Positions 1 to 64,000 of a DNA stretch of 64,000 bases are shown here, one piece after another. Numbering within the stretch: position 1 is the first letter of the stretch; each line of letters opens with the position of its first letter. Made by a program: the position numbers and the translations under genes. Under the pieces are notes generated by a model that was not told the origin of the DNA, searched no databases, and worked only from the letters and a program-made list of their open reading frames with translations. The DNA lies in assembly GCF_000428945.1 (NCBI RefSeq), contig NZ_AUAX01000014.1, positions 186,001 to 250,000 on the forward strand. The letters run 5' to 3'. Origin of the DNA: Hamadaea tsunoensis DSM 44101 (GTDB lineage: Bacteria; Actinomycetota; Actinomycetes; Mycobacteriales; Micromonosporaceae).

Positions 1-228
1 CCGGCCGTCGCGGAAGGCGGGGTCGCGCGGGTCGACGAAGTGGACGTAGACGCCTTCCATGTCCTGCTCGTCGACCGGTCCGATCAGGCCCAGGGGTGCG
101 GTCCCGCGACCTTGCCAGATGCCGGGTGGCTCGCCGCGGCCGACCTCGCGGGTGTAGTAGTTCTCGCCGCCGTTGGCGACCTCGCCGGTGAGGTAGCGCG
201 GGTTGTAGCCGGTCGCGATCGAGAGCAT
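1..228 (-). CDS. MobF/TrwC-type conjugative relaxase, N-terminus only
   Basis: The reverse strand encodes the first 76 residues of a protein that leaves the window. It starts MLSIATGYNPRYLTG, the opening of actinobacterial TrwC/MobF relaxases, which nick and covalently bind the transferred DNA strand at oriT. Further conserved-looking segments are ENYYTREVG, PPGIWQGRG and LGLIGPVD. The ATG is preceded by GAGGAGGT at good spacing. The catalytic tyrosines and the metal-binding histidines lie in or beyond this region and cannot be assessed. Codon use is typical of actinomycete genes. It is the best direct evidence that the left part of the window belongs to a conjugative element. The family call rests on remembered N-terminal motifs. 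Confidence 0.8.
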   Translation of the reverse strand, partial: MLSIATGYNPRYLTGEVANGGENYYTREVGRGEPPGIWQGRGTAPLGLIGPVDEQDMEGVYVHFVDPRDPAFRDGR

Positions 229-261
229 CTGTGCCACCTCCTCGCAGGTAGCAGCGCCTTC

Positions 262-310
262 GGGGTTTACGTACATACGTTAACGAGGTAAGTGTACACA
301 CGTAAAACCG
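262..310. promoter_or_regulatory. AT-richer palindromic upstream region of relaxase
   Basis: Just upstream of the relaxase gene is a short AT-rich island in GC-rich DNA. It contains GTAC-centred palindromes (TACGTACATACGT, TGTACA) and GTTAAC. The shape suggests a promoter or operator for a conjugation regulator. No regulator is identified and no -10/-35 pair is convincing. Confidence 0.3.
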
Positions 311-400
311 CCATCATCATTTGAATGCCTAGGCGTGAGGCAGGTTGAGGGTGATGGTCATGGATGTAAGGGGGTGGGTGATGGAGGAGGAACGGCAGGC

Positions 401-415
401 GGGGGGGGGGGGGGG
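401..415. repeat. Homopolymer run of 15 G
   Basis: A run of 15 consecutive G residues lies in the non-coding region between the relaxase and the repeat array. Such runs slip during replication and are also a common place for assembly error. No gene reads across it. Confidence 0.9.
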
Positions 416-659
416 TGAGTGATGGCGTGGTGAGGTCGGAGCTGGTGGAAGGGATGTGGGGTGTCTACCGCGCTGTTCACCCGGCCGGCGGCGAAGCGTT
501 GGCCGGGTGAGCCTGGCGTACATAGGTGGAGGTAGTGCGGCCGACCGGCGGGCCTGGCGGGACTGGAGCCGCGGGCGGGGTCGTCGAGGTGCGGCGCTGG
601 CTGGCACCGCCTTGCCGCGAAGCTGAGGCTGGATGCCGATACGCGCGAGGCTGTGAGCG

Positions 660-675
660 ATCTTGCGCGCAAGAT
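660..675. repeat. Perfect 16-bp palindrome
   Basis: ATCTTGCGCGCAAGAT is a perfect palindrome at the left edge of the GTGCACGC array. It may be a binding site for a dimeric protein acting on the same cis locus. Function is inferred only from position and symmetry. Confidence 0.5.
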
Positions 676-696
676 TCCGGTGGCGTTGTCACGTAG

Positions 697-1045
697 TCGT
701 GCGTGCACGGGTAAGTACTGCGCGTGCACGCGTGGGGCGACGGGTCGTGGGTGCGCAGACCGACGGCGTCGACGAATGTGCACGCACGGGAGATGCGGAG
801 TGTATGCGGCGGCCGGCGGTGCCGAACCGTGTGTGCGCACGCGTGGCGCTGAGTGCGCGCACGGGTCGGCGCCGACGATGTGGCGTATGAGGTCGTGCGT
901 GCTCGCAAAGGGTGAGTGCGTGCACGCGTCGACGGGCTGCATCTGCCGACACTTATCGCCTCGGTCGGCCGGGAGACTGGCGCCGAGGTTGTGCACCGCC
1001 GAGTCGCAAGGTTGGCGCGTCGGCCGGCGATGCGTGCACGCGTCC
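697..1045. repeat. Iterated GCGTGCACGCG-like units (about 8)
   Basis: Related units occur near 697, 721, 776, 831, 853, 893, 916 and 1030. The common core is GTGCACGC or GTGCGCAC, and several are self-complementary (CGCGTGCACGCG at 721-732). Spacing is irregular and spacers are unrelated, so it is not a CRISPR array. Clustered symmetrical units beside a relaxase fit an oriT, a replication or partition site, or another protein-loading site of a conjugative element. Assignment to any one of these is inference. Confidence 0.6.
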
Positions 1046-1192
1046 GTCGGCGAACTGGGATCGAGCGACGGGAGTGCGAAATCGCGTGGTGCAGCGAATG
1101 GCAGGTGTCCGCTGATCGAGTAGTCGCGGAGACTTGGGTGGGGATGCACGGTGCTGGCGGCACCGGGCGCTTTCCCGGTGAGCGTTAAGGCG

Positions 1193-1230
1193 CAGTGGAG
1201 CCCGCGACCGATCGGTCGCGGGCTCCACTG
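1193..1230. terminator. Perfect 38-bp palindrome, probable bidirectional terminator
   Basis: Two perfectly complementary 19-nt arms (CAGTGGAGCCCGCGACCGA and its complement) meet without a loop spacer. There is no T-tract, as is usual for actinomycete terminators. It sits after the repeat array and before the small reverse-strand gene. A replication or transfer cis-element is an alternative. Confidence 0.6.
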
Positions 1231-1286
1231 TCGGTCGGTGATTTCAGGTCGTCCTGCGGGGCCGTGGGTGCGGCCGCCGGTGTCGG

Positions 1287-1421
1287 TCACTCATCGAGGT
1301 CGCTGTTGTCGTCGAGGTGGTCGGCGAACGCGCAGAGGTCGGCGTGGTTGTCGTGGGCGAATTCGTGGCAGCAGCGGCAGTTGTCGTTGTCTCGATAGAT
1401 GCCGCGGGTTGGCACCTCCAT
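1287..1421 (-). CDS. Small acidic Cys/His-containing protein
   Basis: A 44-residue frame ends in CRCCHEFAHDNHADLCAF followed by an Asp-rich tail. Codons are strongly G/C in the third position, whereas the opposite strand here reads as a Val/Ala low-complexity run. The Cys and His residues could bind a metal, but no family is recognised. The ATG at 1421 lacks a strong ribosome site, and the frame stays open upstream to 1556, so the start is uncertain. Small acidic proteins of this kind are common on actinomycete mobile elements. Confidence 0.4.
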   Translation of the reverse strand: MEVPTRGIYRDNDNCRCCHEFAHDNHADLCAFADHLDDNSDLDE

Positions 1422-1667
1422 CCCGATCACGATTGCGCGGTCGCCTGGGAATTCCCCGACCGCCCCCGGCGCGGCGCCGGTCGGCCGCCCGGCGTACGCC
1501 CGACCGTCGCCGATCTCGATGCCGTTCTCGCCGACCACGGCGCCGGCGCCGGCCACCTCACCGCCGCTGAGATCGCCGCTCTACTGGCCAACCGACTCGG
1601 TGTTGCCGTGTCACCGCGGACCGCCCAACGGCTTCGGGCCGCCGCGAAGGCAGAGTTCAACGACTGA
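1404..1667 (+). pseudogene. Remnant of an HTH-containing protein (C-terminal part)
   Basis: The forward frame from about 1404 reads as real coding sequence. A Gly/Arg/Pro-rich linker is followed by a helix-turn-helix-like C-terminus (LTAAEIAALLANRLGVAVSP, then RTAQRLRA). Upstream, the same frame degenerates into Val/Ala repeats antisense to the small acidic gene. No sensible start with a ribosome site was found. It may be a 5-prime-truncated regulator or transfer gene. The possibility that it starts at an internal non-ATG codon cannot be excluded. Confidence 0.4.
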
Positions 1668-1705
1668 TCGTCAACCAGGGCTGCGTCATCCGCGAGACCA
1701 GGATG

Positions 1706-1745
1706 CACCTGCCAGCCGGTCCCCGGCGTCATCGGCTGGCAGGTG
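1706..1745. terminator. Terminator between convergent genes
   Basis: Perfect 13-bp arms (CACCTGCCAGCCG and its complement) enclose a 14-nt loop. It lies between the forward HTH remnant and the reverse-strand regulator and would serve both directions. Confidence 0.7.
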
Positions 1746-1772
1746 ACACCGGGACGCTGTCGGGAACGACCG

Positions 1773-2654
1773 TCACACGTCGTACGCGACGGAATCGGGT
1801 ATGAAGCCCGCGACCGGAACATACTCCCGAACGACCAACGCCGGCGCCCCCGCCGAGCGCATGACCACAACCTGCACCGTCGTCGCCGCAGGCGCACCGG
1901 GAATCCAGATCTGCCGCCGGTCGCCGTCTTCCACGAACTCGCAGCGCGTCGCTGCGTCCCACAGCTCGTGCAGGAAGCTGCTCGACTCGACAACCTGTTC
2001 GACGAGTTGCTGGAGGACGCGGTCGGCCGGACGCTCAATGAGGGCGGCTCGCAGCTGGGCCACGAGCGCCGGAGCGTGCACGTCCTCCCACTCCACGAGC
2101 TGTTCACGGGTCTTCGGGTCCGTCAGCATCAGCAGCATCAGGTTGTCGAACCGAGCAGCGGAGGCAAACCACCGCTGGAACGCCGGGTTTGATGCCACCA
2201 CCTGCCAGTAGGGATCCGTAATGACCGCAGCCCAAGGGAACGCCGCCAACGTCGCGACCAACACGTCAGAGCCGACATACGCACGCTCCAGATCCCCGGC
2301 AAGCACGCCGGGGCGCAAACGTGAGCTTGTCGCGCGGTGCTTGACCAGCAGAAATAGCGTCATGCGCTCGTTGTCGCTGAGCCGGAGCACAGTCGAGACG
2401 CGGTCGAGGACCGTGTCGGTGTAGACCCGCGACAGATTGCCGCGTTCAAGGCCGCCATACCACGTCGGTGTCACGCCTACCAGAGCGGCCACGTCTTCCT
2501 GGCTCAGGCACGCATTCCGCCGGCCGTGGGACGAGGGGAGCCCCGGGAAGTCCGCCACGGTCGTCTTACGGCGAGCACTCAGCAGCAAGGCACTCACTGC
2601 TCTGGATGGAAAGTCGTCGAATCGTGATCTCTGCTTCCTGCCGTTGCTGTCCAC
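1773..2654 (-). CDS. XRE-family regulator with MmyB-like ligand domain
   Basis: A 293-residue transcription factor. The N-terminal half has an XRE helix-turn-helix (LSQEDVAALVGVTPTWYGGL). The C-terminal half matches the MmyB-like PAS-fold domain that actinomycetes use to sense small molecules (DPYWQVVASNPAFQRWF, later IWIPGAP and VREYVPV). The frame extends upstream to 2759. The GTG at 2654, preceded by GGGGG, was preferred because the upstream translation is not protein-like. These regulators usually control a neighbouring gene, but the next genes are distant. It probably belongs to the mobile element. The family is recognised with good confidence; the ligand is unknown. Confidence 0.8.
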   Translation of the reverse strand: MDSNGRKQRSRFDDFPSRAVSALLLSARRKTTVADFPGLPSSHGRRNACLSQEDVAALVGVTPTWYGGLERGNLSRVYTDTVLDRVSTVLRLSDNERMTLFLLVKHRATSSRLRPGVLAGDLERAYVGSDVLVATLAAFPWAAVITDPYWQVVASNPAFQRWFASAARFDNLMLLMLTDPKTREQLVEWEDVHAPALVAQLRAALIERPADRVLQQLVEQVVESSSFLHELWDAATRCEFVEDGDRRQIWIPGAPAATTVQVVVMRSAGAPALVVREYVPVAGFIPDSVAYDV

Positions 2655-2865
2655 TACCAACCCCCGAATGCACGGTCGGACGCCAATCGACCAACCGATG
2701 CTGCCCCAACACATTGCCCACGTGCGCCACGACGGCAAAGGCCGATCACTGGCATACAACGGCCGCCCCCGGGCCGCGAGCGAAGGACGACCACGCTATG
2801 CCACTACCCCTCCCATGATCAAGGGCATATGCGGCGCCGACGGCCTGCGGCAGAAGGGTGATCCT

Positions 2866-3003
2866 ATGAAGTGGACCTACAACGCCCGCACAGGCGAAGA
2901 ACATCGAGTTGATCCGGCGGTCCCGCCCAGCCCCCCGGGGGCGACTTCCATGCGCAACCTGCTCGCTCTCAGCCGAGTGCTGGCTGAGCCAGGTCACAGC
3001 TAA
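2866..3003 (+). CDS. Small hypothetical protein (45 aa)
   Basis: An ATG preceded by AGAAGGGTG opens a 45-residue frame beginning MKWTYNARTGEEHRVDP. It contains a proline patch and no recognisable domain. It is divergent from the MmyB-like regulator, which could control it as is common for that family. The ribosome site supports it; length and lack of a family keep confidence low. Confidence 0.35.
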   Translation: MKWTYNARTGEEHRVDPAVPPSPPGATSMRNLLALSRVLAEPGHS

Positions 3004-3158
3004 GAGGTGTGGCCATACAACTTCGCCTCTATGACAGCAGTGTCATGGAGGCTCGCGAGCAGCACCGTGGTGGCTGGAGGCGTCTCATCGGCGACTCCGC
3101 CGCAGGATTCGCAGAAGAATCCGGAACGCACGGACCGGAAGTCCGCTCGATACGCATG

Positions 3159-3190
3159 TGGGGCGCCAGGCAGCGAACCTGACGCCCCAC
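3159..3190. terminator. Hairpin, probable terminator
   Basis: GGGGCGCCAGG pairs with CCTGACGCCCC with one internal mismatch around a short loop. Its position after the small forward gene fits a terminator for that gene. Confidence 0.45.
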
Positions 3191-3609
3191 CTTTCGCGCA
3201 TCCCGGGTCGTGCCCGACCAGTACGCCATGGTCGGGCAGCTGTGTGCCGACGAGCCCAGGTGGCTTGATGCCGCTCTCGTCCGGCTGGGTTTCCCCGATG
3301 GCATCGCCAGCCTCACCACCTGGACTCGGCGAGTCCAGGCAGCGCGACTAGCGCACAGCGACGGTCTCCGATGGGTCTCTACCTGCCCTAGCCCTTCCGA
3401 TCGGCGCTCGATGCGGAGCCGGACCGATTCATGGCGGAGGGGTCAACCCTCTGACCGACTCGAGGTCGGCCGCCACCCTGCGTGGGTCGTTACGGGGTGG
3501 TACGCGGTTGGCTCCTGTGTGCGGTGGTCAGTAGTTGATCAAGATGGTGCGCGTCGGAGGAGGCGTCGGAGGTCGTAGGACTTGCCGGCGGCGTTAGCCG
3601 CATTGTGGA

Positions 3610-3732
3610 TCATCGTTCGCCGAGAATCCAGCCGGCGACGGCCCGCGTGATGCCGGTGGCGATGCCGCGAACGATGGCTAGTACGACCTGCATGCGGGTG
3701 CTCGGGGTTTTGTCTGCGCTGTTGCTGGACAT
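3610..3732 (-). CDS. Possible 40-residue amphipathic peptide
   Basis: A reverse-strand ATG is preceded by GGAG at a longer than ideal distance. It opens a peptide starting MSSNSADKTPSTR and ending in a hydrophobic helix (VVLAIVRGIATGITRAVAGW). The composition is protein-like and differs from the Arg-rich shadow frames around it. Its position upstream of and divergent from the NTPase gene is suggestive, but no homologue is known to me. Confidence 0.3.
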   Translation of the reverse strand: MSSNSADKTPSTRMQVVLAIVRGIATGITRAVAGWILGER

Positions 3733-3867
3733 TGCGTGCTCCGGTTGGTCGAAGAGACAGGAACCGAGCCGGCCGGCTGGTGGCTCCTTTGTCCTCCGCG
3801 GGGAGGTTCACGACGAGTTCTCCGCCGGTTACGGTGAACGTTCGCCGAGGTAGAAGTGGGTAAATTC

Positions 3868-3896
3868 GGGTCCGGTCCGGTCTCCGGTCCGGACCC
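3868..3896. promoter_or_regulatory. Operator-like inverted repeat upstream of NTPase gene
   Basis: Arms GGGTCCGGTCCGG and CCGGTCCGGACCC pair 12 of 13 bases around a TCT centre. The inner GGTCCGG unit is also directly repeated. The repeat ends 19 bases before the GTG start. It may be an operator or an RNA hairpin in the leader. Confidence 0.5.
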
Positions 3897-3915
3897 GTAC
3901 GGCAAGGAGGAAGCG

Positions 3916-5946
3916 GTGAGCGGTGCGGATAACGTCGCCGGTCAATTCGAGGCGGAGCTTGTGCGGCTTTATGACGCCGCTGGTCACCCATCGCAGGCGG
4001 AGTTGATCCGGCAGGCGGCCAAGCAGCCACGCCCCCTTCGTCTGAAGCCGCAGTCGGTCAGCGATTGGCTGGGCGGTCGCGCGATCCCCGACGACGACAA
4101 CGTGGTTAGGTTCCTAGTCGCGTACCTGCAGGCGATCGCGAAGCGCCAATCCGGGTACCAGCCACCGCGCTTCCAGGACTGGCGCAGTCTCGCCGAGGCC
4201 AGCCGGACGGCGAAGCGATCCGGCGCGCCGGCCCGGGGGCGGACTCCCACCCGCCTGCTCACAACCGTGTCGACCTGGCCCTTGGTGCGAGAGCTGGGAC
4301 CGCTAGAGATGGGCGTGCATCCGGCCGCGTACCTGCCATCGTCGACGTCCCCGCTGGCGCTTTGGCTTGAGGCAAGGTCCCAGGCACGGACCGTGCCGGC
4401 CTACGTCCCGCGTGACCACGATCGGGAACTCGCGGAGGCGCTGGACGCGGTCCGCCGCCGCGGTTCCGGCGTGGTCTTGGTAGTCGGCCGCTCCTGCACT
4501 GGCAAGTCCCGTTCGGCCTGGCAGGCGGTCTCGGCGGCGTTCAGTGGCTGGTTCCTGGTTGACGTGCGCGATCATCGGCAGCGCGAGCGCCTTGCGGCGG
4601 GTGACAGCCCCGTCGGCGACTGCATTCTGTGGCTCGACAATGCCCACCTGTCTGACGACGTTCCTGGCGTCGTGGCGGCAGCGATTGCTGCGCTTAACGC
4701 GCCCGCGACCGGCCAACGCATCGTGGTCGCCACCATGTGGCGCCAGCCTGAGCTCGACGGCCCGGGCCGCCCGCTGCGCGACTTGGCGAAGCTCGCCGGC
4801 GTACCAGTACACGTCGCCGAACGCTGGACCGCCCGCGAGGAAGACTTGGCTCGCACGCTCGCCGGCCCGGATGCGCTGCTAATGTCGGCATTGGCCCAGC
4901 CTGGCTACAGCCCGCCCCAGGTCCTCGCCGGCGCTAAGTGGGCGCTCGGTCTGTGGCGCACACCCCGCTTCCGTGAGACCACGGCTTTGCTCAATGCCGT
5001 GATCGACCTCGCCGGTGTGGGTGTCGGTATACCCGGCGGACCGCCGCTGACAGGCGCGCTGCTCGAACAGTGCACACCGCCCTACCTCTCGCGCCCACCG
5101 GACGACCGGGACTGGTACCAGCGAGCGCTCGACGAGGCGACGACGCCTCTAGAGGATGCCTTGCGGGCCTTGACCCCTCCCACAACTCCCGACGACGGCT
5201 ACCGACTGTTCGATCCGCTGCTTGACTATGCGCGCCGCGAGCGGTGGCACGAGCTGCTTCCCGCCGCAGCCTGGGCCGCGCTCGCCGCGGCGGACTTAGG
5301 CCGCGAACATGCCCTCCGGCTCGCAGCAACGGCCCAGCACCGACTGTTGCTGCGCGAGGCGGCGGCAATCGAGCAGCGGGCAGCGTCGATGGCTCCCGCG
5401 CGATCGTCGGTACCCCCACGCTCCACGGCTCCCGAACCACGCGAAGCGGCTCCGACACCGCTCACCACTGCCACATCTACTGAGGCGGCGCTTTCCCAAC
5501 CGACGACGGTTGACATGGTGGCCTCGGACGCCGAGCCGTCTATCCCGCGGCCGCTGAGGCTCAGCCTCACTAACACGGACCGCGGCCGGGCGGACCGCCT
5601 ACTTGAAGCGGACGATCTCGAAGAGTTGCGGGCATTGGCTGTACGCTCCAACGATTCGTATATACGCCGCCGCCTAGCGAGACTTTACGAGCGACGCGGC
5701 GATCGCCGAAGCCTGCGAGAGTTGGCGACGTTTAGCAACCGTGGCGCCCGCCACTACGTTGAGCTGTTATGCGAGGAAGGCGATATCACCGAACTCCTGC
5801 GCTTGGCAGCTAGCGGCGAAGGCTTCGCTCTAAGGGCGCTCAATGGCTGGCAGATCACTGGCCTGAACGACACCGAACGGCAGCTCATCCTCACCGTCGG
5901 TCTGACCCCGGACGGGCGAGTCTGCGACCCGCCTGACGAGACCTGA
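3916..5946 (+). CDS. HTH plus P-loop NTPase (STAND-like), possible defence protein
   Basis: A 676-residue protein starting at GTG 3916, chosen because AAGGAGG lies 6 bases upstream. Residues about 10-90 resemble the XRE-like HTH found at the N-terminus of many actinomycete NTPases (SVSDWLGGRAIPDDDNVVRF). A Walker A motif GRSCTGKS lies near residues 191-198 and a Walker B CILWLDNAH near 236-244. An Ala-rich helical region follows, then a Ser/Thr/Pro-rich linker and a C-terminal set of short helical repeats (SYIRRRLARLYERRGDRRSL). This architecture is that of a STAND-type regulatory or antiviral ATPase. No enzymatic effector domain is visible. It stands alone with its own operator-like repeat and a terminator after it. 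Specific function is unknown. Confidence 0.7.
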   Translation: MSGADNVAGQFEAELVRLYDAAGHPSQAELIRQAAKQPRPLRLKPQSVSDWLGGRAIPDDDNVVRFLVAYLQAIAKRQSGYQPPRFQDWRSLAEASRTAKRSGAPARGRTPTRLLTTVSTWPLVRELGPLEMGVHPAAYLPSSTSPLALWLEARSQARTVPAYVPRDHDRELAEALDAVRRRGSGVVLVVGRSCTGKSRSAWQAVSAAFSGWFLVDVRDHRQRERLAAGDSPVGDCILWLDNAHLSDDVPGVVAAAIAALNAPATGQRIVVATMWRQPELDGPGRPLRDLAKLAGVPVHVAERWTAREEDLARTLAGPDALLMSALAQPGYSPPQVLAGAKWALGLWRTPRFRETTALLNAVIDLAGVGVGIPGGPPLTGALLEQCTPPYLSRPPDDRDWYQRALDEATTPLEDALRALTPPTTPDDGYRLFDPLLDYARRERWHELLPAAAWAALAAADLGREHALRLAATAQHRLLLREAAAIEQRAASMAPARSSVPPRSTAPEPREAAPTPLTTATSTEAALSQPTTVDMVASDAEPSIPRPLRLSLTNTDRGRADRLLEADDLEELRALAVRSNDSYIRRRLARLYERRGDRRSLRELATFSNRGARHYVELLCEEGDITELLRLAASGEGFALRALNGWQITGLNDTERQLILTVGLTPDGRVCDPPDET

Positions 5947-6027
5947 TGCTGCGCACTCCGACAGTATGGGCGTGTGCCCTCGGGCTGTTCAAGGGTTCCT
6001 AGCCCAATGTCGGAGTGTTGCTCTATC

Positions 6028-6054
6028 CCGGGCCTGACGAAGCGCCAGGCCCGG
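6028..6054. terminator. Terminator between convergent genes
   Basis: CCGGGCCTG pairs with CAGGCCCGG around a 9-nt loop between the stops of the forward NTPase and the reverse OLD-like gene. Confidence 0.75.
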
Positions 6055-6073
6055 GGACCAAGTCCCGGTCGGG

Positions 6074-7462
6074 CTACGCGACGGCTTTGTTCACAGCCGA
6101 GGTAAGCGATGCCCAGGCGGTCTGCTCCGTGGTCGTCAGGTCCGACCAACCGTGTGTGCCGAGCCAGCGGAGGAACGCCTTGGCTAGCTTGTACTTGGAG
6201 AAGCCAGTGATCTCGGCGGTGAAGATGTCCACGATCGGCCGTCCGGACTGGGCTGCGGCCGTCGCGGTGACGTCCCAGCCGAGGTCGGTCTTTGCGATGC
6301 CGACGAGGGTTTCTCTCAGTAGGTCCTCGATTTCGGTCCGGGTGACCGGGCCCGAGTAGTGGTCCTTCGTGCGCAGGATCTCCTTGCTCCTGACCAGGCG
6401 GACCAGCTCATCCTGCGTCGCCGCCTGATCGCCGGCGGCGTCGGAATCCAGCAGGGCCGCCACTTTGAGCCTTTGCCCCCGCAGCAGCGCGCAGTAATAG
6501 ACCACCTTGCTCGCGGATTGGGCGGGGGTGACCGCGATGTCGTCGCGCATTGTCGTGACGCCTGCCTCGCGCATCGCGCCGGCGACGCCTTCGAGCAGCC
6601 ACATGTCGGTCAGGCCCTCACACACCAGATTGCGCTTCTGCCCGAACAGACTCTGGGCGAGTTCGTAGCCAAGCGCGGCCTGCAGCGGGTATATCGACCG
6701 GGGGTCGTCGACGACCAGAGTGGAGTGGACCTTGGTACCGGTCTGACGATCCTTCATCTCCACCACCCGCACCAGGTGCAACTCGTCGGTGCCAACCATG
6801 AACGGCGAGTGCGTGGTGTAGATGATCTGGTTGTCCTTCGCGAGCATGGAGACCGTCTTGCGGAACTGCTGCTGCTTGAGCGCGTGCAGGCTCAAGCCCG
6901 GCTCGTCCAGCAGCAGGATCGCATTATTGAGCTTGCCCTTGGCCTGCGCCCGGAACACGACGAAGAAGCTGACCAGCCAGCGGAAGCCGTCGCTGCGCTG
7001 GTCGAGTTCCACCTCGACGCCGAGGTCGTCCTGCACGACGACCTTGAGGTACTGGCCATCGGCAACGAAGTTGAGGGTGACCTGGTCGTCGTTCCACACC
7101 TCCCGCACCATCTTGGTCAGTGCGACGCTGGCCGCGTTGAGCCGGTAGTGCCGGTCGTCGAGCTGGGCCTGCCACTGATCGACCTGGGTCCGGTACGCCG
7201 CCATCGCGTTTTGGTCATGCTGGTTGGGCGGCAAGACCGGCGCCGGCAGCGCCGCGAGGTCGGACAGTTCTTTCGCGCTGAAGCCGAGCAGGTCAAGAAG
7301 GCACAGGTTGCCGAAGTCGTACTCCTGGTCCAACTCGTTCGTCGCCTGCCGCTGGGCCAGGTTAGCCAGATGGATCCGCGGCCGGACCGAGAAGATCTGC
7401 GAGAAGTAGACGAAGACCGGCGTGCGCTCGATCAGCGCCGTCCACGCCTTCGCATGCGTAGC
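6074..7462 (-). pseudogene. OLD-like ATPase/TOPRIM nuclease, C-terminal half, split by insertion
   Basis: This reverse frame begins in a helical region (THAKAWTALIERTPVFVYF), then carries the ABC-type Walker B/D-loop LLLDEPGLSLH, an H-loop YTTHSPF and a TOPRIM nuclease domain (EGLTD near 6605, LLDSDAAGD near 6435). No Walker A is present, although OLD-type ATPases require one. The missing N-terminus with Walker A lies 12 kb upstream on the same strand at 19587-20222. Joining 7462 to 19587 gives one continuous frame of 674 residues. The frame itself stays open to 7966, but that extension runs into the inserted element. OLD proteins are DNA nucleases in phage-defence systems. As it stands the gene is interrupted, so this half is unlikely to work alone. 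Confidence 0.85.
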
Positions 7463-7486
7463 TGGCGGAGCGTATATATTCGGAAT
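7463..7486 (+). repeat. Left terminal inverted repeat of the insertion
   Basis: Reads inward TGGCGGAGCGTATATATTCG. It matches the right end at TGG, GAG, GTATA and CGGA after a 2-nt gap. It lies exactly at the break in the OLD-like gene. Confidence 0.6.
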
Positions 7487-9125
7487 CTGCGGTATTCCCT
7501 CGGCCTGCGCGCACAGGTCGCCCTCGCCTGGCTCACTCACGCCGCCTACGGCACCGGCGCGAACAGGCTGGCGCAGAGGCTCAGCGCGGCGTTCACTAGA
7601 TGGGATATCTGCCGCTGGTATTCCAGGTCCCGTCCCGACCTCCGGCGTAAGGCTCACCTGCTTGATGCCCGGTCGCGAGATCGTGAGGAGTGCCCTGCTA
7701 CGGCGGCCCGGGATCAGCGCCGCTATGACCTCCTGAAGACTGGACACAACGCGCCCTTTCGCCATCCACATGAGCGGACCGTGCTGGCGTCTGCGAGACC
7801 CGCGCTGCCGACGATAAAACCCGTGAGCACCGGGCGTCTCCGGATGCTGGGAATTGCGGTTGCGGTGGCCGGCGGGTAAGGCTTGCCGTCGCCAGAGCGC
7901 AGGCCGTGGCGTCCGCCGACGAGCAGCGGTCGGTCCTCGTCCGAGGACGACTTCACCCGGTTGCATATCGTGTCGAACTTGTGTCGGTCTCGGGCGAGGA
8001 AGGCGAAGCTTTGTTCAAGAGCCAACACGCTGCCGTCCTGAACGCCTCTGTCGGGCAGCGGCCAACGTGTATGCATCCGAGAATGCGGCCGGGTCAGTAT
8101 GGTTGAGCAGCCTGGAGGCGCTGACATCGCCGCGAGCGGGACGATCATCACCACGGAGCCAAGGTCGCTGCCGGTGCGAGAGCGGACAGGGTGGTCATGT
8201 CCGGGCCCACCCAGTTGCCGGGCTCCTGGCTGTCGGCGGAGCTGGCACTCCGATCGGGTGCTTCCACGGAAGCACGCCGCCGCCGCGGCCGTAACTGTCG
8301 CGGCACGCCTGCCGGACGGGCGCGCCCGGCGGTGGCGCGATAGCCTTTGCCCTGGCTACCTGCATTGGAGGCACCCGAGCGGTCGGCTCGGCGCGCCGGT
8401 GGCGCACCCGGTGGCCGAGCCGGTCTAGGTTTCGGTCCATCGGGGCGGGCGGGCGGGCGGCGGTTCCGCCGATCAGTGCAGCGCCTCGAGGTCGTCGCCC
8501 GGGTGGTGGTAAACCGTTGCCGATGTTGGACGCGATGGCTTCGCGTACCCAGTCCGGGTCGCGGTGTCGTCGGCCGCCGACATCCACTGGGCGATGACGT
8601 CGACGCCCTCGGTGGGGCAACCCTGCGCCTGGCCGGGCAAGGCGACCGCGATCCACACGTCTTCGCCGAGCAGCTGCACGGTTTCCGGATGGCGCGCGGA
8701 TTTTCGGCTCGGCGCCGATGCTGGAACTGTCGCCCAGGTCGTCGGCGTCGATGCCGTAGGCCGTTCCAGGTCGTGCATCCCGGCCAGGCCCGCCGTCAGG
8801 ACCATCGCATGGTCGGGGTGCTGCTGGGCGGGGGTGAGCCGGCCCTCGACGAGGCTGCCGAACTCGGCCCACGCCGCTTGCGTGGCGTCGACACCATGTC
8901 GCGCAGCGTCGACCAGTCCATCCCGGCAGCCGGGCCGTCGACGACCACTGTCCAGCACCGGTGGCGGCCGCCCTTGCGCACAGTGTCGGCCTGCACGCGG
9001 CGTCGCGCGGTTGCCCTGCCGGGCTGCCGCCGCGGTGCCGACCAGCGCCGCGGTGAACGTGGCGGGGTGTGCGTGTCCCGGATCGGACGCGGGTTCCTCT
9101 GGGAGCCGTTGCGATAGGTCGTTAT
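7487..9125. other. Left arm of insertion, no intact gene
   Basis: About 1.6 kb without a convincing intact gene. Several long frames on both strands read as Arg/Pro/Gly-rich shadow translations. The right half contains a probable decayed reverse-strand gene, listed separately. Nothing recognisable was found from 7487 to about 8470. Confidence 0.4.
8473..9125 (-). pseudogene. Decayed hypothetical gene
   Basis: Protein-like reverse-strand segments occur in different frames. DATQAAWAEFGSLVEGRL and QQHPDHAMVLTAGLAG are followed in another frame by AYGIDADDLGDSSSIGAEP, then back to VQLLGEDVWIAVALPGQAQG. A further frame near 8520-8560 gives DPDWVREAIASNIGNG. The shifts suggest at least two frameshifts in an old gene lying downstream of the LAL regulator. 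No family is recognised. Sequencing errors could give the same picture. Confidence 0.4.
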
Positions 9126-11873
9126 TTATGTGCCGGGGATGACAGCGTGTGCGAGTTGGATGCGCGAGTGGAGGCCGAGTTTCCGGTAGACGCGGGTGAG
9201 GTTCGCTTCGACTGTTTTGACGCTGATGGTGAGGGCTGTGGCGATGTCGCGGTTGCTCGCTCCGCTGGCGGCGAGCTCCGCGCAGCGCTGTTCGGCGGTG
9301 GTGAGGCGCGGGAGCGTGTCGCGGTGCGTGCGGGCGGGGTCCAGCCGGTGGAGGGTTCGGATGGCGGCTTCGTTCCAGGGGTGTGCCTGGTGGGTGTTGA
9401 AAAGCTCGGCGGCGCTCTGCGCGGCGGTGCGGGCGCTGGCGCGGCGGCGCCCGCGTCGTTCGGTGTGGCTGAGTGCCAGCAGGGTCCGGCCGCGTTCGAT
9501 GGGCAGGTGGTGGAGGTGGTCGGCTGCGTCGGTGAGGCGCTGGGCGGCTGCGTTATAGTCGCCCAGGGTGGCGTCCAGGAGTGCCTGGGAGCGTTCGAGC
9601 GCGGGCAGGACGGAGCTTCTCCCCAGGTCGGTAGCGGTGCGCCGGGTTTCGGTCAGCAGGTCTCGGGCTTGGTCGAGGTGGCCGAGGCAGATGAGGGCTT
9701 CGGCGAGGTCGGCGTGCCAGGGCAGGACGGATGGGTCGCGGACCTGCTGCCGGGTCTCAAGTGTCCGGACCTCCTCCAGCGCTTGCAGGGCTTCTTTCGG
9801 ATGGCCGGTGACCAGCAGAAGGTGTCCGAGGGCGAAGAGGTTCCGGGAGAGGAAGACCTTGTTGTCCTCCCGGCGGGCGGTGTCGGCCCCGCGGCGTGCG
9901 TGCGCGAGGGCGGAGTCGGTGTGCGAGGCGATGCCTTCGACGAGTGCGGAGGTGTAGCACGCCGGTCCGGGGTCCAGGCCAGCCCCGCCTGTCAGCGACT
10001 GGGCTCGGTCGGCGTAGTTCAGGGCACGTGCGCATCGTCCGGCGCGGATCTCGACTTCGGCGAGGCTGCGCAGGATGTCGACGGTGCCCTCGGCGTCTCC
10101 CGACCGCTCCGCTTCGACAAGCAGTGGCAGCAGGGCGTTGCGGGCTTCGTCCAGGTGGTCGTCGAAGAGGGCGTGGCGGGCACTGAGCTGTTCGGGTGTG
10201 GCGTTGACGGGGATGTGTGTGCTGCGTGGCAGGGACAGGGCGTGGCGGAGCGTTGTCTCGGCTTCGGGGTGGCCGAGGATGCGTTGGACGCGGGCCTGCA
10301 TGGTGAGGGCCATGGCGGTGGTGGCGGTGTCGCCGGCGGTCCGGGCCAGGCTGGCGGCCTGGGCGGCCAGGGCGCATGCCCGGCCGGGGTTGCCTTCGTT
10401 GACGTTGGCCCAGATCGCCTGGCGGATGAGGATCTGCGCGGTCAGGTCCGGCTGGTCGGCCGCCTCGTGGAGTGCGTCGGCGAACAGTTCGCCGGCGCTG
10501 TGCAGGTGCTGTCCGCCTGAGTCGATCAGGGTGATGAGGGCGTTGACGCGTTGGGCGGGGCTGCTGTCGTGGTGCAGGACGAGGCGGACCGCGATCTGGC
10601 CGCGGAGCAGGTCGCCGCAGTGCGCGGCGTCGCGGACGGCGGTCAGCGCCCGTTCGGTGAGCAGATCGGTGTCGGCGTGCGGGGTGCGTTCGGCGGCGAG
10701 CAGCGACAGTTCGGCCGCTAGTGCGTGTTGTCCGCGCAGCCTGGCGCGGGCGGCGGCGCGGGCGGCGTGGTAGGCCGACTGCGGGTCGGTGGTGTCGGCT
10801 GCCAGCGTGGTGTGACGGTCCCGGCGGACGCTGTCGTGGCTGGCTTCGGCCAGGCGGGTGTGCAGGAGCCTGCGTGCGGCCGCTGGCGGCCGGGCCGCGA
10901 GTTCTGCGCCGATCGCGGCGGCGGTGAACCGGATCTTCCCGTCGGGCTGCCCGATGTCGATCAGTCCGGCTGCCTCGGCCTCGGCCAGGAGGCTCTCGGC
11001 GGCCGGACCGGCGAGGCGGCTCAGCAGTACGAGGTCGGGCTGATCGTCGAGCGCGGCGAATGTCAACAGGTGCTGGACGTCGGCCGACACGGTTCCCAGC
11101 CATTCGCCCACCAGTCTTCGGGCCGCCGAGGGGAGCAACGGGTCGCCTTCGGGACCCCGAGTGGCCGACATGTTCGCGGTACGGTCGTGGGCCCCGGCCA
11201 GTGCCAGGGCCAGGGCCGGGTTTCCGCCGCTGCGGGTGTGGGCCTGGGTGACCTGGTTGGCGGACAGCCGGTACGGCGACAGCAGGGCCGCGATCTGCTC
11301 GGCCGTCATCGCGGGGATGCGCACGGTGCATGGGTCCTCCCCGCACCAGTGGCCTGCGGCCCCGGGATGCCACGTGCGTTCGGCCGCGATGACGGGAAGG
11401 TTCGGGGCCATGCGCAGGGCCCAGCGCAAGATGGCCGCGCTGGCCGGGTCCAGCCACTGGGCGTTGTCCACCAGCAGCGTCAGGGGCGGTGTGTCGCGCA
11501 GCAGTGCGGCGGTCAGCCGGCGCAGCCGCAGGGCGGTCTTCGTGTGATCGACCGAGCCGGGCTCTGCGGCGTCGTCGAGCCCTGCCGCCAGCTTCTGGGC
11601 GCCAGGCTGGGGCTGCAGGGCGAGCGCGAGTTCGAGCAGTGCGGCGTGGGGGATCCGGCTGTCTTGCGGGCCTGGGGCCAGACGCACGACGGGCAGCTTC
11701 AGTTGCTGCCCGAGGACACCGGCTGCGGTGGTCTTGCCGATCCCGGGTGGCCCGAACAGCACGACCCGTCGGGTGCGGTACACCTCGGCCGGTATCACTG
11801 GCAGCAGGTTGCCAGGCGGCTCCTGGAACGCACTCGTCACCGTCGGGAAGTCTGCCATCGGATCATGATGCAC
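9126..11873 (-). CDS. Large LuxR-family (LAL) ATP-binding regulator
   Basis: A 915-residue transcription factor of the LAL type. Walker A GPPGIGKTTAAG lies near residue 41 and Walker B LTLLVDNAQWLDP near residue 135. A long TPR-like helical middle follows. The last 65 residues form a LuxR HTH (LTTAEQRCAELAASGASNRD, VKTVEANLTRVYRKLGL). Such proteins bind ATP and a small ligand and activate nearby operons. It is divergent from the secreted metallopeptidase gene 163 bp away and is the obvious candidate to control it. Starts at 11873 or 11858 are both possible; neither has a strong ribosome site. It lies inside the 12-kb insertion. Confidence 0.9.
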   Translation of the reverse strand: MHHDPMADFPTVTSAFQEPPGNLLPVIPAEVYRTRRVVLFGPPGIGKTTAAGVLGQQLKLPVVRLAPGPQDSRIPHAALLELALALQPQPGAQKLAAGLDDAAEPGSVDHTKTALRLRRLTAALLRDTPPLTLLVDNAQWLDPASAAILRWALRMAPNLPVIAAERTWHPGAAGHWCGEDPCTVRIPAMTAEQIAALLSPYRLSANQVTQAHTRSGGNPALALALAGAHDRTANMSATRGPEGDPLLPSAARRLVGEWLGTVSADVQHLLTFAALDDQPDLVLLSRLAGPAAESLLAEAEAAGLIDIGQPDGKIRFTAAAIGAELAARPPAAARRLLHTRLAEASHDSVRRDRHTTLAADTTDPQSAYHAARAAARARLRGQHALAAELSLLAAERTPHADTDLLTERALTAVRDAAHCGDLLRGQIAVRLVLHHDSSPAQRVNALITLIDSGGQHLHSAGELFADALHEAADQPDLTAQILIRQAIWANVNEGNPGRACALAAQAASLARTAGDTATTAMALTMQARVQRILGHPEAETTLRHALSLPRSTHIPVNATPEQLSARHALFDDHLDEARNALLPLLVEAERSGDAEGTVDILRSLAEVEIRAGRCARALNYADRAQSLTGGAGLDPGPACYTSALVEGIASHTDSALAHARRGADTARREDNKVFLSRNLFALGHLLLVTGHPKEALQALEEVRTLETRQQVRDPSVLPWHADLAEALICLGHLDQARDLLTETRRTATDLGRSSVLPALERSQALLDATLGDYNAAAQRLTDAADHLHHLPIERGRTLLALSHTERRGRRRASARTAAQSAAELFNTHQAHPWNEAAIRTLHRLDPARTHRDTLPRLTTAEQRCAELAASGASNRDIATALTISVKTVEANLTRVYRKLGLHSRIQLAHAVIPGT

Positions 11874-11883
11874 CCGAGGTGCA
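11869..11883. promoter_or_regulatory. Palindrome over LAL start
   Basis: TGCACC-CGA-GGTGCA overlaps the first start codon of the LAL gene. A dimeric regulator bound here would block that gene. Autoregulation is inference. Confidence 0.4.
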
Positions 11884-12036
11884 TTGTGCGCCAGGACAAG
11901 GGGTTGCCCTGATTTCGGCCAGCCTCCGCCTTGCCTAAGGTCGTCGCCAAAGCCGAGCTGTCACCGGCTGCCGGACACCCCGCTAACCCGGGTCCTGCGG
12001 CCACCCCCTTAACCCCAGCCCGGCGGAAGGATTGCG

Positions 12037-15000
12037 ATGTATCGAAATAATGCTGCGGCGGCCGCTGCCGTGGTTCTGTTTGCAATGGGCGCCGTGACCG
12101 GGGTGGCCGCCCCGTCGACCGCGGCCACCCCGCCGCCTGCGCCCGCGGTGGCGCAGAGCCCGTTGTCGCTGGCGATCTCCGCGGCCGACCGGGCCGCCGA
12201 CGGCGGTCACGACGCGCTGGCCAAAGGCCCCTTCGAGCAGTACGACCGGCGCATGGTGATCCCGTGGGTCGACGGGCTGTTCTCCATCGCCTACACACGC
12301 ACCTACCGGGGCCTGCCGGTGGTCGGCGGCGACGCCGCCGTGCTCGCCGACGGCAAGGGTGCGATCCGGGCGATCTCCGCCGCCACCAAGACGAAGATCA
12401 ACGTGTCGGTGGTGCCGACCGTCGCCGTCGACCGTGCCGAGCAGACCGCCAAGAGCCTGCTCGCGAAGGTCGACCGGGTCGAGTCGCGCACCCTGGTGGT
12501 GCACGTCAAGGACAGCACCGCCCGCCTCGCATGGGAGGTCGTCGTCGCCGGACGCACCGCCTCGGCGCCCAGCCACCTGCACGTCTTCGTGGACGCGCGC
12601 ACCGGCCAGGTGCTGGCCAAGCAGGAGGACGCCGCGGCGGGCTCCGGCACCGGCAAGTGGAACGGGCCCAGTCCGCTGTCGATCACCACGTCGCAGTCGG
12701 GCAGCACCTACTACCTGCGCGACACCACCCGCTCCGGCCTGAACTGCCAGGACTACAGCACCAACACCGTCTTCTCCGGCCCGGACGACAGCTGGGGCAA
12801 CGGAGTGGGCACCAACACCGAAACCGGCTGCGTCGACGCCCTGTACTCGGCGCAGAAGGAATGGGACATGCTGTCGGGCTGGCTGGGCCGCAACGGCCAC
12901 AACGGCAACGGCGGCAGCTGGCCGATCAAGGTGGGCCTGAACGAGCAGAACGCCTACTGGGACGGCTCCACGATCACGATCGGTAAGAGCACCGCCGGCA
13001 ACTGGATCTCGTCGATGGACGTGGTCGGCCACGAGTTCGGCCACGGCCTCGACCAGAACACCCCCGGCGGCACCAGCTCCGAGTCCGGACTCGGCGAGGG
13101 CACCGGCGACATCTTCGGCGCGCTGACCGAGGCCTACGCCAACCAGTCCAGCGCCTACGACGACCCGGACTACCTCGTCGGCGAGGAGATCGACCTCGTC
13201 GGCAACGGCCCGATCCGCAACATGTACAACCCGTCGCTGGTCAACGGCGACCCGAACTGCTACTCCTCGTCGATCCCGAACACCGAGGTGCACGCGGCCG
13301 CGGGCCCGCTCAACCACTGGTTCTACCTGCTCGCCGAGGGCAGCTCGCCCGGCGGCGGCAAGCCCAACAGCCCGATCTGCTCGGGCGGCCCGTCGTCGGT
13401 CACCGGCGTCGGCATCCAGTCCGCCGGCAAGGTCTTCTACGGCGGCATGCTGCTCAAGACCTCCGGCATGACCTACAAGAAGTACCGCACCGCGACCCTG
13501 ACCGCCGCGAAGAACCTGGACTCCTCGTGCGTCCTGTTCAACCGGACCAAGGACGCGTGGAACGCGGTCACGGTCCCGGCCCAGACCGGCGACCCGACCT
13601 GCACCGCGACCAGCACCGACTTCTCGATGTCGATCAGCCCCACCTCGGGCGGCGTCAACGCGGGCTCCTCGGTGACCGCGACGGTCAACACCGCCACCGT
13701 CTCCGGCAGCGCGCAGACCGTGTCGCTGACCTCCTCCGGCGCCCCGTCCGGGGTCACCGTATCGTTCAGCCCGTCGTCGGTCACCTCGGGCGGCAGCTCC
13801 ACGATGACGGTGGCGACCACGTCCGGCGCGGCCGCGGGCACGTACACCATCACCGTGACCGGCACCGGGTCGGTCACCCACACGGCCCAGTACACGCTGA
13901 CGGTCAACGGCGGCACCCCCGGCGGCACCGCCCCGGACATCAGCGTGTCCAACGTGCAGGCGCACCTGACCCAGCTCAACACCATCGCCACCAACAACGG
14001 CGGCAACCGCCGCTCGACCGGCCAGGGCTACCTGCAGTCGGTGGCCTACGTCAAGGGCAAGCTGCAGACCGCCGGCTTCACCGTCACCGAGCAGCCCTGC
14101 ACCTCCGGCTGTACCAGCGGTGCCGGCCCGAACCTGATCGCCGAGTGGCCCGGCGGCAACGCCGCCAATGTCTACATGTTCGGCGCGCACCTGGACAGCG
14201 TCTCGGCCGGTCCCGGCATCAACGACAACGGCTCCGGCTCGGCGGCGCTGCTCGAGGTCGCTCTCGCGCTGGCCGCGCAGAACCCGACCATGCTGAACAA
14301 GGTCCGCTTCGGCTGGTGGACCGACGAGGAGCAGGGCCTGCTCGGCTCGAAGTTCTACGTCAACTCCCTCACCAGCACCCAGCGGACCGCGATCAAGGCC
14401 TACTACAACTTCGACATGATCGCGTCGAAGAACGGTGGCTACTTCATCAACAACATCACGTCGGCCGCGTCGCAGCCGATGAAGGCGTACTGGGACACCC
14501 TCAGCCTCCAGCCGGAGGAGAACGTCGAGGGCCAGGGCCGCTCCGACGACTACTCGTTCCAGAACGCGGGCATCCCGACCTCCGGCTACGCGATGGGCGC
14601 CAGCGCGACCAAGACCTCGGCCCAGGCGTCGAAGTGGGGCGGCACCGCCGGTCAGGCGTACGACTCCTGCTACCACTCGTCCTGCGACACCACCAGCAAC
14701 ATCAACGCCACCGGCCTGGACCGGGCCGCCGACGGCATCGCCTACACGCTGTGGAACCGGGCCGTCGGCACGTCCACCCCGACCGACGACTTCTCGATCT
14801 CGGCCAGCCCCGCCTCGGGCACCGTGAACGCGGGGTCCAGCACCACGACCACCGTCGGCACCGCCACCACCTCGGGCAGCGCCCAGACGGTGAACCTGAC
14901 CGCCAGCGGCGCCCCCACGGGCGTGACGGTCTCGTTCAGCCCGTCGTCGGTGACCTCCGGCAGCTCGTCGACCGCCACCATCACGGTCGGGGCGTCGGTG

Positions 15001-15546
15001 GCCGGCGGCACCTACACCATCACCGTCACCGGTTCGGGTTCGGCGACGCACAGCACCACGTACACGCTGACCGTGCCCGGCGGGCCGGGCGGCTGCACCG
15101 CGGCCCAGCTGATCCTCAACGGTGGGTTCGAGAGCGGCACCTCGCCGTGGACCGGCTCCACCGGCGCGATCGGCACCTCTATCGGGCAGGTGCCGCGCAG
15201 CGGCACCCGGTTCGCGTGGCTCAGCGGCTACGGCTACGCGGCGACCGACGCCATCAGCCAGACCGTCACCATCCCGTCGGGCTGCACCAGCGCGGTGCTG
15301 ACCTACTGGCTGCACATCGACACCGACGAGTACGAGGCGCTGGCCTACGACGTGTTCACGATCAAGGCCAACGGCTCCACGGTGGCGACGCTGTCCAACG
15401 TGAACGCGGCGGCGGGCTACACCCAGCGCACCATCAACCTCGGCGCGTACGCCGGCCAGACGGTCACGCTGACCTTCACCGGCACCGAGGACGCCTACCT
15501 GCAGACCAGCTTCGTGCTGGACGACGTGACCCTGCAGGTCGGCTAA
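12037..15546 (+). CDS. Secreted M4-M28 double metallopeptidase
   Basis: A 1169-residue secreted protein containing two different zinc peptidases. A signal peptide (about 1-30) and an FTP/PepSY-type propeptide precede an M4 thermolysin-like domain. Its HEFGH motif is at residues 332-336, with third ligand E354 in GEGTGDIFG and the transition-state histidine H419 in [14 protein letters not shown] beta-sandwich repeat (about 531-625) leads to an M28 aminopeptidase domain with H718 (GAHLDSV), D730, E764/E765, D793 and H880, a complete two-zinc set. A second copy of the same sandwich repeat (about 922-1015) and a C-terminal CBM-like beta domain follow. ATG 12037 has GGAAGG upstream. An endopeptidase joined to an aminopeptidase could digest proteins completely outside the cell. 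Domain identities are secure; the substrate is unknown. Confidence 0.92.
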
Positions 15547-15552
15547 GTTCAA

Positions 15553-15583
15553 CGGCAGGGTGGGGCGCTCGCCCCGCCCTGCC
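15553..15583. terminator. Strong hairpin terminator
   Basis: CGGCAGGGTGGGGCG and its near-perfect complement form a GC-rich hairpin seven bases after the metallopeptidase stop. Confidence 0.85.
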
Positions 15584-15698
15584 GCCTGTCCCGTTCCTCT
15601 GGTCACTGGTCCTCGGCCTGCAGCAGACGCCCGTGCGGCCCGGTGCGGGTCGTCAGCGGTCAACACACCACGGCTCGAGCCGGTTGTGTGGGAGGTGG

Positions 15699-17990
15699 TC
15701 ATCGCTGTGACCGGCTCGCGGCCGACGCAGCGCGTTCGCCGACGAAGGGGAGCCAGTCCCGCCTGGCGTAGCGCGTCCATCTGATCGCAGCCGTGATGCT
15801 GATCCCGAGGATCTTGCTCAATACCGGCGCGGGCAGGTCCTCAGCCAAGCTGATCAGTGCGGAGTTGCGCGCACGGCGAATTCGGATTCCGTGCTGGCGG
15901 AGTCTTTGGCACAGGGCGGCTGCCGAGATGGGCCGACCCGCCAGGCGACCGGGAAACAGCCACGGGGTGCCGGGCACAGCGCGCCCGACCAGCGACGAGG
16001 TGCGCGCTGCGGACGCGGCTTGCGTGATCAGGGCGGCGACGGCGGGCGGCAGCTGCGTACGATGTTCCTTGACCTGCAGGAAGTGCTTGCCGCCGCTGGT
16101 GGTGACATTGTCGGTGGTCAGGGTCGCGATGAACGTGACCGGCAAGCCGTAGATCAGCAGCAGCGACGCGGCCGTCCGGACGTCGACGGAGATCGTCGTG
16201 TCGTGCAGGAGGCGGTCGAGCAGCGCCCACCTCTGGTCTTCGGTCATGGACAGGTCGGGCCCAGACGGGGTGATCGCGGCGACGGACAGCTTCTGGGCCA
16301 GTCCTCTCCGGCTGGCCCATGTGAGGAAGTCGCCGAGAAGCCGCCGATTGAGGCCGCCGTCCTCTATCCATGTGTCGACGTGTGCCTGGCGAGCCCGCTC
16401 GAGGGTGAGGTCGGTCGTGTCGAGCCAACGCAGGAACGTCAGAGCTGTGGAGACTTTGAGGCGGGCGTTGCGGGCGCTGGCGGCGGTGAACCGGGTCCTG
16501 TCCGCGCGCAGCCTGGCACGCCTCAGTACCGACCAGTTGCCGTAGGCGCGCAACACCTGCCGGTGATGCGCGGGTGCGGTGGCCAGCGTCCGGCTCAGCC
16601 AGGGAGCCAGCCGCTCGAGTTGCTCGTCGCGGCGGGGCAGGACACCGGCGTGGACGAGCATCTCACGTAGTGCGGCAGCGGCTTGCTGCCGCGTTGCGGC
16701 ATCGAGGGCCTCATGCGTGATAGCGCAACCGGATCGCACGAGGTCACGTAGCAGTGCCGCACTGCCGTCACCACGCTCGACCCATGCCAGCACCGAACGC
16801 GGCCGATGCGCTGCGGCAAGCGCCGCCAGCAGCGGCGTGAGCTCCGCCGGAACAGATCCGTCGGGCCTGCGGAACTGGTCTTCCAGCTTTGATCGCGCGA
16901 CGCACCGGACGCATTCGCCGTGCCGGTATCGTTCCTCGGCTTGCCCGCAGGTACGGCATGTGTAGTCGATCGTGGTACCGGCGCACGGCCCGCACACGTC
17001 GCGGCCTCGGAAGTCGGCCGCGACGAGCACGCGTACTTTGCCGCAGGAAGGGCAAGGCGACGGGTTGGCGCGGGCGTGGCGGTAACAGTGGCGGCAGACC
17101 CCACCTATGGGCCAACGGGCGGCGGGCTGGCAGCTTGTGCCGCACCGGGCACATGGCGTGGCTCGTCTCGGCCGGCACGACACGCATAGCGGCCGCGCCG
17201 TGGCCACGAAGGCACAGGGTCGAAGCCGCTTGCAACCAGCACACTCCACCACGGGTTGCCGGTTGCAGCGCCGGCACAGGTCCGGGCCGCCGTCGCGACC
17301 GCGCACGGAAATCCGCCCCGTCCGGCCGCAGCGGCCGCAACGGCGCGGCTGCCGCCCGCCGCGCTCGTAGCAGGGCGGGCACAACGGCCCGTCCGGCCCG
17401 CGACGTGCGACCTTATCGACCCGCCCACACTCAGCACAGATGTGGACCGGCTTGCCATGGCACGTGCTGCACAGCGGCGACCCATCCGGAAGTCGACCGT
17501 TGACCCGCCGGGCTCGACCGCATCGCGAACACGGCTCGTGCCGACGCGGATCCCGGTCACGGCATGGATGGCACAGCGGACCTTCCGGCTCGATCACGGC
17601 TACGGGTCGGGTCTGCCCGCACCGCGCGCACGGGCGGGCCCGTGCCTTGGCCGCGCAGCTCTGGCACACGCGACCACGACCGCCGCGCCCAGGCAGATGC
17701 GTCCGCCGCAGGCCGCACTCGGCGCACACCGGCACCCGTACTGGATGGCCCTCGCCCTCCAGCAGCACCAGAAGCCGAAACGCGCCCGGTGGCGTGTCCG
17801 ACGATGCCGACACCAGGACGTCGAGCCCGCGCTGCAGAAACGCGTCGAGCTCTCGTAGACCGCGGCGCTTGTCCGCGTTGGCCGCCGCGACCAGCCGGAC
17901 GGCGTCAACCTGGGCCAGGCCGGGCAGGCAGGCACTGAGCCGGTCGAGCACCCGCTGGCGCATCGCGCCAACGAGTGCCTCCTTGGTCAT
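15699..17990 (-). CDS. Nine-zinc-ribbon protein with degenerate tyrosine-recombinase domain
   Basis: A 763-residue protein, last gene of the recombinase operon. Residues about 88-370 contain 18 CxxC knuckles in tandem, about nine zinc ribbons (CAECG, CQSC, CARCG, CHPC and so on). The C-terminal third has the core-binding and catalytic fold of phage-integrase proteins (TFLRWLDTTDL, LLLIYGLPVTFIATLTTDNV, GTPWLFPGRLAGRPIS, RWTRYARRDW). The first catalytic arginine of the usual GLR motif is replaced (GLP), and no HxxR motif is visible. It is probably an accessory or DNA-targeting partner rather than a catalyst. Its ATG overlaps the previous stop by 4 bp (ATGA), so translation is coupled. No named family is recalled with certainty. 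Confidence 0.8.
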   Translation of the reverse strand: MTKEALVGAMRQRVLDRLSACLPGLAQVDAVRLVAAANADKRRGLRELDAFLQRGLDVLVSASSDTPPGAFRLLVLLEGEGHPVRVPVCAECGLRRTHLPGRGGRGRVCQSCAAKARARPCARCGQTRPVAVIEPEGPLCHPCRDRDPRRHEPCSRCGRARRVNGRLPDGSPLCSTCHGKPVHICAECGRVDKVARRGPDGPLCPPCYERGGRQPRRCGRCGRTGRISVRGRDGGPDLCRRCNRQPVVECAGCKRLRPCAFVATARPLCVSCRPRRATPCARCGTSCQPAARWPIGGVCRHCYRHARANPSPCPSCGKVRVLVAADFRGRDVCGPCAGTTIDYTCRTCGQAEERYRHGECVRCVARSKLEDQFRRPDGSVPAELTPLLAALAAAHRPRSVLAWVERGDGSAALLRDLVRSGCAITHEALDAATRQQAAAALREMLVHAGVLPRRDEQLERLAPWLSRTLATAPAHHRQVLRAYGNWSVLRRARLRADRTRFTAASARNARLKVSTALTFLRWLDTTDLTLERARQAHVDTWIEDGGLNRRLLGDFLTWASRRGLAQKLSVAAITPSGPDLSMTEDQRWALLDRLLHDTTISVDVRTAASLLLIYGLPVTFIATLTTDNVTTSGGKHFLQVKEHRTQLPPAVAALITQAASAARTSSLVGRAVPGTPWLFPGRLAGRPISAAALCQRLRQHGIRIRRARNSALISLAEDLPAPVLSKILGISITAAIRWTRYARRDWLPFVGERAASAASRSQR

Positions 17991-18313
17991 TCGGCTGCCG
18001 GTCGACGAATGGCGGTCCGCCGCACTGGCGGCGGACCGGACCGGTCGACCTCGTCCACCGCCTTACGCACCGCAGCCTGCACCGGCTGCACTTCGATCAG
18101 GTCGTTGGGCGTGCAGCCGAGGATGTCGCACAACGCCGCCAGGGTGTCCATGCTGAGCCGCTGCGGAGGCTGGGTCACCAGCCGGAAAACCTGCTCACGG
18201 GACAAGTCAACGCCGCGCTCGGCCAGCAGCGGCACCAGCTCCGTCGTGGCGTACATGCCCTTCTCCGCCATCCGCAGCCGCAGATGCCATGCGATGGCAA
18301 GTCCGCTGGTCAC
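17987..18313 (-). CDS. Small XRE-type HTH protein of recombinase operon
   Basis: A 108-residue protein starting at a GTG that overlaps the recombinase stop codon (GTGA) and ending by overlapping the next gene (ATGA). The fold is a Cro/C1-like HTH: MYATTELVPLLAERGVDLS, EQVFRLVTQPPQRLSMDTLA, LCDILGCTPNDLIEV. A basic/proline tail follows. Coupling to both recombinase genes indicates a role in controlling or directing recombination, such as repression or directionality. The longer open frame upstream to 18571 overlaps the recombinase and is not needed. Confidence 0.85.
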   Translation of the reverse strand: MTSGLAIAWHLRLRMAEKGMYATTELVPLLAERGVDLSREQVFRLVTQPPQRLSMDTLAALCDILGCTPNDLIEVQPVQAAVRKAVDEVDRSGPPPVRRTAIRRPAAE

Positions 18314-19443
18314 AACGCCTCCCACAGATTCGGTCCGCGTGTCTGCAGAGCACGGGTCAACAGCCGGTTGCGGTACTCGTCGGACACCCCGGTGTACAAC
18401 GCGGTGGTGGAGGCGTAGGCGTGGCCGGCCTGCTCCTGCACGAACCGCTCGGGATACCCGAACTCGATCAAGTGCGTGACGTAGGAGTGCCGCAGGCAGT
18501 GCAGGTCCAGTGCCGGGTCCAGGCCGGCCGCCTCCCGGGCGGCGACGAACGCGTCGTTGAGGCTGCGCCACGACACCCGCTCATGGCGCTCGTTGACCCA
18601 CAACGCGGCGTGGCCGGCAGGCTGGAACCTGGGCCGCACCTCGTCCAGCCACTGCTGCAGCACCGCGACGATCCAGTCCATCTCCGGCACCAGCAACACC
18701 GTGCGGCGCTTGGGCGGACTGCCCCGCGACGACTTGCCCCAGCGCACCAGCGCAGCGCCGAACTGGCCGAAGTCCGGCACCCGCGGATTGCGACGAAGAT
18801 CGGCCAGATCCAGACCCCACGCCTCGCGGCGCCGAAGACCGAACGCATACACCGTCTTGAGCATCGCCGAGTCCCGCTGCGCAGCCAGGCCACCTTTGCG
18901 GCCCCGGGACCTGATCACCTCGACCCGCCCATCTGCGGCATCGAACAACGCCTGGACCTCGTCATAGGTCAGCGGGCGCCGACCCGGCCGGCCCTCGTAC
19001 TCTGAGACGTGCGCGATGGTGTTCCACTCGCCCAGAACCTGCCGCGGAGCACGCCCGAACCGCTCCTCGCACAGCTGCTGCCACTCGTAGCGCGGATCGG
19101 TGACGTATTCCAAGAACAACTGGATGCCGTTGAGGTACGCCCTGGCCGTCGAGTACACGATTGGCTTCGGGCCACCCCGCAGGTGATCGACGAACGCCTC
19201 GACCTCTGCTGCGCTCCACTCCCACGGGTACTGATTGGCAAAACGCGACAGCCGCCTCACCAGGTCCACGCGTCGCCGGATGGTCTCCGCCTTCAAAAAC
19301 CGCACCCGCTGCTGCCGTGACCAGCCCTCCAGCATGGCCTCCAGCACCGCCGGCGCCGGATCGAGAAAGACAACTCCCGATGACGGCAACAGATTGGGGG
19401 CGACGGTCGAGGCGGCCAGCTCCTTCATGGTTGCATTAAACAC
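18310..19443 (-). CDS. Tyrosine recombinase, catalytically complete
   Basis: A 377-residue phage-integrase-type recombinase and first gene of the three-gene module. An N-terminal SAM-like core-binding domain occupies about residues 35-150. The catalytic residues are all present: R204 in FGLRRREAWGLDL, H315/R318 in HCLRHSY, H341 and the nucleophile Y350 in HAYASTTALYTGVS. The start may be GTG 19443 or ATG 19428; neither has a clear ribosome site, so a leaderless mRNA is possible. It lies about 140 bp from the right end of the insertion and is the likely enzyme that moved it. It is on the same strand as the interrupted host gene. Confidence 0.92.
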   Translation of the reverse strand: MFNATMKELAASTVAPNLLPSSGVVFLDPAPAVLEAMLEGWSRQQRVRFLKAETIRRRVDLVRRLSRFANQYPWEWSAAEVEAFVDHLRGGPKPIVYSTARAYLNGIQLFLEYVTDPRYEWQQLCEERFGRAPRQVLGEWNTIAHVSEYEGRPGRRPLTYDEVQALFDAADGRVEVIRSRGRKGGLAAQRDSAMLKTVYAFGLRRREAWGLDLADLRRNPRVPDFGQFGAALVRWGKSSRGSPPKRRTVLLVPEMDWIVAVLQQWLDEVRPRFQPAGHAALWVNERHERVSWRSLNDAFVAAREAAGLDPALDLHCLRHSYVTHLIEFGYPERFVQEQAGHAYASTTALYTGVSDEYRNRLLTRALQTRGPNLWEAL

Positions 19444-19562
19444 AACATTGCGTCGTTAGTGACGGTATGACCCATTCGAGCCAGGCTAGCGGCGCGCCAT
19501 GGTCACTCGAGCGGCTGATCCCAGTCGTCACCCGCCATGCGAAGCAGTTGCATCGGAAGCAA

Positions 19563-19586
19563 CTCCGCTCGTATACCCTCCCAGCG
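19563..19586 (-). repeat. Right terminal inverted repeat of the insertion
   Basis: On the reverse strand it reads inward CGCTGGGAGGGTATACGAGC followed by GGAG. About 18 of 22 aligned positions match the left end with one 2-nt gap. It sits exactly where the N-terminal half of the OLD-like gene loses similarity to its family. Confidence 0.6.
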
Positions 19587-20222
19587 CACGGCGTGACGGA
19601 TGCGGTCAAACTGCTGCTCTGCCTTCTCGTCGTCCTCGTCCATGACCGGCAGCGCCGTCTCCAGCCAAGCGTCGAGCTTGGCGGCGAAGGTGCCGGTCAG
19701 GCGCCGGGCTCCGGCCACTCCCGTGATCAGCGGGTTCAAGGCGGCGACGACCGGTTCCCCGCCCTCCTGCTTCGACAGGTGCGCCTTGAGCCGGGTGATG
19801 CCCTTCTCGATGTCGGCGAAAGTACGCCAGCCAGCCACGCCGGGAAGCCACCACTTTCGCTGCTGATCGAGGTACCTCGTCACCTGCCACGTCTTGGCAT
19901 TGGCGAACACCACTGGGTCGATGGCCTGCAATACGGCCAGATCGTCCGGCTCCAGCGTGAAGGTGGCAACAGCGACCTTCACATCGCTGGGATCGACAGC
20001 GCCCGTAGTGATCTCGGTGTACCGGGCGCGGGGATAGTCGCGCAGCGGGTCAAGCTCGCAGTCGGTTCCGTCGGGCAGGTTGACCGTCTGCAGTGCCTTG
20101 AGCAACGCGGTCTTACCCGCCTCGTTCGCGCCGACGGCGATCGTCTTGTCCGCCTCGACCTCCCACTCCGTGGAGTCGTTGACCGAGCGATAGTCACGGA
20201 CATGTGCCTTGAGCAGCTTCAA
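19587..20222 (-). pseudogene. OLD-like ATPase, N-terminal half with Walker A, split by insertion
   Basis: The reverse frame starts at a TTG (20222) with GAGGAGG just upstream and begins MKLLKAHVRDYRSVNDSTEW, the usual opening of OLD/RecF-type ATPases. Walker A GANEAGKT is at residues 31-38. The frame continues through LDPLRDYPRARY to FDRIRHAV, then runs into the insertion and stops at 19503. It has no Walker B, signature or nuclease domain. Those are found in the separate half at 6074-7462. The start is preferred over the upstream extension to 20432, whose translation is not protein-like. Confidence 0.85.
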
Positions 20223-20397
20223 TGCGCCCTCCTCGGGCGAGAGAGGCCCAGGCCCGGCCGACAGGACGGCGAAGATCACAGCTTCGCGGCGATCGGCCGT
20301 CCAGGTGTGCTCAGCGGGGTATGGTCCTGACACCACATCAAGGAGTGGCCCCGGCGTTCGTCGCCCGTACGCGGCGCGTCCCGGGGTCCTTCTGTTT

Positions 20398-20643
20398 CTA
20401 ACGCCGCTCAGAATAACTCCGTGTGCCGACAATCTGCGTACGAGTATCGACCCTCACCGAAATGATCATGTCCGATGTGGCGTTGAACTGGTAGAACGCC
20501 TCCGTCACGCACGCGACCTGTGTCGCGCCCCCGGTTGCGTACCGTAATCGTGGATCAGTCGCTTGCGACGGGCTTGGCGCTCGGCCCCACCGGGCCAGGG
20601 GCGCCCACAGGTACGTCTCGGTGGCGTAGGTCTTGGTCCTCAT
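20398..20643 (-). CDS. Small hypothetical protein (81 aa)
   Basis: The frame begins MRTKTYATETYLWAPLARWG five bases after the stop of the preceding small membrane-protein gene, so the two are likely co-transcribed. The C-terminal half looks like a beta-strand-rich domain (VACVTEAFYQFNATSDMIIS). No family is recognised and there is no clear ribosome site. It precedes the OLD-like N-terminal half by 175 bp and may share its transcript. Confidence 0.5.
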   Translation of the reverse strand: MRTKTYATETYLWAPLARWGRAPSPSQATDPRLRYATGGATQVACVTEAFYQFNATSDMIISVRVDTRTQIVGTRSYSERR

Positions 20644-20648
20644 AGAAG

Positions 20649-20897
20649 TTAGCGTCCAACGATGCTGTTCAGCGTCACGATACTTGCGCCTCCGGCAGTG
20701 AGGCCGGCGAGGACCGCGGTGGCCCACGGCTGTCCGGCCAAGGCCGTGAGGGTGCCGACGGCGACGGCGATCAGCGCCGCTGTCGTGAGGATGAGCAAGG
20801 TGCGGACGCTCAGGAGTGCGCGCGGGCTTACCGGCCGCGACGGCGTTGCCTTTGTGGATGCGGTCACGGCACAGGACGCTATTGGATGTCGGGGCAT
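20649..20897 (-). CDS. Small two-helix membrane protein
   Basis: The C-terminal part of this frame contains two predicted membrane helices (LLILTTAALIAVAVGTLTAL and TAVLAGLTAGGASIVTL) separated by a short loop. The start is uncertain: ATG 20897 gives 82 residues, other starts are possible. It is followed closely by another small gene. Small two-helix membrane proteins occur on actinomycete conjugative elements and in defence modules; no specific family is claimed. Confidence 0.5.
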   Translation of the reverse strand: MPRHPIASCAVTASTKATPSRPVSPRALLSVRTLLILTTAALIAVAVGTLTALAGQPWATAVLAGLTAGGASIVTLNSIVGR

Positions 20898-20934
20898 TGT
20901 CGAACGGCTTCTGACCTGCGCTATTGGGTCCATT

Positions 20935-20944
20935 GATGTACATC
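20935..20944. promoter_or_regulatory. GATGTACATC palindrome between divergent genes
   Basis: A perfect 10-bp palindrome sits between the divergent small membrane gene and the small HTH gene, next to a TTGACA hexamer reading leftward. It is a plausible operator for the adjacent HTH protein. Confidence 0.4.
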
Positions 20945-20960
20945 GTGTCAACATTTGTTG

Positions 20961-21314
20961 ATGGCGCGCCATCTTCCAGACCCATACCGGATCGTCGAGG
21001 GAACGACGTTACGGGTGGCCGTTCAGCGGCTCGCCGAGCGGGCGGCCCGAGAGCGCCGTGATACGACATTGCGGGCGCTGGCGGACCTGCGCGCAGCCGT
21101 CGAGTCGTGCATCGCGGCGGAGGTTCAAAGGCGAAGTCGCTACCCGAGCGAGGCTGAGGAACTACTTGACAGTGTGATGGGATTACCCATCTCGAAGCTC
21201 ACCTGGCGCGAGATAGGTGACGATCTCGGCGTGTCAGCTCAGGCCGCCCATCGGCGGTACGGTGGGCGTGCCGATGACCCGAGCGGCCCCACGACAGAAT
21301 CGGTCTCTGAATGA
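20961..21314 (+). CDS. Small HTH protein (sigma-region-4-like)
   Basis: A 117-residue protein starting at ATG 20961; two in-frame TTG codons lie just upstream. The middle is helical (LADLRAAVESCIAAEVQRRS). The C-terminal part has an HTH of the sigma region 4 or AsnC/Trp type (LTWREIGDDLGVSAQAAHRR). Proteins of this size and shape are common in actinomycete genomes and mobile elements. The palindrome upstream may be its own operator. Role unknown. Confidence 0.65.
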   Translation: MARHLPDPYRIVEGTTLRVAVQRLAERAARERRDTTLRALADLRAAVESCIAAEVQRRSRYPSEAEELLDSVMGLPISKLTWREIGDDLGVSAQAAHRRYGGRADDPSGPTTESVSE

Positions 21315-21402
21315 TCAAGGGCAAGCCTCGCCATCACATCTAGCTGCTGCCCTACACACTGTCACCGACGAAACTGGAACGACCTGTCTGGGAAGACGAA
21401 GA

Positions 21403-22230
21403 TCAGCCACCGAGGAGGCTGTGGTCGTGCCCCCGGAACGGGCTCGCGGTGTGCAGCCGTCGTGACGCATCGTCGAGGGCTGGCAGCTTGCGAAGCAGCC
21501 GGGCGTCGTCAGGATGCGCGACGACATATTGAGCCGCGTCGTGCCAGGTGGCGGCGTTCATCCACCGTACCCATGATGGCCGAAGAGTTCGGTGGTCGAT
21601 GGTTCCAGTCTGTCCGCGGTCGAGCCAGCCAATCATGGCGAGCCGGCCGTTGAGGGGAACGTGCAAGGCGCGTCCCGGCCGGTCTTGTTCGCCGAAGTAG
21701 ATCCAGCCCCTGTCATTGAGGACGAAGCGGTGCGCGTCTTGTGGGCTGTGAACGAAGCGCCAGCGGAAGCCGCGAACCTGGTGGCGGGCTCGGCCGAGCA
21801 CGTCGAGGCGTTCGAGGTGTACCTGGTCGCCAGTCACAAGAGGCATGTCGAGTTCGGTGCGCCAACGGTTGACAGCGTCACCGAATTCAGGGTGCCGAAC
21901 GCCGATCATGGCCACGTAGTCGGCGAGTACGGCGTGGGCGTGAGCATCATCTAGCCGGGTGTCCGCTTTCTCAATCGCCGCAGGCACGACTTCCTCCAGA
22001 GGCGCCCATGCCTGATCGACGTGGTCGCGGTGCATACCGGTCGGCGGGTCTGTCAGGCGGTACATGCCGTTGTGATACCCGATGTTCTTCGCAGTTGTGG
22101 GGCGCGGTTCCGCCCACTCGCGTCGTCGCCAGATAACGAGCGCGTCACGTCGGCTGCCACTGGGGCCTGCGGCCGTCCCGAAGCCGCCGATGACAGTGGC
22201 GGGCTGGAAGTGTTGCCGGGTTCCGGTCAT
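21403..22230 (-). CDS. DUF4238-like protein
   Basis: A 275-residue protein beginning MTGTRQHFQPATVIGGFG. This resembles the start of DUF4238 proteins, where a His/Pro-rich N-terminus is followed by a helical body. Other features are NIGYHNGMYR, ADYVAMIGVRHPEF and RWRFVHSPQDAHRFVLNDRG. DUF4238 genes are often seen in variable genomic islands and their biochemical role is not established. It precedes the large nuclease-domain gene on the same strand across a 455-bp gap, so it is not tightly linked. The family assignment is from memory of the N-terminal pattern. Confidence 0.6.
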   Translation of the reverse strand: MTGTRQHFQPATVIGGFGTAAGPSGSRRDALVIWRRREWAEPRPTTAKNIGYHNGMYRLTDPPTGMHRDHVDQAWAPLEEVVPAAIEKADTRLDDAHAHAVLADYVAMIGVRHPEFGDAVNRWRTELDMPLVTGDQVHLERLDVLGRARHQVRGFRWRFVHSPQDAHRFVLNDRGWIYFGEQDRPGRALHVPLNGRLAMIGWLDRGQTGTIDHRTLRPSWVRWMNAATWHDAAQYVVAHPDDARLLRKLPALDDASRRLHTASPFRGHDHSLLGG

Positions 22231-22685
22231 GGTGCAGGGGTCTCCGGGGGCTAGGGCAACGATTCTCGCTCGGGCTGCGGCCCCGGGGCGGGGCAGGACA
22301 CCGAGTGGTCGGACGGCGAGGGGTCAGTCTACGGTTGTCAGGTCTAGGCTGCCGAGGATTCTTGTCCGATTCACCGAGGTGACTCCGTCGGCGGTTAAGC
22401 CGTCCGATACAAAGTCGATCATGAGGGTCATGACCCGGACGGTGAATACGCTCAATCTCAGCTGCGAGTTGTGAGCTTTCTGCTGACCACCTCGGCTGAC
22501 CCGGTGCTGGTCGCCGGCGGCTCTTCAGTAGTCGCCGTGGATGATCAAAGTGATCCTTCGTTCATGCCGACCCCGCTGCCGATGCGTACGAGATCTACCC
22601 GGCGATCACGCCGACCGTCCTGCTCACGGTCACCCATCTTCCGACCTTGGGATCCCCCAAGGGCCTGGCTGGCAGAGCAAGGGTG
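22231..22685. other. Gap between DUF4238-like and nuclease-domain genes
   Basis: No clear gene. A short reverse frame around 22330-22440 (MTLMIDFVSDGLTADGVTSV) is protein-like but has no ribosome site and may be a fragment. No terminator hairpin stands out. Confidence 0.3.
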
Positions 22686-25600
22686 TCACTGTGCTCGCGC
22701 TGGGCCGCTGTCCGGGTCGAGAGGGTTGTCGAGTACGTCGGCGAGCAGGCCGGGGATCGTGAACGGGACTTTCGGATCCTTGGTGTAGGCGGTTGGCTCG
22801 ATGTCTCGGGTGATGATCAGCGGAAGTGCGCGCCATGATCGGCCGTCGGTCACGCCACATGCGCGGGCGGCTGCTTCCGGGTGCTGCTGGATTTGCTCGA
22901 CTTTGTCGAGCAGTTTGGGGATGAATCGCTTGCGTCCGTGGGTGAACTTGCGGATGTGGTCTCGCATGGTGGCGACGCTGTAGGGGGTTGCGAGGTCCTT
23001 GACCTCGCAGACCCACAGTCGTGAGGTGTTGGGATCGGCGATGAGTATGTCGATCTCGCCGACCGGGTTCGGGATGCCTTCGGCGTGCTGTTCATGCTGT
23101 GAGAATTGGAAGCGGTGTGGGAGGCGGGCGGCTGCGACGATGTCGCGTACGGTGCGCTCGAGTTCTCGGTTGCGGTCTTGGCGGTGTTCGACCATGGCGT
23201 TGACGACGACGGGCGGCAGTGCTGGTTGGGGCAGCCGGGCTGTGACGAGATAGCTGTTGTGGAGCTGTTGGGCTGCGTATATTAGCCACGGCATGAGCAG
23301 AATTTGGCCGTCGACGGCCACGAGCGGCCGGGTGGCCAGCCGGTGCGTTCGGCGTTCAACGTCGAGGAACCGTCGGGCGCCGTAGCTTCGCAGCTCTTCG
23401 GTGTCGATCTGAAGTAGACGCAGCGCCGCCTCGATTTGGGTGCGTGGAACGTCCGACCACGCAGTGGTCTCCCGGAGCAGATCGTCTACCTCCACCATTG
23501 CTACGCCATCGTCGTCGGTCGGCCAGTCGACGGCGGTGCCGAGTACGGCGGCGATGCCGTCGAGACCTGTGCCCACGGTGCTGGCCAGCAACGTGTCGAC
23601 CTGCAGGAGGGATGGTTCGGCGAATGTGTGCAATGGCTGAAACGAGCTAGGTTCGCGCTGCTGGTCGCGGCGGGGAAGGAAAGCTCCTTCGGGACTAGCC
23701 TGCTGGCCCAGATTCTGCACGGACCACGGCTCTTGGGCGGCGAGCGTGATGAGATGATCACGCTGAGCGCGATGATATTTCGGGAGGTCAATGTCGATCG
23801 GCGCGTCCTCTTCATCGGCCGCGGCATCGCCAGGTCGTTCGCGTTCGTTGTCCGCGATGTCTGGCTGAATGAAGTAGGCGCCGTGGCTGTCGACGTCGAC
23901 TCGGAGGCGGTGAAGGCCCCGTCTGAAACCGTCGTCGGTCGCGGCGGCGAGGATGAATAGCTCGGCGAGCGCAGCAAGTTCCCCAAGCTCGAGTGCATCG
24001 GGGGTGCGGGTGCCTGTCGGCGGCTCGGCGATCACCGCCTCCAACAGGACCTGCAAGGCCAATACGTTCGTAGGAAGGTCATCGTCGCGGAAGGCGTCGT
24101 GCCAGTTCGGCGCCCACGGCCCGGATAGCGCGTGCACGATCTGATGAGCCCGGCGCTGGTAGGTGGCTTGCGCAGCGTTGAGTCGGGCCGCCACCATGCG
24201 TACCAGGGAGGAGCCGCACCCGGCAATCCGGTCCTGCAGGACGGCCTCGATCGTCGGCAGGATTTCGTTTCGGCACATAGCGTGTGCCTTGGCGTCGAAG
24301 TAGGTGCCAGGAATGACACGAGGCCGCAGCTGATCGGCGACAGCGCGCATGGCGCGCCACCGAATCGCTGGCGTCCGCGGCAGGGTGTCGATCTCGGCCA
24401 CCTTCGGCCGGCCGTCGCTGACTGTGTGCAGCGTCATGAGCGGGCCGACCTCACGCCATGCCTCACGGAACACCGCGGCTGGTGTTCCAGGTCGGTCCTC
24501 TCGACCCGCCCGGATCCTGCGAACGAGTTCGTGAAGAGCGATGCCCAGCACGTCGTGGGCGCTCACCGGATCTGTGATGAGGAGTCCGAGAACGTCGGGA
24601 CCGATGACGATCTGCAGTAGAGCTTGCTCTGGTGCACACCCCACCCGCACGCCGTGTCCGCGGTCCGGATCGGGTGGCAGATCCGGCGTAAGGCCCAGCG
24701 CGATCGTCACGGGCGCGTCTGCGAGACGGAAATGCGCGGCGATCGTCTCATGGCGAGTGATGCAGTAGCGGACGGCGTCGGCGAGTCCCATGACGGTGTC
24801 GATGTCCAGGCGCAGCGGCGCTGCGTCGGAGCCGTCGATGAGGATGACCAGGGCCGGGTCGGTGTTGACTAGGGCAATGGTCCCGTTCGGCGTGGTGAGC
24901 AGGTTGGCGACGCTGTCGGTGTCGAGGCGCGCGGCCGGCCAGTCGCGGTGCTCGGGTAGGCCCGCTGCGGCGAGGACTGCATCGAACGGTTCCCACTCGG
25001 CCGCCTGCACCCAGGTTGGGTCGTAGTCGGCTTCCGCGATATATAGGGCCGTTTCCTCGGCGGGTTGCTTCTCGTCCAGCCGTCCGCTGTCGGGATCGGC
25101 CGGGAGCCCGATGCGTCCCCAGTCCCGCCACGCTGTCCACGCGTCGAGGATGTCCTGGAAGACGACAAGACCATGACCGGGGTGTTCGCCGAGGTCCTGC
25201 AGGAAACATTCAACAGCGGCCAAGTCACCAGCGGCGGCGTCGACGAGCTCGACGAATTCTTCGATATGAAGACGAATGACATCACGCACGTGATGGAGGT
25301 TGATGACCAACGGGCCGCCGTACAGCACCACGTTGACCCGGTTGCCGGCGTCCGCGGCCTCGGCCGCAACCGAAGGGCTCAGATCTTGGCCGAGCAGGTA
25401 CCGGGTGCGTGGCTCGTCCTGCGTTGGCAGGTCGAGTTGGTCGGTAGCCTCCTGGATCGCATCAGTGAAGTCGGCCGAATTCAAGGCGCTCGCTACCGCG
25501 ATCACCGTTCGCAGTCCAAAAACGGTCGGTGTGCCGCTGAGGTCAAGCTCTGGTGGTGCCGACCGGTCCACAGCCTGCTTGGAGAAAATCGCGACGGCGT

Positions 25601-26507
25601 GCCCATATGTCAGAGCCCGCAGCCGGTCAGCATCGGCGTCGCCGATCTCAGGGTGACGTAGCAGAATGTCTGCCGCCGCGTTCAAGGCGTCGATTGTCAA
25701 GCTGGCCGGGACGGGGAACACCGTTCCGGCCGAGCGCAGCCGGAGGACCGCTCCCAGCAACGGTAGGCCCGGCGTGTCGTTGAACGACGCCATGCCGACA
25801 TCGCAGGTGAGCCAAGCCAATGCCAAGGCCGCGCGCTCAGGTCGGCTGCACCGGTTCGTCAGCTGCTGTTCGTCTCGGTGCGCAGCCATGGATTGCGCAA
25901 CGGCTTCCACCTCGGCCGTCGACACCACCGGTATGTTGAGAGAGTCGGCCGCCTTTTCGTCGGACGTAGCGACCCAAGCTGCGGCCAGCCTACAGACGAT
26001 GTCGTCGCCGTGGGCCAGAACTACTTCGATCACGTCGGTCAGAGTGAACCCGACGGCCCGCAACAGGGTGCTGTCGACGGCTCGGGCCGTCGTGTCGAGT
26101 CGCCGCAACGTCATAAGTGGATAGAGGTTGTCGCCGGGGTGCAGCCGCCAGCGGCCGCCGGCGATACTGAACCCGACTGACTGCCGTGGATCATTCGTTG
26201 CTCCGGACGGCTCCACAGCATGACCTATGACCTCGACGGCTGCATCTACAAGCTCGGCAAGATCTGGGTATGTAGCCGGCCGGCTACCGGTGGGCGGCAT
26301 GCTGACCGCCCGGAACCACAGCAGCGTGAGGTGCCGCTGCCACGGCCGTGTCCATGGCGCGTCGATCGCGGCACCCAGCAGCGGGATAATCGAATCTGCC
26401 GTGAACCTTCGCAGCGCCCTATCGATTGCAGCCCAGCCAGCAGCATCCCCAGCAAGAGCAGACTCGCCGGGACCGTCAGCGTCGCCATCAGCCATGGCGT
26501 CCATCAT
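22686..26507 (-). CDS. Giant hypothetical protein with C-terminal PD-(D/E)XK nuclease domain
   Basis: A protein of about 1273 residues. Most of it is helical and unrecognised (segments such as LYPLMTLRRLDTTARAVDST and HDVLGIALHELVRRI). The last 170 residues contain the restriction-endonuclease-like signature GEIDIL (near residue 1150), 15-20 residues, then VCEVKDL (near 1166), with downstream basic helices. That is the D...ExK arrangement of PD-(D/E)XK nucleases. Starts GTG/ATG/ATG in tandem at 26510-26502 follow TTAGGTG. Giant proteins with a terminal nuclease domain in variable islands are often antiviral. That role is inference; the nuclease fold is well supported by the motif. Confidence 0.75.
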   Translation of the reverse strand: MMDAMADGDADGPGESALAGDAAGWAAIDRALRRFTADSIIPLLGAAIDAPWTRPWQRHLTLLWFRAVSMPPTGSRPATYPDLAELVDAAVEVIGHAVEPSGATNDPRQSVGFSIAGGRWRLHPGDNLYPLMTLRRLDTTARAVDSTLLRAVGFTLTDVIEVVLAHGDDIVCRLAAAWVATSDEKAADSLNIPVVSTAEVEAVAQSMAAHRDEQQLTNRCSRPERAALALAWLTCDVGMASFNDTPGLPLLGAVLRLRSAGTVFPVPASLTIDALNAAADILLRHPEIGDADADRLRALTYGHAVAIFSKQAVDRSAPPELDLSGTPTVFGLRTVIAVASALNSADFTDAIQEATDQLDLPTQDEPRTRYLLGQDLSPSVAAEAADAGNRVNVVLYGGPLVINLHHVRDVIRLHIEEFVELVDAAAGDLAAVECFLQDLGEHPGHGLVVFQDILDAWTAWRDWGRIGLPADPDSGRLDEKQPAEETALYIAEADYDPTWVQAAEWEPFDAVLAAAGLPEHRDWPAARLDTDSVANLLTTPNGTIALVNTDPALVILIDGSDAAPLRLDIDTVMGLADAVRYCITRHETIAAHFRLADAPVTIALGLTPDLPPDPDRGHGVRVGCAPEQALLQIVIGPDVLGLLITDPVSAHDVLGIALHELVRRIRAGREDRPGTPAAVFREAWREVGPLMTLHTVSDGRPKVAEIDTLPRTPAIRWRAMRAVADQLRPRVIPGTYFDAKAHAMCRNEILPTIEAVLQDRIAGCGSSLVRMVAARLNAAQATYQRRAHQIVHALSGPWAPNWHDAFRDDDLPTNVLALQVLLEAVIAEPPTGTRTPDALELGELAALAELFILAAATDDGFRRGLHRLRVDVDSHGAYFIQPDIADNERERPGDAAADEEDAPIDIDLPKYHRAQRDHLITLAAQEPWSVQNLGQQASPEGAFLPRRDQQREPSSFQPLHTFAEPSLLQVDTLLASTVGTGLDGIAAVLGTAVDWPTDDDGVAMVEVDDLLRETTAWSDVPRTQIEAALRLLQIDTEELRSYGARRFLDVERRTHRLATRPLVAVDGQILLMPWLIYAAQQLHNSYLVTARLPQPALPPVVVNAMVEHRQDRNRELERTVRDIVAAARLPHRFQFSQHEQHAEGIPNPVGEIDILIADPNTSRLWVCEVKDLATPYSVATMRDHIRKFTHGRKRFIPKLLDKVEQIQQHPEAAARACGVTDGRSWRALPLIITRDIEPTAYTKDPKVPFTIPGLLADVLDNPLDPDSGPARAQ

Positions 26508-26628
26508 CACCTAACTCGTGCGCCTATCCCGAGCGGTTTCCTCCGGGGAGGATCCCGATGTCGCGCCTGACACGAGCGTACGGACGATGTGGCCCGACCG
26601 TGTCTGCGCTACAAGCGGAGCTGTGCCT

Positions 26629-27264
26629 TCAGCTCCACTTGACGGGGCGGGCGTACTTGCGGCCAGTGGCGTCATTGATCGCGGGTGGCAGCTGCGCCTT
26701 ACTCAGTGCGGATTCCCGGATGTAGAACACGCCGGCGCCTTGGATGGATCGAAACCGGGGCTGGTTGGACGGCGGCAAGGCCACATACACCGGGCGGTTG
26801 GGTGCGATGCGTTGGAGGGATCGGACGGCCGGGAGCATGTCGGAGTCGGCGCTGATCAGCAGGGAGACGTCGCCGACGCCGAGAGCGGCGTCCTCGACCA
26901 TGGCCACGCCGAGGGCGACGTCGGTCTCCTTTTCCTCGTAGGTCTGGTACGTCGTGGGGCAGGTGCACAGGAAGTCCTTGCGGCAGACCTTGCACCGGCC
27001 GATGGTCTTGTTCCTGAAGCGGCCTACGCGCACGTCGACCAGCGCGCCGTTGTGAGTCCGGAGGGCGTCGAGGTAGGTCGTCTGGTTCGCGGCGGCGGCT
27101 GGCTCTTCCTTGACGATGGCCGTGAAGTAGCGCACGACCTGCACCTGGTCGTGGGGGCGCAGCTGACGCACCAGCTCGACGACGTCGAGCCACATGTACT
27201 TGCGCCGGTACGCCGACTTCATGCCGTAGTACAGGTTGAAGCCGTCGATGTATGCGGTCACCAT
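26629..27264 (-). CDS. NYN-domain (PIN-like) nuclease
   Basis: A protein of about 211 residues of the NYN/LabA type, whose members are metal-dependent RNases. The acidic motifs are present: TAYIDGFNLYY at the start, KETDVALGVAM in the middle and LLISADSDMLPAV later. An inserted CKVCRKDFLCTC segment could bind zinc. The start may be TTG 27270 or ATG 27264; AAGGGGTGAG lies upstream. It stands alone between the giant nuclease gene and a possible small RNA. In a variable island such a protein could be an RNase effector or a toxin-like component; this is inference. Confidence 0.85.
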   Translation of the reverse strand: MVTAYIDGFNLYYGMKSAYRRKYMWLDVVELVRQLRPHDQVQVVRYFTAIVKEEPAAAANQTTYLDALRTHNGALVDVRVGRFRNKTIGRCKVCRKDFLCTCPTTYQTYEEKETDVALGVAMVEDAALGVGDVSLLISADSDMLPAVRSLQRIAPNRPVYVALPPSNQPRFRSIQGAGVFYIRESALSKAQLPPAINDATGRKYARPVKWS

Positions 27265-27370
27265 GGCCAACTCGAACTCACCCCTTCGATCGGTGCTCCG
27301 AGTCGCGCGTGGCGGATGGCTCGGGTCGCGTATGCAGCGCTTTCAGTGGTGTTCCCGGCCGGGAGCGTGT

Positions 27371-27433
27371 ACTGTCCCCGGTAGACAACGGCGAGAGATA
27401 CGCCGAGGACGGCCCCGCAAGGGGCCGTTTTTT
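27371..27433 (+). ncRNA. Possible small RNA or leader ending in a canonical terminator
   Basis: A -10-like TACTGT (27371-27376) is followed about 33 bases later by a textbook intrinsic terminator with a run of T. No open frame of note lies between. A transcript of about 50 nt would result. It could be a regulatory RNA or an attenuated leader upstream of the XRE gene. No family is recognised. Confidence 0.35.
27409..27433 (+). terminator. Intrinsic terminator with T-tract
   Basis: ACGGCCCC-GCAA-GGGGCCGT is followed directly by a run of T. This is the only terminator in the window with a proper U-tract, and it reads forward although no forward gene precedes it closely. Confidence 0.85.
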
Positions 27434-27599
27434 GTGCTTGCCGGTCCGCGCCGCTGCGGAGAGCGACCTTCCGAACCATCCTCCGCCGCTCCGCTGACCG
27501 CTTGACCAGGATCTTCCACCCAAGCGTGCTGAGCCGTTTCCGAAATCCGATCACCATGTTCGGCTTCCGGTACCGCGTGTTCTCCATCATGAGCGAGGG

Positions 27600-27644
27600 T
27601 TGTAGTGTTCGTCAAGCGGATGCTAGCGTTTCCGTTATGGAAAC
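27600..27644 (+). promoter_or_regulatory. Leaderless promoter and start-codon operator of XRE gene
   Basis: TTGTAG (27600-27605) and TAGCGT (27624-27629) are spaced 18 bp, and the -10 ends 7 bases before the ATG, as expected for a leaderless transcript. An inverted repeat GTTTCC-N5-GGAAAC (27628-27644) covers the -10 edge and the start codon, a natural autorepression site. Confidence 0.55.
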
Positions 27645-28848
27645 ACCTCGGAGTCTCGTCGCCGCAAACGTCGCCGCCCTGCGCCGGCAGCAGGGCCTCG
27701 GAGTCCGTGGCCTGTCCGAGCGTCTGGAAAAGCTCGGGCACCGCATTCTCCCAAGCGGCATCACCAAGATCGAAAAAGATGACCGGGCCGTGTCAGCGGA
27801 CGACCTCGTCGCCCTCGCGCTAGCTCTCCGAGTGACGCCCAACCGCCTGCTCCTGCCCGTAGAACAGCTAAACGATCACATCGCCCTGACACCCGAGGTC
27901 CACACCACCGCCGCACAAGCCTGGAAATGGGCCCTGGCACAGGAGACCTTCGAAGCCGTACTTCCCGGCGCCCCCGTTGGCACGCACGGCGCCGAGCACG
28001 ACTTCTTCCAAGCATCCCTCCCACCGGCCGAGGCGAGGCGCCGCAGCCAGCCCGCAGTCCAGGTCGCTGACGCGATCAGCCAGCACATCGGCCGGCTCGT
28101 GGAGAACATCGCGCGTCTGCACGAGGCTCAAGAGGCTGGCGCCGAGGACGAAGCCAACGAGACCGGCGACGAACTGCTACTAGCGGTAAATCTGCTGCCC
28201 CGGCTGATAGCCGACCTTCAAGATCAGATAGAGCGGACGATCTCGGCCTCGCCCCTCTCCGACGAACCGGAGTACGGCAAAGCCGTATTCGCCTCCCTTG
28301 TCGTCCATGAGCAAGCACTCGGACGCCTACTCGCCGCCCGGCAGCAGTCCTACCTTGCGCGCGAGTCTGAAGCCACCTACGAGCATGCGCACTTCGATCG
28401 ACTCCACCGACGCGAGGAAATCCGCGCGCACTTGGCGACCGCCACAGAAAGCGGTGACAGGGAAGCCGCCAAACAGGCTGCCTATGCGCTCGCCGAGGCC
28501 GACCGCGAGGTCCATATGACAGAGGCCGTCAGGCAACACTCCCACGAGCAGATCGACCGAGCGGACCACGCCCTCGCCCGAGCGCAGAGCGAGCTCTTCC
28601 AGACCCGGCGGATCATGCTCATCCGCAACATCCTCCCGCCGCAACTGCCGCCAGACCTGCGGTACATCGACGAACTTAACCTCTCCGAAGAGCGCGATGG
28701 CCAACCGCCCGTTCCGCTCCGATTCGCGAAACTGGCAGCACGCCTCGCAGCGACGCAACACCGCCTAGGCGTCGGACCCCGGCCATCTCCGTTCGCCCAA
28801 GTCGCCCGCCGGCTAGCCGGTCTCGATAAGCCGGAACGCATCGAGTAG
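27637..28848 (+). CDS. XRE regulator with long coiled-coil C-terminus
   Basis: A 403-residue protein. Residues about 5-75 are an XRE HTH (LGVRGLSERLEKLGHRILP, GITKIEKDDRAVSADDLVAL). The remainder is highly charged and helical with probable coiled coils (QSYLARESEATYEHAHFDRL, EADREVHMTEAVRQHSHEQI). ATG 27637 is chosen over the longer frame from 27502 because METPRSLVAANVAALR is a typical start and a leaderless promoter lies just upstream. The length of the helical part is unusual for a simple repressor and may mediate assembly. It is the last gene before the attachment site. Confidence 0.8.
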   Translation: METPRSLVAANVAALRRQQGLGVRGLSERLEKLGHRILPSGITKIEKDDRAVSADDLVALALALRVTPNRLLLPVEQLNDHIALTPEVHTTAAQAWKWALAQETFEAVLPGAPVGTHGAEHDFFQASLPPAEARRRSQPAVQVADAISQHIGRLVENIARLHEAQEAGAEDEANETGDELLLAVNLLPRLIADLQDQIERTISASPLSDEPEYGKAVFASLVVHEQALGRLLAARQQSYLARESEATYEHAHFDRLHRREEIRAHLATATESGDREAAKQAAYALAEADREVHMTEAVRQHSHEQIDRADHALARAQSELFQTRRIMLIRNILPPQLPPDLRYIDELNLSEERDGQPPVPLRFAKLAARLAATQHRLGVGPRPSPFAQVARRLAGLDKPERIE

Positions 28849-29243
28849 CTCTACCGTGGACCGCATCGCTTCCAGCGTGTTATCACGTCGACGGCCCAAT
28901 CGATCATCGGTCGATGTCGTGCTTGCAACGATGGACCTATTCGGGATCATTTCAAGATCGGCTTCGCGGATCTAGCGAGCGTCGAGAGGCCGCCTCCACG
29001 CCGTAGCCCGCTTCCAAGCCACGCGGCCAAGCGGACAACCTGTAAGGGGTCGCGACTACCGGGCGAAGTAGGACAAGTCGCGTCGCGGAGTTCATCCTTA
29101 ACGCGACAGCCACAAGATCATCCGTTAAGGCAGCCGTTAAGAATGAGCTTCACAGCCGGTCAAGAACGACCAAGGTTGACCAAGAATGAAAGCCCAGGTC
29201 AGGGTCCTATTTGGTGCGCAACTGCCCAATTTCCAAGGGGCAC
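28849..29243. other. Non-coding stretch before attachment site
   Basis: No convincing gene. The right part contains short repeats that look like integrase arm sites, listed separately. Confidence 0.5.
29096..29184. repeat. Candidate integrase/excisionase arm-site repeats
   Basis: CCTTAACG (29096-29103) is the inverted copy of CGTTAAGG (29124-29131); CCGTTAAG recurs at 29134-29141. Three tandem 10-mers follow, GGTCAAGAAC, GACCAAGGTT and GACCAAGAAT (29158-29187), exactly one helical turn apart. Their place, 60-150 bp inside the attachment site, fits arm-type binding sites. Confidence 0.45.
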
Positions 29244-29279
29244 AAGGGATTAGGGGTTCAAGTCCCTGGCGGCGCACCA
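29244..29279 (+). other. Attachment site: 3-prime fragment of tRNA-Lys
   Basis: The sequence carries a T-arm with GGGGTTCAAGTCCC followed by an acceptor strand and CCA (CTGGCGGCGCACCA). This agrees with the 3-prime end of actinobacterial tRNA-Lys as I recall it. The 5-prime half of a tRNA is absent. Such fragments remain at one end of elements that integrate into tRNA genes, with the intact tRNA at the other end, here beyond the left edge. It marks the switch from mobile cargo to ordinary chromosomal genes. Confidence 0.75.
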
Positions 29280-29374
29280 AATCGGAGCCGCTCATTCGTC
29301 GAAAGACGGGTGGGCGGCTTTGATGCATTGTGGTCGGCGATGCACCTCAGCGGGCTCACCGGAATCAGCTGGTT

Positions 29375-30286
29375 TCAGCTTGCGGCGGTGGCGGGCCGCG
29401 CCAGATCTTCAGCGGGCCGGTCCGATCCCAGCAGATCGAGGAAGGCCGACGCGGCCGGCGTACGGCTGAGGAGGCGGGAGACGACGTACTCGACGCGCAT
29501 GGGAGCGTCGCTGACCTCGACCGTCACCACCCCAGCGAGCCGGGGCGCGTACGCCGAGGGCAGTAGTGCCACGCCGAGGCCCTGCTCGACCAGCTGGGCC
29601 ATGAGGTCGGGGGTGGTCACCTCGAAGGCGACGTCGCGGGTGACTCCCGCGGCGGCGAACGCCTGATCGGACTGGGCTCGCCCGGCGGTCCCGGCGGTGA
29701 AGTCGACGAAGGGCTCGCCGGACAGCCGGCGCAGGTCGAGCACTGCTGCGCGGGCGAGCGGGTGTTCGGGGCCGAGGACGGCCACGAGGCGGTCGCCGGC
29801 GAGTCTGCGGGCCTGGACACCGACCGGTTCGACCGTGGCGGGCAGCCCCAGGAAAGCCACGTCGAGGATGCCTTCGCGTACCTGGTCGACGAGTCGCTCG
29901 CTGGCGTCCACCCGCAGACGTACGTGTACCGACGGGTGCCGGCGGCGGAACTCGCGCAGGGCGGCCGGGACGTCGACCGCGGCGATGGTCGGGATCAGGC
30001 CGATGACCAGTCTGCCGCGGACCACGCCGACGGCGGCGGCGACCTCCGCGGCCGCACGGTCGGCTGCTTCCAGGCATTGGCGGGCGGCCGGCAGGAACGC
30101 GTCACCGGCGGGGGTGAGGCGGACCCGGCGGCTCGTCCGCTCGAACAGCTTGCCGCCCAGCTCGCGCTCCAGGCGGGCGATCTGGTGGCTGAGCGCGGAC
30201 TGCACCACCCGGCACTGTTCCGCGGCCCGGGTGAAACTGCTCGTCTCGGCGACCGCGACGACGTAGCGCAGCTGCTGAAGCTCCAT
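29375..30286 (-). CDS. LysR-family transcriptional regulator
   Basis: A 303-residue LysR protein starting MELQQLRYVVAVAETSSF, with the winged HTH in residues 1-60 and a periplasmic-binding-like effector domain (RGRLVIGLIPTIAAVDVPAA). The ATG at 30286 was chosen over an upstream extension because the family invariably starts near this point. It is divergent from an MFS exporter and shares an operator-bearing 79-bp region with it, so it very likely controls that transporter. First chromosomal gene after the attachment site. Confidence 0.92.
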   Translation of the reverse strand: MELQQLRYVVAVAETSSFTRAAEQCRVVQSALSHQIARLERELGGKLFERTSRRVRLTPAGDAFLPAARQCLEAADRAAAEVAAAVGVVRGRLVIGLIPTIAAVDVPAALREFRRRHPSVHVRLRVDASERLVDQVREGILDVAFLGLPATVEPVGVQARRLAGDRLVAVLGPEHPLARAAVLDLRRLSGEPFVDFTAGTAGRAQSDQAFAAAGVTRDVAFEVTTPDLMAQLVEQGLGVALLPSAYAPRLAGVVTVEVSDAPMRVEYVVSRLLSRTPAASAFLDLLGSDRPAEDLARPATAAS

Positions 30287-30288
30287 AG

Positions 30289-30311
30289 ATCCATCTTGCT
30301 TCACGATGGAT
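30289..30311. promoter_or_regulatory. LysR-type operator
   Basis: Perfect 7-bp arms ATCCATC and GATGGAT separated by 9 bp lie between the divergent LysR and MFS genes, immediately upstream of the LysR start. Confidence 0.6.
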
Positions 30312-30365
30312 GGGGTGACAAACATGTGTTGGACTCATGGATCATGGCGCGGCAAGACTACGAAC

Positions 30366-31565
30366 ATGTCGATCCACCCCGTACGCCCATCGTCGCCGGC
30401 CCGCGGCTGGCTCGGCGTCGCCGCCATCACGGCCAGCCTGTTCGTCTTCATCACCACCGAACTCATGCCCGTGGGTCTCCTCACACCGCTGAGCAACAGC
30501 CTGGACGTCTCCGTCGGCATCGCCGGCCTGACGGTGACGCTGTACGGCGTGTCCGCCGGGCTCGGCGTACCGTTCATCGTCGCCTGGACACGCCGGATCA
30601 ACCGGAGAACGCTGCTGATCGCGCTGCTCGCTGTACTGGTGCTGGGCAACCTGATCACCTCTATTGCGCCCACCTTCCCGCTGCTGCTGACGACCCGGCT
30701 GGTCATGGGCTTCGCCAACGGCGTGTTCTGGGCCATCGGCGTGGGCATGGCGATGCGCCTCGTACCCGAGCACCGCGCAAGCCGAGCGGCAGCCGTCACC
30801 CTGTCCGGCATCTCGATCGGCACGGTCGTGGGCATCCCGCTGGGTACGCTCCTGGAAAGCCTCACCGACTGGCGGTCCACGTTCCTGCTCTGGAGCGGCC
30901 TCGGCGCGCTGGCCCTGCTCTCGGTCGTCGCACTCGTCCCGTCCCTGCCCTCGGCGAACGCGGTCCCGGTACGCGAGGTCTTCGGACTGCCCCGCCACAA
31001 CGCCCGGCTGCGTCAGGTGATGCTGATCGTCATGCTGTTCGTGCTGGGCCACTTCGGCGCGTACACGTTCATCCGGCCGTTCGCGGAGACGACCACCTCC
31101 GCGACGCCGGGCTTCGTCACCGCTCTTCTGATCATCTACGGCCTGGGCGGCGCGGCGGGGAACTTCATCGCCGGCCACACCGTGACCCGGAACCTGCGGG
31201 CCAGCTTCACCGTCGCCTGCGCCGGGCTCGTCACAGCCCTCCTCGTGATGCTCGTCATCGGCGACCGGCCCGCCGGCCTGATCGCCGCGGTCGTCCTCTG
31301 GGGACTCTCCTACGGCGCCATCAACCTGTGCCAGATCAACCTGACGCTCGCCGCCGCGCCCGGCACGTTCGAGGCCGCCATGTCGCTGAACACCATGGCG
31401 TACAACACTTCCATCGCCATGGGCGCCCTGCTCGGCGGGCTGGTCGCCGATCACTCCTCGGCCGGCGTACGCGCGGCGTTCTGGTTCGGCACGGTGCTGA
31501 CCTCGGCTTCGCTCCTGGTCACGCTGGCCACCCGGCCACGGCGCGCCATCGCCCCGCAGACCTGA
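30366..31565 (+). CDS. MFS transporter, drug-efflux type
   Basis: A 399-residue protein with about 12 membrane helices. It resembles the DHA1-type exporters of the AraJ/PbuE group (ELMPVGLLTPLSNSLDVSVG in the first helix region, RLVMGFANGVFWAIGVGMAM, then the SGISIGTVVGIPLGTLL motif). The ATG at 30366 begins MSIHPVRPS. The substrate is not predictable. Divergent pairing with a LysR regulator suggests inducible export of a toxic compound or metabolite. Confidence 0.9.
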   Translation: MSIHPVRPSSPARGWLGVAAITASLFVFITTELMPVGLLTPLSNSLDVSVGIAGLTVTLYGVSAGLGVPFIVAWTRRINRRTLLIALLAVLVLGNLITSIAPTFPLLLTTRLVMGFANGVFWAIGVGMAMRLVPEHRASRAAAVTLSGISIGTVVGIPLGTLLESLTDWRSTFLLWSGLGALALLSVVALVPSLPSANAVPVREVFGLPRHNARLRQVMLIVMLFVLGHFGAYTFIRPFAETTTSATPGFVTALLIIYGLGGAAGNFIAGHTVTRNLRASFTVACAGLVTALLVMLVIGDRPAGLIAAVVLWGLSYGAINLCQINLTLAAAPGTFEAAMSLNTMAYNTSIAMGALLGGLVADHSSAGVRAAFWFGTVLTSASLLVTLATRPRRAIAPQT

Positions 31566-31607
31566 TCCCTGTTCCCTCGGTGGGTCGCCGCCGGAGCCTT
31601 CCCCGGG

Positions 31608-32042
31608 TCAGCCCCGCAGGGTGGCGATGGCCTTCTCGATGCGCCGCCGGCGAGTCTCCGGCTGCTTCGCGCTTTCGATGGCGCGCACATGCTCGCGCTT
31701 GTGGCTGTAGGCGAGACCGTCGTACGCGGCGCGGGCGACCGGGTCGCCGTCGAGTGCCTGGGCGAAGTCCTCGGGCTCGACGACGACCCGCGGCTCCGTG
31801 TCGAGTTCCAGCTCGACCTCGACTTCCTCGCCGATCGCGACGCCGGCGGCCTGCCGGTTGTGGTTGCTGAGGCCGAGTAGATGCCGGCCTCGCAAGATGG
31901 CGACCCGGCTCTTCCAGGAGTGCCCGTTGACCGTGATGATCACCGGCGGTCGCGCGCCCCCGCCGAGCGACTCCACCACCGCCACCGGGACTTCCAGCCC
32001 GTGCATGGGCTCGGGCGGCTCGACGAGGGCGCGAAACTTCAC
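31608..32042 (-). CDS. DUF1905 / YdeI-OmpD-associated protein
   Basis: A 144-residue protein with two parts. A DUF1905 beta-barrel N-terminus (MKFRALVEPPEP, VIITVNGHSWKSRVAI) precedes a C-terminal YdeI/OmpD-associated helical segment (AYDGLAYSHKREHVRAIESA then ETRRRRIEKAIATLR). The family is widespread and of unknown biochemical role. It is convergent with the MFS gene. Confidence 0.85.
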   Translation of the reverse strand: MKFRALVEPPEPMHGLEVPVAVVESLGGGARPPVIITVNGHSWKSRVAILRGRHLLGLSNHNRQAAGVAIGEEVEVELELDTEPRVVVEPEDFAQALDGDPVARAAYDGLAYSHKREHVRAIESAKQPETRRRRIEKAIATLRG

Positions 32043-32090
32043 GGTGTACCCCTAACCGGTTTTGAGGCTCAGGTCATCAGGATAGATCGG

Positions 32091-32504
32091 TCATTCCGCG
32101 TACGGCTGGCCCTCGGCCTGGGCACTGTAGCCGATGCTCCAGATGTAGCCGTCCGGATCGGCGAACGTGCCGCCGTATCCGCCCCACGGTGTTGCCGCGG
32201 CGGGCTTCAGGATCGTCGCTCCGGCCTTCTCGGCCTCCGCGAGGATCTCGTCGACCCGTTCCTCAGTACGCACGACGTAGGTGAGGGCGAGTCCGCTGAA
32301 GCCGCTGCCCTCGGGACTGGTGCCCATCTCGGCGGCCAGGCCCTCACGGCCGTAGAAGCCGACCAGCGGACCGCCGTCCAGGGCGAAGAACACCGACAGT
32401 CCGAAGTCGCGTTCGATCGTCCAGCTCAGACCCTCGGTGTAGGACTGCTTGGTCCGCTCCATGTCCCCGACACCAAGAAGGATCGAGCTCACGTTCGCTT
32501 TCAT
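32091..32504 (-). CDS. VOC (glyoxalase-like) protein, internal start
   Basis: A 137-residue VOC-family domain (MKANVSSILLGVGDMERTKQ, SGLALTYVVRTEERVDEIL, GGYGGTFADPDGYIWSIGY). ATG 32504 is preceded by AAGGAG at 7 bases, a better ribosome site than most in the window. Members include glyoxalases, dioxygenases and antibiotic-binding proteins; which of these is not evident. It is in the same frame as the upstream LysR gene. Confidence 0.8.
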   Translation of the reverse strand: MKANVSSILLGVGDMERTKQSYTEGLSWTIERDFGLSVFFALDGGPLVGFYGREGLAAEMGTSPEGSGFSGLALTYVVRTEERVDEILAEAEKAGATILKPAAATPWGGYGGTFADPDGYIWSIGYSAQAEGQPYAE

Positions 32505-33518
32505 CTTTTTCTCCTTGGTGGAAGATCCGGCTGAGCGCCTGTCGATCTCAGTCTTCAAGGAGTCCGGACGCCGAACAACGACGCCTTCGGAATGATGCGA
32601 TGAGTGCGGCTCATCATCGGAGAGCAGCGCCTCGCGCTGCGCGAGAACGGCTCGGACGAACGACGTCAGCATGACCGTCTCGGCATCGGTACGCCACAGA
32701 AGCCCCCATTCCACAGGGGCCGCATCGATGATCGGCACGAAGGCCAGGCCCGACCGGCTGTAGTGGTAGCGGTCGCCGGCCGCCCAGTTTCCGGCGATGA
32801 AACCGCCTTTCCCGGAGGCGACCTGCGACCAGGCCGTCTCCCACTCCGACACCGCGGAGCCGCGCAGAATGGGACGTCCCCCGGGCGTACGCGCCGGAAG
32901 GTGATGATCGATCCAGTAGTCCGGCGTTCCGGCGACGGTCAGCATGCGTACGTCGGCCAGGTCTTCCATGCTGATCGCCGATCGTTGGGCGAAAGGATGG
33001 CCGGCGGCGATGACGAGCACCCGGGGCAGCGAGAAGACGATCGGCCCGGCGGTCAGGCCCGCCTCCTCGGCCGGGCGGACGGTGAGCTGGAGGTCGAGCT
33101 GACCGGAGTGCAGACCGCCGAACGGATCGCTGAGCGGCACTTCGCGGATCTGGACGTCGCAGTCCGGGTTCGCGGCGGCGAACGCCGTCGCCGCCGCCAG
33201 GACGAGATCCCCGGACCAGGCTGCCTGCACACCCACGCGCAGCACCCCGGCGAGCCCTCGCCCCGTCGCCGATGCTCTGGCGACGGCGTCCTGGATCTGC
33301 CGGTACCCGGGCACCAGGTCCGACCGGAGCTGTACGCCGAGATCGGTCAGCCGCACCATCCGGTTGTTGCGATCGAACAGCGGAGCTCCCAGCCTGCGCT
33401 CCTGCTTCTTGATCGACTGACTGACCCGTGACTGGGTCAGGTGCAGCCGCTCGGCGGTCCGTCCGAAGTGGAGTTCTTCGGCGAGCGTCAGGAAGATCTC
33501 GATCTCTCGCAATTCCAT
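32091..33518 (-). CDS. LysR regulator read through into a VOC domain (fused frame)
   Basis: One uninterrupted 475-residue frame. Residues 1-300 are a LysR regulator (MELREIEIFLTLAEELHFG, HLTQSRVSQSIKKQERRLG; effector domain RGLAGVLRVGVQAAWSG). A disordered, charged stretch (SDDEPHSSHHSEGVVVRR) has no stop and leads straight into a glyoxalase-like domain. The VOC part has its own ATG with a strong ribosome site, so the cell may make the VOC protein separately as well as a fusion. Loss of a LysR stop codon is the simple explanation. Start 33518 fits the LysR family. Confidence 0.8.
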   Translation of the reverse strand: MELREIEIFLTLAEELHFGRTAERLHLTQSRVSQSIKKQERRLGAPLFDRNNRMVRLTDLGVQLRSDLVPGYRQIQDAVARASATGRGLAGVLRVGVQAAWSGDLVLAAATAFAAANPDCDVQIREVPLSDPFGGLHSGQLDLQLTVRPAEEAGLTAGPIVFSLPRVLVIAAGHPFAQRSAISMEDLADVRMLTVAGTPDYWIDHHLPARTPGGRPILRGSAVSEWETAWSQVASGKGGFIAGNWAAGDRYHYSRSGLAFVPIIDAAPVEWGLLWRTDAETVMLTSFVRAVLAQREALLSDDEPHSSHHSEGVVVRRPDSLKTEIDRRSAGSSTKEKKMKANVSSILLGVGDMERTKQSYTEGLSWTIERDFGLSVFFALDGGPLVGFYGREGLAAEMGTSPEGSGFSGLALTYVVRTEERVDEILAEAEKAGATILKPAAATPWGGYGGTFADPDGYIWSIGYSAQAEGQPYAE

Positions 33519-33647
33519 CTGATGCCCACACCTTGTCCGCTGGTAAGAGCCTTGGTTGACGCGTACTCCCGGAAGTTGCCGGCTTGAAAGGATGCTCATT
33601 GAAATGGCCGCGCCCCCAAGGGAACACGGCCATCCGGGTGGCCCTGC

Positions 33648-36104
33648 TTACGCGGCGGGGCCGATGACTGGACCGGGCTGTTCGAGGGTCGGCACATGGC
33701 TCGCCGGTACGAAGCTGTTGGTGCTCTGGTCCCTCTGGAAGGGGTCTGGGTAGGGCTTCGCATATGGGTAGTAGTAGAAGCTGCCTACGACGTCCACGCA
33801 GATGTCGGTGGTGCCGGTCTGGTTGTAGACGTTGAAGGCGGCGCCGGGCCCGATCAGCGTTGCGACGGCGTTGGGCACGACGGTGCCTGCGTTGGCGTTG
33901 ACGTTGCTGACGCCGGGTTTGCCGAACTCGGCGATCCCGTCCGGCCACACCGCCAGGTAGGTGTTCTTCGTCGGGGTGATCGCGGTGACGTTGAGCGCGA
34001 GGGCGTACGTCTGGCTGTCCGCGATGCTGCCCGGAGTGGTGATGGTGGCGGTGGCGCCGCTCGTGAGGGCGTGCGGGGTGCCCTGCCCGATTCGGCTGTC
34101 GGCGATGCGGACCGGGGTCATCGGTTTGAAGCGCAGGCCGTCGCCGAGGGTGCTGTCGTCGTAGAAGCCGAAGATGTCCACGATGACATGTGTGGTGCTG
34201 GAGGTGTAGACCCCGATCGACGGTAGGTTGTGGCCGCTGCCGGTGCATACCGAGCAGGGGTGGGTCGGGACGATCGCGAAATTCGACACCGTGGCGTTGG
34301 TCGCGTAGTTCAGCGTGGAAGCCTTGGGCAGATCGTTGATGCCGTCCCAGGTGGTGAGGAAACCGGCCTTGGCGGGGTTGACGACCGTCACGTTGACGGC
34401 GTACGCCCTGACGTGGGGATTGACATCGGCGCCGAAGTTGACCGGGATGTGGGCCGCGTAGCCGGCGGGTAGCTTGCCGGATCCGCCCTGCCGGGTGTCG
34501 ATCAGGCGTTTGGGTTGGAAGGGCTGGTATTCGCCGCCCACGCGGATCTCGTTGCCGTTGGCGTTGGCTGCGTAGGATCCGACGATGTCGACGATGAGGT
34601 GCGTGGAGCCGCTGTTGTTGTACAGGTCGATCTTGCCGCCCGTACCCACAGCGACCGTGACGGAGTTCGCGCCGGTCCAGCCCTTCGGGAAGTTGAGCGA
34701 CGACGTGGTCGGCCGCGGTTTGCCCGTGGGGTAGACGGTGACGAACCCGCTGGTCGTGGGACCGGTGACAGTCACGTTCAGCACCACGGCGGATACGCCG
34801 ATCGACGGGCTGCCGTTGCTCACCTGCAGATGGATCACCCCGCCGGCCTTGACGGGAGCCTTGGGGGCGCCCAGACCGGAGCGGGTGTCCAGAAGCCGTT
34901 GAGGCTGCACGGGGAAGTAGGTGCCGCCCTGTTCCATGACGCCTTCGGCGGTCAGGTAGACGAGGTGCGAGCCCGCGACGCTGTTGTCCGGCACCACCAG
35001 GGTCGCGGCCACTGGTCCGGTCCGCTTCGGGTTCGCCACCACCTGCAGCGAGCAGGTGCCGTTGGTGCTCGCCGTGGTGCCCGAGCAGGTGTCGGCGGCG
35101 ATCAGGAACGAGTTCGCATCGGTCCCATCGATGGACGCCGTCCCGAAGGTGACCGATGCGGGACCGGTGACCTTCACCGTGACCGGCTGTGGGGCGCTGT
35201 TCAGACCGACTTCGCTGAGGTTGAACCGGAGCTGGTCGGGGGTGACGACCACCGCTCGATCGTCGACGCCGTTCAGCGACAGGTAGATGGTGTGGTGTCC
35301 GGCGACGCTGTTGTCCGGAATGGTGAGCGTCGCCTTCTGCAGGCCGATGCCCACAGGATGTGGTGTGACCTTGACCGAGCAGGACTGGCCATACGTCAAC
35401 GTCGCCTGCGAGCACGTGTCGTCGGAAAGCAGGAAGGAAGACGGACTCGCACCGGTGACCGCCATGGCGCCCATGACCGATGCGATGCTGCCGTGAGCCG
35501 TGTATGTGAGCGTAGTCGGAGTGCCGGTGTTGTTCTGGGGCTGGTCGCCGAAGTCGGCACCGTTGGTGGCCCAGCTCACCGCCGCATAGTCCAGCGTCGA
35601 GTGCCAGCGGACCCCGATCTTCACCGGCGGTTCGGCCGGATCCGTACTGCACCGCGCGAGAACTTCCAACGCGATGCCGGTCAAGGCTCCGTTCTCATCC
35701 CGCAGGACCTGTGTGGCTTTGACGGTGGAACCCGCTGCGTCGCACCCGATGCCGTCGTAGCCGACGCTGAGCCGCTGCGGATTCGTGTAGGTTTCGCCTA
35801 CGACCCATTTCTGACCGGTCGGTGGGGAGACTGTCACGCCCACCCAACCGGAATAGTCGACAGCGTTCTGGTAACTGTCGACGGTGACCAGTTCGCCGGT
35901 GAGACTGCCCCGGACTTCGTTGTTCTGGTCATAGACAAGGCCCAGCGTGAGGGAAGACCCGGGTGCCCGGTCCCCGGAATCGATCCAGACTGCATTGTAG
36001 GGCGCGGTCGGCGCGGCGGCGTTGGCAACGGCCGGCGCAGCGAGCGCAGTGGCCGCGAGCGTCGCTGCGACAGCGACACGAAACACGCGCAAGGTGACCC
36101 CCAT
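33648..36104 (-). CDS. Secreted protein with SPD-2/Hydin-like and RDTR-type repeats
   Basis: An 818-residue exported protein. The signal peptide covers about residues 1-29. Two ASPM-SPD-2-Hydin-like beta domains occupy about 210-420 (SFLLSDDTCSQATLTYGQSC and SFLIAADTCSGTTASTNGTC, each ending in a VPDNSVAG-type strand). Three related C-terminal domains carry RLLDTRSG, RLIDTRQGG and RIADSRIGQ, each followed by VTVVNP/VTAITP-like strands and a VIVDI-type end. The last repeat type is common in actinomycete secreted hydrolases but here stands without a catalytic domain. Likely an extracellular binding or surface protein. No neighbours appear linked. Confidence 0.7.
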   Translation of the reverse strand: MGVTLRVFRVAVAATLAATALAAPAVANAAAPTAPYNAVWIDSGDRAPGSSLTLGLVYDQNNEVRGSLTGELVTVDSYQNAVDYSGWVGVTVSPPTGQKWVVGETYTNPQRLSVGYDGIGCDAAGSTVKATQVLRDENGALTGIALEVLARCSTDPAEPPVKIGVRWHSTLDYAAVSWATNGADFGDQPQNNTGTPTTLTYTAHGSIASVMGAMAVTGASPSSFLLSDDTCSQATLTYGQSCSVKVTPHPVGIGLQKATLTIPDNSVAGHHTIYLSLNGVDDRAVVVTPDQLRFNLSEVGLNSAPQPVTVKVTGPASVTFGTASIDGTDANSFLIAADTCSGTTASTNGTCSLQVVANPKRTGPVAATLVVPDNSVAGSHLVYLTAEGVMEQGGTYFPVQPQRLLDTRSGLGAPKAPVKAGGVIHLQVSNGSPSIGVSAVVLNVTVTGPTTSGFVTVYPTGKPRPTTSSLNFPKGWTGANSVTVAVGTGGKIDLYNNSGSTHLIVDIVGSYAANANGNEIRVGGEYQPFQPKRLIDTRQGGSGKLPAGYAAHIPVNFGADVNPHVRAYAVNVTVVNPAKAGFLTTWDGINDLPKASTLNYATNATVSNFAIVPTHPCSVCTGSGHNLPSIGVYTSSTTHVIVDIFGFYDDSTLGDGLRFKPMTPVRIADSRIGQGTPHALTSGATATITTPGSIADSQTYALALNVTAITPTKNTYLAVWPDGIAEFGKPGVSNVNANAGTVVPNAVATLIGPGAAFNVYNQTGTTDICVDVVGSFYYYPYAKPYPDPFQRDQSTNSFVPASHVPTLEQPGPVIGPAA

Positions 36105-36306
36105 GGAAACTGAGCGCGAAAAAGATCTTCACAAGCGATCAGCAACGTAACCAGGCGGGCGCCCTGCGACAAGCGAGTTCGGCGAAGACTGTCCGAAGAG
36201 ACTGCTGCGGACGGCGACCGTGCCATTGAGACGAACCCGTCGCAGACGTTGGCCGCAGCCACCCTCATTGATTGATGACCGACTATGGATGGCGTACACT
36301 CCGATC

Positions 36307-36540
36307 ATGTTGCGACGCACCCTTTACACGGTCCTCGCCCTCGGCGCCCTCGCGGTGGCCACCCCCGCCGCCGCGTACGCCGGGCCGCCTGTGGGGCAGC
36401 ACCAGAGCGTGACCTACACCTACTACTCGACCGCCGCCAAGACGACCGCCGTCGGCTGGTACTCCTACGGGTACTGCGGCGAACCGTTCGACTACGGGAC
36501 GCACACCTCGTACTTCACGATCGTCGTCGTCAACTGCTGA
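36307..36540 (+). CDS. DUF6289-family small secreted protein
   Basis: A 77-residue protein with a signal peptide (MLRRTLYTVLALGALAVATP) and a mature part containing YYSTAAKTTAVGWYSYGYCG and a C-terminal Cys. It matches the small secreted DUF6289 pattern, two cysteines and a YYSDA-like segment. Function is unknown. The ATG at 36307 is chosen because the signal peptide begins there. Confidence 0.75.
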   Translation: MLRRTLYTVLALGALAVATPAAAYAGPPVGQHQSVTYTYYSTAAKTTAVGWYSYGYCGEPFDYGTHTSYFTIVVVNC

Positions 36541-36555
36541 CGCGTACTCCCGGGT

Positions 36556-37284
36556 TCAGCCGGCCGCGGTGAGCGCGAGCTTGGCGATCGCGGCCTCGAA
36601 CTCACCGTCGTGGTGCGCGGCCACGAGCAGGGCGGCAAGCTCGCGGACCTTGGTGTTGCTGTTCTGCGACGAGCGCCGCAGGGCGGCGAACGCCTGCTCG
36701 TCGTCGATGTCGAACTGCCGCATCAGCATGCCCTGCGCCTGGCCCACCAGCGATCGGGTACGCAGAGCCTCGCGTAGCTGCGCGATGATCTGAGTGCTGT
36801 CGTGGTAGAGCGAGGCGTTGTCGAACGCGACTCCCGCGTGCAGGGTGAGCAGCAGGACCACGTCGTACGCCGTGTCGACGAACTGGTCCGCCGTACGCGA
36901 CAGCAGCGTGAGCACCGCCGTCTCCTGCCCCTCGGTGGCCAGCGGGAGGGCGAGGCAGCTCTGGTACCCGGCGTTGGCGAGGTAGGTGCTGAAGGTCGGC
37001 CAGCGCTGGTCGGTGCCGACGTTGTCCAGCCGCCGGGGTTCGGCGAAGGTGGCCGCCTCGACGACGGGGCCGGCGGCGACGAGGTCGAACCCCTTGTCGC
37101 TGCCCGCGACCGTCTCCATCGCGCCGTTGGCCCGCACGACGAGGATGGCGTCGTCGCAGCCCGGGATGATGCGCGCGACCCTGGCCACGAAGCGGTCGAG
37201 GGTGGCGCCGTAGTCGTCGTCGTCCACCAGCCGTGTGATCTCCGCCAGCTCTTGTGCGAGGCCCAGGATGTCGTCGTCGGTCAC
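36556..37284 (-). CDS. GAF-ANTAR RNA-binding antiterminator
   Basis: A 242-residue protein with an N-terminal GAF sensor domain (about 20-165) and a C-terminal ANTAR domain (RTRSLVGQAQGMLMRQFDID, DEQAFAALRRSSQNSNTKVR). ANTAR proteins bind paired RNA hairpins and prevent termination. It is convergent with the small DUF6289 gene. The ligand of the GAF domain is unknown. Confidence 0.92.
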   Translation of the reverse strand: MTDDDILGLAQELAEITRLVDDDDYGATLDRFVARVARIIPGCDDAILVVRANGAMETVAGSDKGFDLVAAGPVVEAATFAEPRRLDNVGTDQRWPTFSTYLANAGYQSCLALPLATEGQETAVLTLLSRTADQFVDTAYDVVLLLTLHAGVAFDNASLYHDSTQIIAQLREALRTRSLVGQAQGMLMRQFDIDDEQAFAALRRSSQNSNTKVRELAALLVAAHHDGEFEAAIAKLALTAAG

Positions 37285-37700
37285 CAGCCCATTGTCCGAG
37301 GGGTACGCGATCCCCGCACGCGGAGGCTGGCGTTACCTGCATCTCACCGCCGACCGACCCGGCGGGGGTACGCGCCGGGAGCGGGAACGGTGGCCGGGCA
37401 ACCCGCCGGGGCGCTTCCTTCCGAACACCCCGGACCGGCCGGTGCCACCGATACCGCTCCCGGCGGCGACGGCGTACCCGGGGAGGACGCGGGCAAACGG
37501 ACGAACGGGCATCTGTTGGTGAAATGGCGGACTTGTGCCGCCGCGCGGCCACTCACTACAGTGGCGGACGCTCACGGTTACGAAGTCAGCTGTGTGCCCT
37601 GTCGAGTTGAGTCGCCTGCCGCCGAGGCCGGCCGCCGTCGCTCCGCCGTGGAGCGGTGGCGGGCGTCGTCGCGGTGCGGCTGTCCGTCGCGGAGGCCACG

Positions 37701-38069
37701 ATGACCGTACCCGCCAGCCTGCCGTCAGGCCTGACCGTCCGCCGGTACGCCCCGGCGCCCGCAGCCGTCGTCGTCGAACTGACCGGCACCGTCGACATCC
37801 GCACCGAAGCCGCGATGCGGGCCGCCCTGGTCCTGCCCGACAGCGGCGTACGCCTGCTCGTCTGCGATCTGACCCCGTTGTCGTTCATGGGAGCCTGCGG
37901 TCTGCAGGTGCTCCTCCAGACCCGCGACGCACTCATCGACCAGGGTGCCGGCCTGCGCGTGGTCGTCACCCGGCCTGTCATCGTCCGCATGATGGCGGTG
38001 ACGGGGCTGACGGAGGTGCTCGGCGTACGCGCGACCGTGGCCGAAGCGCTCGGCGAGGGGAGGGCGTGA
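37701..38069 (+). CDS. STAS-domain anti-sigma antagonist without usual phospho-serine
   Basis: A 122-residue STAS protein (VVVELTGTVDIRTEAAMRAA, LLVCDLTPLSFMGACGLQVL). In classic SpoIIAA-type antagonists the loop reads FxDSSGL and a serine there is phosphorylated. Here it reads FMGACGL, so neither serine is present. The protein may act constitutively or use another switch. ATG 37701 follows GGAGG. No kinase gene is adjacent. Confidence 0.8.
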   Translation: MTVPASLPSGLTVRRYAPAPAAVVVELTGTVDIRTEAAMRAALVLPDSGVRLLVCDLTPLSFMGACGLQVLLQTRDALIDQGAGLRVVVTRPVIVRMMAVTGLTEVLGVRATVAEALGEGRA

Positions 38070-38120
38070 CCGGCACACCCTCCCCTGCTGTTCGGTTCTC
38101 TCTTCGGAGCCCCGGACTGT

Positions 38121-38951
38121 TCAGACCCGGCGGAATCCGGCCGGCACGGTCAGGTTCAGCGCGGCGAGGTTCTCGTCGGTGCGCTCCAGCCAGGTGTAGT
38201 CGAGCACCATCCCGGTCGCCGGCTTCGCCATGACGTACGCCGTGCGTACGGGCAGGTAGCTGGTGGCGTCGACCCAGAGGTCCACGCCGGGGCCCGTCGC
38301 CGACGGGTGGCCGGACAGGCGGAGGTGGACGGTGTCGCGCCCGTCGACCTTCTCGTTGCCGACGAGCACCGCCTTCCCGTTCGTCAGCGCGTCCCGGATC
38401 TCCTGCGGATCGGAGAACGGGCTCTTCGGGATGCCGCCCGACGGGGTGATGGTGACCGGCGTGGCCGACCAGGTCCGGTTCTCGTAGTTCACGAGGAGCA
38501 TCGTGTGCAGGTCGGCCGTGAGCCCGCCGGAGGCCACCTTGCGGCCGTCGCGGTACCCGTCGGACCGGAAGCGGCCCGTCGACCGGTCCATGGTCAGCTC
38601 GAAGAGGCCGACGGCGGCGGCGGAGCCCTTGGCGCGTACGAGGCTGTCGGACGCGGCCGCCAGTGCCTTGACCGTGTTCGCCTGGACGTACGCGACGTCC
38701 ACCATGGACGGTGCCGCGCTGGCAGCCGGTCGGCCGGCGGTGATCTGTCCCGGCCGGTCGGCGACCCCGGAGGCGACCAGCGACACCGCCACCGCGACGG
38801 CCGGGACCGCGACGCCGGCGCGTACCGCCCAGACGTGGCGTACCTGGGCCCGGTGCAGCGTACGCACGAGGTCGGGTGACGAGGTGATGCCCGCCGTCTC
38901 CGCCTTCAGCCGCGCGCCGAGGTGTTCGGCCAGTTGTTCATCGGTGAGCAT
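38121..38951 (-). CDS. Membrane-anchored partner of SigE-type sigma factor
   Basis: A 276-residue protein with a short cytoplasmic N-terminus, one membrane helix (GVAVPAVAVAVSLVASGVA) and an extracytoplasmic lipoprotein-carrier-like domain (LFELTMDRSTGRFRSD, DLWVDATSYLPVRTAYV). The gene overlaps the upstream sigma gene by 14 bp, the usual place of a regulatory partner. It resembles the CU044_5270-type proteins co-encoded with such sigma factors. An anti-sigma role is inferred from context. Confidence 0.7.
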   Translation of the reverse strand: MLTDEQLAEHLGARLKAETAGITSSPDLVRTLHRAQVRHVWAVRAGVAVPAVAVAVSLVASGVADRPGQITAGRPAASAAPSMVDVAYVQANTVKALAAASDSLVRAKGSAAAVGLFELTMDRSTGRFRSDGYRDGRKVASGGLTADLHTMLLVNYENRTWSATPVTITPSGGIPKSPFSDPQEIRDALTNGKAVLVGNEKVDGRDTVHLRLSGHPSATGPGVDLWVDATSYLPVRTAYVMAKPATGMVLDYTWLERTDENLAALNLTVPAGFRRV

Positions 38952-39453
38952 GGTGTGCCTCCGTGTTCAGGTCGGTGAGCAGTTCCCGCAGCCGCGCGAG
39001 GCCCCGGGAGGTGTAGGACTTGACCGTTCCGGTCGAGCAGCCGAGCAGGCGCGCGGTCTGCTCGACGGTGAGGTCCTCGAAGAACCGCAGCACGACGACC
39101 TGGCGCTGGCGGATCGGCAGGACGCGGAGGACCTGGGCGATCTCCTGCCGCTCGCCGAACCGGTCGGCTGCCGGGTCGGCCGAGCGCAGGGCGTCCGGGT
39201 CGGGCGGCAGCGGCAGCTCCCGCGGGCGGCGCAGCAGCGTCCGGATCCGGTCGCGGGAGAGGTTCACGAGCACTTGGCGGACGTAGGACTCAGGTGCGTC
39301 CCGCGCCCGCCGCCAGTGCCGCAGGGTCCGCAGCAACGCCGTCTGCAGGAGATCCTCGGCGTGGCCCCGGTCCCCCGTGAGCAGATAGGCCGTACGCAGC
39401 AGCGCGGTCGATCGTTCCTCGACGAAGGAGACGAAACTGGGATCGACGTTCAC
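38938..39453 (-). CDS. SigE-family extracytoplasmic sigma factor
   Basis: A 171-residue sigma factor of the actinobacterial SigE family. Region 2 includes LLRTAYLLTGDRGHAEDLLQ and SYVRQVLVNLSRDRIR. Region 4 includes LPIRQRQVVVLRFFEDLTVE and ARLLGCSTGTVKSYTSRGL. The stop overlaps the start of the membrane-anchored partner gene, indicating an operon. Confidence 0.92.
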   Translation of the reverse strand: MNVDPSFVSFVEERSTALLRTAYLLTGDRGHAEDLLQTALLRTLRHWRRARDAPESYVRQVLVNLSRDRIRTLLRRPRELPLPPDPDALRSADPAADRFGERQEIAQVLRVLPIRQRQVVVLRFFEDLTVEQTARLLGCSTGTVKSYTSRGLARLRELLTDLNTEAHHAHR

Positions 39454-39516
39454 GGCTATCAGAACTCCGGCCGCGCGTACCGGGTTGCCAGGGCCCGGGA
39501 GGCGCCAAGGAGGGGC

Positions 39517-40479
39517 TCAGTACACGTACGGCCAGCCCGCCGAGTCGTAGCCGAGCAGGTTGATGCCCAGCCGCGACGCGCCCTGGTCGTTGTAGTAGTG
39601 GTAGACCAGCACGTCGGCGTCGCTGTCGGTGAAGACGGACTGCCCGCCCGGACCGTGGTAGGCACCGTGCCCGGCGAGGATCTCCGATCCGCCGCCCGAG
39701 GTCATCCGGGTCCCGTTCTTGTCCACGAACGGCCCGTTGGGGCTCGTCGCGCGGCCGACCATGATCCGGTACGTGCTGGCGGCCCCTCGGCAGCAGTAGT
39801 CGAACGAAACGTAGAGGTAGTAGTACGAGCCGTGCTTGAACAGGAAGGGGGCCTCGATCGGGCCGCCGCCGCGACCGGCGACGTTCCGGATGGTGCCGTT
39901 CAGCGGTTTGCCCGTGCTCGGACTCAGCTCGATCTGCTGGATGCCGGACCAGAACGAGCCGAAGGTCAGCCACCAGCGCCCGGACGGGTCGACGTACAGG
40001 TTCGGGTCGATGGCGTTGTAGTTGTTCGCGGTGTTCGACTCGATCACCAGGCCGTTGTTGGTCCACGTGCCGGGGTTTCCGGTGGTGCTGGTCGCGAGGA
40101 AGATCGCCGAGTGGTTGGAGCCGAACGTCGAGGCCGCGTAGTACATCAGGTACTTCCCGCCCCGGTAGGAGATGTCCGGCGCCCACAGTGACGCGCTGCC
40201 GCCGGTGTACGCGGTCGTCCACGGCGCCCCGCCCGGGAAGGCGGCGCCGGCGTCGCGGAACGCGGTGCGATCGCTCGACGTCTTCAGCACGATGTTGTTG
40301 CCGGTGTAGGGGATCAGGTACGTCCCGTCGGTCCGCTTGACGATGCCCGGGTCGTGTACGCCGACACTGCCGGTCACCGTTCCCGGATTCGGATAGGTCG
40401 CCGCACCGGCCGGGGCCGGAAGAGCCGTGGAGCCGGCGATCGCGACCAGGACGGCCGCGAGCGCGACGGTTTTCCTCAT
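39517..40479 (-). CDS. Secreted GH43 endo-arabinanase
   Basis: A 320-residue secreted enzyme with signal peptide MRKTVALAAVLVAIAGS and a single GH43 five-bladed propeller. Key residues are visible: base Asp in VGVHDPGIVK, Asp in AIDPNLYVDPSGRWWL and acid Glu in GGGPIEAPFLF. The pattern WAPDISYRGGKYLMYYAAS is typical of arabinan endo-1,5-alpha-L-arabinosidase. ATG 40479 follows GGGAGGCACTC. A LacI-type operator lies 61 bp upstream, and the divergent neighbour is an arabinofuranosidase. Confidence 0.9.
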   Translation of the reverse strand: MRKTVALAAVLVAIAGSTALPAPAGAATYPNPGTVTGSVGVHDPGIVKRTDGTYLIPYTGNNIVLKTSSDRTAFRDAGAAFPGGAPWTTAYTGGSASLWAPDISYRGGKYLMYYAASTFGSNHSAIFLATSTTGNPGTWTNNGLVIESNTANNYNAIDPNLYVDPSGRWWLTFGSFWSGIQQIELSPSTGKPLNGTIRNVAGRGGGPIEAPFLFKHGSYYYLYVSFDYCCRGAASTYRIMVGRATSPNGPFVDKNGTRMTSGGGSEILAGHGAYHGPGGQSVFTDSDADVLVYHYYNDQGASRLGINLLGYDSAGWPYVY

Positions 40480-40539
40480 GAGTGCCTCCCTGTCTGGGCG
40501 TAACAGGCACCGGCGCCGGTCTCGGCCCGGTCGGGACAG

Positions 40540-40553
40540 TGTTAGCGCTAACA
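40540..40553. promoter_or_regulatory. LacI-type operator, perfect
   Basis: TGTTAGCGCTAACA is a perfect 14-bp palindrome with the central CG typical of LacI/GalR-family sites, upstream of the GH43 gene. Confidence 0.75.
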
Positions 40554-40639
40554 TACAGATCCGTCAAGATGATTGATCTGATCCATCGGGTGAAGTGGGC
40601 GTTCGCTCTTGACATCGCGGCAACATTCCCGAGAATCGT

Positions 40640-40653
40640 TGTTAACGTTCACA
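40640..40653. promoter_or_regulatory. LacI-type operator, imperfect
   Basis: TGTTAACGTTCACA keeps TGTTA, the central CG and ACA of the upstream perfect site 100 bp away, and lies before the GH54 gene. Two such sites in a divergent region suggest looping or joint control. Confidence 0.6.
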
Positions 40654-40714
40654 CAAATGATCTCTCGGCGTCGGCCGCCCGGGCCGCTGCCACTGCGTAC
40701 GGGAAAGGTCTCTC

Positions 40715-42211
40715 ATGGGTCTGCAGCGCTGGCGCTCCTCGTGGCGCGCGGTCCTCGCGGCCGGCGCCACCGCGGCGCTCGCCGCCACGACGCTCATCGC
40801 GGGGGCGGGCACGGCGAACGCGGCCGGCACCCTGCCCTGCGACATCTACGCGAGCGGCGGTACGCCCTGCGTGGCCGCCCACAGCACGACCCGCGCGCTG
40901 TTCGGCGCCTACAGCGGATCGCTCTACCAGGTGCGGCGCTGGTCGGACGGTGCGACGACGAACATCGGCGTGCTGAGCGCCGGCGGGTACGCGAACGCGG
41001 CCGCCCAAGACTCGTTCTGCTCCGGCACCTACTGCACGATCGTGCGGATCTACGACCAGACCTCGCACCACAACGACCTCACGATCGCGCCGGGCGGGGG
41101 CGCCAACCCGACCGGTGACCAGGGTGCGAACGCCGCGGCGCTGCCCGTGACGGCCGGCGGCCACAAGGTGTACGGCGTCTACATCTCGGCGGGCAACGGT
41201 TACCGCAACAACGCGACCAACGGCGTCGCCACCGGCAGCCACCCCGAGGGCCTGTACATGGTGACCGAGGGCACGCACGTCAACAACCGGTGCTGCTTCG
41301 ACTACGGCAACGCCGAGACCAGCAACAACGACACCGGCAACGGTGACATGGACGCCATCTACTTCGGCACCCTCTGCTGGTTCTCGCCGTGCAGCGGGTC
41401 CAACCCGAAGGTCATGGCCGACCTGGAGAACGGCCTGTTCGCCGGCGGCAACGGCTCGAACACCGCGAACACCGGTCGCAACAGCGCCTTCGTCACGGCC
41501 ATGACCAAGAACAACGGCACCTCGACGTACGCGATCAAGGACGGCAACGCGCAGTCGGGCGGGTTGTCCACCCGGTACAACGGCTCGCTGCCGACGCAGT
41601 CGGGCTACATTCCGATGACCAAGCAGGGCGCGATCATCCTGGGCATCGGCGGCGACAACAGCAACGGCTCGGTCGGCTCGTTCTTCGAGGGCGTCATGAC
41701 CAGCGGGTACCCGTCGGACGCCACCGAGAACTCGGTGCAGTCGAACGTCGTCTCGGTCGGGTACGCCAAGAGCGTGACGTTCCCGGTGAGCGGCTCGACG
41801 TACCGGCTGACCAACCTCGCCAGCGGCAAGGTGCTCGACGCGGTCAACTGCGGCACGGCCAACGGCACCGCGCTCGACGTCTGGCAGGCGCTGGGCAACA
41901 CGTGCCAGCAGTGGAAGTTCACCAGCGTCGGCGCGAACAAATGGACGCTCACGAACGTCAACGCCGGCAAGGTGCTCGACGCCGTCAACTGCGGCCTGGC
42001 GCTCGGCACGGCGACCGACCTGTGGCAGTCGCTCGGCAACAACTGCCAGCAGTGGGCGGTCATCCCCGCCGGCAACGGCCGCTACGAACTCGTCGTCGAG
42101 AACAGCGGCATGGTCCTCGACGACCAGAACTGCGGCACCGCGAACGGCACCAAGGTGCAGATGTGGATGTGGCTCAACAACACCTGCCAGCTCTGGTCCA
42201 TCGCCTCCTGA
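40715..42211 (+). CDS. Secreted GH54 alpha-L-arabinofuranosidase with ricin-type lectin
   Basis: A 498-residue secreted enzyme with signal peptide to about residue 37. The catalytic domain matches the AbfB/GH54 fold: LPCDIYASGGTPCVAAHSTT, VVRRYDQT-like VRIYDQTSHHNDL, the nucleophile region MADLENGLFAG and the acid/base region GGDNSNGS with EGVMTSGYPSD. Residues about 355-498 form a ricin B / CBM13 trefoil with three QxW-like ends (CQQWKF, CQQWAV, CQLWSI). It would remove arabinose side chains from the arabinan cut by the divergent GH43 enzyme. Confidence 0.92.
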   Translation: MGLQRWRSSWRAVLAAGATAALAATTLIAGAGTANAAGTLPCDIYASGGTPCVAAHSTTRALFGAYSGSLYQVRRWSDGATTNIGVLSAGGYANAAAQDSFCSGTYCTIVRIYDQTSHHNDLTIAPGGGANPTGDQGANAAALPVTAGGHKVYGVYISAGNGYRNNATNGVATGSHPEGLYMVTEGTHVNNRCCFDYGNAETSNNDTGNGDMDAIYFGTLCWFSPCSGSNPKVMADLENGLFAGGNGSNTANTGRNSAFVTAMTKNNGTSTYAIKDGNAQSGGLSTRYNGSLPTQSGYIPMTKQGAIILGIGGDNSNGSVGSFFEGVMTSGYPSDATENSVQSNVVSVGYAKSVTFPVSGSTYRLTNLASGKVLDAVNCGTANGTALDVWQALGNTCQQWKFTSVGANKWTLTNVNAGKVLDAVNCGLALGTATDLWQSLGNNCQQWAVIPAGNGRYELVVENSGMVLDDQNCGTANGTKVQMWMWLNNTCQLWSIAS

Positions 42212-42223
42212 GGCGGCGACGCG

Positions 42224-42252
42224 AAGGGCGGGTCCCATGGGGCCCGCCCTTT
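42224..42252. terminator. Terminator between convergent genes
   Basis: AAGGGCGGGTCCC pairs with GGGCCCGCCCTT (one wobble) around a short loop, followed by TTCT. Confidence 0.8.
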
Positions 42253-42257
42253 CTCCG

Positions 42258-43649
42258 CTAGATCCGCCAGGCGCGCAGCTCGATCGCCCCGGACGCGGCC
42301 CACTCCCGGGCCTGCCGCAGCAGGCGCCCGGCCACCGGCACTCCCAGCCGCAGGAACACGACCAGATAGAACCCGGCGATCAGTACGCCGTGGCGCGGCA
42401 GCGGCAGGTGGTGCACCAGCGGCCACCAGAGCGAGCTGTATTCGGGCGTGTAGTGGCACATGTGCTCAAGCTGGTACTCGTTGTCCTGGCAGAGCTTGGG
42501 CAGGTCGTGGCCCCACATCAGCGAGTTGGCCCCCACCCAGCAGCTGAGCGCGAGTACGCCGAGCGTGGCCAGGTTGACCAGCGGCCGGGCGGCCCGGTCG
42601 GCGAGGCAGGCGGCGAGGGCGGCGGCTGCCGGAAGGATGCCGGCGAGGAAGAAGCGGGGACCCCAGAACCAGGCGCCGTGCCAGGCCCACCAGGAGGAGT
42701 ACAGCACGACGAGGCCGGCGACCAGGAACATCCACAACCGGTACGCCTCCCCCAGTTCGGCGCCGAACTGGGCGAGCCGGCGGCGGGCGGGCAGGACGAG
42801 GCCGGGGATGAACCAGACGATGCCCTTGCCGAAGCTGAAGATGATCGAGATGAACCCGAAGAAGAACGGGTACGAGAAGCCGCCCACGCCGACGTACGGC
42901 ATCGGGGTGTTGTTGGGCAGGTGGAAGACCTCGTAGCCGCTGTCGAACGGGCTGCCGCGGCGCAGCCAGGCCTCGCCCCAGATCATGAGGGCGGCGGCGG
43001 CCGCGGCGAAGCCGTAGCGCAGGCGGCGGTTGCGCCAGGCCCAGGCGAGCGTGACGAGCGCGAGGGCAGGCAGCGAGGCAGGCGTGTTGGCGGTGCCGAG
43101 GACCACCGCGACCCAGCCGGCGGCCCGGATCAGCTTGTCCCGGCGCGTGTCGCCCCGCCGGACCACGGCCAGCAGGCCGACACCCTGGCCGGCGACGGTG
43201 AACATCTCGCCGTAGTAGCTGCCGAGCGCCGGGGCGATCATGCTGGCGGCCAGGCACAGCAGGATGAAGTGCCGCGCGACCACCCGCTCGGTACGCCCCC
43301 GCAGCAGCAGCCACGCGCACGTGAAGGCGACGGCGGCCACGATGCAGTTGTAGTACGCGATGAGCTTCGGGTCGATCTCCCACAGCGGGGCCGAGAAGAT
43401 CGGGCCGACCAGCGAGTACGGGTGGCGGTCGAGCGTGTGGTTCTTGAGCAGGTCGACCAGGGAGATCCGCCGCCACACCGCGTCGCCGTAGACGGTGTGC
43501 GTCTGGCCGAAGTACAGGACCGCGCCCGCGCACGCGACGAGCAGCCAGTCGACCAGGGCGGCGAGTCGGCCCCGCCAGTGGCGGGAGGGCGCGGTGCGGG
43601 GATCCGGCGGCAGGGGCTCGTGGATCGCCGGCGCCTGCGACGTGGTCAT
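42258..43649 (-). CDS. Integral membrane GT-C-like protein
   Basis: A 463-residue protein with about ten membrane helices and a long loop after the first helix (YFGQTHTVYGDAVWRRISLV). It contains aromatic-rich membrane-edge motifs (SSWWAWHGAWFWGPRFFLAG). The shape is that of GT-C superfamily lipid-linked sugar transferases, but no DxD-like motif is certain. ATG 43649 has AGGAG upstream; the much longer frame to 44096 is not supported. It is divergent from another GT-C-like gene, so both may act on cell-envelope glycans. Confidence 0.65.
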   Translation of the reverse strand: MTTSQAPAIHEPLPPDPRTAPSRHWRGRLAALVDWLLVACAGAVLYFGQTHTVYGDAVWRRISLVDLLKNHTLDRHPYSLVGPIFSAPLWEIDPKLIAYYNCIVAAVAFTCAWLLLRGRTERVVARHFILLCLAASMIAPALGSYYGEMFTVAGQGVGLLAVVRRGDTRRDKLIRAAGWVAVVLGTANTPASLPALALVTLAWAWRNRRLRYGFAAAAAALMIWGEAWLRRGSPFDSGYEVFHLPNNTPMPYVGVGGFSYPFFFGFISIIFSFGKGIVWFIPGLVLPARRRLAQFGAELGEAYRLWMFLVAGLVVLYSSWWAWHGAWFWGPRFFLAGILPAAAALAACLADRAARPLVNLATLGVLALSCWVGANSLMWGHDLPKLCQDNEYQLEHMCHYTPEYSSLWWPLVHHLPLPRHGVLIAGFYLVVFLRLGVPVAGRLLRQAREWAASGAIELRAWRI

Positions 43650-43866
43650 GCTGCTACTCCTGATGCTGCGGGGGCGGGGCACGGTCGACACGTGGATGTC
43701 GCCGGAAGCGCCGAGGTCGGGTTCGGCGTGGTGCCTCGTCGCAGCAGCATAGGGCATGTCCGATTCGTGTACGGGCGAAGATCGAGCGCGGACGCTTGTC
43801 CGCAAAGTCGGTCGGTGAGGAGAATGATAGCTTTTCACCCGGATCCTGCGAGGAACGTGGGGAGCG

Positions 43867-45681
43867 ATGGCACACAGCAGCACGATCGACCGACCGGTGG
43901 TCGTACGCAGGGCGATACGGCATCCGCACCCCCCGTTACGCGCATGGTGGCCGGTTCTCCTCCTCGGCGGGTATGCACTGAACGTCGCCTGGCGGGTGTG
44001 GAGCGTGCGGCATATGACATCCCCCACAATCCGCGCCGACGAGGACTCGTACCTGCTCACGGCGCGGGCCCTCAGCACCGGCGTCGGCGGCGACACCAGC
44101 GAGAACGAGCTCTTCCGCCGGGTCGGGTACCCGCTGTTGATCTCGCCGGTCTACGCGTTCACGAACGACCCCGCGATCGCCTACCGCGCCGTGCAGGTGC
44201 TCAACGCCGTGGTGAACGCGACCACTTTTCTCCTCGCGTACTCGATGGGCAGGCGGATGTTCGGCTGGCGCCAGCCGCTCGCGCTGCTGGGCGCCGCGGC
44301 CGCCGCGAGCATGCCCGCGGTGGCCTTCTACGCGGGCTTCGCGCTGACCGACGCGGTGCTCGCGCCGGTCTTCCTGGCCTGGCTGCTCGCGCTGCACGCC
44401 CTGCTCGGCCGGCCCCGGTCGGCGGCCGCCGCGGCCCTCGCGGGCGCCGCGGCGGGCCTGGCCTATCTGATCCACGTCCGCGGCCTGGTGGTGATCGCAC
44501 TCCACGCCTCGGTGCTGCTCCTTCTGGCGGTACGCGGGAAGCGGCTGACGGCGCCGATCCTCTTCTCGGCTGCCGCGGCGGCCTGTGGAGTGCTGCTGAA
44601 CTCGATGCTCGTCACGGTGCTGGGCGACGGTATGCGGCTGGGCGGGGTCAGCCCGGACGGGTCCGACGTGGAGCACGCGACGACGGCGGCCGGGCTGGCG
44701 GCGACGGGACTGTCGGCGACCGGCCAGCTCTGGTACCTCGCGGTCGCCGGCTTCGGCCTGACGGCCCTGGGGATGGCGGCCATACCGATGTGGCGCCACC
44801 GCGACCGGACCGCGATGGCGGTCATGCTGGTCGCGGCGCTCGCCACGGTCGGGATCGCCCTGCTCAGCGCGGGTGTGCTGCAGAGTGTCGGGGCGAACCG
44901 GATGAACTACCTCGCCTATGCCCGCTACGTGCACGTGTTCGGGCCGTTCTGGATGCTGGCCGGCATCGCCGCGATCACACCCCCGGTACGCCGCCATTTC
45001 GGCGTCCTCGCCGGCGCGGTGCTGCTCGTGGTCGGCGGCGGCGCCCTGGTGGCGTGGCGGATGCGTACCGGGTCGATGCTTCCGGGGTTCTATCCGTTCG
45101 ACTCCCCCGAGCTCAGCCTGCTCACCGACGGCTGGACGACGCTGCGGCCGCTGCGGGCGACGGCCCTCGGCCTCGGCGCGATCGGCACGGTCGCCGCGGT
45201 CTGGCTGCTGCGCGGCCGGCGGCGGCCGGCGTACATCGGTGTGGTGCTGGGACTCGTGATCGCCGTCCAGGCCGTCATGATCCCGGCGACCGCCCGGCTG
45301 ATCAGCGTACCGATGATGAACGCGAGCCTGCCGCAGCCGCCCCTGGCCGACCTCGGCGTACGCCCCGGCGACACCGTCGCGGTGCACTCGGGTGTGGTCT
45401 GGTGGGAACTGCGCAACGTCCAGCGCGAGGTGAACTGGTCGCCCGTCGCGACCTTCGCCGACCGCCCGTCGGCCGGGACCCGGGTCGTCGTCGGCTACTA
45501 CGCGCCGGGCACTCCGGCGTACTGGAACGGCGCGAAGTACGGCTTCCACCTCGTGGGCACCGGCAAGCCGTACTGGGCCGTCTGGCGGATCGACCCGCCC
45601 CGCCTGCCCGTGCCCGGCACGAAACGAAGGCCCCCGATCGCCGGGCGCCTTCGTTCCTCCGCCGATCCGGTCAGGCGCTGA
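43867..45681 (+). CDS. GT-C superfamily membrane glycosyltransferase (GT39-like)
   Basis: A 604-residue protein with roughly 12 membrane helices. After the first helix comes an acidic pair in a luminal loop (IRADEDSYLLTARAL), the catalytic site type of GT-C enzymes. A C-terminal soluble domain follows (PGDTVAVHSGVVWWELRNVQ). GGGGAG precedes ATG 43867. The gene overlaps the convergent VC0807-type gene by 11 bp. A terminator-like hairpin lies inside its last codons. Donor and acceptor cannot be predicted. Confidence 0.75.
   Translation: MAHSSTIDRPVVVRRAIRHPHPPLRAWWPVLLLGGYALNVAWRVWSVRHMTSPTIRADEDSYLLTARALSTGVGGDTSENELFRRVGYPLLISPVYAFTNDPAIAYRAVQVLNAVVNATTFLLAYSMGRRMFGWRQPLALLGAAAAASMPAVAFYAGFALTDAVLAPVFLAWLLALHALLGRPRSAAAAALAGAAAGLAYLIHVRGLVVIALHASVLLLLAVRGKRLTAPILFSAAAAACGVLLNSMLVTVLGDGMRLGGVSPDGSDVEHATTAAGLAATGLSATGQLWYLAVAGFGLTALGMAAIPMWRHRDRTAMAVMLVAALATVGIALLSAGVLQSVGANRMNYLAYARYVHVFGPFWMLAGIAAITPPVRRHFGVLAGAVLLVVGGGALVAWRMRTGSMLPGFYPFDSPELSLLTDGWTTLRPLRATALGLGAIGTVAAVWLLRGRRRPAYIGVVLGLVIAVQAVMIPATARLISVPMMNASLPQPPLADLGVRPGDTVAVHSGVVWWELRNVQREVNWSPVATFADRPSAGTRVVVGYYAPGTPAYWNGAKYGFHLVGTGKPYWAVWRIDPPRLPVPGTKRRPPIAGRLRSSADPVRR
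45623..45655. terminator. Hairpin inside 3-prime end of GT-C gene
   Basis: AACGAAGGC pairs with GCCTTCGTT around a GC-rich loop within the last codons of the forward gene and just downstream of the convergent gene. It may terminate both transcripts. Confidence 0.55.
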
Positions 45682-46330
45682 CCGACACCCGTCCGGCCTG
45701 CTCCTGGGCCGCGGCGCGGGCCTGGATCCGCCGGACGAACCAGCCGTTCCAGATCGACGTCAGCACCATGACCCCGATGAACATCACGCTCGACGCTGTG
45801 ACGGCCGCGGAGGTCGGCAGCAGCAGGACGACCGGGATACGCACGACCGCGTCGGCGACCAGAGCGACACCCCACACCCCCGACATGAGCCGGAAGTTGC
45901 GCCGGAACGCGGGGACCGTCGCCCACTTGTTCTCGAAGTCCGCGATCTCCTCGGGCCGGCCCTCCTTCATCCGCAGCGCCGCGTGGTAGATCAGCGGCTT
46001 GCCGACGACCAGGCTGACCAGGAACGCCGCCCCCGCCGCGAAAGTCGCGAAGGATTCCTTGACCAGCAGGAACTTGGCATCGCCGGTGAGGAACGAGAGC
46101 AGCAGGCCGATGGCGAACACACCCACCATGACGCCGGCGAACACGTCGAACCGGCGGGCGCGTACCGCCACGTAGAGGACGCGCAGCAGGGCGACGACCG
46201 AGCCTGCCAGCAGGGCCACGTAGTCGTCCGCGCCGAGCCAGTGCGCCACGAAGTACGCGCCCAGCGACAGGCCGACGTCCCACAGCAGCGACATCAGGAT
46301 GGCAGCGGGTCCGACCGAATTCTTGTTCAT
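45671..46330 (-). CDS. VC0807-family membrane protein
   Basis: A 219-residue protein with about six membrane helices, matching the VC0807-type family (LLWDVGLSLGAYFVAHWLGA, LVVGKPLIYHAALRMKEGRP, ENKWATVPAFRRNFRLMSGV). Its start overlaps the carotenoid oxygenase stop by 4 bp (ATGA), so the two are coupled. The family has no established function. Confidence 0.8.
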   Translation of the reverse strand: MNKNSVGPAAILMSLLWDVGLSLGAYFVAHWLGADDYVALLAGSVVALLRVLYVAVRARRFDVFAGVMVGVFAIGLLLSFLTGDAKFLLVKESFATFAAGAAFLVSLVVGKPLIYHAALRMKEGRPEEIADFENKWATVPAFRRNFRLMSGVWGVALVADAVVRIPVVLLLPTSAAVTASSVMFIGVMVLTSIWNGWFVRRIQARAAAQEQAGRVSVSA

Positions 46331-47643
46331 CGCTTCTCCCCCAGGATTTCCGTGCGCTCAGTATTTCCGATCATGGTGTCGTCGCCGTCGGCGATCCACG
46401 CCCCGTGGAACCCCGCCGGTACGCGCCGCGGCAGGTGCACCGTCGCGACAGGACCCGCGGCGAGGTCGGTGGCGTCGTGCACGAGCAGCCGCGACGGGGT
46501 CTCCGGACGGTCGTGCGTCGCGATCGATATCAGCCAGCCGTCGTCTTCGGCCGTACCGTTGCGGCCGGCGACGAACACCGCCTCCCCGACGTGCCAGCCG
46601 GCACCGAGGGAGTCGGCCGTCTGCGCTCCGCCGCGGCCGTCGTACTTGACGACCGTGTCGGCGCTGACCGCGTACAGGTATCGGTGGTTCTTGCCCACGA
46701 ACGCGTCGTTGAGGGTGGGGAACTCGATCCGCCGGTCGTCGAGCTGCTCCTCGCGTACGCCGGCGGCGGGGTCGAGCGTCCAGCGGTACAGGCGGCTGGT
46801 GCTCCGCGCCGACTCCTCGGCCCGGCCGCCGATCTCCGTCCAGGTGCCCATCCAGGCGGCGCGGTCGTAGCGGACGGCGTCCAGGACCACCCGGCCCTCG
46901 GCGTCCTCGCTGGCGTTGCCGACGTGGAAGACGTAGCAGGGCTCCACGTCGTACCACCGGACGGGCCCGCCCGCCTTCGGCATGACCCCGATCCGCGCCC
47001 CGTACGCGTCGCTCCACCGGTAGGGCATCGTCTTGCCGACCAGGTCGAGATCGAAGACGACGGGCAGGTCCAGCCACACGATGTGGTTCCGCGTCATCGC
47101 GAAGTCGTGCATCATCGTCGGCCCGGGCACCTCGATCTCCCGGCTCTCGACGAGCTTCCCGTCGGCCGACAGCCGGTGGTAGGTGAGGAAGGGCGCCCGC
47201 GCGCCGTAGCCGAAGAAGAACAGCTCACCGGTGTCCGGGTCGGTCTTCGGATGCGCGGTCATCGCCGTGGTCAGCCGGCCGTCGAAGTCGCACCGGCCGA
47301 CGGTCGCCAGCTCCCGGTCGATCTCCACCGGCGGCTGCGTCTCGACCAGCGCGTACAGGCGGCCGGCGTGGGACAGCACCGACGTGTTGGCCGGGCCCTC
47401 GTGCTCCGCGTAGCGCACCCAGCGGTTGCGGTACCACTCGGCCCGCCCGTCCGCGATGCGTACGCCGTGCAGCATGCCGGCGCCGATGAACCAGTGCGGC
47501 GCGCGCTCGCCCGGCCGGGGGTTGGGCCCGTTGCGGAAGTACCGGCCGGCCAGCTCGGCCGGCAGCGTCCCGGTCACGGTCAGGTCGACCGCGCTGATCT
47601 CGTCGGGCACCGGAGCCGTGTAGCTCGGGATGTCGTTCTGCAT
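46327..47643 (-). CDS. Carotenoid oxygenase family enzyme
   Basis: A 438-residue non-haem iron enzyme. The four iron-binding histidines are present in TAHPKTDPDTG, TMMHDFAMT, YVFHVGNAS and GFHGAWI. The N-terminal GRYFRNGPNPRP motif is typical of the family. Such enzymes cleave carotenoids or related polyenes and stilbenes. ATG 47643 starts MQNDIPSYTAPVP. It is divergent from a PadR regulator with a triple palindromic site between them and coupled to a VC0807 membrane protein. Confidence 0.93.
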   Translation of the reverse strand: MQNDIPSYTAPVPDEISAVDLTVTGTLPAELAGRYFRNGPNPRPGERAPHWFIGAGMLHGVRIADGRAEWYRNRWVRYAEHEGPANTSVLSHAGRLYALVETQPPVEIDRELATVGRCDFDGRLTTAMTAHPKTDPDTGELFFFGYGARAPFLTYHRLSADGKLVESREIEVPGPTMMHDFAMTRNHIVWLDLPVVFDLDLVGKTMPYRWSDAYGARIGVMPKAGGPVRWYDVEPCYVFHVGNASEDAEGRVVLDAVRYDRAAWMGTWTEIGGRAEESARSTSRLYRWTLDPAAGVREEQLDDRRIEFPTLNDAFVGKNHRYLYAVSADTVVKYDGRGGAQTADSLGAGWHVGEAVFVAGRNGTAEDDGWLISIATHDRPETPSRLLVHDATDLAAGPVATVHLPRRVPAGFHGAWIADGDDTMIGNTERTEILGEKR

Positions 47644-47654
47644 ATGACGAGACT

Positions 47655-47691
47655 GACATGTCGTGTTCGACATGTCAACACCAACATGTCA
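47655..47691. promoter_or_regulatory. Triple GACATGTC operator
   Basis: GACATGTC occurs at 47655-47662 and 47669-47676, and a third copy with one change (AACATGTC) at 47683-47690. The period is exactly 14 bp. The array lies between the divergent oxygenase and PadR genes and is the likely PadR binding site for both. Confidence 0.7.
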
Positions 47692-47726
47692 AAGTCGTCA
47701 GGTACGCTACGGACCAGGAGGAAGCC

Positions 47727-48272
47727 ATGTCGCTGCGCCACGCTCTACTGGGACTGCTCGCGGACAGCCCGCAGACCGGGTACGACCTGACCAAACGGTT
47801 CGACCAGACGCTGTCCGGCTACGCCTGGAGCGCCGGCCACAGCCAGATCTATCCCGAACTGAAGCGGATGATGGGCGACGGCCTCGTCGGGGTCGTCGAC
47901 GAGGGCGCCCGCGGCAGCAAGACCTACGGCATCACCGACGAGGGCCGCGCCGAACTGCGCCGCTGGATGTTCAGCCCGGTCGGCGACACCCCGCCCCGCA
48001 ACGAGTTCGTGCTCCGGCTGTTCATGCTGTCCTCATTGGACCTCGCGGACACCCGCGTACTGACCGAGAACATGGCGGCGGCCAGTGAGCAGGAGGTCGC
48101 CGAACTGCGCCAGGCGATCAGCGACATCGAGAAGCACACGCCGGCGGACGCCGGCCCGGGCTACGCCCGGTTCGCCGCCGAGTTCGGCCTGCGCTACTTC
48201 CAGCTCCAAGCCGACTGGGCCCGCTGGGTCCTGTCCGAACTCGAAAAGCACCGCGACCAGCCCGATTCCTGA
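47727..48272 (+). CDS. PadR-family transcriptional repressor
   Basis: A 181-residue PadR protein: winged HTH at the N-terminus (MSLRHALLGLLADSPQTGYD, GHSQIYPELKRMM, SKTYGITDEGRAELRRW) and a C-terminal dimerisation helix. ATG 47727 follows AGGAGGAA. It probably represses the divergent oxygenase operon through the GACATGTC array. Confidence 0.93.
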   Translation: MSLRHALLGLLADSPQTGYDLTKRFDQTLSGYAWSAGHSQIYPELKRMMGDGLVGVVDEGARGSKTYGITDEGRAELRRWMFSPVGDTPPRNEFVLRLFMLSSLDLADTRVLTENMAAASEQEVAELRQAISDIEKHTPADAGPGYARFAAEFGLRYFQLQADWARWVLSELEKHRDQPDS

Positions 48273-48291
48273 AGCACCGTCGGCGGGATCG

Positions 48292-48984
48292 TCACGGCCC
48301 GATCTCGCCGGGCAGGTAGGCGGCGAGGGCGGCCGTTCCGCGCAGGAGCGCCAGGCTGCGGCGGCGTACCTCCTGCTCGCGGCGGTACAGCTCCGCGCGT
48401 ACGCGGCCCGGGCTCCCGGTCGTGCGCAGTTCCGTCATGACCGCTTCGACGATGGACAGCGGATAGTTGCCCTTGCGGAGCAGCACCACGATGCGCGCGT
48501 TGCGTACCTCGGCCGGATCGTAGAGGCGGTACGCCGTCCCCGGCTGCCGGACCGGCCGCAGCAGTCCGCGCTCCTCCCACAGGCGCAGGGCCGATGGGCG
48601 TACGCCCAGTTGCCGTGCCACCGCGCCGATGCGCAGCGGTCGGCCCGGACGGTCGGACGGCAGGGAGACCAGGGAGTCGAAAGCGCCGAGGACGGCGGCG
48701 ATCCCGGCGCGTTCGCGGTCGAGCTCCGCGTGCCCGGCGTCGATCGCGGCCAGCGCCTTGTCCAGGTCGGCGGCGTGGACGGCCCGCATGACCGTACGCG
48801 TCCGCTCCCATCCGTGCCCTTCGGCCAGAGCGCGGACGGTGGTGAGCGCCGCGGCGTGCCTCGGCGTGAAGATCCGGTAGCCGCTCGGGGTGCGGTCGAC
48901 CGGCGGCAGCAGGCCCTCGTCCACGTAATTGCGGATCTGCTGGACCGAGAGGCCGGCTTGGCGGGCGAGGTCGGCGATCCGCAC
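48292..48984 (-). CDS. Protein with two MerR-type DNA-binding domains
   Basis: A 230-residue protein carrying one MerR HTH at residues 1-70 (MRIADLARQAGLSVQQIRNY, YRIFTPRHAAALTTVRAL) and a second at about 118-185 (LRIGAVARQLGVRPSALRLW, YRLYDPAEVRNARIVVLL). The helical segment between resembles the usual MerR dimer helix. Duplicated MerR domains occur in actinomycetes. It is divergent from a UvrA-like ABC protein and probably regulates it. Confidence 0.85.
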   Translation of the reverse strand: MRIADLARQAGLSVQQIRNYVDEGLLPPVDRTPSGYRIFTPRHAAALTTVRALAEGHGWERTRTVMRAVHAADLDKALAAIDAGHAELDRERAGIAAVLGAFDSLVSLPSDRPGRPLRIGAVARQLGVRPSALRLWEERGLLRPVRQPGTAYRLYDPAEVRNARIVVLLRKGNYPLSIVEAVMTELRTTGSPGRVRAELYRREQEVRRRSLALLRGTAALAAYLPGEIGP

Positions 48985-49091
48985 CCGGCCAGTCTACCTG
49001 TCGATTTGAGACTTTCCGCCCGCCACAAAGCCCAGGCCAGCGCTCCTTCGCGGCCAAGAGCCTACAGGAGCTTCAATGAAACAATGGAGAC

Positions 49092-51362
<2,271 letters not shown>

Positions 51363-51368
51363 CCCGGA

Positions 51369-52643
51369 TCAGGGGTTCACGCACGGCTCCCCGTTGAGCG
51401 TGAACCCCGCCGGCCCGGTCGCGTGGTCGTGCACGCTGCCGTTGAATCCCATGCCCACCTGCTTGTCCGGCGCGACCGAGGCGTTGTAGCCCTTGTCGCG
51501 TACGGTGACCGTGCGGCCGGACTGGCTGAACTCGCCGTCCCAGCCCTGCTGCACCTGCTCGTCGCCGGTGAACGTGAACGTGAGCGTCCAGCCCGACAGG
51601 GATTCCCGCGTCGTCCGCACAGCGATCGACGCCCCGAATCCGCCCTCCCAATCCGACGTCACCCGGTACGCGACGGTGCACGACGGCTCCGGCGGCGGCA
51701 CCGGACTCGGGCCGGCGGTCGCGATCGGACCGGCTGTCGGGCCGGCTGCTTCCGGCGTACTCCTGGGGGAAAGGCCGTAGAACGCGGCGGCGGCGACCAG
51801 GACGAGCACGGCGGCGAGCGCGAACCAACGGCCGACCGGGCGGCGGACCGGGGTGAGCAGGCGGGTGGGGTTGGCGATCGCGGCCGGCAACGACCGGACC
51901 GCCAGCGGTACGCGCGGCCCGGCCAGCGCGGCGGCGAGTTCGGCGGCGGTCGGGCGGGCCGCGGGATCGGTGGCGAGACAGCGTTCCGCGAGGCGGGCGA
52001 CCGGCGCCGGGAGGGGTTGATCCCCCACCATCTCGCGGACGACGCGGCCGAGACTGTACACATCGGACGCAGGCAGGGCCGGCTGCCCCTGGCGCCGCTC
52101 GGGCGCGACGAAGCCGGGCGTGCCGAGCAGTCGCGTGTGGACGGACCCGGCGGTCGTCGAGATCCCGAAGTCCGTCACCTGTACGCCGACCGCGCCCAGC
52201 AGGATGTTCGCCGGGGTGACGTCGCAGTGCACGAGGCCGAGGGCATGCGCGGCGGCCAGGGCGTCGGCGGTCTCCCCGGCGATCCGCAGCGCGAGCGGCA
52301 CCGGGAGCGGGCCCGCCGCCAGCTCGCGAGCCAGCGAATGCCCCTCGACCAGCTCCATGACGACGAAGCAGACGGGCTCGCCGTCGACCTCGGTCTCGCC
52401 GTAGTCGTAGACGCGGGCGACGTGCGGATGGGCGAGCTGCGCCGCCAGCTGGGCCTCGCGCCGGACCGCGCGCCGCACGGCAGGATCCGCGGCCAGCCGG
52501 GCGGCGAGCACCTTGACCGCGACCGGCCGGCGCAGCACCTCGTCGTAGCCGCGCCACACGACGGAACTGCCGCCCTCGCCGACGGGTTCGAGGAGGCGGT
52601 AGCGCTCAGGCGGCGTCACCGGGAACGTGGCCACGGCGTCCAT
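51369..52643 (-). CDS. Ser/Thr protein kinase with external CBM2-like domain
   Basis: A 424-residue receptor-type kinase. The kinase core occupies about residues 15-265: GEGGSSVVW loop, K44 in VAVKV, HCDVTPANILL catalytic loop and VTDFGIS. One membrane helix (WFALAAVLVLVAAAAFYG) and a Pro-rich linker follow. The outer domain of about 100 residues has the pattern of a cellulose-binding CBM2 (CTVAYRVTSDWEGGFGA, LSGWTLTFTF, FNGSVHDH, GFTLNGEPC). It could link polysaccharide sensing to phosphorylation. Start 52643 (MDAVATF) is preferred over the upstream frame, which overlaps a repeat. Confidence 0.88.
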   Translation of the reverse strand: MDAVATFPVTPPERYRLLEPVGEGGSSVVWRGYDEVLRRPVAVKVLAARLAADPAVRRAVRREAQLAAQLAHPHVARVYDYGETEVDGEPVCFVVMELVEGHSLARELAAGPLPVPLALRIAGETADALAAAHALGLVHCDVTPANILLGAVGVQVTDFGISTTAGSVHTRLLGTPGFVAPERRQGQPALPASDVYSLGRVVREMVGDQPLPAPVARLAERCLATDPAARPTAAELAAALAGPRVPLAVRSLPAAIANPTRLLTPVRRPVGRWFALAAVLVLVAAAAFYGLSPRSTPEAAGPTAGPIATAGPSPVPPPEPSCTVAYRVTSDWEGGFGASIAVRTTRESLSGWTLTFTFTGDEQVQQGWDGEFSQSGRTVTVRDKGYNASVAPDKQVGMGFNGSVHDHATGPAGFTLNGEPCVNP

Positions 52644-52689
52644 TGTGCGCGACCCCCTCTCTTCACCCGCGCCGCCCGCCGCCCGTCGA

Positions 52690-52776
52690 CTCCTTGATCC
52701 CGTTTGGATCAGGGTTTTCACCCGAATCTTGGGCCTTGATTCGGGTGATTTACCTGATCCAAACGGGATCAAGGAG
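52690..52776. repeat. Nested long inverted repeat (87 bp)
   Basis: Perfect 24-nt outer arms (52690-52713 and 52753-52776, beginning CTCCTTGATCCCGTTTGG) enclose a second perfect pair of 11-nt arms, TCACCCGAATC and GATTCGGGTGA. The unit lies between the divergent kinase and transpeptidase genes. It is more AT-rich than its surroundings. It looks like a dispersed intergenic palindromic element or a double terminator, not an ordinary promoter. Confidence 0.85.
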
Positions 52777-52911
52777 CCAGGCCCACCGGGCGGCGGGGCG
52801 GGGTGGCGTGGGGCGACACGCCGGTCGCCAGAAAATGCCCGAATGCGGCATTCACGTTATAGCCGCACAGATACCTCCACATGCGGCACGATAGGGACAG
52901 AGGAGGCGACG

Positions 52912-54198
52912 ATGAGAAAGTTACCTGCGATCGTGGCCGTCGCCGCGGCCGCCGCGCTGGCGATGTCCGCCTGCACGAGCAGCAAGCCGAAGGCGGCCGA
53001 GAGCCCGGCTCCGGCGCCGGAGGCGCCGATCCAGATCTCGGTGACCCCGGCCGACCACGCGTCCAACGTGCTCGTCAGCTCGGAGATCGGGCTGAAGGTC
53101 ACCGGCGGCTCGGTCGACGGCGTGTCGGTGGTGGACGCCGCCGGCAAGGAGGTTCCCGGCGTACTGCGCCCCGACGCCTCTTCGTGGGTGCCCAGCGTGC
53201 CGCTGCAGTACAAGCAGCATTACACCGCGACCGTGACGGCCGTCGGCGGCCGGTTCCACAAGACGACCCAGAAGGTCGGCTTCACGACGATGGCCGAGCC
53301 AGCGAACCTGGAGGGCGTCGGCTTCTACCTGTTCAGCGGCCAGCAGTACGGCATCGGCATGCCCGTGCCGGTGGAGTTCGTGCGGGACGTGCCCGTGTCG
53401 ATGCGGGCGGCCGTCCAGAAGCGGTTCTTCGTCACCAGCGATCCGCCGCAGGTCGGCGCCTGGCACTGGTTCAGCGGTACGCAGGTCCAGTACCGCCCGG
53501 CGACCTACTGGCAGACCGGGACGAAGCTGAGCGTACGGCTGGCGTTGAAGGGGCAGCCGCTCGGCGATGGGTACTACGGCGACGAGGACAAGATCGCCAA
53601 CGTCTCGATCGCGAAGGACCGGGTCGAGGTGAAGGTGACCAACGCGCCCAAGCAGATGCAGGTCTACCGCAACGGCCAGCTGCTGCGGACGATGCCGGTG
53701 AGCCTCGGCAAGGCGAGTACGCCCTCCTCCAGCGGCCACATGGTCGTGATGGAGCAGGACTACCACACCACCTTCGACACCCGGAACGACCCGGCGGGCG
53801 GCTACGTGGCCGAGGTCGACTACGCCCAGCGCCTGACCTGGGGCGGCGAGTTCATCCACTCGGCGCCGTGGTCGGTCGGCGACCAGGGCTACACCAACGT
53901 CTCGCACGGTTGCGTGAACGTCGGCCCGGACAACGCGGCCTGGCTGTTCACCGTCATGAAGGTCGGTACGCCGGTCACCGTCAGCGGCACCGAGGTGAAG
54001 CTGGCCCCGGGCAACGGCTGGACGGACTGGGACATGGACTGGAAGACGTTCATCGCCGGCAGCGCGATCCCGGTGACCTCGGACGTCGCGCTGGCGAACG
54101 CGTACGAGCCGTATCCGAAGCCGAAGCCGAAGCCGCCGTCGCCGTCCCCGGTCCCGTCGCAGGCGGCCGCCGCGGCGCCGGAGCCGACACACTCGTGA
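52912..54198 (+). CDS. L,D-transpeptidase lipoprotein (YkuD)
   Basis: A 428-residue lipoprotein. The signal ends in a lipobox (LAMSAC). Bacterial Ig-like domains occupy about residues 40-235, then a YkuD catalytic domain with the active-site motif HSAPWSVGDQGYTNVSHGCV. These enzymes form 3-3 crosslinks in peptidoglycan using a catalytic Cys. The C-terminus is a Pro/Lys/Ser-rich tail. ATG 52912 follows AGGAGG. A paralogue follows directly. Confidence 0.93.
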   Translation: MRKLPAIVAVAAAAALAMSACTSSKPKAAESPAPAPEAPIQISVTPADHASNVLVSSEIGLKVTGGSVDGVSVVDAAGKEVPGVLRPDASSWVPSVPLQYKQHYTATVTAVGGRFHKTTQKVGFTTMAEPANLEGVGFYLFSGQQYGIGMPVPVEFVRDVPVSMRAAVQKRFFVTSDPPQVGAWHWFSGTQVQYRPATYWQTGTKLSVRLALKGQPLGDGYYGDEDKIANVSIAKDRVEVKVTNAPKQMQVYRNGQLLRTMPVSLGKASTPSSSGHMVVMEQDYHTTFDTRNDPAGGYVAEVDYAQRLTWGGEFIHSAPWSVGDQGYTNVSHGCVNVGPDNAAWLFTVMKVGTPVTVSGTEVKLAPGNGWTDWDMDWKTFIAGSAIPVTSDVALANAYEPYPKPKPKPPSPSPVPSQAAAAAPEPTHS

Positions 54199-54206
54199 CC
54201 TGCGCC

Positions 54207-54266
54207 TCGGCCGCTTCGTCGGCTATTTCGTAGGCTCTTTCGTAGGCTATTTCGTTAGCTATATCG
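54207..54266. repeat. Tandem 12-bp repeat, five units
   Basis: Units read TCGGCCGCTTCG, TCGGCTATTTCG, TAGGCTCTTTCG, TAGGCTATTTCG and TTAGCTATATCG. They sit between the transpeptidase stop and a terminator. The low-GC, variable-number type repeat is unusual here. Confidence 0.85.
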
Positions 54267-54267
54267 C

Positions 54268-54299
54268 AAAAGCCGTCGATCATGGGATCGGCGGCTTTT
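54268..54299 (+). terminator. Terminator after first L,D-transpeptidase
   Basis: AAAAGCCGTCGATC pairs with GATCGGCGGCTTTT (one mismatch) around ATGG, ending in T residues. Confidence 0.85.
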
Positions 54300-54344
54300 G
54301 TGCGGCACCATGGGTGGGCTCGATCTTGAGGGGGTACGCGTTCC

Positions 54345-55502
54345 ATGGCTCGACCGATCCACCGCCGCCGACTGCTCGCCGGGTTCGGCCTCGCCGGCGC
54401 CGCCGGATTCGGCCTGGCCGCCTGCACCCGCACGCAGGAAACCCCGCCGAAGGCCGACGGACCCTCGGTCGCGATCACCTCGCCCGGCCCCGACGCGCAG
54501 GGCGTGCCGGCCGCGGCCGAGATCACGTACGCGCTGCGGGACGCGGTCGGCGCCCGGGTCGAGCTGAGGTCGGCGGCCGGTGAGCTGATCCCGGGCGAGG
54601 ACCGGCCCGACCTGTCGTCCTGGGTCCCCGCGAAGACCCTCGCGTACGCGACCGCGTACACGGTGACGATCACGGCCGGCGGTACGGACGGCAAACCCGT
54701 CTCGGCGCGGCACACGTTCACCACGATGGCGAAGCCGGCCAAGACGATCCGGCTGTCGAGCTTCCTCGGCGACGGGGCGAGGCCGGGCGTCGCGATGCCG
54801 CTGATGTTCACGTTCAGCCGGTCGGTGCCGGCCGCGAAGCGGGCCGCCGTCGAGAAGCGGCTCACCGTGACGGCCTCCCCCGCCCAGGAGGGCGCCTGGC
54901 ACTGGCAGTCCGGTACGCAGCTGCACTACCGGCCGAAGGAGTTCTGGCGACCCGGTACGCAGATCGGCGTACGCGCGGCGGTCGGCGGGCTCGATCTCGG
55001 CAACGGCTACTACGGTTCTGCCGACGTACGCCTCGACGACGTCACGATCGGGCCGGCCGTCGTCCTGGTCGCCGACAACGCCACCAAGACGATGACCGTG
55101 ACCCGCGACGGCAGGCTGCTGCGCACGATGCCGATCAGCCTCGGCAAGCCCAGCACGCCCTCGTCCAGCGGGACGACCGTGATCATCGAGAAGCTGGCCC
55201 ACACGATCTTCGACACCTTCGCCGAACTGGGCCCGGAGAACGGCTACCGTACGCCGATCGACTGGGCGCAGCGGCTCACCTGGGGCGGCGAGTTCATCCA
55301 CTCGGCACCGTGGTCGGTCGAGCAGCAGGGCAGCCGGAACGTCTCGCACGGCTGCATCAACGTGTCGCCGGAGAACGCCGAGTGGCTCTTCGGGATCACC
55401 AGCGTCGGGGACCCGGTGATCACCAAGGGGACCGAGCGGAAGCTGCGCGACGGCAACGGCTGGACGGACTGGAACCTCAGCTGGTCCGCGTACTCGGGAT
55501 AG
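54345..55502 (+). CDS. L,D-transpeptidase lipoprotein (YkuD), paralogue
   Basis: A 385-residue lipoprotein with a twin-arginine-like start (MARPIHRRRLLAGFGLAGAA) and lipobox LAAC. Ig-like domains precede a YkuD domain with HSAPWSVEQQGSRNVSHGCI. Its architecture matches the upstream gene but it lacks the Pro-rich tail. The two are separated by a terminator and so may be independently controlled. It forms 3-3 peptidoglycan crosslinks by family knowledge. Confidence 0.93.
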   Translation: MARPIHRRRLLAGFGLAGAAGFGLAACTRTQETPPKADGPSVAITSPGPDAQGVPAAAEITYALRDAVGARVELRSAAGELIPGEDRPDLSSWVPAKTLAYATAYTVTITAGGTDGKPVSARHTFTTMAKPAKTIRLSSFLGDGARPGVAMPLMFTFSRSVPAAKRAAVEKRLTVTASPAQEGAWHWQSGTQLHYRPKEFWRPGTQIGVRAAVGGLDLGNGYYGSADVRLDDVTIGPAVVLVADNATKTMTVTRDGRLLRTMPISLGKPSTPSSSGTTVIIEKLAHTIFDTFAELGPENGYRTPIDWAQRLTWGGEFIHSAPWSVEQQGSRNVSHGCINVSPENAEWLFGITSVGDPVITKGTERKLRDGNGWTDWNLSWSAYSG

Positions 55503-55530
55503 CCGGCCCGGGAAGGCTTGGGGAGTAAGA

Positions 55531-55563
55531 AAAGGAGCCTCCGCAGATCGCGGAGGCTCCTTT
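55531..55563. terminator. Terminator between transpeptidase and tRNA-His
   Basis: Perfect 14-bp arms AAAGGAGCCTCCGC and GCGGAGGCTCCTTT with a 5-nt loop; works in both directions, ending both the forward gene and the reverse tRNA. Confidence 0.92.
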
Positions 55564-55570
55564 CACATGG

Positions 55571-55644
55571 GGTGATCGACGGGACTCGAACCCGCGACCC
55601 CCGGGACCACAACCCGGTGCTCTACCAGCTGAGCTACGACCACC
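55571..55644 (-). tRNA. tRNA-His (GTG anticodon)
   Basis: The reverse strand folds into a complete cloverleaf: acceptor GTGGTCG with CGATCAC, D-arm GCTCAGCTGGTAGAGC, anticodon loop TTGTGGT (GTG), T-arm GCGGGTTCGAGTCCCGT. An extra 5-prime G opposite C73 is characteristic of tRNA-His. CCA is not encoded. Confidence 0.97.
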
Positions 55645-55746
55645 ATGCTCCACGGCCGCCGTTACACGACCGTCACGACGCCGCGCATCGCGCGGCGACC
55701 GACCAATGATAGCGGTCGGGGAGCACCTCCTGTAAACCGGGTTGGC

Positions 55747-56340
55747 TCACAGCGTGGCGGCGATCTCCCGGGCGGTCTCCACATCCGGGCCGGGCAGCGG
55801 CACGAAGATCGTCTGCCGGTAGTACTTCAGCTCGCGGATGCTCTCCTTGATGTCGGCCAGCGCCCGGTGGGCGAGCCCCTTCTGCGGCTGGCCGAAGTAC
55901 ACCCGCGGGTACCAGCGCCGGCACAGCTCCTTGATCGAGGAGACGTCGATCATCCGGTAGTGCAGGTGGCTGTCGAACTTCGGCATGTCCCGGGCGAGGA
56001 AGCCGCGGTCCGTCGCGATCGAGTTCCCGCACAGGGGCGCCGTACGCATGTCCGGCACGAACTGGGTGACGTACTCCATCACCAGGTCCTCCGCCTCGCG
56101 TACCGTGACGGTCGATCGGCGTACCTCGTCGGTGAGGCCGGATTTCGCGTGCATGTCGCGGACGACGTCGAGCATGCCGTCGAGCTGGGCGTCCTCGGCG
56201 TGGATCACCACGTCCACACCGTCGCCCAGTACGTTCAGCTCGGGGTCGGTGACCAGCGCCGCGACCTCGATCAGCGCATCGGACGCGAGGGACAGACCGG
56301 TCATTTCACAATCGACCCACACCAGGAGATCAGCAGCCAT
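55747..56340 (-). CDS. orn: Oligoribonuclease
   Basis: A 197-residue DEDDh exonuclease. Motif I is WVDCEMTGL, motif II lies in the middle ([10 protein letters not shown]) and motif III is [14 protein letters not shown]. It degrades di- to pentanucleotides, including pGpG from cyclic-di-GMP turnover. Length and start (MAADLLVW) match the family. Core chromosomal gene located next to tRNA-His. Confidence 0.97.
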
Positions 56341-56377
56341 TGGAACAGCCTACGACGCCTCCGACTACGGTGGCCGC

Positions 56378-57673
56378 ATGCTCATGTCGACGCTGATCCG
56401 GCGGCTCGCCACGGTCGCGGTGGCGCTGGTCGCCGGCTGGTTCGCCTGGCGCTGGCTGTTTCATCCGCAGCACCTGTTCGACCTGCGGATCTACATCAGC
56501 GCGGAGAAGTTCTGGCTGGCCGGGCACGAGCTCTACGACTACGCCCAGCCCGACGCGCTGCAGGGCAGCCTCTACTTCACCTACCCGCCGTTCGCCGCGC
56601 TGCTGCTGGCGCCGCTCGGGATGCTGCCCCTCGGCGCCAGCTTCGCCGTGGTCACCCTGGGAACCATCGCCTGCGTCGGGCTGACGACCTGGTGGGTCAC
56701 CGCACCGCTCGCGCGGCGCCTGAGCATCCCCCGGTGGTACGCGCTGGGCCTCGCGCTGCCCGTGGTCTTCCTGATCGAGCCGATCCGCACGACGCTCGCG
56801 TTCGGACAGATCAACATGTTCCTCGTCGCGCTGATCCTGCTCGACCTGCTGGTGCTCGTGCCCCGCGGCAGCCGCTTCGCGGGGATCGGGATCGGGCTCG
56901 CGACCGCGATCAAGCTGACGCCCGGCTTGTTCATCGTGTACCTGCTGGTGACCCGGCGGTTCCGGGAAGCCGCCGTGGCGGCCGGCACCGCGGCCGGGGC
57001 GACGCTGCTCGCCGCGCTGGTCGCCCCGAACGCGAGCCGCGACTTCTGGCTGTCGGCGCTCTGGGACACCTCGCGCGTCGGCCGCACCGACTACACGGCC
57101 AACCAGTCGATCAACGGACTGCTGAGCCGGCTCGCCGCGCCGGACGCGCCGGACCAGAAGCTGTGGCTGGGCCTCGCCCTGGTGGTCACGGTCCTCGGCC
57201 TATGGCGCGCCGCCATCGCCGTACGCGCCGGTGACGAGCTGACCGGCCTCGCGATCGCGGGGCTCACGGCCGGCCTGATCAGCCCGATCACGTGGGTGCA
57301 CCACATGTACTGGTTCGTGCCGGCGATCGCCGCCCTCGTCCTCGCCATGGTCGGCGGCGACCCGGCCCGACGGCTCTGGCTCGGCGCCGGCGCACTCGCG
57401 ACATGGTTGATCGCCGTCTATGGCGTGGACACGTTCATCGACTGGGGCGTCGCCCAGCGGCCGACACCGGGAATGCGGGAGTTTCTGCTGCGTAACGCCC
57501 TTGTGCTGCTGTCCCTCGTCCTGGTGATGCTGATCCCCGTCGGCGAATCCCTCCTGCCCCGGCGTACGCGTACGGAAGAGCAGGTCACCGACGAGCATCA
57601 GGTCGAGGTGCACGGCGAGTCGGAAGATCGCCCCGGTAGTGGACCTATTGTCCGTTACGTCGGCGAAGCCTAG
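56378..57673 (+). CDS. GT87-family membrane mannosyltransferase-like protein
   Basis: A 431-residue protein with about ten membrane helices, divergent from orn with 37 bp between starts. The first loop carries the acidic motif FDLRIYISAEKFW, and aromatic loops include YFTYPPFAALLLAPLG and SPITWVHHMYWFVPAI. This is the GT87 (DUF2029) pattern of polyprenyl-phosphomannose-dependent transferases. ATG 56378 or 56384. The acceptor is unknown. Confidence 0.88.
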   Translation: MLMSTLIRRLATVAVALVAGWFAWRWLFHPQHLFDLRIYISAEKFWLAGHELYDYAQPDALQGSLYFTYPPFAALLLAPLGMLPLGASFAVVTLGTIACVGLTTWWVTAPLARRLSIPRWYALGLALPVVFLIEPIRTTLAFGQINMFLVALILLDLLVLVPRGSRFAGIGIGLATAIKLTPGLFIVYLLVTRRFREAAVAAGTAAGATLLAALVAPNASRDFWLSALWDTSRVGRTDYTANQSINGLLSRLAAPDAPDQKLWLGLALVVTVLGLWRAAIAVRAGDELTGLAIAGLTAGLISPITWVHHMYWFVPAIAALVLAMVGGDPARRLWLGAGALATWLIAVYGVDTFIDWGVAQRPTPGMREFLLRNALVLLSLVLVMLIPVGESLLPRRTRTEEQVTDEHQVEVHGESEDRPGSGPIVRYVGEA

Positions 57674-57794
57674 ACTTTCGGGCAGAAAGGGGCAGGCCCG
57701 CGCAAGGCTCCGTCCCCCACGAAGACCGACGAATCCGTACACCGACGCACACGGGACTCGGAGGCCTTCGCCCGTTACACCGTTCCCCCGGTGA

Positions 57795-57824
57795 GAGTGG
57801 GTCCGCCCGGCGGCGGACCCACTC
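57795..57824. terminator. Terminator
   Basis: Perfect 13-bp arms GAGTGGGTCCGCC and GGCGGACCCACTC with a CGGC loop between the convergent GT87 and hypothetical membrane genes. Confidence 0.9.
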
Positions 57825-57884
57825 GCCGTTAACAGGCTTGTGGCCAGGGGCTTGCGGGGAGACGTTGGACTGCCGGATTGCGCT

Positions 57885-59216
57885 TTAGCCGCGGGGGTCG
57901 AGGCCCAGGGCGGCCAGGCCGGTGAGCTGGAGGGGTACGCGGGGAAGATCCGACAGGGCCGGCATCTCCTGGGTGGGCAGGTCGAGGGCGGGCTGGGTGA
58001 TCTGGATGCTTTCGACCGGTGGCCAGACCGCCTCGTCGCCGGGGCCGTCCTCCTCCGCTCCGTCCGGCTGGGCAACCTTCGGCGTGGTGTCGGCCGGTTG
58101 AGCACCCTTCGGCGTGGTGCTGTCCGGTGTGGTGTTTGCCGGCTGGGCGGGAGCGTCGGCGGGGTCTGGGGCGGAGGCGTCGGCGGAGGTCATCGGGTGG
58201 TTGCCGAGGTCGAAGCCAACCCCGGCGCCCGAGCCCGGTACGCCGACCGAGGCGACGCCGTCCATGACGGTCACGATCAGCCCGGCCGGCGGCGCCCAGT
58301 CCTCCGGCGCCCCGAACGGCGACGCCCCGACGAACCGCACTCCCGGCGTATCGGTCCTACCGCCCGGCCGGGCGATCGATCCCGCCCCGGGCGCGTCCGC
58401 CGGACCCGGGCCGGCGGGCTGTTCGGGGACCGGCACAGCGGCCCGGCCGACGACCGGATTCTCCTGAGTGGGCAGTTCCGCCCAGCTCAGCATGGTCGCC
58501 GCCCGCTCGGCCGCGGACGAAGCCGCCGTCACCACGTACACCACCTGGCGGGCCGGCCAGGCGACGACGACGAAGCCGAGCAGCAGCAGCACCGGGCCGA
58601 GGATCAGCAGGCCCCAGGCCGTCGAGTCGAGCCAGCCGAAGCGTACGGAGGTGGTCAGGGAGACCTGGTCGATCGGCGTGCCGTCGGGCGCCATCACGAC
58701 GAGCGCGACCGCCCGCCCGCGCCAGTCCGCCGGGTCGAAGGTGAGCGTGCCCACCGAGGATCGCAGCCAGATCGGTTTCGCGTCGGGCGCCCCGAGCCCG
58801 GCCGACGCGGCCGACGGAACGAGTCGCGTACGCACGTCCAGCGGGCCCCGGCCGAGCGTCACCCCGTCGACCCGGGCGTAGGACGAGCCGGCGAGCAGGG
58901 CGGCCGCGTCGTCCGGACCGGTGAGCCCGACGAACAGCGGCCGCCGCTGCGGGTCGCCGGCGGCCGTGACGGTGACCGTCGTCCGGCCGGCCCGGGCGAA
59001 CGGGACGTCGCGGTGCAGCAGGGCGTCGACGTCGGGCACGACGACGGCGTACCCCGCCGGGGTCACGGTCTCCAGCGGGGCGCGAAACGCCCCGGCGTCG
59101 TCGCGGTGCTGCAACGCGTACCAGGCCAGGGCCCCGGCCAGCAGTACGGGCACGGCGACGCCCAGCAGCACCATTCCGACCAGCACGCGAAGAACACGCA
59201 TGACCCGTCTCCCCAT
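57885..59216 (-). CDS. Hypothetical two-helix membrane protein
   Basis: A 443-residue protein: an N-terminal helix (VLVGMVLLGVAVPVLLAGAL), an extracytoplasmic domain of about 150 residues (VVVPDVDALLHRDVPFARAG, GRGPLDVRTRLV), a second helix (WGLLILGPVLLLLGFVVVAW) and a long Pro/Ala/Asp-rich cytoplasmic tail. No family is recognised. It lies 27 bp downstream of the CopC-CopD gene on the same strand and may be co-transcribed. Start 59216 or 59201. Confidence 0.75.
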   Translation of the reverse strand: MGRRVMRVLRVLVGMVLLGVAVPVLLAGALAWYALQHRDDAGAFRAPLETVTPAGYAVVVPDVDALLHRDVPFARAGRTTVTVTAAGDPQRRPLFVGLTGPDDAAALLAGSSYARVDGVTLGRGPLDVRTRLVPSAASAGLGAPDAKPIWLRSSVGTLTFDPADWRGRAVALVVMAPDGTPIDQVSLTTSVRFGWLDSTAWGLLILGPVLLLLGFVVVAWPARQVVYVVTAASSAAERAATMLSWAELPTQENPVVGRAAVPVPEQPAGPGPADAPGAGSIARPGGRTDTPGVRFVGASPFGAPEDWAPPAGLIVTVMDGVASVGVPGSGAGVGFDLGNHPMTSADASAPDPADAPAQPANTTPDSTTPKGAQPADTTPKVAQPDGAEEDGPGDEAVWPPVESIQITQPALDLPTQEMPALSDLPRVPLQLTGLAALGLDPRG

Positions 59217-59243
59217 CGTCGTCCATGGGGGACAACGCGCGGA

Positions 59244-60884
59244 CTACCCGATGGGCACGGTCACCGTCACAGACTCCTGATCGATGTCGGTCGTGCGGAG
59301 GGTGAACTTCATGTCCCACGAGCCCGCTGTCGGCAATTGGATCGACCCGGACGCGTGGTTGTCGGTCAGCGGCAGCAACGGGATCGTCACCGGCTCGATG
59401 CCCCCGCTCGGCAGCGCCGCGGTGGCCGCCCACTCCAGGACCTTCTGCGGCTTGCCTTCCTTCGTGTACGCGTACAGGTGCACCGTGTTCTCGCCGACCT
59501 TGGCCGGCTCGAAGTCGACCTGCAGGGTGTACAGGTCGGCGGTGGCCGTCGTGGAGAAGTACGCCGAACTCTGGCTCGCCGCCGGGACGTTGTCGGCGGT
59601 GCGGGCCGGTGTCGTCTGGGTGAGCACCGACGAGACCCCGAGGACCACGACGGTGATCGCGATCTCGGCGCGTACCGAGCGGCGCAGCACGGCCCCGGAC
59701 GGCGCGTCGTGCACCGATTTCCGCGCGAAGTACGCGAACCCCAGCACCGCCGCCACCAGCGCGATCTTGACCAGGATGAGCCGGCCGTAGGTGGTGGAGA
59801 AGAGCGCGTCGAGGCTGGAGATCTCGATGAGCGCCGACACGATGCCCGCCAGCAGGAGCGCGCTGACCGCGAGGGTGGCCCAGCGCGACCAGATCGGCAT
59901 GATCGCGGCGAGTTCCCGCTCCTGCGCCTGACGCAGCAGGAACACCGCGAGCATGACGAGGCCGCCGAGCCAGACCGCCATGGCGCCGACGTGGATCGCG
60001 TCGACCACGACGGTGACCGGCGGCACGACCGAGGCGGCCGAGTGCCCGACCAGCGGCCAGGTCGCCGCGCCCAGGACGCCGAGCACGGCCAGCACGATGA
60101 GGTCGCTCTTCACCGGTACGCCGTCCGCCTCGGCCCGCCGCAGCGCGGCCGACAGCACGATCGCGGCAACGACCAGGACGCCGAGCCGGGCGAGCATCAC
60201 CGCGCCGTACTGCGAATTGATCACGTCACCGAGGTCGGAGCCGGTCGTCTGCCACAGCGATTTGCCGTTCACGTAGGGCGCCTGGAGCACGATGCCCATC
60301 ACGGTCGCCACGCCGAGGAGGCCGAACCCCGTGAACAGCAGCCGCTTGGGCGCCCGCCGGTCCAGCCGCCGCGGCCAGAGCAGCAGCAGGATCAGCGCCG
60401 GCCCGACGACCAGCAGCAGTCCCGCGTACCCGAGGAATTTGAAGACGGGGATCGCGACCGCGACCAGGGAGTCGGTCTTGCCCACGTCGGGCGTGGGAAT
60501 GGACGCGGACGGCGCGCCGATGTTGAACGTGAAGCCGCCGGGGACCGGATGGGTGTCCGCCGAGATGATCCGGTAGCTCACCAGGTACGTGCCGATCGGC
60601 GCGTCGGAGCGCAGCGGGATGTGCAGGACCGCGCCCACGGCGGTGGCGGTCCCGCGGTCGGCGCGCGAGCCGTCCGGCGCGGTGATGCGGATCTTGTCCG
60701 GGACCGGTGTGATCGACTCGGAGAACGTCAGGGTGACCTCGGCCGGCGCGGTCTGCACGGTCGAACCCTGGGCCGGGTTCGTGGAGATCAGCGCGGCGTG
60801 CGCGGCCGCGGGCACGGCCGGCAGCAGGAGGAACGCGAGCACGCCCGCCGCGAGGGCGGCGAGCGTACGGGTCAGGCGGCTCAT
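59244..60884 (-). CDS. CopC-CopD fusion, copper-resistance membrane protein
   Basis: A 546-residue protein. After a signal peptide a CopC domain begins with the copper-binding His of AAHAALISTNPAQGS, followed by LTFSESI and DTHPVPGGFTFNI. Eight or so membrane helices of the CopD type follow (FLGYAGLLLVVGPALILLLL, VDAIHVGAMAVWLGGLVM). A soluble C-terminal domain of about 120 residues follows (LYTLQVDFEPAKVGENTVHL). The start overlaps the anti-sigma stop (ATGA), so expression is coupled. It likely moves copper across the membrane or tolerates it; direction is not certain for this family. Confidence 0.9.
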   Translation of the reverse strand: MSRLTRTLAALAAGVLAFLLLPAVPAAAHAALISTNPAQGSTVQTAPAEVTLTFSESITPVPDKIRITAPDGSRADRGTATAVGAVLHIPLRSDAPIGTYLVSYRIISADTHPVPGGFTFNIGAPSASIPTPDVGKTDSLVAVAIPVFKFLGYAGLLLVVGPALILLLLWPRRLDRRAPKRLLFTGFGLLGVATVMGIVLQAPYVNGKSLWQTTGSDLGDVINSQYGAVMLARLGVLVVAAIVLSAALRRAEADGVPVKSDLIVLAVLGVLGAATWPLVGHSAASVVPPVTVVVDAIHVGAMAVWLGGLVMLAVFLLRQAQERELAAIMPIWSRWATLAVSALLLAGIVSALIEISSLDALFSTTYGRLILVKIALVAAVLGFAYFARKSVHDAPSGAVLRRSVRAEIAITVVVLGVSSVLTQTTPARTADNVPAASQSSAYFSTTATADLYTLQVDFEPAKVGENTVHLYAYTKEGKPQKVLEWAATAALPSGGIEPVTIPLLPLTDNHASGSIQLPTAGSWDMKFTLRTTDIDQESVTVTVPIG

Positions 60885-61528
60885 GAAGCTGAGGGGGTCG
60901 ACACGCGCACTGACGGTACTCCTTCGTGATGGATGGTCGCTGTACGCCGGCCGAGTGCCCAGAGCAGGCCGGCCTGGGCGAGCGCGGCGAGGTGGCCCAC
61001 CTCGTGGGCGATGTGGGTGGCGCCGTCGGACAGGTCGAGCACGCTGGTCACGGCGAGGCAGCCGGCCAGCACGAACGCGACCGGCACGAAGGCCCGCGCC
61101 CGGTCCGGCCGCCAGGCGGCGAGGGCGAAGCCGACCGCGACGGCGATGTCGAAGCTGGCCATCTCCCGCGACGCGTGGGGGTCGACGCCCACGCCGAAGA
61201 GCACCGGCAGGGCGAGCACGAACTGCACGGCGGCGGCGATACCGACCGCGAGCCGCAGCACCCGGCGTACGCCCGCGGCGGTCTCGGTCGCCGTGGCGCT
61301 CCGATCTGCCGCCACCGCCGCCAGGATCCGTTCCGTCAGATCCGGTACGCCGACCGACCGCAGCCGCGCCTGCCGGGTGACGCGTTCGGCCCCGGCGAGC
61401 CAGCCGGCGCAGTCGGCACAGCCGGCCAGGTGCGCGTCCAGAACCCCGGCGGACAGCAGCGTGGTCTCGCCGTCGAGGCGGGCGGACAGGTCGGCACGGG
61501 CGGCGGCGCACGATGCGGTGGTGCTCAT
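60881..61528 (-). CDS. Anti-sigma factor with zinc motif and membrane helices
   Basis: A 215-residue protein. The N-terminus has a zinc-binding anti-sigma motif (HLAGCADCAGW). A membrane part of about five helices follows (LRLAVGIAAAVQFVLALPVL, VPVAFVLAGCLAVTSVL). It is divergent from an ECF sigma gene and coupled to the CopC-CopD gene. It probably sequesters that sigma factor in response to an envelope or metal signal; this is inference. ATG 61528 was chosen because MSTTASCAAARADLSARL is the typical beginning. Confidence 0.85.
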   Translation of the reverse strand: MSTTASCAAARADLSARLDGETTLLSAGVLDAHLAGCADCAGWLAGAERVTRQARLRSVGVPDLTERILAAVAADRSATATETAAGVRRVLRLAVGIAAAVQFVLALPVLFGVGVDPHASREMASFDIAVAVGFALAAWRPDRARAFVPVAFVLAGCLAVTSVLDLSDGATHIAHEVGHLAALAQAGLLWALGRRTATIHHEGVPSVRVSTPSAS

Positions 61529-61594
61529 GCAGCCATAGTCGTCCATCGGCGGGGTGTGGTTCCCGTCCGCCCCGGTCCGGTTAGTCTTCGGATC

Positions 61595-62134
61595 GTGCAG
61601 CCACCGGTCGACGACATCACCCAGTGGGCGCTGCGGGCGCGGGCGGGCGATCCCGTCGCCGAGGCCGCGTTCGTGCGGGCCACCCAGGTCGAGGTGTGGC
61701 GCCTGGCCGCGGCGCTCGTCGATCCCGGCGTCGCCGACGATCTCGCCCAGGAGACGTACCTGCGGGCGTTCCGGGCGCTCGGGTCGTTCGAGGCACGCTC
61801 GTCGGCGCGTACGTGGCTGCTCGGCATCGCCCGCCGGACCTGTGCCGACCACCTGCGCCAGGTCGTCCGCCGCCGGCGCCTGCAGCAGCGGCTGGCCGCC
61901 GAGGTCGTGCTGGCCGCGGGGCCGGCCGATCCCGCCGACGCGCACGGCTCGGCCGAGCTGATCGGGCGGCTGTCCGAGGAGCGGCGCAGCGCGTTCGTCC
62001 TGACCCAGCTGCTCGGCCTGTCGTACGCCGAGGCCGCCGAGGTCGAATCCGTTCCGGTCGGAACCATCCGCTCCCGTGTCGCGCGGGCCCGTGCGGAGTT
62101 GGTCGAAGACGTGACCCGCGCCATGGCCGCGTAG
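61595..62134 (+). CDS. ECF sigma factor
   Basis: A 179-residue sigma-70 family protein starting at GTG 61595. Region 2 includes VADDLAQETYLRAFRALGSF, then ARTWLLGIARRTCADHL. Region 4 includes RRSAFVLTQLLGLSYAEAAE and VPVGTIRSRVARARAELV. Divergence from a zinc-motif anti-sigma gene indicates a regulatory pair. Confidence 0.93.
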   Translation: MQPPVDDITQWALRARAGDPVAEAAFVRATQVEVWRLAAALVDPGVADDLAQETYLRAFRALGSFEARSSARTWLLGIARRTCADHLRQVVRRRRLQQRLAAEVVLAAGPADPADAHGSAELIGRLSEERRSAFVLTQLLGLSYAEAAEVESVPVGTIRSRVARARAELVEDVTRAMAA

Positions 62135-62180
62135 GTCCGCGCACCGTAGACGGAACTTTCGAAGGCGGAACGGCGACTAC

Positions 62181-62744
62181 ATGAGCGTGCCTCGGAAAGC
62201 ATCGGGGTGGCAGGCTGCCCAACCCTGGATCTCCCTCCTCGTACGCCTCGCGCTGGCGGCGGTCTTCCTGGGTGCCGGCCTCTCCAAGATCACAGACCTG
62301 GCGGGAAGCGCGCGGGCGGTCAACGCGTACCAGCTGATGTCCTGGCCGGCCGCCCAGGTCGTCGGGGCGGTGCAGCCGTTCGTGGAGATCGTCATCGGTC
62401 TGCTGCTGCTGGCCGGCCTGGTGACCAGGTTCGCCGCCTGGCTGGCCGCGATCGGCCTGGTGATCTTCATTTCGGGCATCGCCTCGGCCTGGGCGCGTGG
62501 CCTGTCCATCGACTGCGGCTGCTTCTCGAAGGGCGGGCAGCTGCCCGTCGGAGTGGCACCCAACTACACGTGGGACATCGTGCGCGACACGCTGTTCCTG
62601 GCCTTGGCGATCTTCCTGATCCTGTACCCCTCCAGCAGGTTCTCCCTGGATGCCAAGGTGCTCGGCCCACCCGTGAACATGGAGGAAGAGTTCGATGAGC
62701 AAGCGCGCGCAGGAGCAACGCCAGACGGCGAGGATGGTGCGTGA
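62181..62744 (+). CDS. MauE/DoxX-type membrane redox partner
   Basis: A 187-residue protein with four membrane helices (LLVRLALAAVFLGAGLSKI, QPFVEIVIGLLLLAGLV and others) and a DCGCF motif with paired Cys near the third loop. MauE/DoxX proteins pass electrons to thioredoxin-fold partners. The gene overlaps the following DsbA-like gene by 50 bp, strongly indicating a functional pair. It follows the ECF sigma gene by 46 bp. Confidence 0.88.
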   Translation: MSVPRKASGWQAAQPWISLLVRLALAAVFLGAGLSKITDLAGSARAVNAYQLMSWPAAQVVGAVQPFVEIVIGLLLLAGLVTRFAAWLAAIGLVIFISGIASAWARGLSIDCGCFSKGGQLPVGVAPNYTWDIVRDTLFLALAIFLILYPSSRFSLDAKVLGPPVNMEEEFDEQARAGATPDGEDGA

Positions 62745-63432
62745 GCAGATCGCTCGCGAGAAGCGCCGTAAGCGGACCCTGTGGATCGCCGTCGGCACCG
62801 TCGCCGTCCTGGTGATCGGCGGCATGATCGGGTACGCGATCTACGCCGGCAACAAGCCCGCGACCTGGAACACCCCGGCGAACGCCAACGCCGGCCAGGA
62901 CGGGATCGTGACCGGGTCCGGACCGGTGGCGGTGGACATCTACCAGGATTACCTGTGCCCCTACTGCAAGCAGTTGCACGACTCGGCGGGCAGCCAGATC
63001 GAGCAGATGGCGACCGATAACAAGATCACACTGACGATCCACCCGATCGCCATCCTGGACTCCCGGTCGACCAACCAGTACTCGACCCGGGCGGCGGCCG
63101 CGGCCGGCTGCGCGTCGGACGGGGGCAAGTTCCTCGCGTACAACGACGCGCTCTACGGCAACCAGCCGGCCGAGGGCGGTGCCGGACCCTCCGACGACGA
63201 GCTGATAGCGACGGGTAAGAATGTCGGTCTGACCGACACCTTCGCGACCTGCGTACAGGACGGCCGGTACATGACCTGGCCGGTGCACACCACGGACGCG
63301 GCGAGCGCCCGAGGCGTCAGCGGCACCCCGTCGGTGTTCGTCAACGGCACCAAGGTCAACCCGACGTTGGCCGACATCCAGAAGGCCGTCGGCGCGGCCG
63401 CCCCGGCCTCGGGGTCCCCCTCCGCGAGCTGA
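62695..63432 (+). CDS. DsbA-like membrane-anchored thiol oxidoreductase
   Basis: A 245-residue protein: a basic cytoplasmic N-terminus, one membrane helix (LWIAVGTVAVLVIGGMIGYA) and a DsbA-type thioredoxin domain with active site YLCPYCKQL and cis-Pro region GVSGTPSVFVNG. It forms or repairs disulfides outside the membrane. Overlap with the MauE/DoxX gene supports joint action. Confidence 0.93.
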   Translation: MSKRAQEQRQTARMVREQIAREKRRKRTLWIAVGTVAVLVIGGMIGYAIYAGNKPATWNTPANANAGQDGIVTGSGPVAVDIYQDYLCPYCKQLHDSAGSQIEQMATDNKITLTIHPIAILDSRSTNQYSTRAAAAAGCASDGGKFLAYNDALYGNQPAEGGAGPSDDELIATGKNVGLTDTFATCVQDGRYMTWPVHTTDAASARGVSGTPSVFVNGTKVNPTLADIQKAVGAAAPASGSPSAS

Positions 63433-63459
63433 CGACAGCGCACCAGAAGGAAGACGACG

Positions 63460-64000
63460 ATGAGCCCCCTCCTCCGGGTCGCCCGACGCCTGGCCGGCAC
63501 GGCCGCCCTCACGGCCGTGCTGGTCGGCGCGCTCGCCGCCCCCGCCGGCGCGCACGCCGCGGACGCCCCCGACGCGACGAACTACCGGACGGCGATCACC
63601 GGCATCACGCCGCCGCTGGCCGGGGTGAGCGTACGCGCGATCGAGGCCGGTGCCCGCCTGGAGCTGGAGAACCGGTCGGGCCGGGTGGTCGAGGTGCTCG
63701 GCTACGCCGGGGAGCCCTACCTCGACGTCCGCCCTGACGGCGTCTACCAGAACACCAATTCGCCGGCGACCTACGAGAACGTCAACCTGCAGGGCGGCCT
63801 GCCGGTCCCGGCCACCGCCGACCCGACGGTGCCGCCGCAGTGGCAGAAGATCTCCGACTCGCCGGTCGCCCGCTGGCACGACAAGCGTGCCCGCTGGGCC
63901 AGCACCCAGCCGCCGGACGCCGTCGCCGCCGCCCCGAAGCAGCCGCACCACATCTCCGACTGGGCTGTGCCGCTGCGCCTCGCCGACGACCTGTCCGCCA
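63460..64000 (+). CDS. Secreted conserved hypothetical protein, 3-prime end outside window
   Basis: At least 180 residues. A signal peptide (MSPLLRVARRLAGTAALTAV) is followed by a beta-rich domain (GVSVRAIEAGARLELENRSG, VEVLGYAGEPYLDVRPDGVY) and a His/Trp-containing segment (VARWHDKRARWAS). This resembles a conserved actinobacterial protein often next to CopC/CopD and DsbA-like genes, but I cannot name it. AGAAGGAA precedes the ATG. It likely belongs to the same operon as the DoxX-DsbA pair. Confidence 0.8.
   Translation, partial: MSPLLRVARRLAGTAALTAVLVGALAAPAGAHAADAPDATNYRTAITGITPPLAGVSVRAIEAGARLELENRSGRVVEVLGYAGEPYLDVRPDGVYQNTNSPATYENVNLQGGLPVPATADPTVPPQWQKISDSPVARWHDKRARWASTQPPDAVAAAPKQPHHISDWAVPLRLADDLSA

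Follow-up and report, generated by a model that had tools for sequence, protein, structure and literature searches.

The divided OLD-like gene

The window, i.e. the whole stretch of 64,000 nucleotides of Hamadaea tsunoensis DNA analysed here, carries both halves of an OLD-like gene on the minus strand and in the right order, with a block of 12,115 bp between them (Table 1). OLD-type proteins are ATPase-TOPRIM nucleases in phage defence. The motifs are distributed as the earlier note had said: by eye, Walker A (GANEAGKT) lies on the N-terminal part and Walker B, H-loop and TOPRIM on the C-terminal part. Pfam AAA_15 matches both parts and PADLOC 'Old' is the best match of the C-terminal part (8.6e-23 and 2.1e-26, respectively, in a comparison of the two parts and the intact homologue L005); the Pfam OLD-like TOPRIM family scored below the cut-off of 23.2 for the C-terminal part and L005 (20.7 and 19.1). 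OLD-family nucleases combine the AAA ATPase and TOPRIM domains in one chain encoded by a single gene; the same domains are present here, but the chain is cut in two by the element. Since the ATPase motifs sit on two polypeptides, the gene is off at present. A defence role of this particular protein would be that of its family. A 1274-aa open frame (window 22686-26510), for which no Pfam or PADLOC match was obtained, is located upstream of this gene at a distance of about 2.5 kb.

Table 1. Window coordinates of the OLD-like gene parts, the element and its features.
Feature	Position	Strand	Basis or remark
N-terminal part of OLD-like gene, Walker A	19575..20222	-	TTG start (inferred), GAGGAGG upstream
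C-terminal part of OLD-like gene: Walker B, H-loop, TOPRIM, stop	6074..7459	-	motifs, Pfam, PADLOC
Whole putative mobile element, 12,115 bp	7460..19574	-	divergence points of five copies with different flanks; written int end first
Tyrosine recombinase Int, 377 aa	18310..19443	-	R204, K237, H315, R318, H341, Y350 invariant
Small XRE-type helix-turn-helix protein (HTH_26)	17987..18307	-	Pfam; start inferred
763-aa protein: CxxC zinc-ribbon-like array and predicted degenerate tyrosine-recombinase fold	15699..17990	-	alignment, model
Cargo: M4 (thermolysin-like) and M28 metallopeptidase, 1169 aa, probably secreted	12037..15546	+	
Cargo: large ATPase LuxR-type (LAL-like) regulator, 915 aa	9126..11873	-	Pfam
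Terminal motif, int end, TACGAGCGGAG, one base inside edge	19563..19573	-	recurs in relatives
Terminal motif, far end, AGCTGGCGGAG	7460..7470	+	recurs in relatives
Palindrome-like TTGCTTCCGATGCAA	19548..19562	-	recurring at int end of relatives

The earlier note had rejoined the gene by linking base 7462 to base 19587. This join is indeed in frame and yields 674 aa, but three residues are lost compared to the homologues. Removal of 7460-19574 instead joins CGC TGG GAG GGT to ACG CAT GCG and gives a protein of 677 aa (...RIRHAVRWEG/THAKAW...), which aligned without a gap across the junction with the homologues of genomes G241 and G166; the DNA alignment with G241 contains two mutually cancelling one-base gaps a little upstream of the junction. 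The insertion falls between two OLD codons, and neither loss or gain of sequence nor a target duplication was seen against the homologues.

The OLD C-terminal part was matched in 34 of 300 family genomes, the window's own included, and three others carry homologues at least 66% identical to it. In G166 the homologue is one open frame of 681 codons, in G241 (L070) it is continuous across the insertion site, and the nearest homologues spanning this site are 77% (G241) and 60% (G166) identical. Two of the three closest homologues are damaged, that of G241 by a frame change near residue 104 and that of G218 (L205) by reduction to a remnant matching residues 254-614. Searches of three genus mates gave no match to the C-terminal part at E<=0.001, and no empty site in this OLD allele was found in the genomes searched.

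Five copies define the edges of the element

Copies in G128, G117, G001 and G053 (together L066-L069) align with window 7460-19574 at 94-99% identity, with Int protein matches of 96-100%. These four copies have unrelated flanks, share 7460-19574 and diverge there; BLAST extended at most 4 bases beyond the shared edges in two of them, by chance matches. The G053 copy has a gap of about 1 kb (window 7962-9011). All five copies start with ATACGAGCGGAG and end with CCGCCAGCT, the flanks differ in five of five, and none of the other copies was matched by the window copy's flanks of 3 kb. Finding the block again in four further genomes, each time with other flanks, excludes chance. The edges 7463-19586 given in the earlier note were 3 bases off at the left and 12 off at the right (9 net).

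A 675-base DNA probe of the int end was compared with 354 genomes of the Micromonosporaceae, including Catellatospora genomes and the window's own genome of 9.48 Mb. It detected the five copies at 91-100% over the probe and no further copy among the best two candidates scored per genome, the next-best match being 73% over part of the probe. Part of the inverted repeat described previously is host DNA, since GGGAGGGT in its right arm codes for OLD. In relatives, the recurring terminal motif is TACGAGCGGAG, read 19573-19563, versus AGCTGGCGGAG at the far end. Upon excision of the element, a circle junction of ...CGCCAGCT joined to ATACGAGCGG... would be expected.

Genes of the element

R204, K237, H315, R318, H341 and Y350 of Int are invariant in an alignment of 19 sequences and presumably constitute the catalytic set; judged from its sequence, Int is a catalytically complete tyrosine recombinase. 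The N-terminal half of the 763-aa protein contains a run of CxxC pairs, and no Pfam or NCBIfam family matched this protein. Its AlphaFold2 model, built on 26 sequences (mean pLDDT 87.2, pTM 0.53), retrieved 48 PDB chains at E<=0.001 in Foldseek, all of them tyrosine recombinases, with lambda Int as best match (5.8e-6). At the sequence level the match to XerD was weak (E 0.033) and hhalign of the C-terminal part against Int gave no match. By eye, tryptophan occupies the place of the catalytic tyrosine in most rows of the alignment and the first catalytic arginine is absent. The modelled protein thus seems to be a pseudo-recombinase with zinc ribbons that lacks the catalytic tyrosine.

Behind these genes lie the two cargo genes and then the far end of the element, window 7463-9125, in which no clear intact gene was recognised. 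The protease cargo is far more divergent across the four other copies than the rest of the element, with 4-17% synonymous changes. Compared to the window, G117 and G001 show 0 synonymous changes in int and one each in the LuxR-type gene, versus 73 and 38 changes at 913 sites of the protease gene. The respective counts are 155/913 in the protease and 178/754 in the LuxR-type gene for G128, and 76/913 in the protease and 59/291 in int for G053. Three of the four other copies are without synonymous change in int; overall, int of G128 has no change and that of G117 one change. The simplest reading of this mosaic would be recombinational exchange of cargo within an otherwise near-identical element. 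Host paralogues were rejected as the direct source of the diverged protease cargo, with at most 69% identity for the best ones.

Target sites of the five copies

The copies in G117 and G128 occupy the same codon of genes for ATP-dependent DNA ligases (Pfam 4.4e-30 and 2.1e-28), close to the 3' end. As the two ligases are 49% identical while int differs from that of the window by at most one change, these insertions are most simply taken as independent events at one site. The ligases of G000, G001 and G053, and the further ligases of G117 and G128, are all at most 38% identical to the G117 ligase. Over 40 bp on the int side, the OLD site agrees with the two ligase sites in 41 of 80 positions (empirical p 4.8e-5, relative to every position on both strands of the window after removal of the element); this is the best of six site windows tried, the other five giving p of 5e-4, 4e-3, 3e-3, 0.07 and 0.3. 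For the G001 site the fit to the pattern is weak (p 0.08 to 0.3), for the G053 site it is absent, and joining the flanks in G001 or G053 restored no convincing gene. On these very few insertions, the data suggest that DNA ligase may be the preferred site and OLD a substitute.

Related elements and their targets

A genome scan yielded 78 related loci, 67 of which match int, HTH and large protein, as counted by presence of the matches and not by order or spacing. The other 11 are without one or two of the three, several of them near contig ends, and in L122 and L139 the matches to the trio are far apart or short. Paired like copies give the same ends in Kutzneria (4,010 bp, 100%), Kibdelosporangium (6,022 bp, 98%) and a Rhodococcus plasmid pair (3,766 bp, 3,762 identical inside). 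Some relatives, at about 4 kb, are too short to accommodate cargo. At the int end, 61 of 75 rows score at least 16/23 against the consensus, with 52 distinct left flanks among them. Several recombination systems stand in a row on Rhodococcus plasmids (L063:1-6382, L206), where the trio element is preceded by another recombinase gene, a TnsA-like gene and a pair of recombinases with DUF6262, of Tn554-like appearance.

Pfam named several targets: a C5 DNA methylase (L124), a DNA ligase interrupted at another codon (L111), NlpC/P60 (L116, with L117 as partner by likeness), an MvdD ATP-grasp protein (L105) and, by a weak match, a class-II glutamine amidotransferase (L076). The frame leading into the junction encodes a Tn3 transposase at L084 (2228-3127; Pfam 4.7e-36) and at L106 (3-98; 1.6e-4, below cut-off), so these relatives interrupt another mobile element's own gene. 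At ten loci the end is the MRxxE motif of a large protein (L083, L085, L086, L087, L089, L093, L094, L098, L100, L127). The rest of this target shows, by eye, HxxR, GH and Y motifs at two of the ten (L098, L127), and by these motifs it appears recombinase-like; the parts tried obtained no Pfam or NCBIfam name, and a PDB search with the C-terminal part of one such target gave no match. At six further loci (L081, L082, L091, L092, L095, L096) the end is a GYGR motif in what we take, by eye and recall, to be an HNH-like nuclease gene. Eight flank frames at unnamed sites had no Pfam match.

We grouped the targets by hand into ten types, namely OLD, two ligase sites, MRxxE, Tn3, GYGR, methylase, NlpC/P60, ATP-grasp and a nameless Cys-rich protein. 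Wherever the target could be named it reads in the direction of int (10/10 types), and the junction lies between codons in all types except ATP-grasp (9/10). The corresponding chance values of about 0.002 and 0.001 are rough, the grouping being post hoc, confined to plus-strand frames and exclusive of many unnamed sites. The five identical rows from mycobacteria (L143, L144, L146-L148), whose motif resembles the Cys-rich one, have another phase.

Comparison with known kinds of elements

XER modules have been described on the Antarctic Arthrobacter plasmids pA2H2, pA8H1 and pA40H2, in a 2018 paper whose authors saw in them a possible new integrative element, situated between umuC and umuD, and proposed that it is mobile (PMC6305408). 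With pA2H2, the one of these plasmids compared, the trio shares gene order and gene-for-gene homology, i.e. tyrosine recombinase (46.6%, E 7.6e-105), XRE protein (35.3%, 4.3e-22) and large third protein (29.6%, 1.9e-66). In both cases variable cargo stands behind the core, and the pA2H2 module directly follows umuD and is oriented like it. The element differs from XER modules in cargo, in target and by the identity of 30-47%; moreover, the third gene is called XerC there (PMC6305408), whereas our model predicts zinc ribbons and a degenerate core. The sections of PMC6305408 consulted give no ends, target rule or protein structure, and in the literature searched, including the consulted sections of PMC5385486, PMC10214605, PMC8138268 and PMC3414803, the trio is described only in PMC6305408. 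By homology and gene order, the element is a new member of this barely described kind.

With Tn554, SE, RIT and GInt the element has in common a tyrosine recombinase, a preference for certain sites and the carriage of cargo. Membership in each of these groups fails on at least one tested feature. RIT elements consist of three tyrosine recombinases, all with the catalytic tyrosine; here the middle gene encodes an HTH protein and the third is degenerate, and this assignment was rejected. Int weakly matches a recombinase on a Rhodococcus plasmid (33% over 57 aa, E 0.002) that we take to be Tn554-like.

The Tn554 family, including its actinobacterial relatives, comprises tyrosine-recombinase transposons with site preference, no target duplication, and one normal-sized and one long recombinase-like protein, all as here; however, both of its recombinases carry the catalytic motif and are accompanied by TnpC (PMC3414803, in the part consulted), while here one is degenerate and an XRE protein is present. 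The SEs resemble our element in the terminal position of the recombinase operon, in imperfect repeats at the ends, in preferring certain sites and in carrying cargo, but differ in having four core genes, two catalytic recombinases and a 6-bp footprint, and in occurring in Gammaproteobacteria (PMC10214605, in the part consulted). A 6-bp footprint is also typical of Tn554. At the OLD junction, no extra bases were present after removal of the shared part, and among sister copies, compared within four groups, no 6 bp on the right equalled any 6 bp on the left (at most 4/6, sampled donors only). Membership in the Tn554 or SE group was rejected on this footprint, within the copies sampled, and on the second catalytic recombinase, the 763-aa protein having by eye no tyrosine at the expected place. 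The GInts (PMC5385486, in the part consulted) likewise have a recombinase operon, cargo and a short end and insert in genes; one of their operon proteins lacks the active-site arginine and transcription enters the operon from outside, features to which ours may be likened. They differ in having three integrase genes and a small HLH protein. Imperfect direct repeats of 10-17 nt flank the GInts; in our five copies the longest exact word shared by the two junction regions (30 bp either side, exact words only) is 6-7 bp. GInt membership was rejected by comparing gene content with the ginABCD operon.

Discussion

The presence of five copies, the complete active site of Int and the cleanly restored frame support the reading, already put forward in the earlier note, that a recombinase-bearing mobile element inserted in an OLD-like gene; the same ends at five different places bear it out. 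We consider it very probable that 7460-19574 is a site-selective, tyrosine-recombinase-driven element of the XER-module type, most likely an ordinary insertion at a secondary target. In the proposed layout Int, the XRE protein and the large third protein are followed by cargo and then a short end. Int would cut and rejoin the DNA, the zinc-ribbon pseudo-recombinase may help to choose or hold the target, and the XRE protein may regulate or assist. Element and host gene are read in one direction, so that transcription from the OLD promoter may continue into the recombinase operon.

That the two parts are separate OLD-resembling genes, or were brought into this arrangement by an assembly join, is hardly conceivable, since the G166 homologue is one open frame, that of G241 is continuous across the site, the protein is gap-free at the junction and the ends are the same in five assemblies. 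A far more serious alternative, which we nevertheless hold less probable than its opposite, is a one-way insertion of the copy-out type, in which circles are made, the empty site is not regenerated and OLD is a plain pseudogene. Some tyrosine-recombinase elements do not regenerate the empty site, and SEs with their two tyrosine recombinases behave in this way (PMC10214605, in the part consulted); the lack of an empty site in the genomes searched would fit. However, SEs and Tn554 leave a 6-bp footprint, and neither the OLD junction nor the sampled sister copies show one.

It is quite improbable, in our view, that the element acts as a programmed or phase-variable switch, kept in OLD and leaving under some condition to turn defence back on. 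The precise frame-restoring join, the complete recombinase active site and the still open OLD parts are what such a switch would need, but the element has no fixed link to OLD: its four further copies lie elsewhere, and the three genus mates searched had no match to the C-terminal part at the threshold applied. Open halves also fit a recent insertion, which is suggested by how nearly identical the copies are over most of their length. Our preferred reading remains an ordinary insertion, with OLD as a secondary target. Beyond this, one may speculate on a widespread actinobacterial class of homing-like transposons that seek out conserved motifs in the coding sequence of genes for DNA processing (recombinases, Tn3 transposases, ligases, methyltransferases and OLD nucleases). 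In such a class a zinc-ribbon pseudo-recombinase would choose the target and an active tyrosine recombinase cut it, with scarless entry between codons in host-gene direction, and each insertion would be a reversible off-switch for a rival mobile element's gene or a defence gene; we consider this generalisation as a whole unlikely.

The precise ends and the four near-identical sisters elsewhere turn the XER-type kind into a defined element whose attachment sites, proposed division of labour between active and pseudo-recombinase, and target preference for conserved motifs are testable. Furthermore, the silencing of a defence-type gene links the target choice of a mobile element with the loss, and possible regain, of phage defence.
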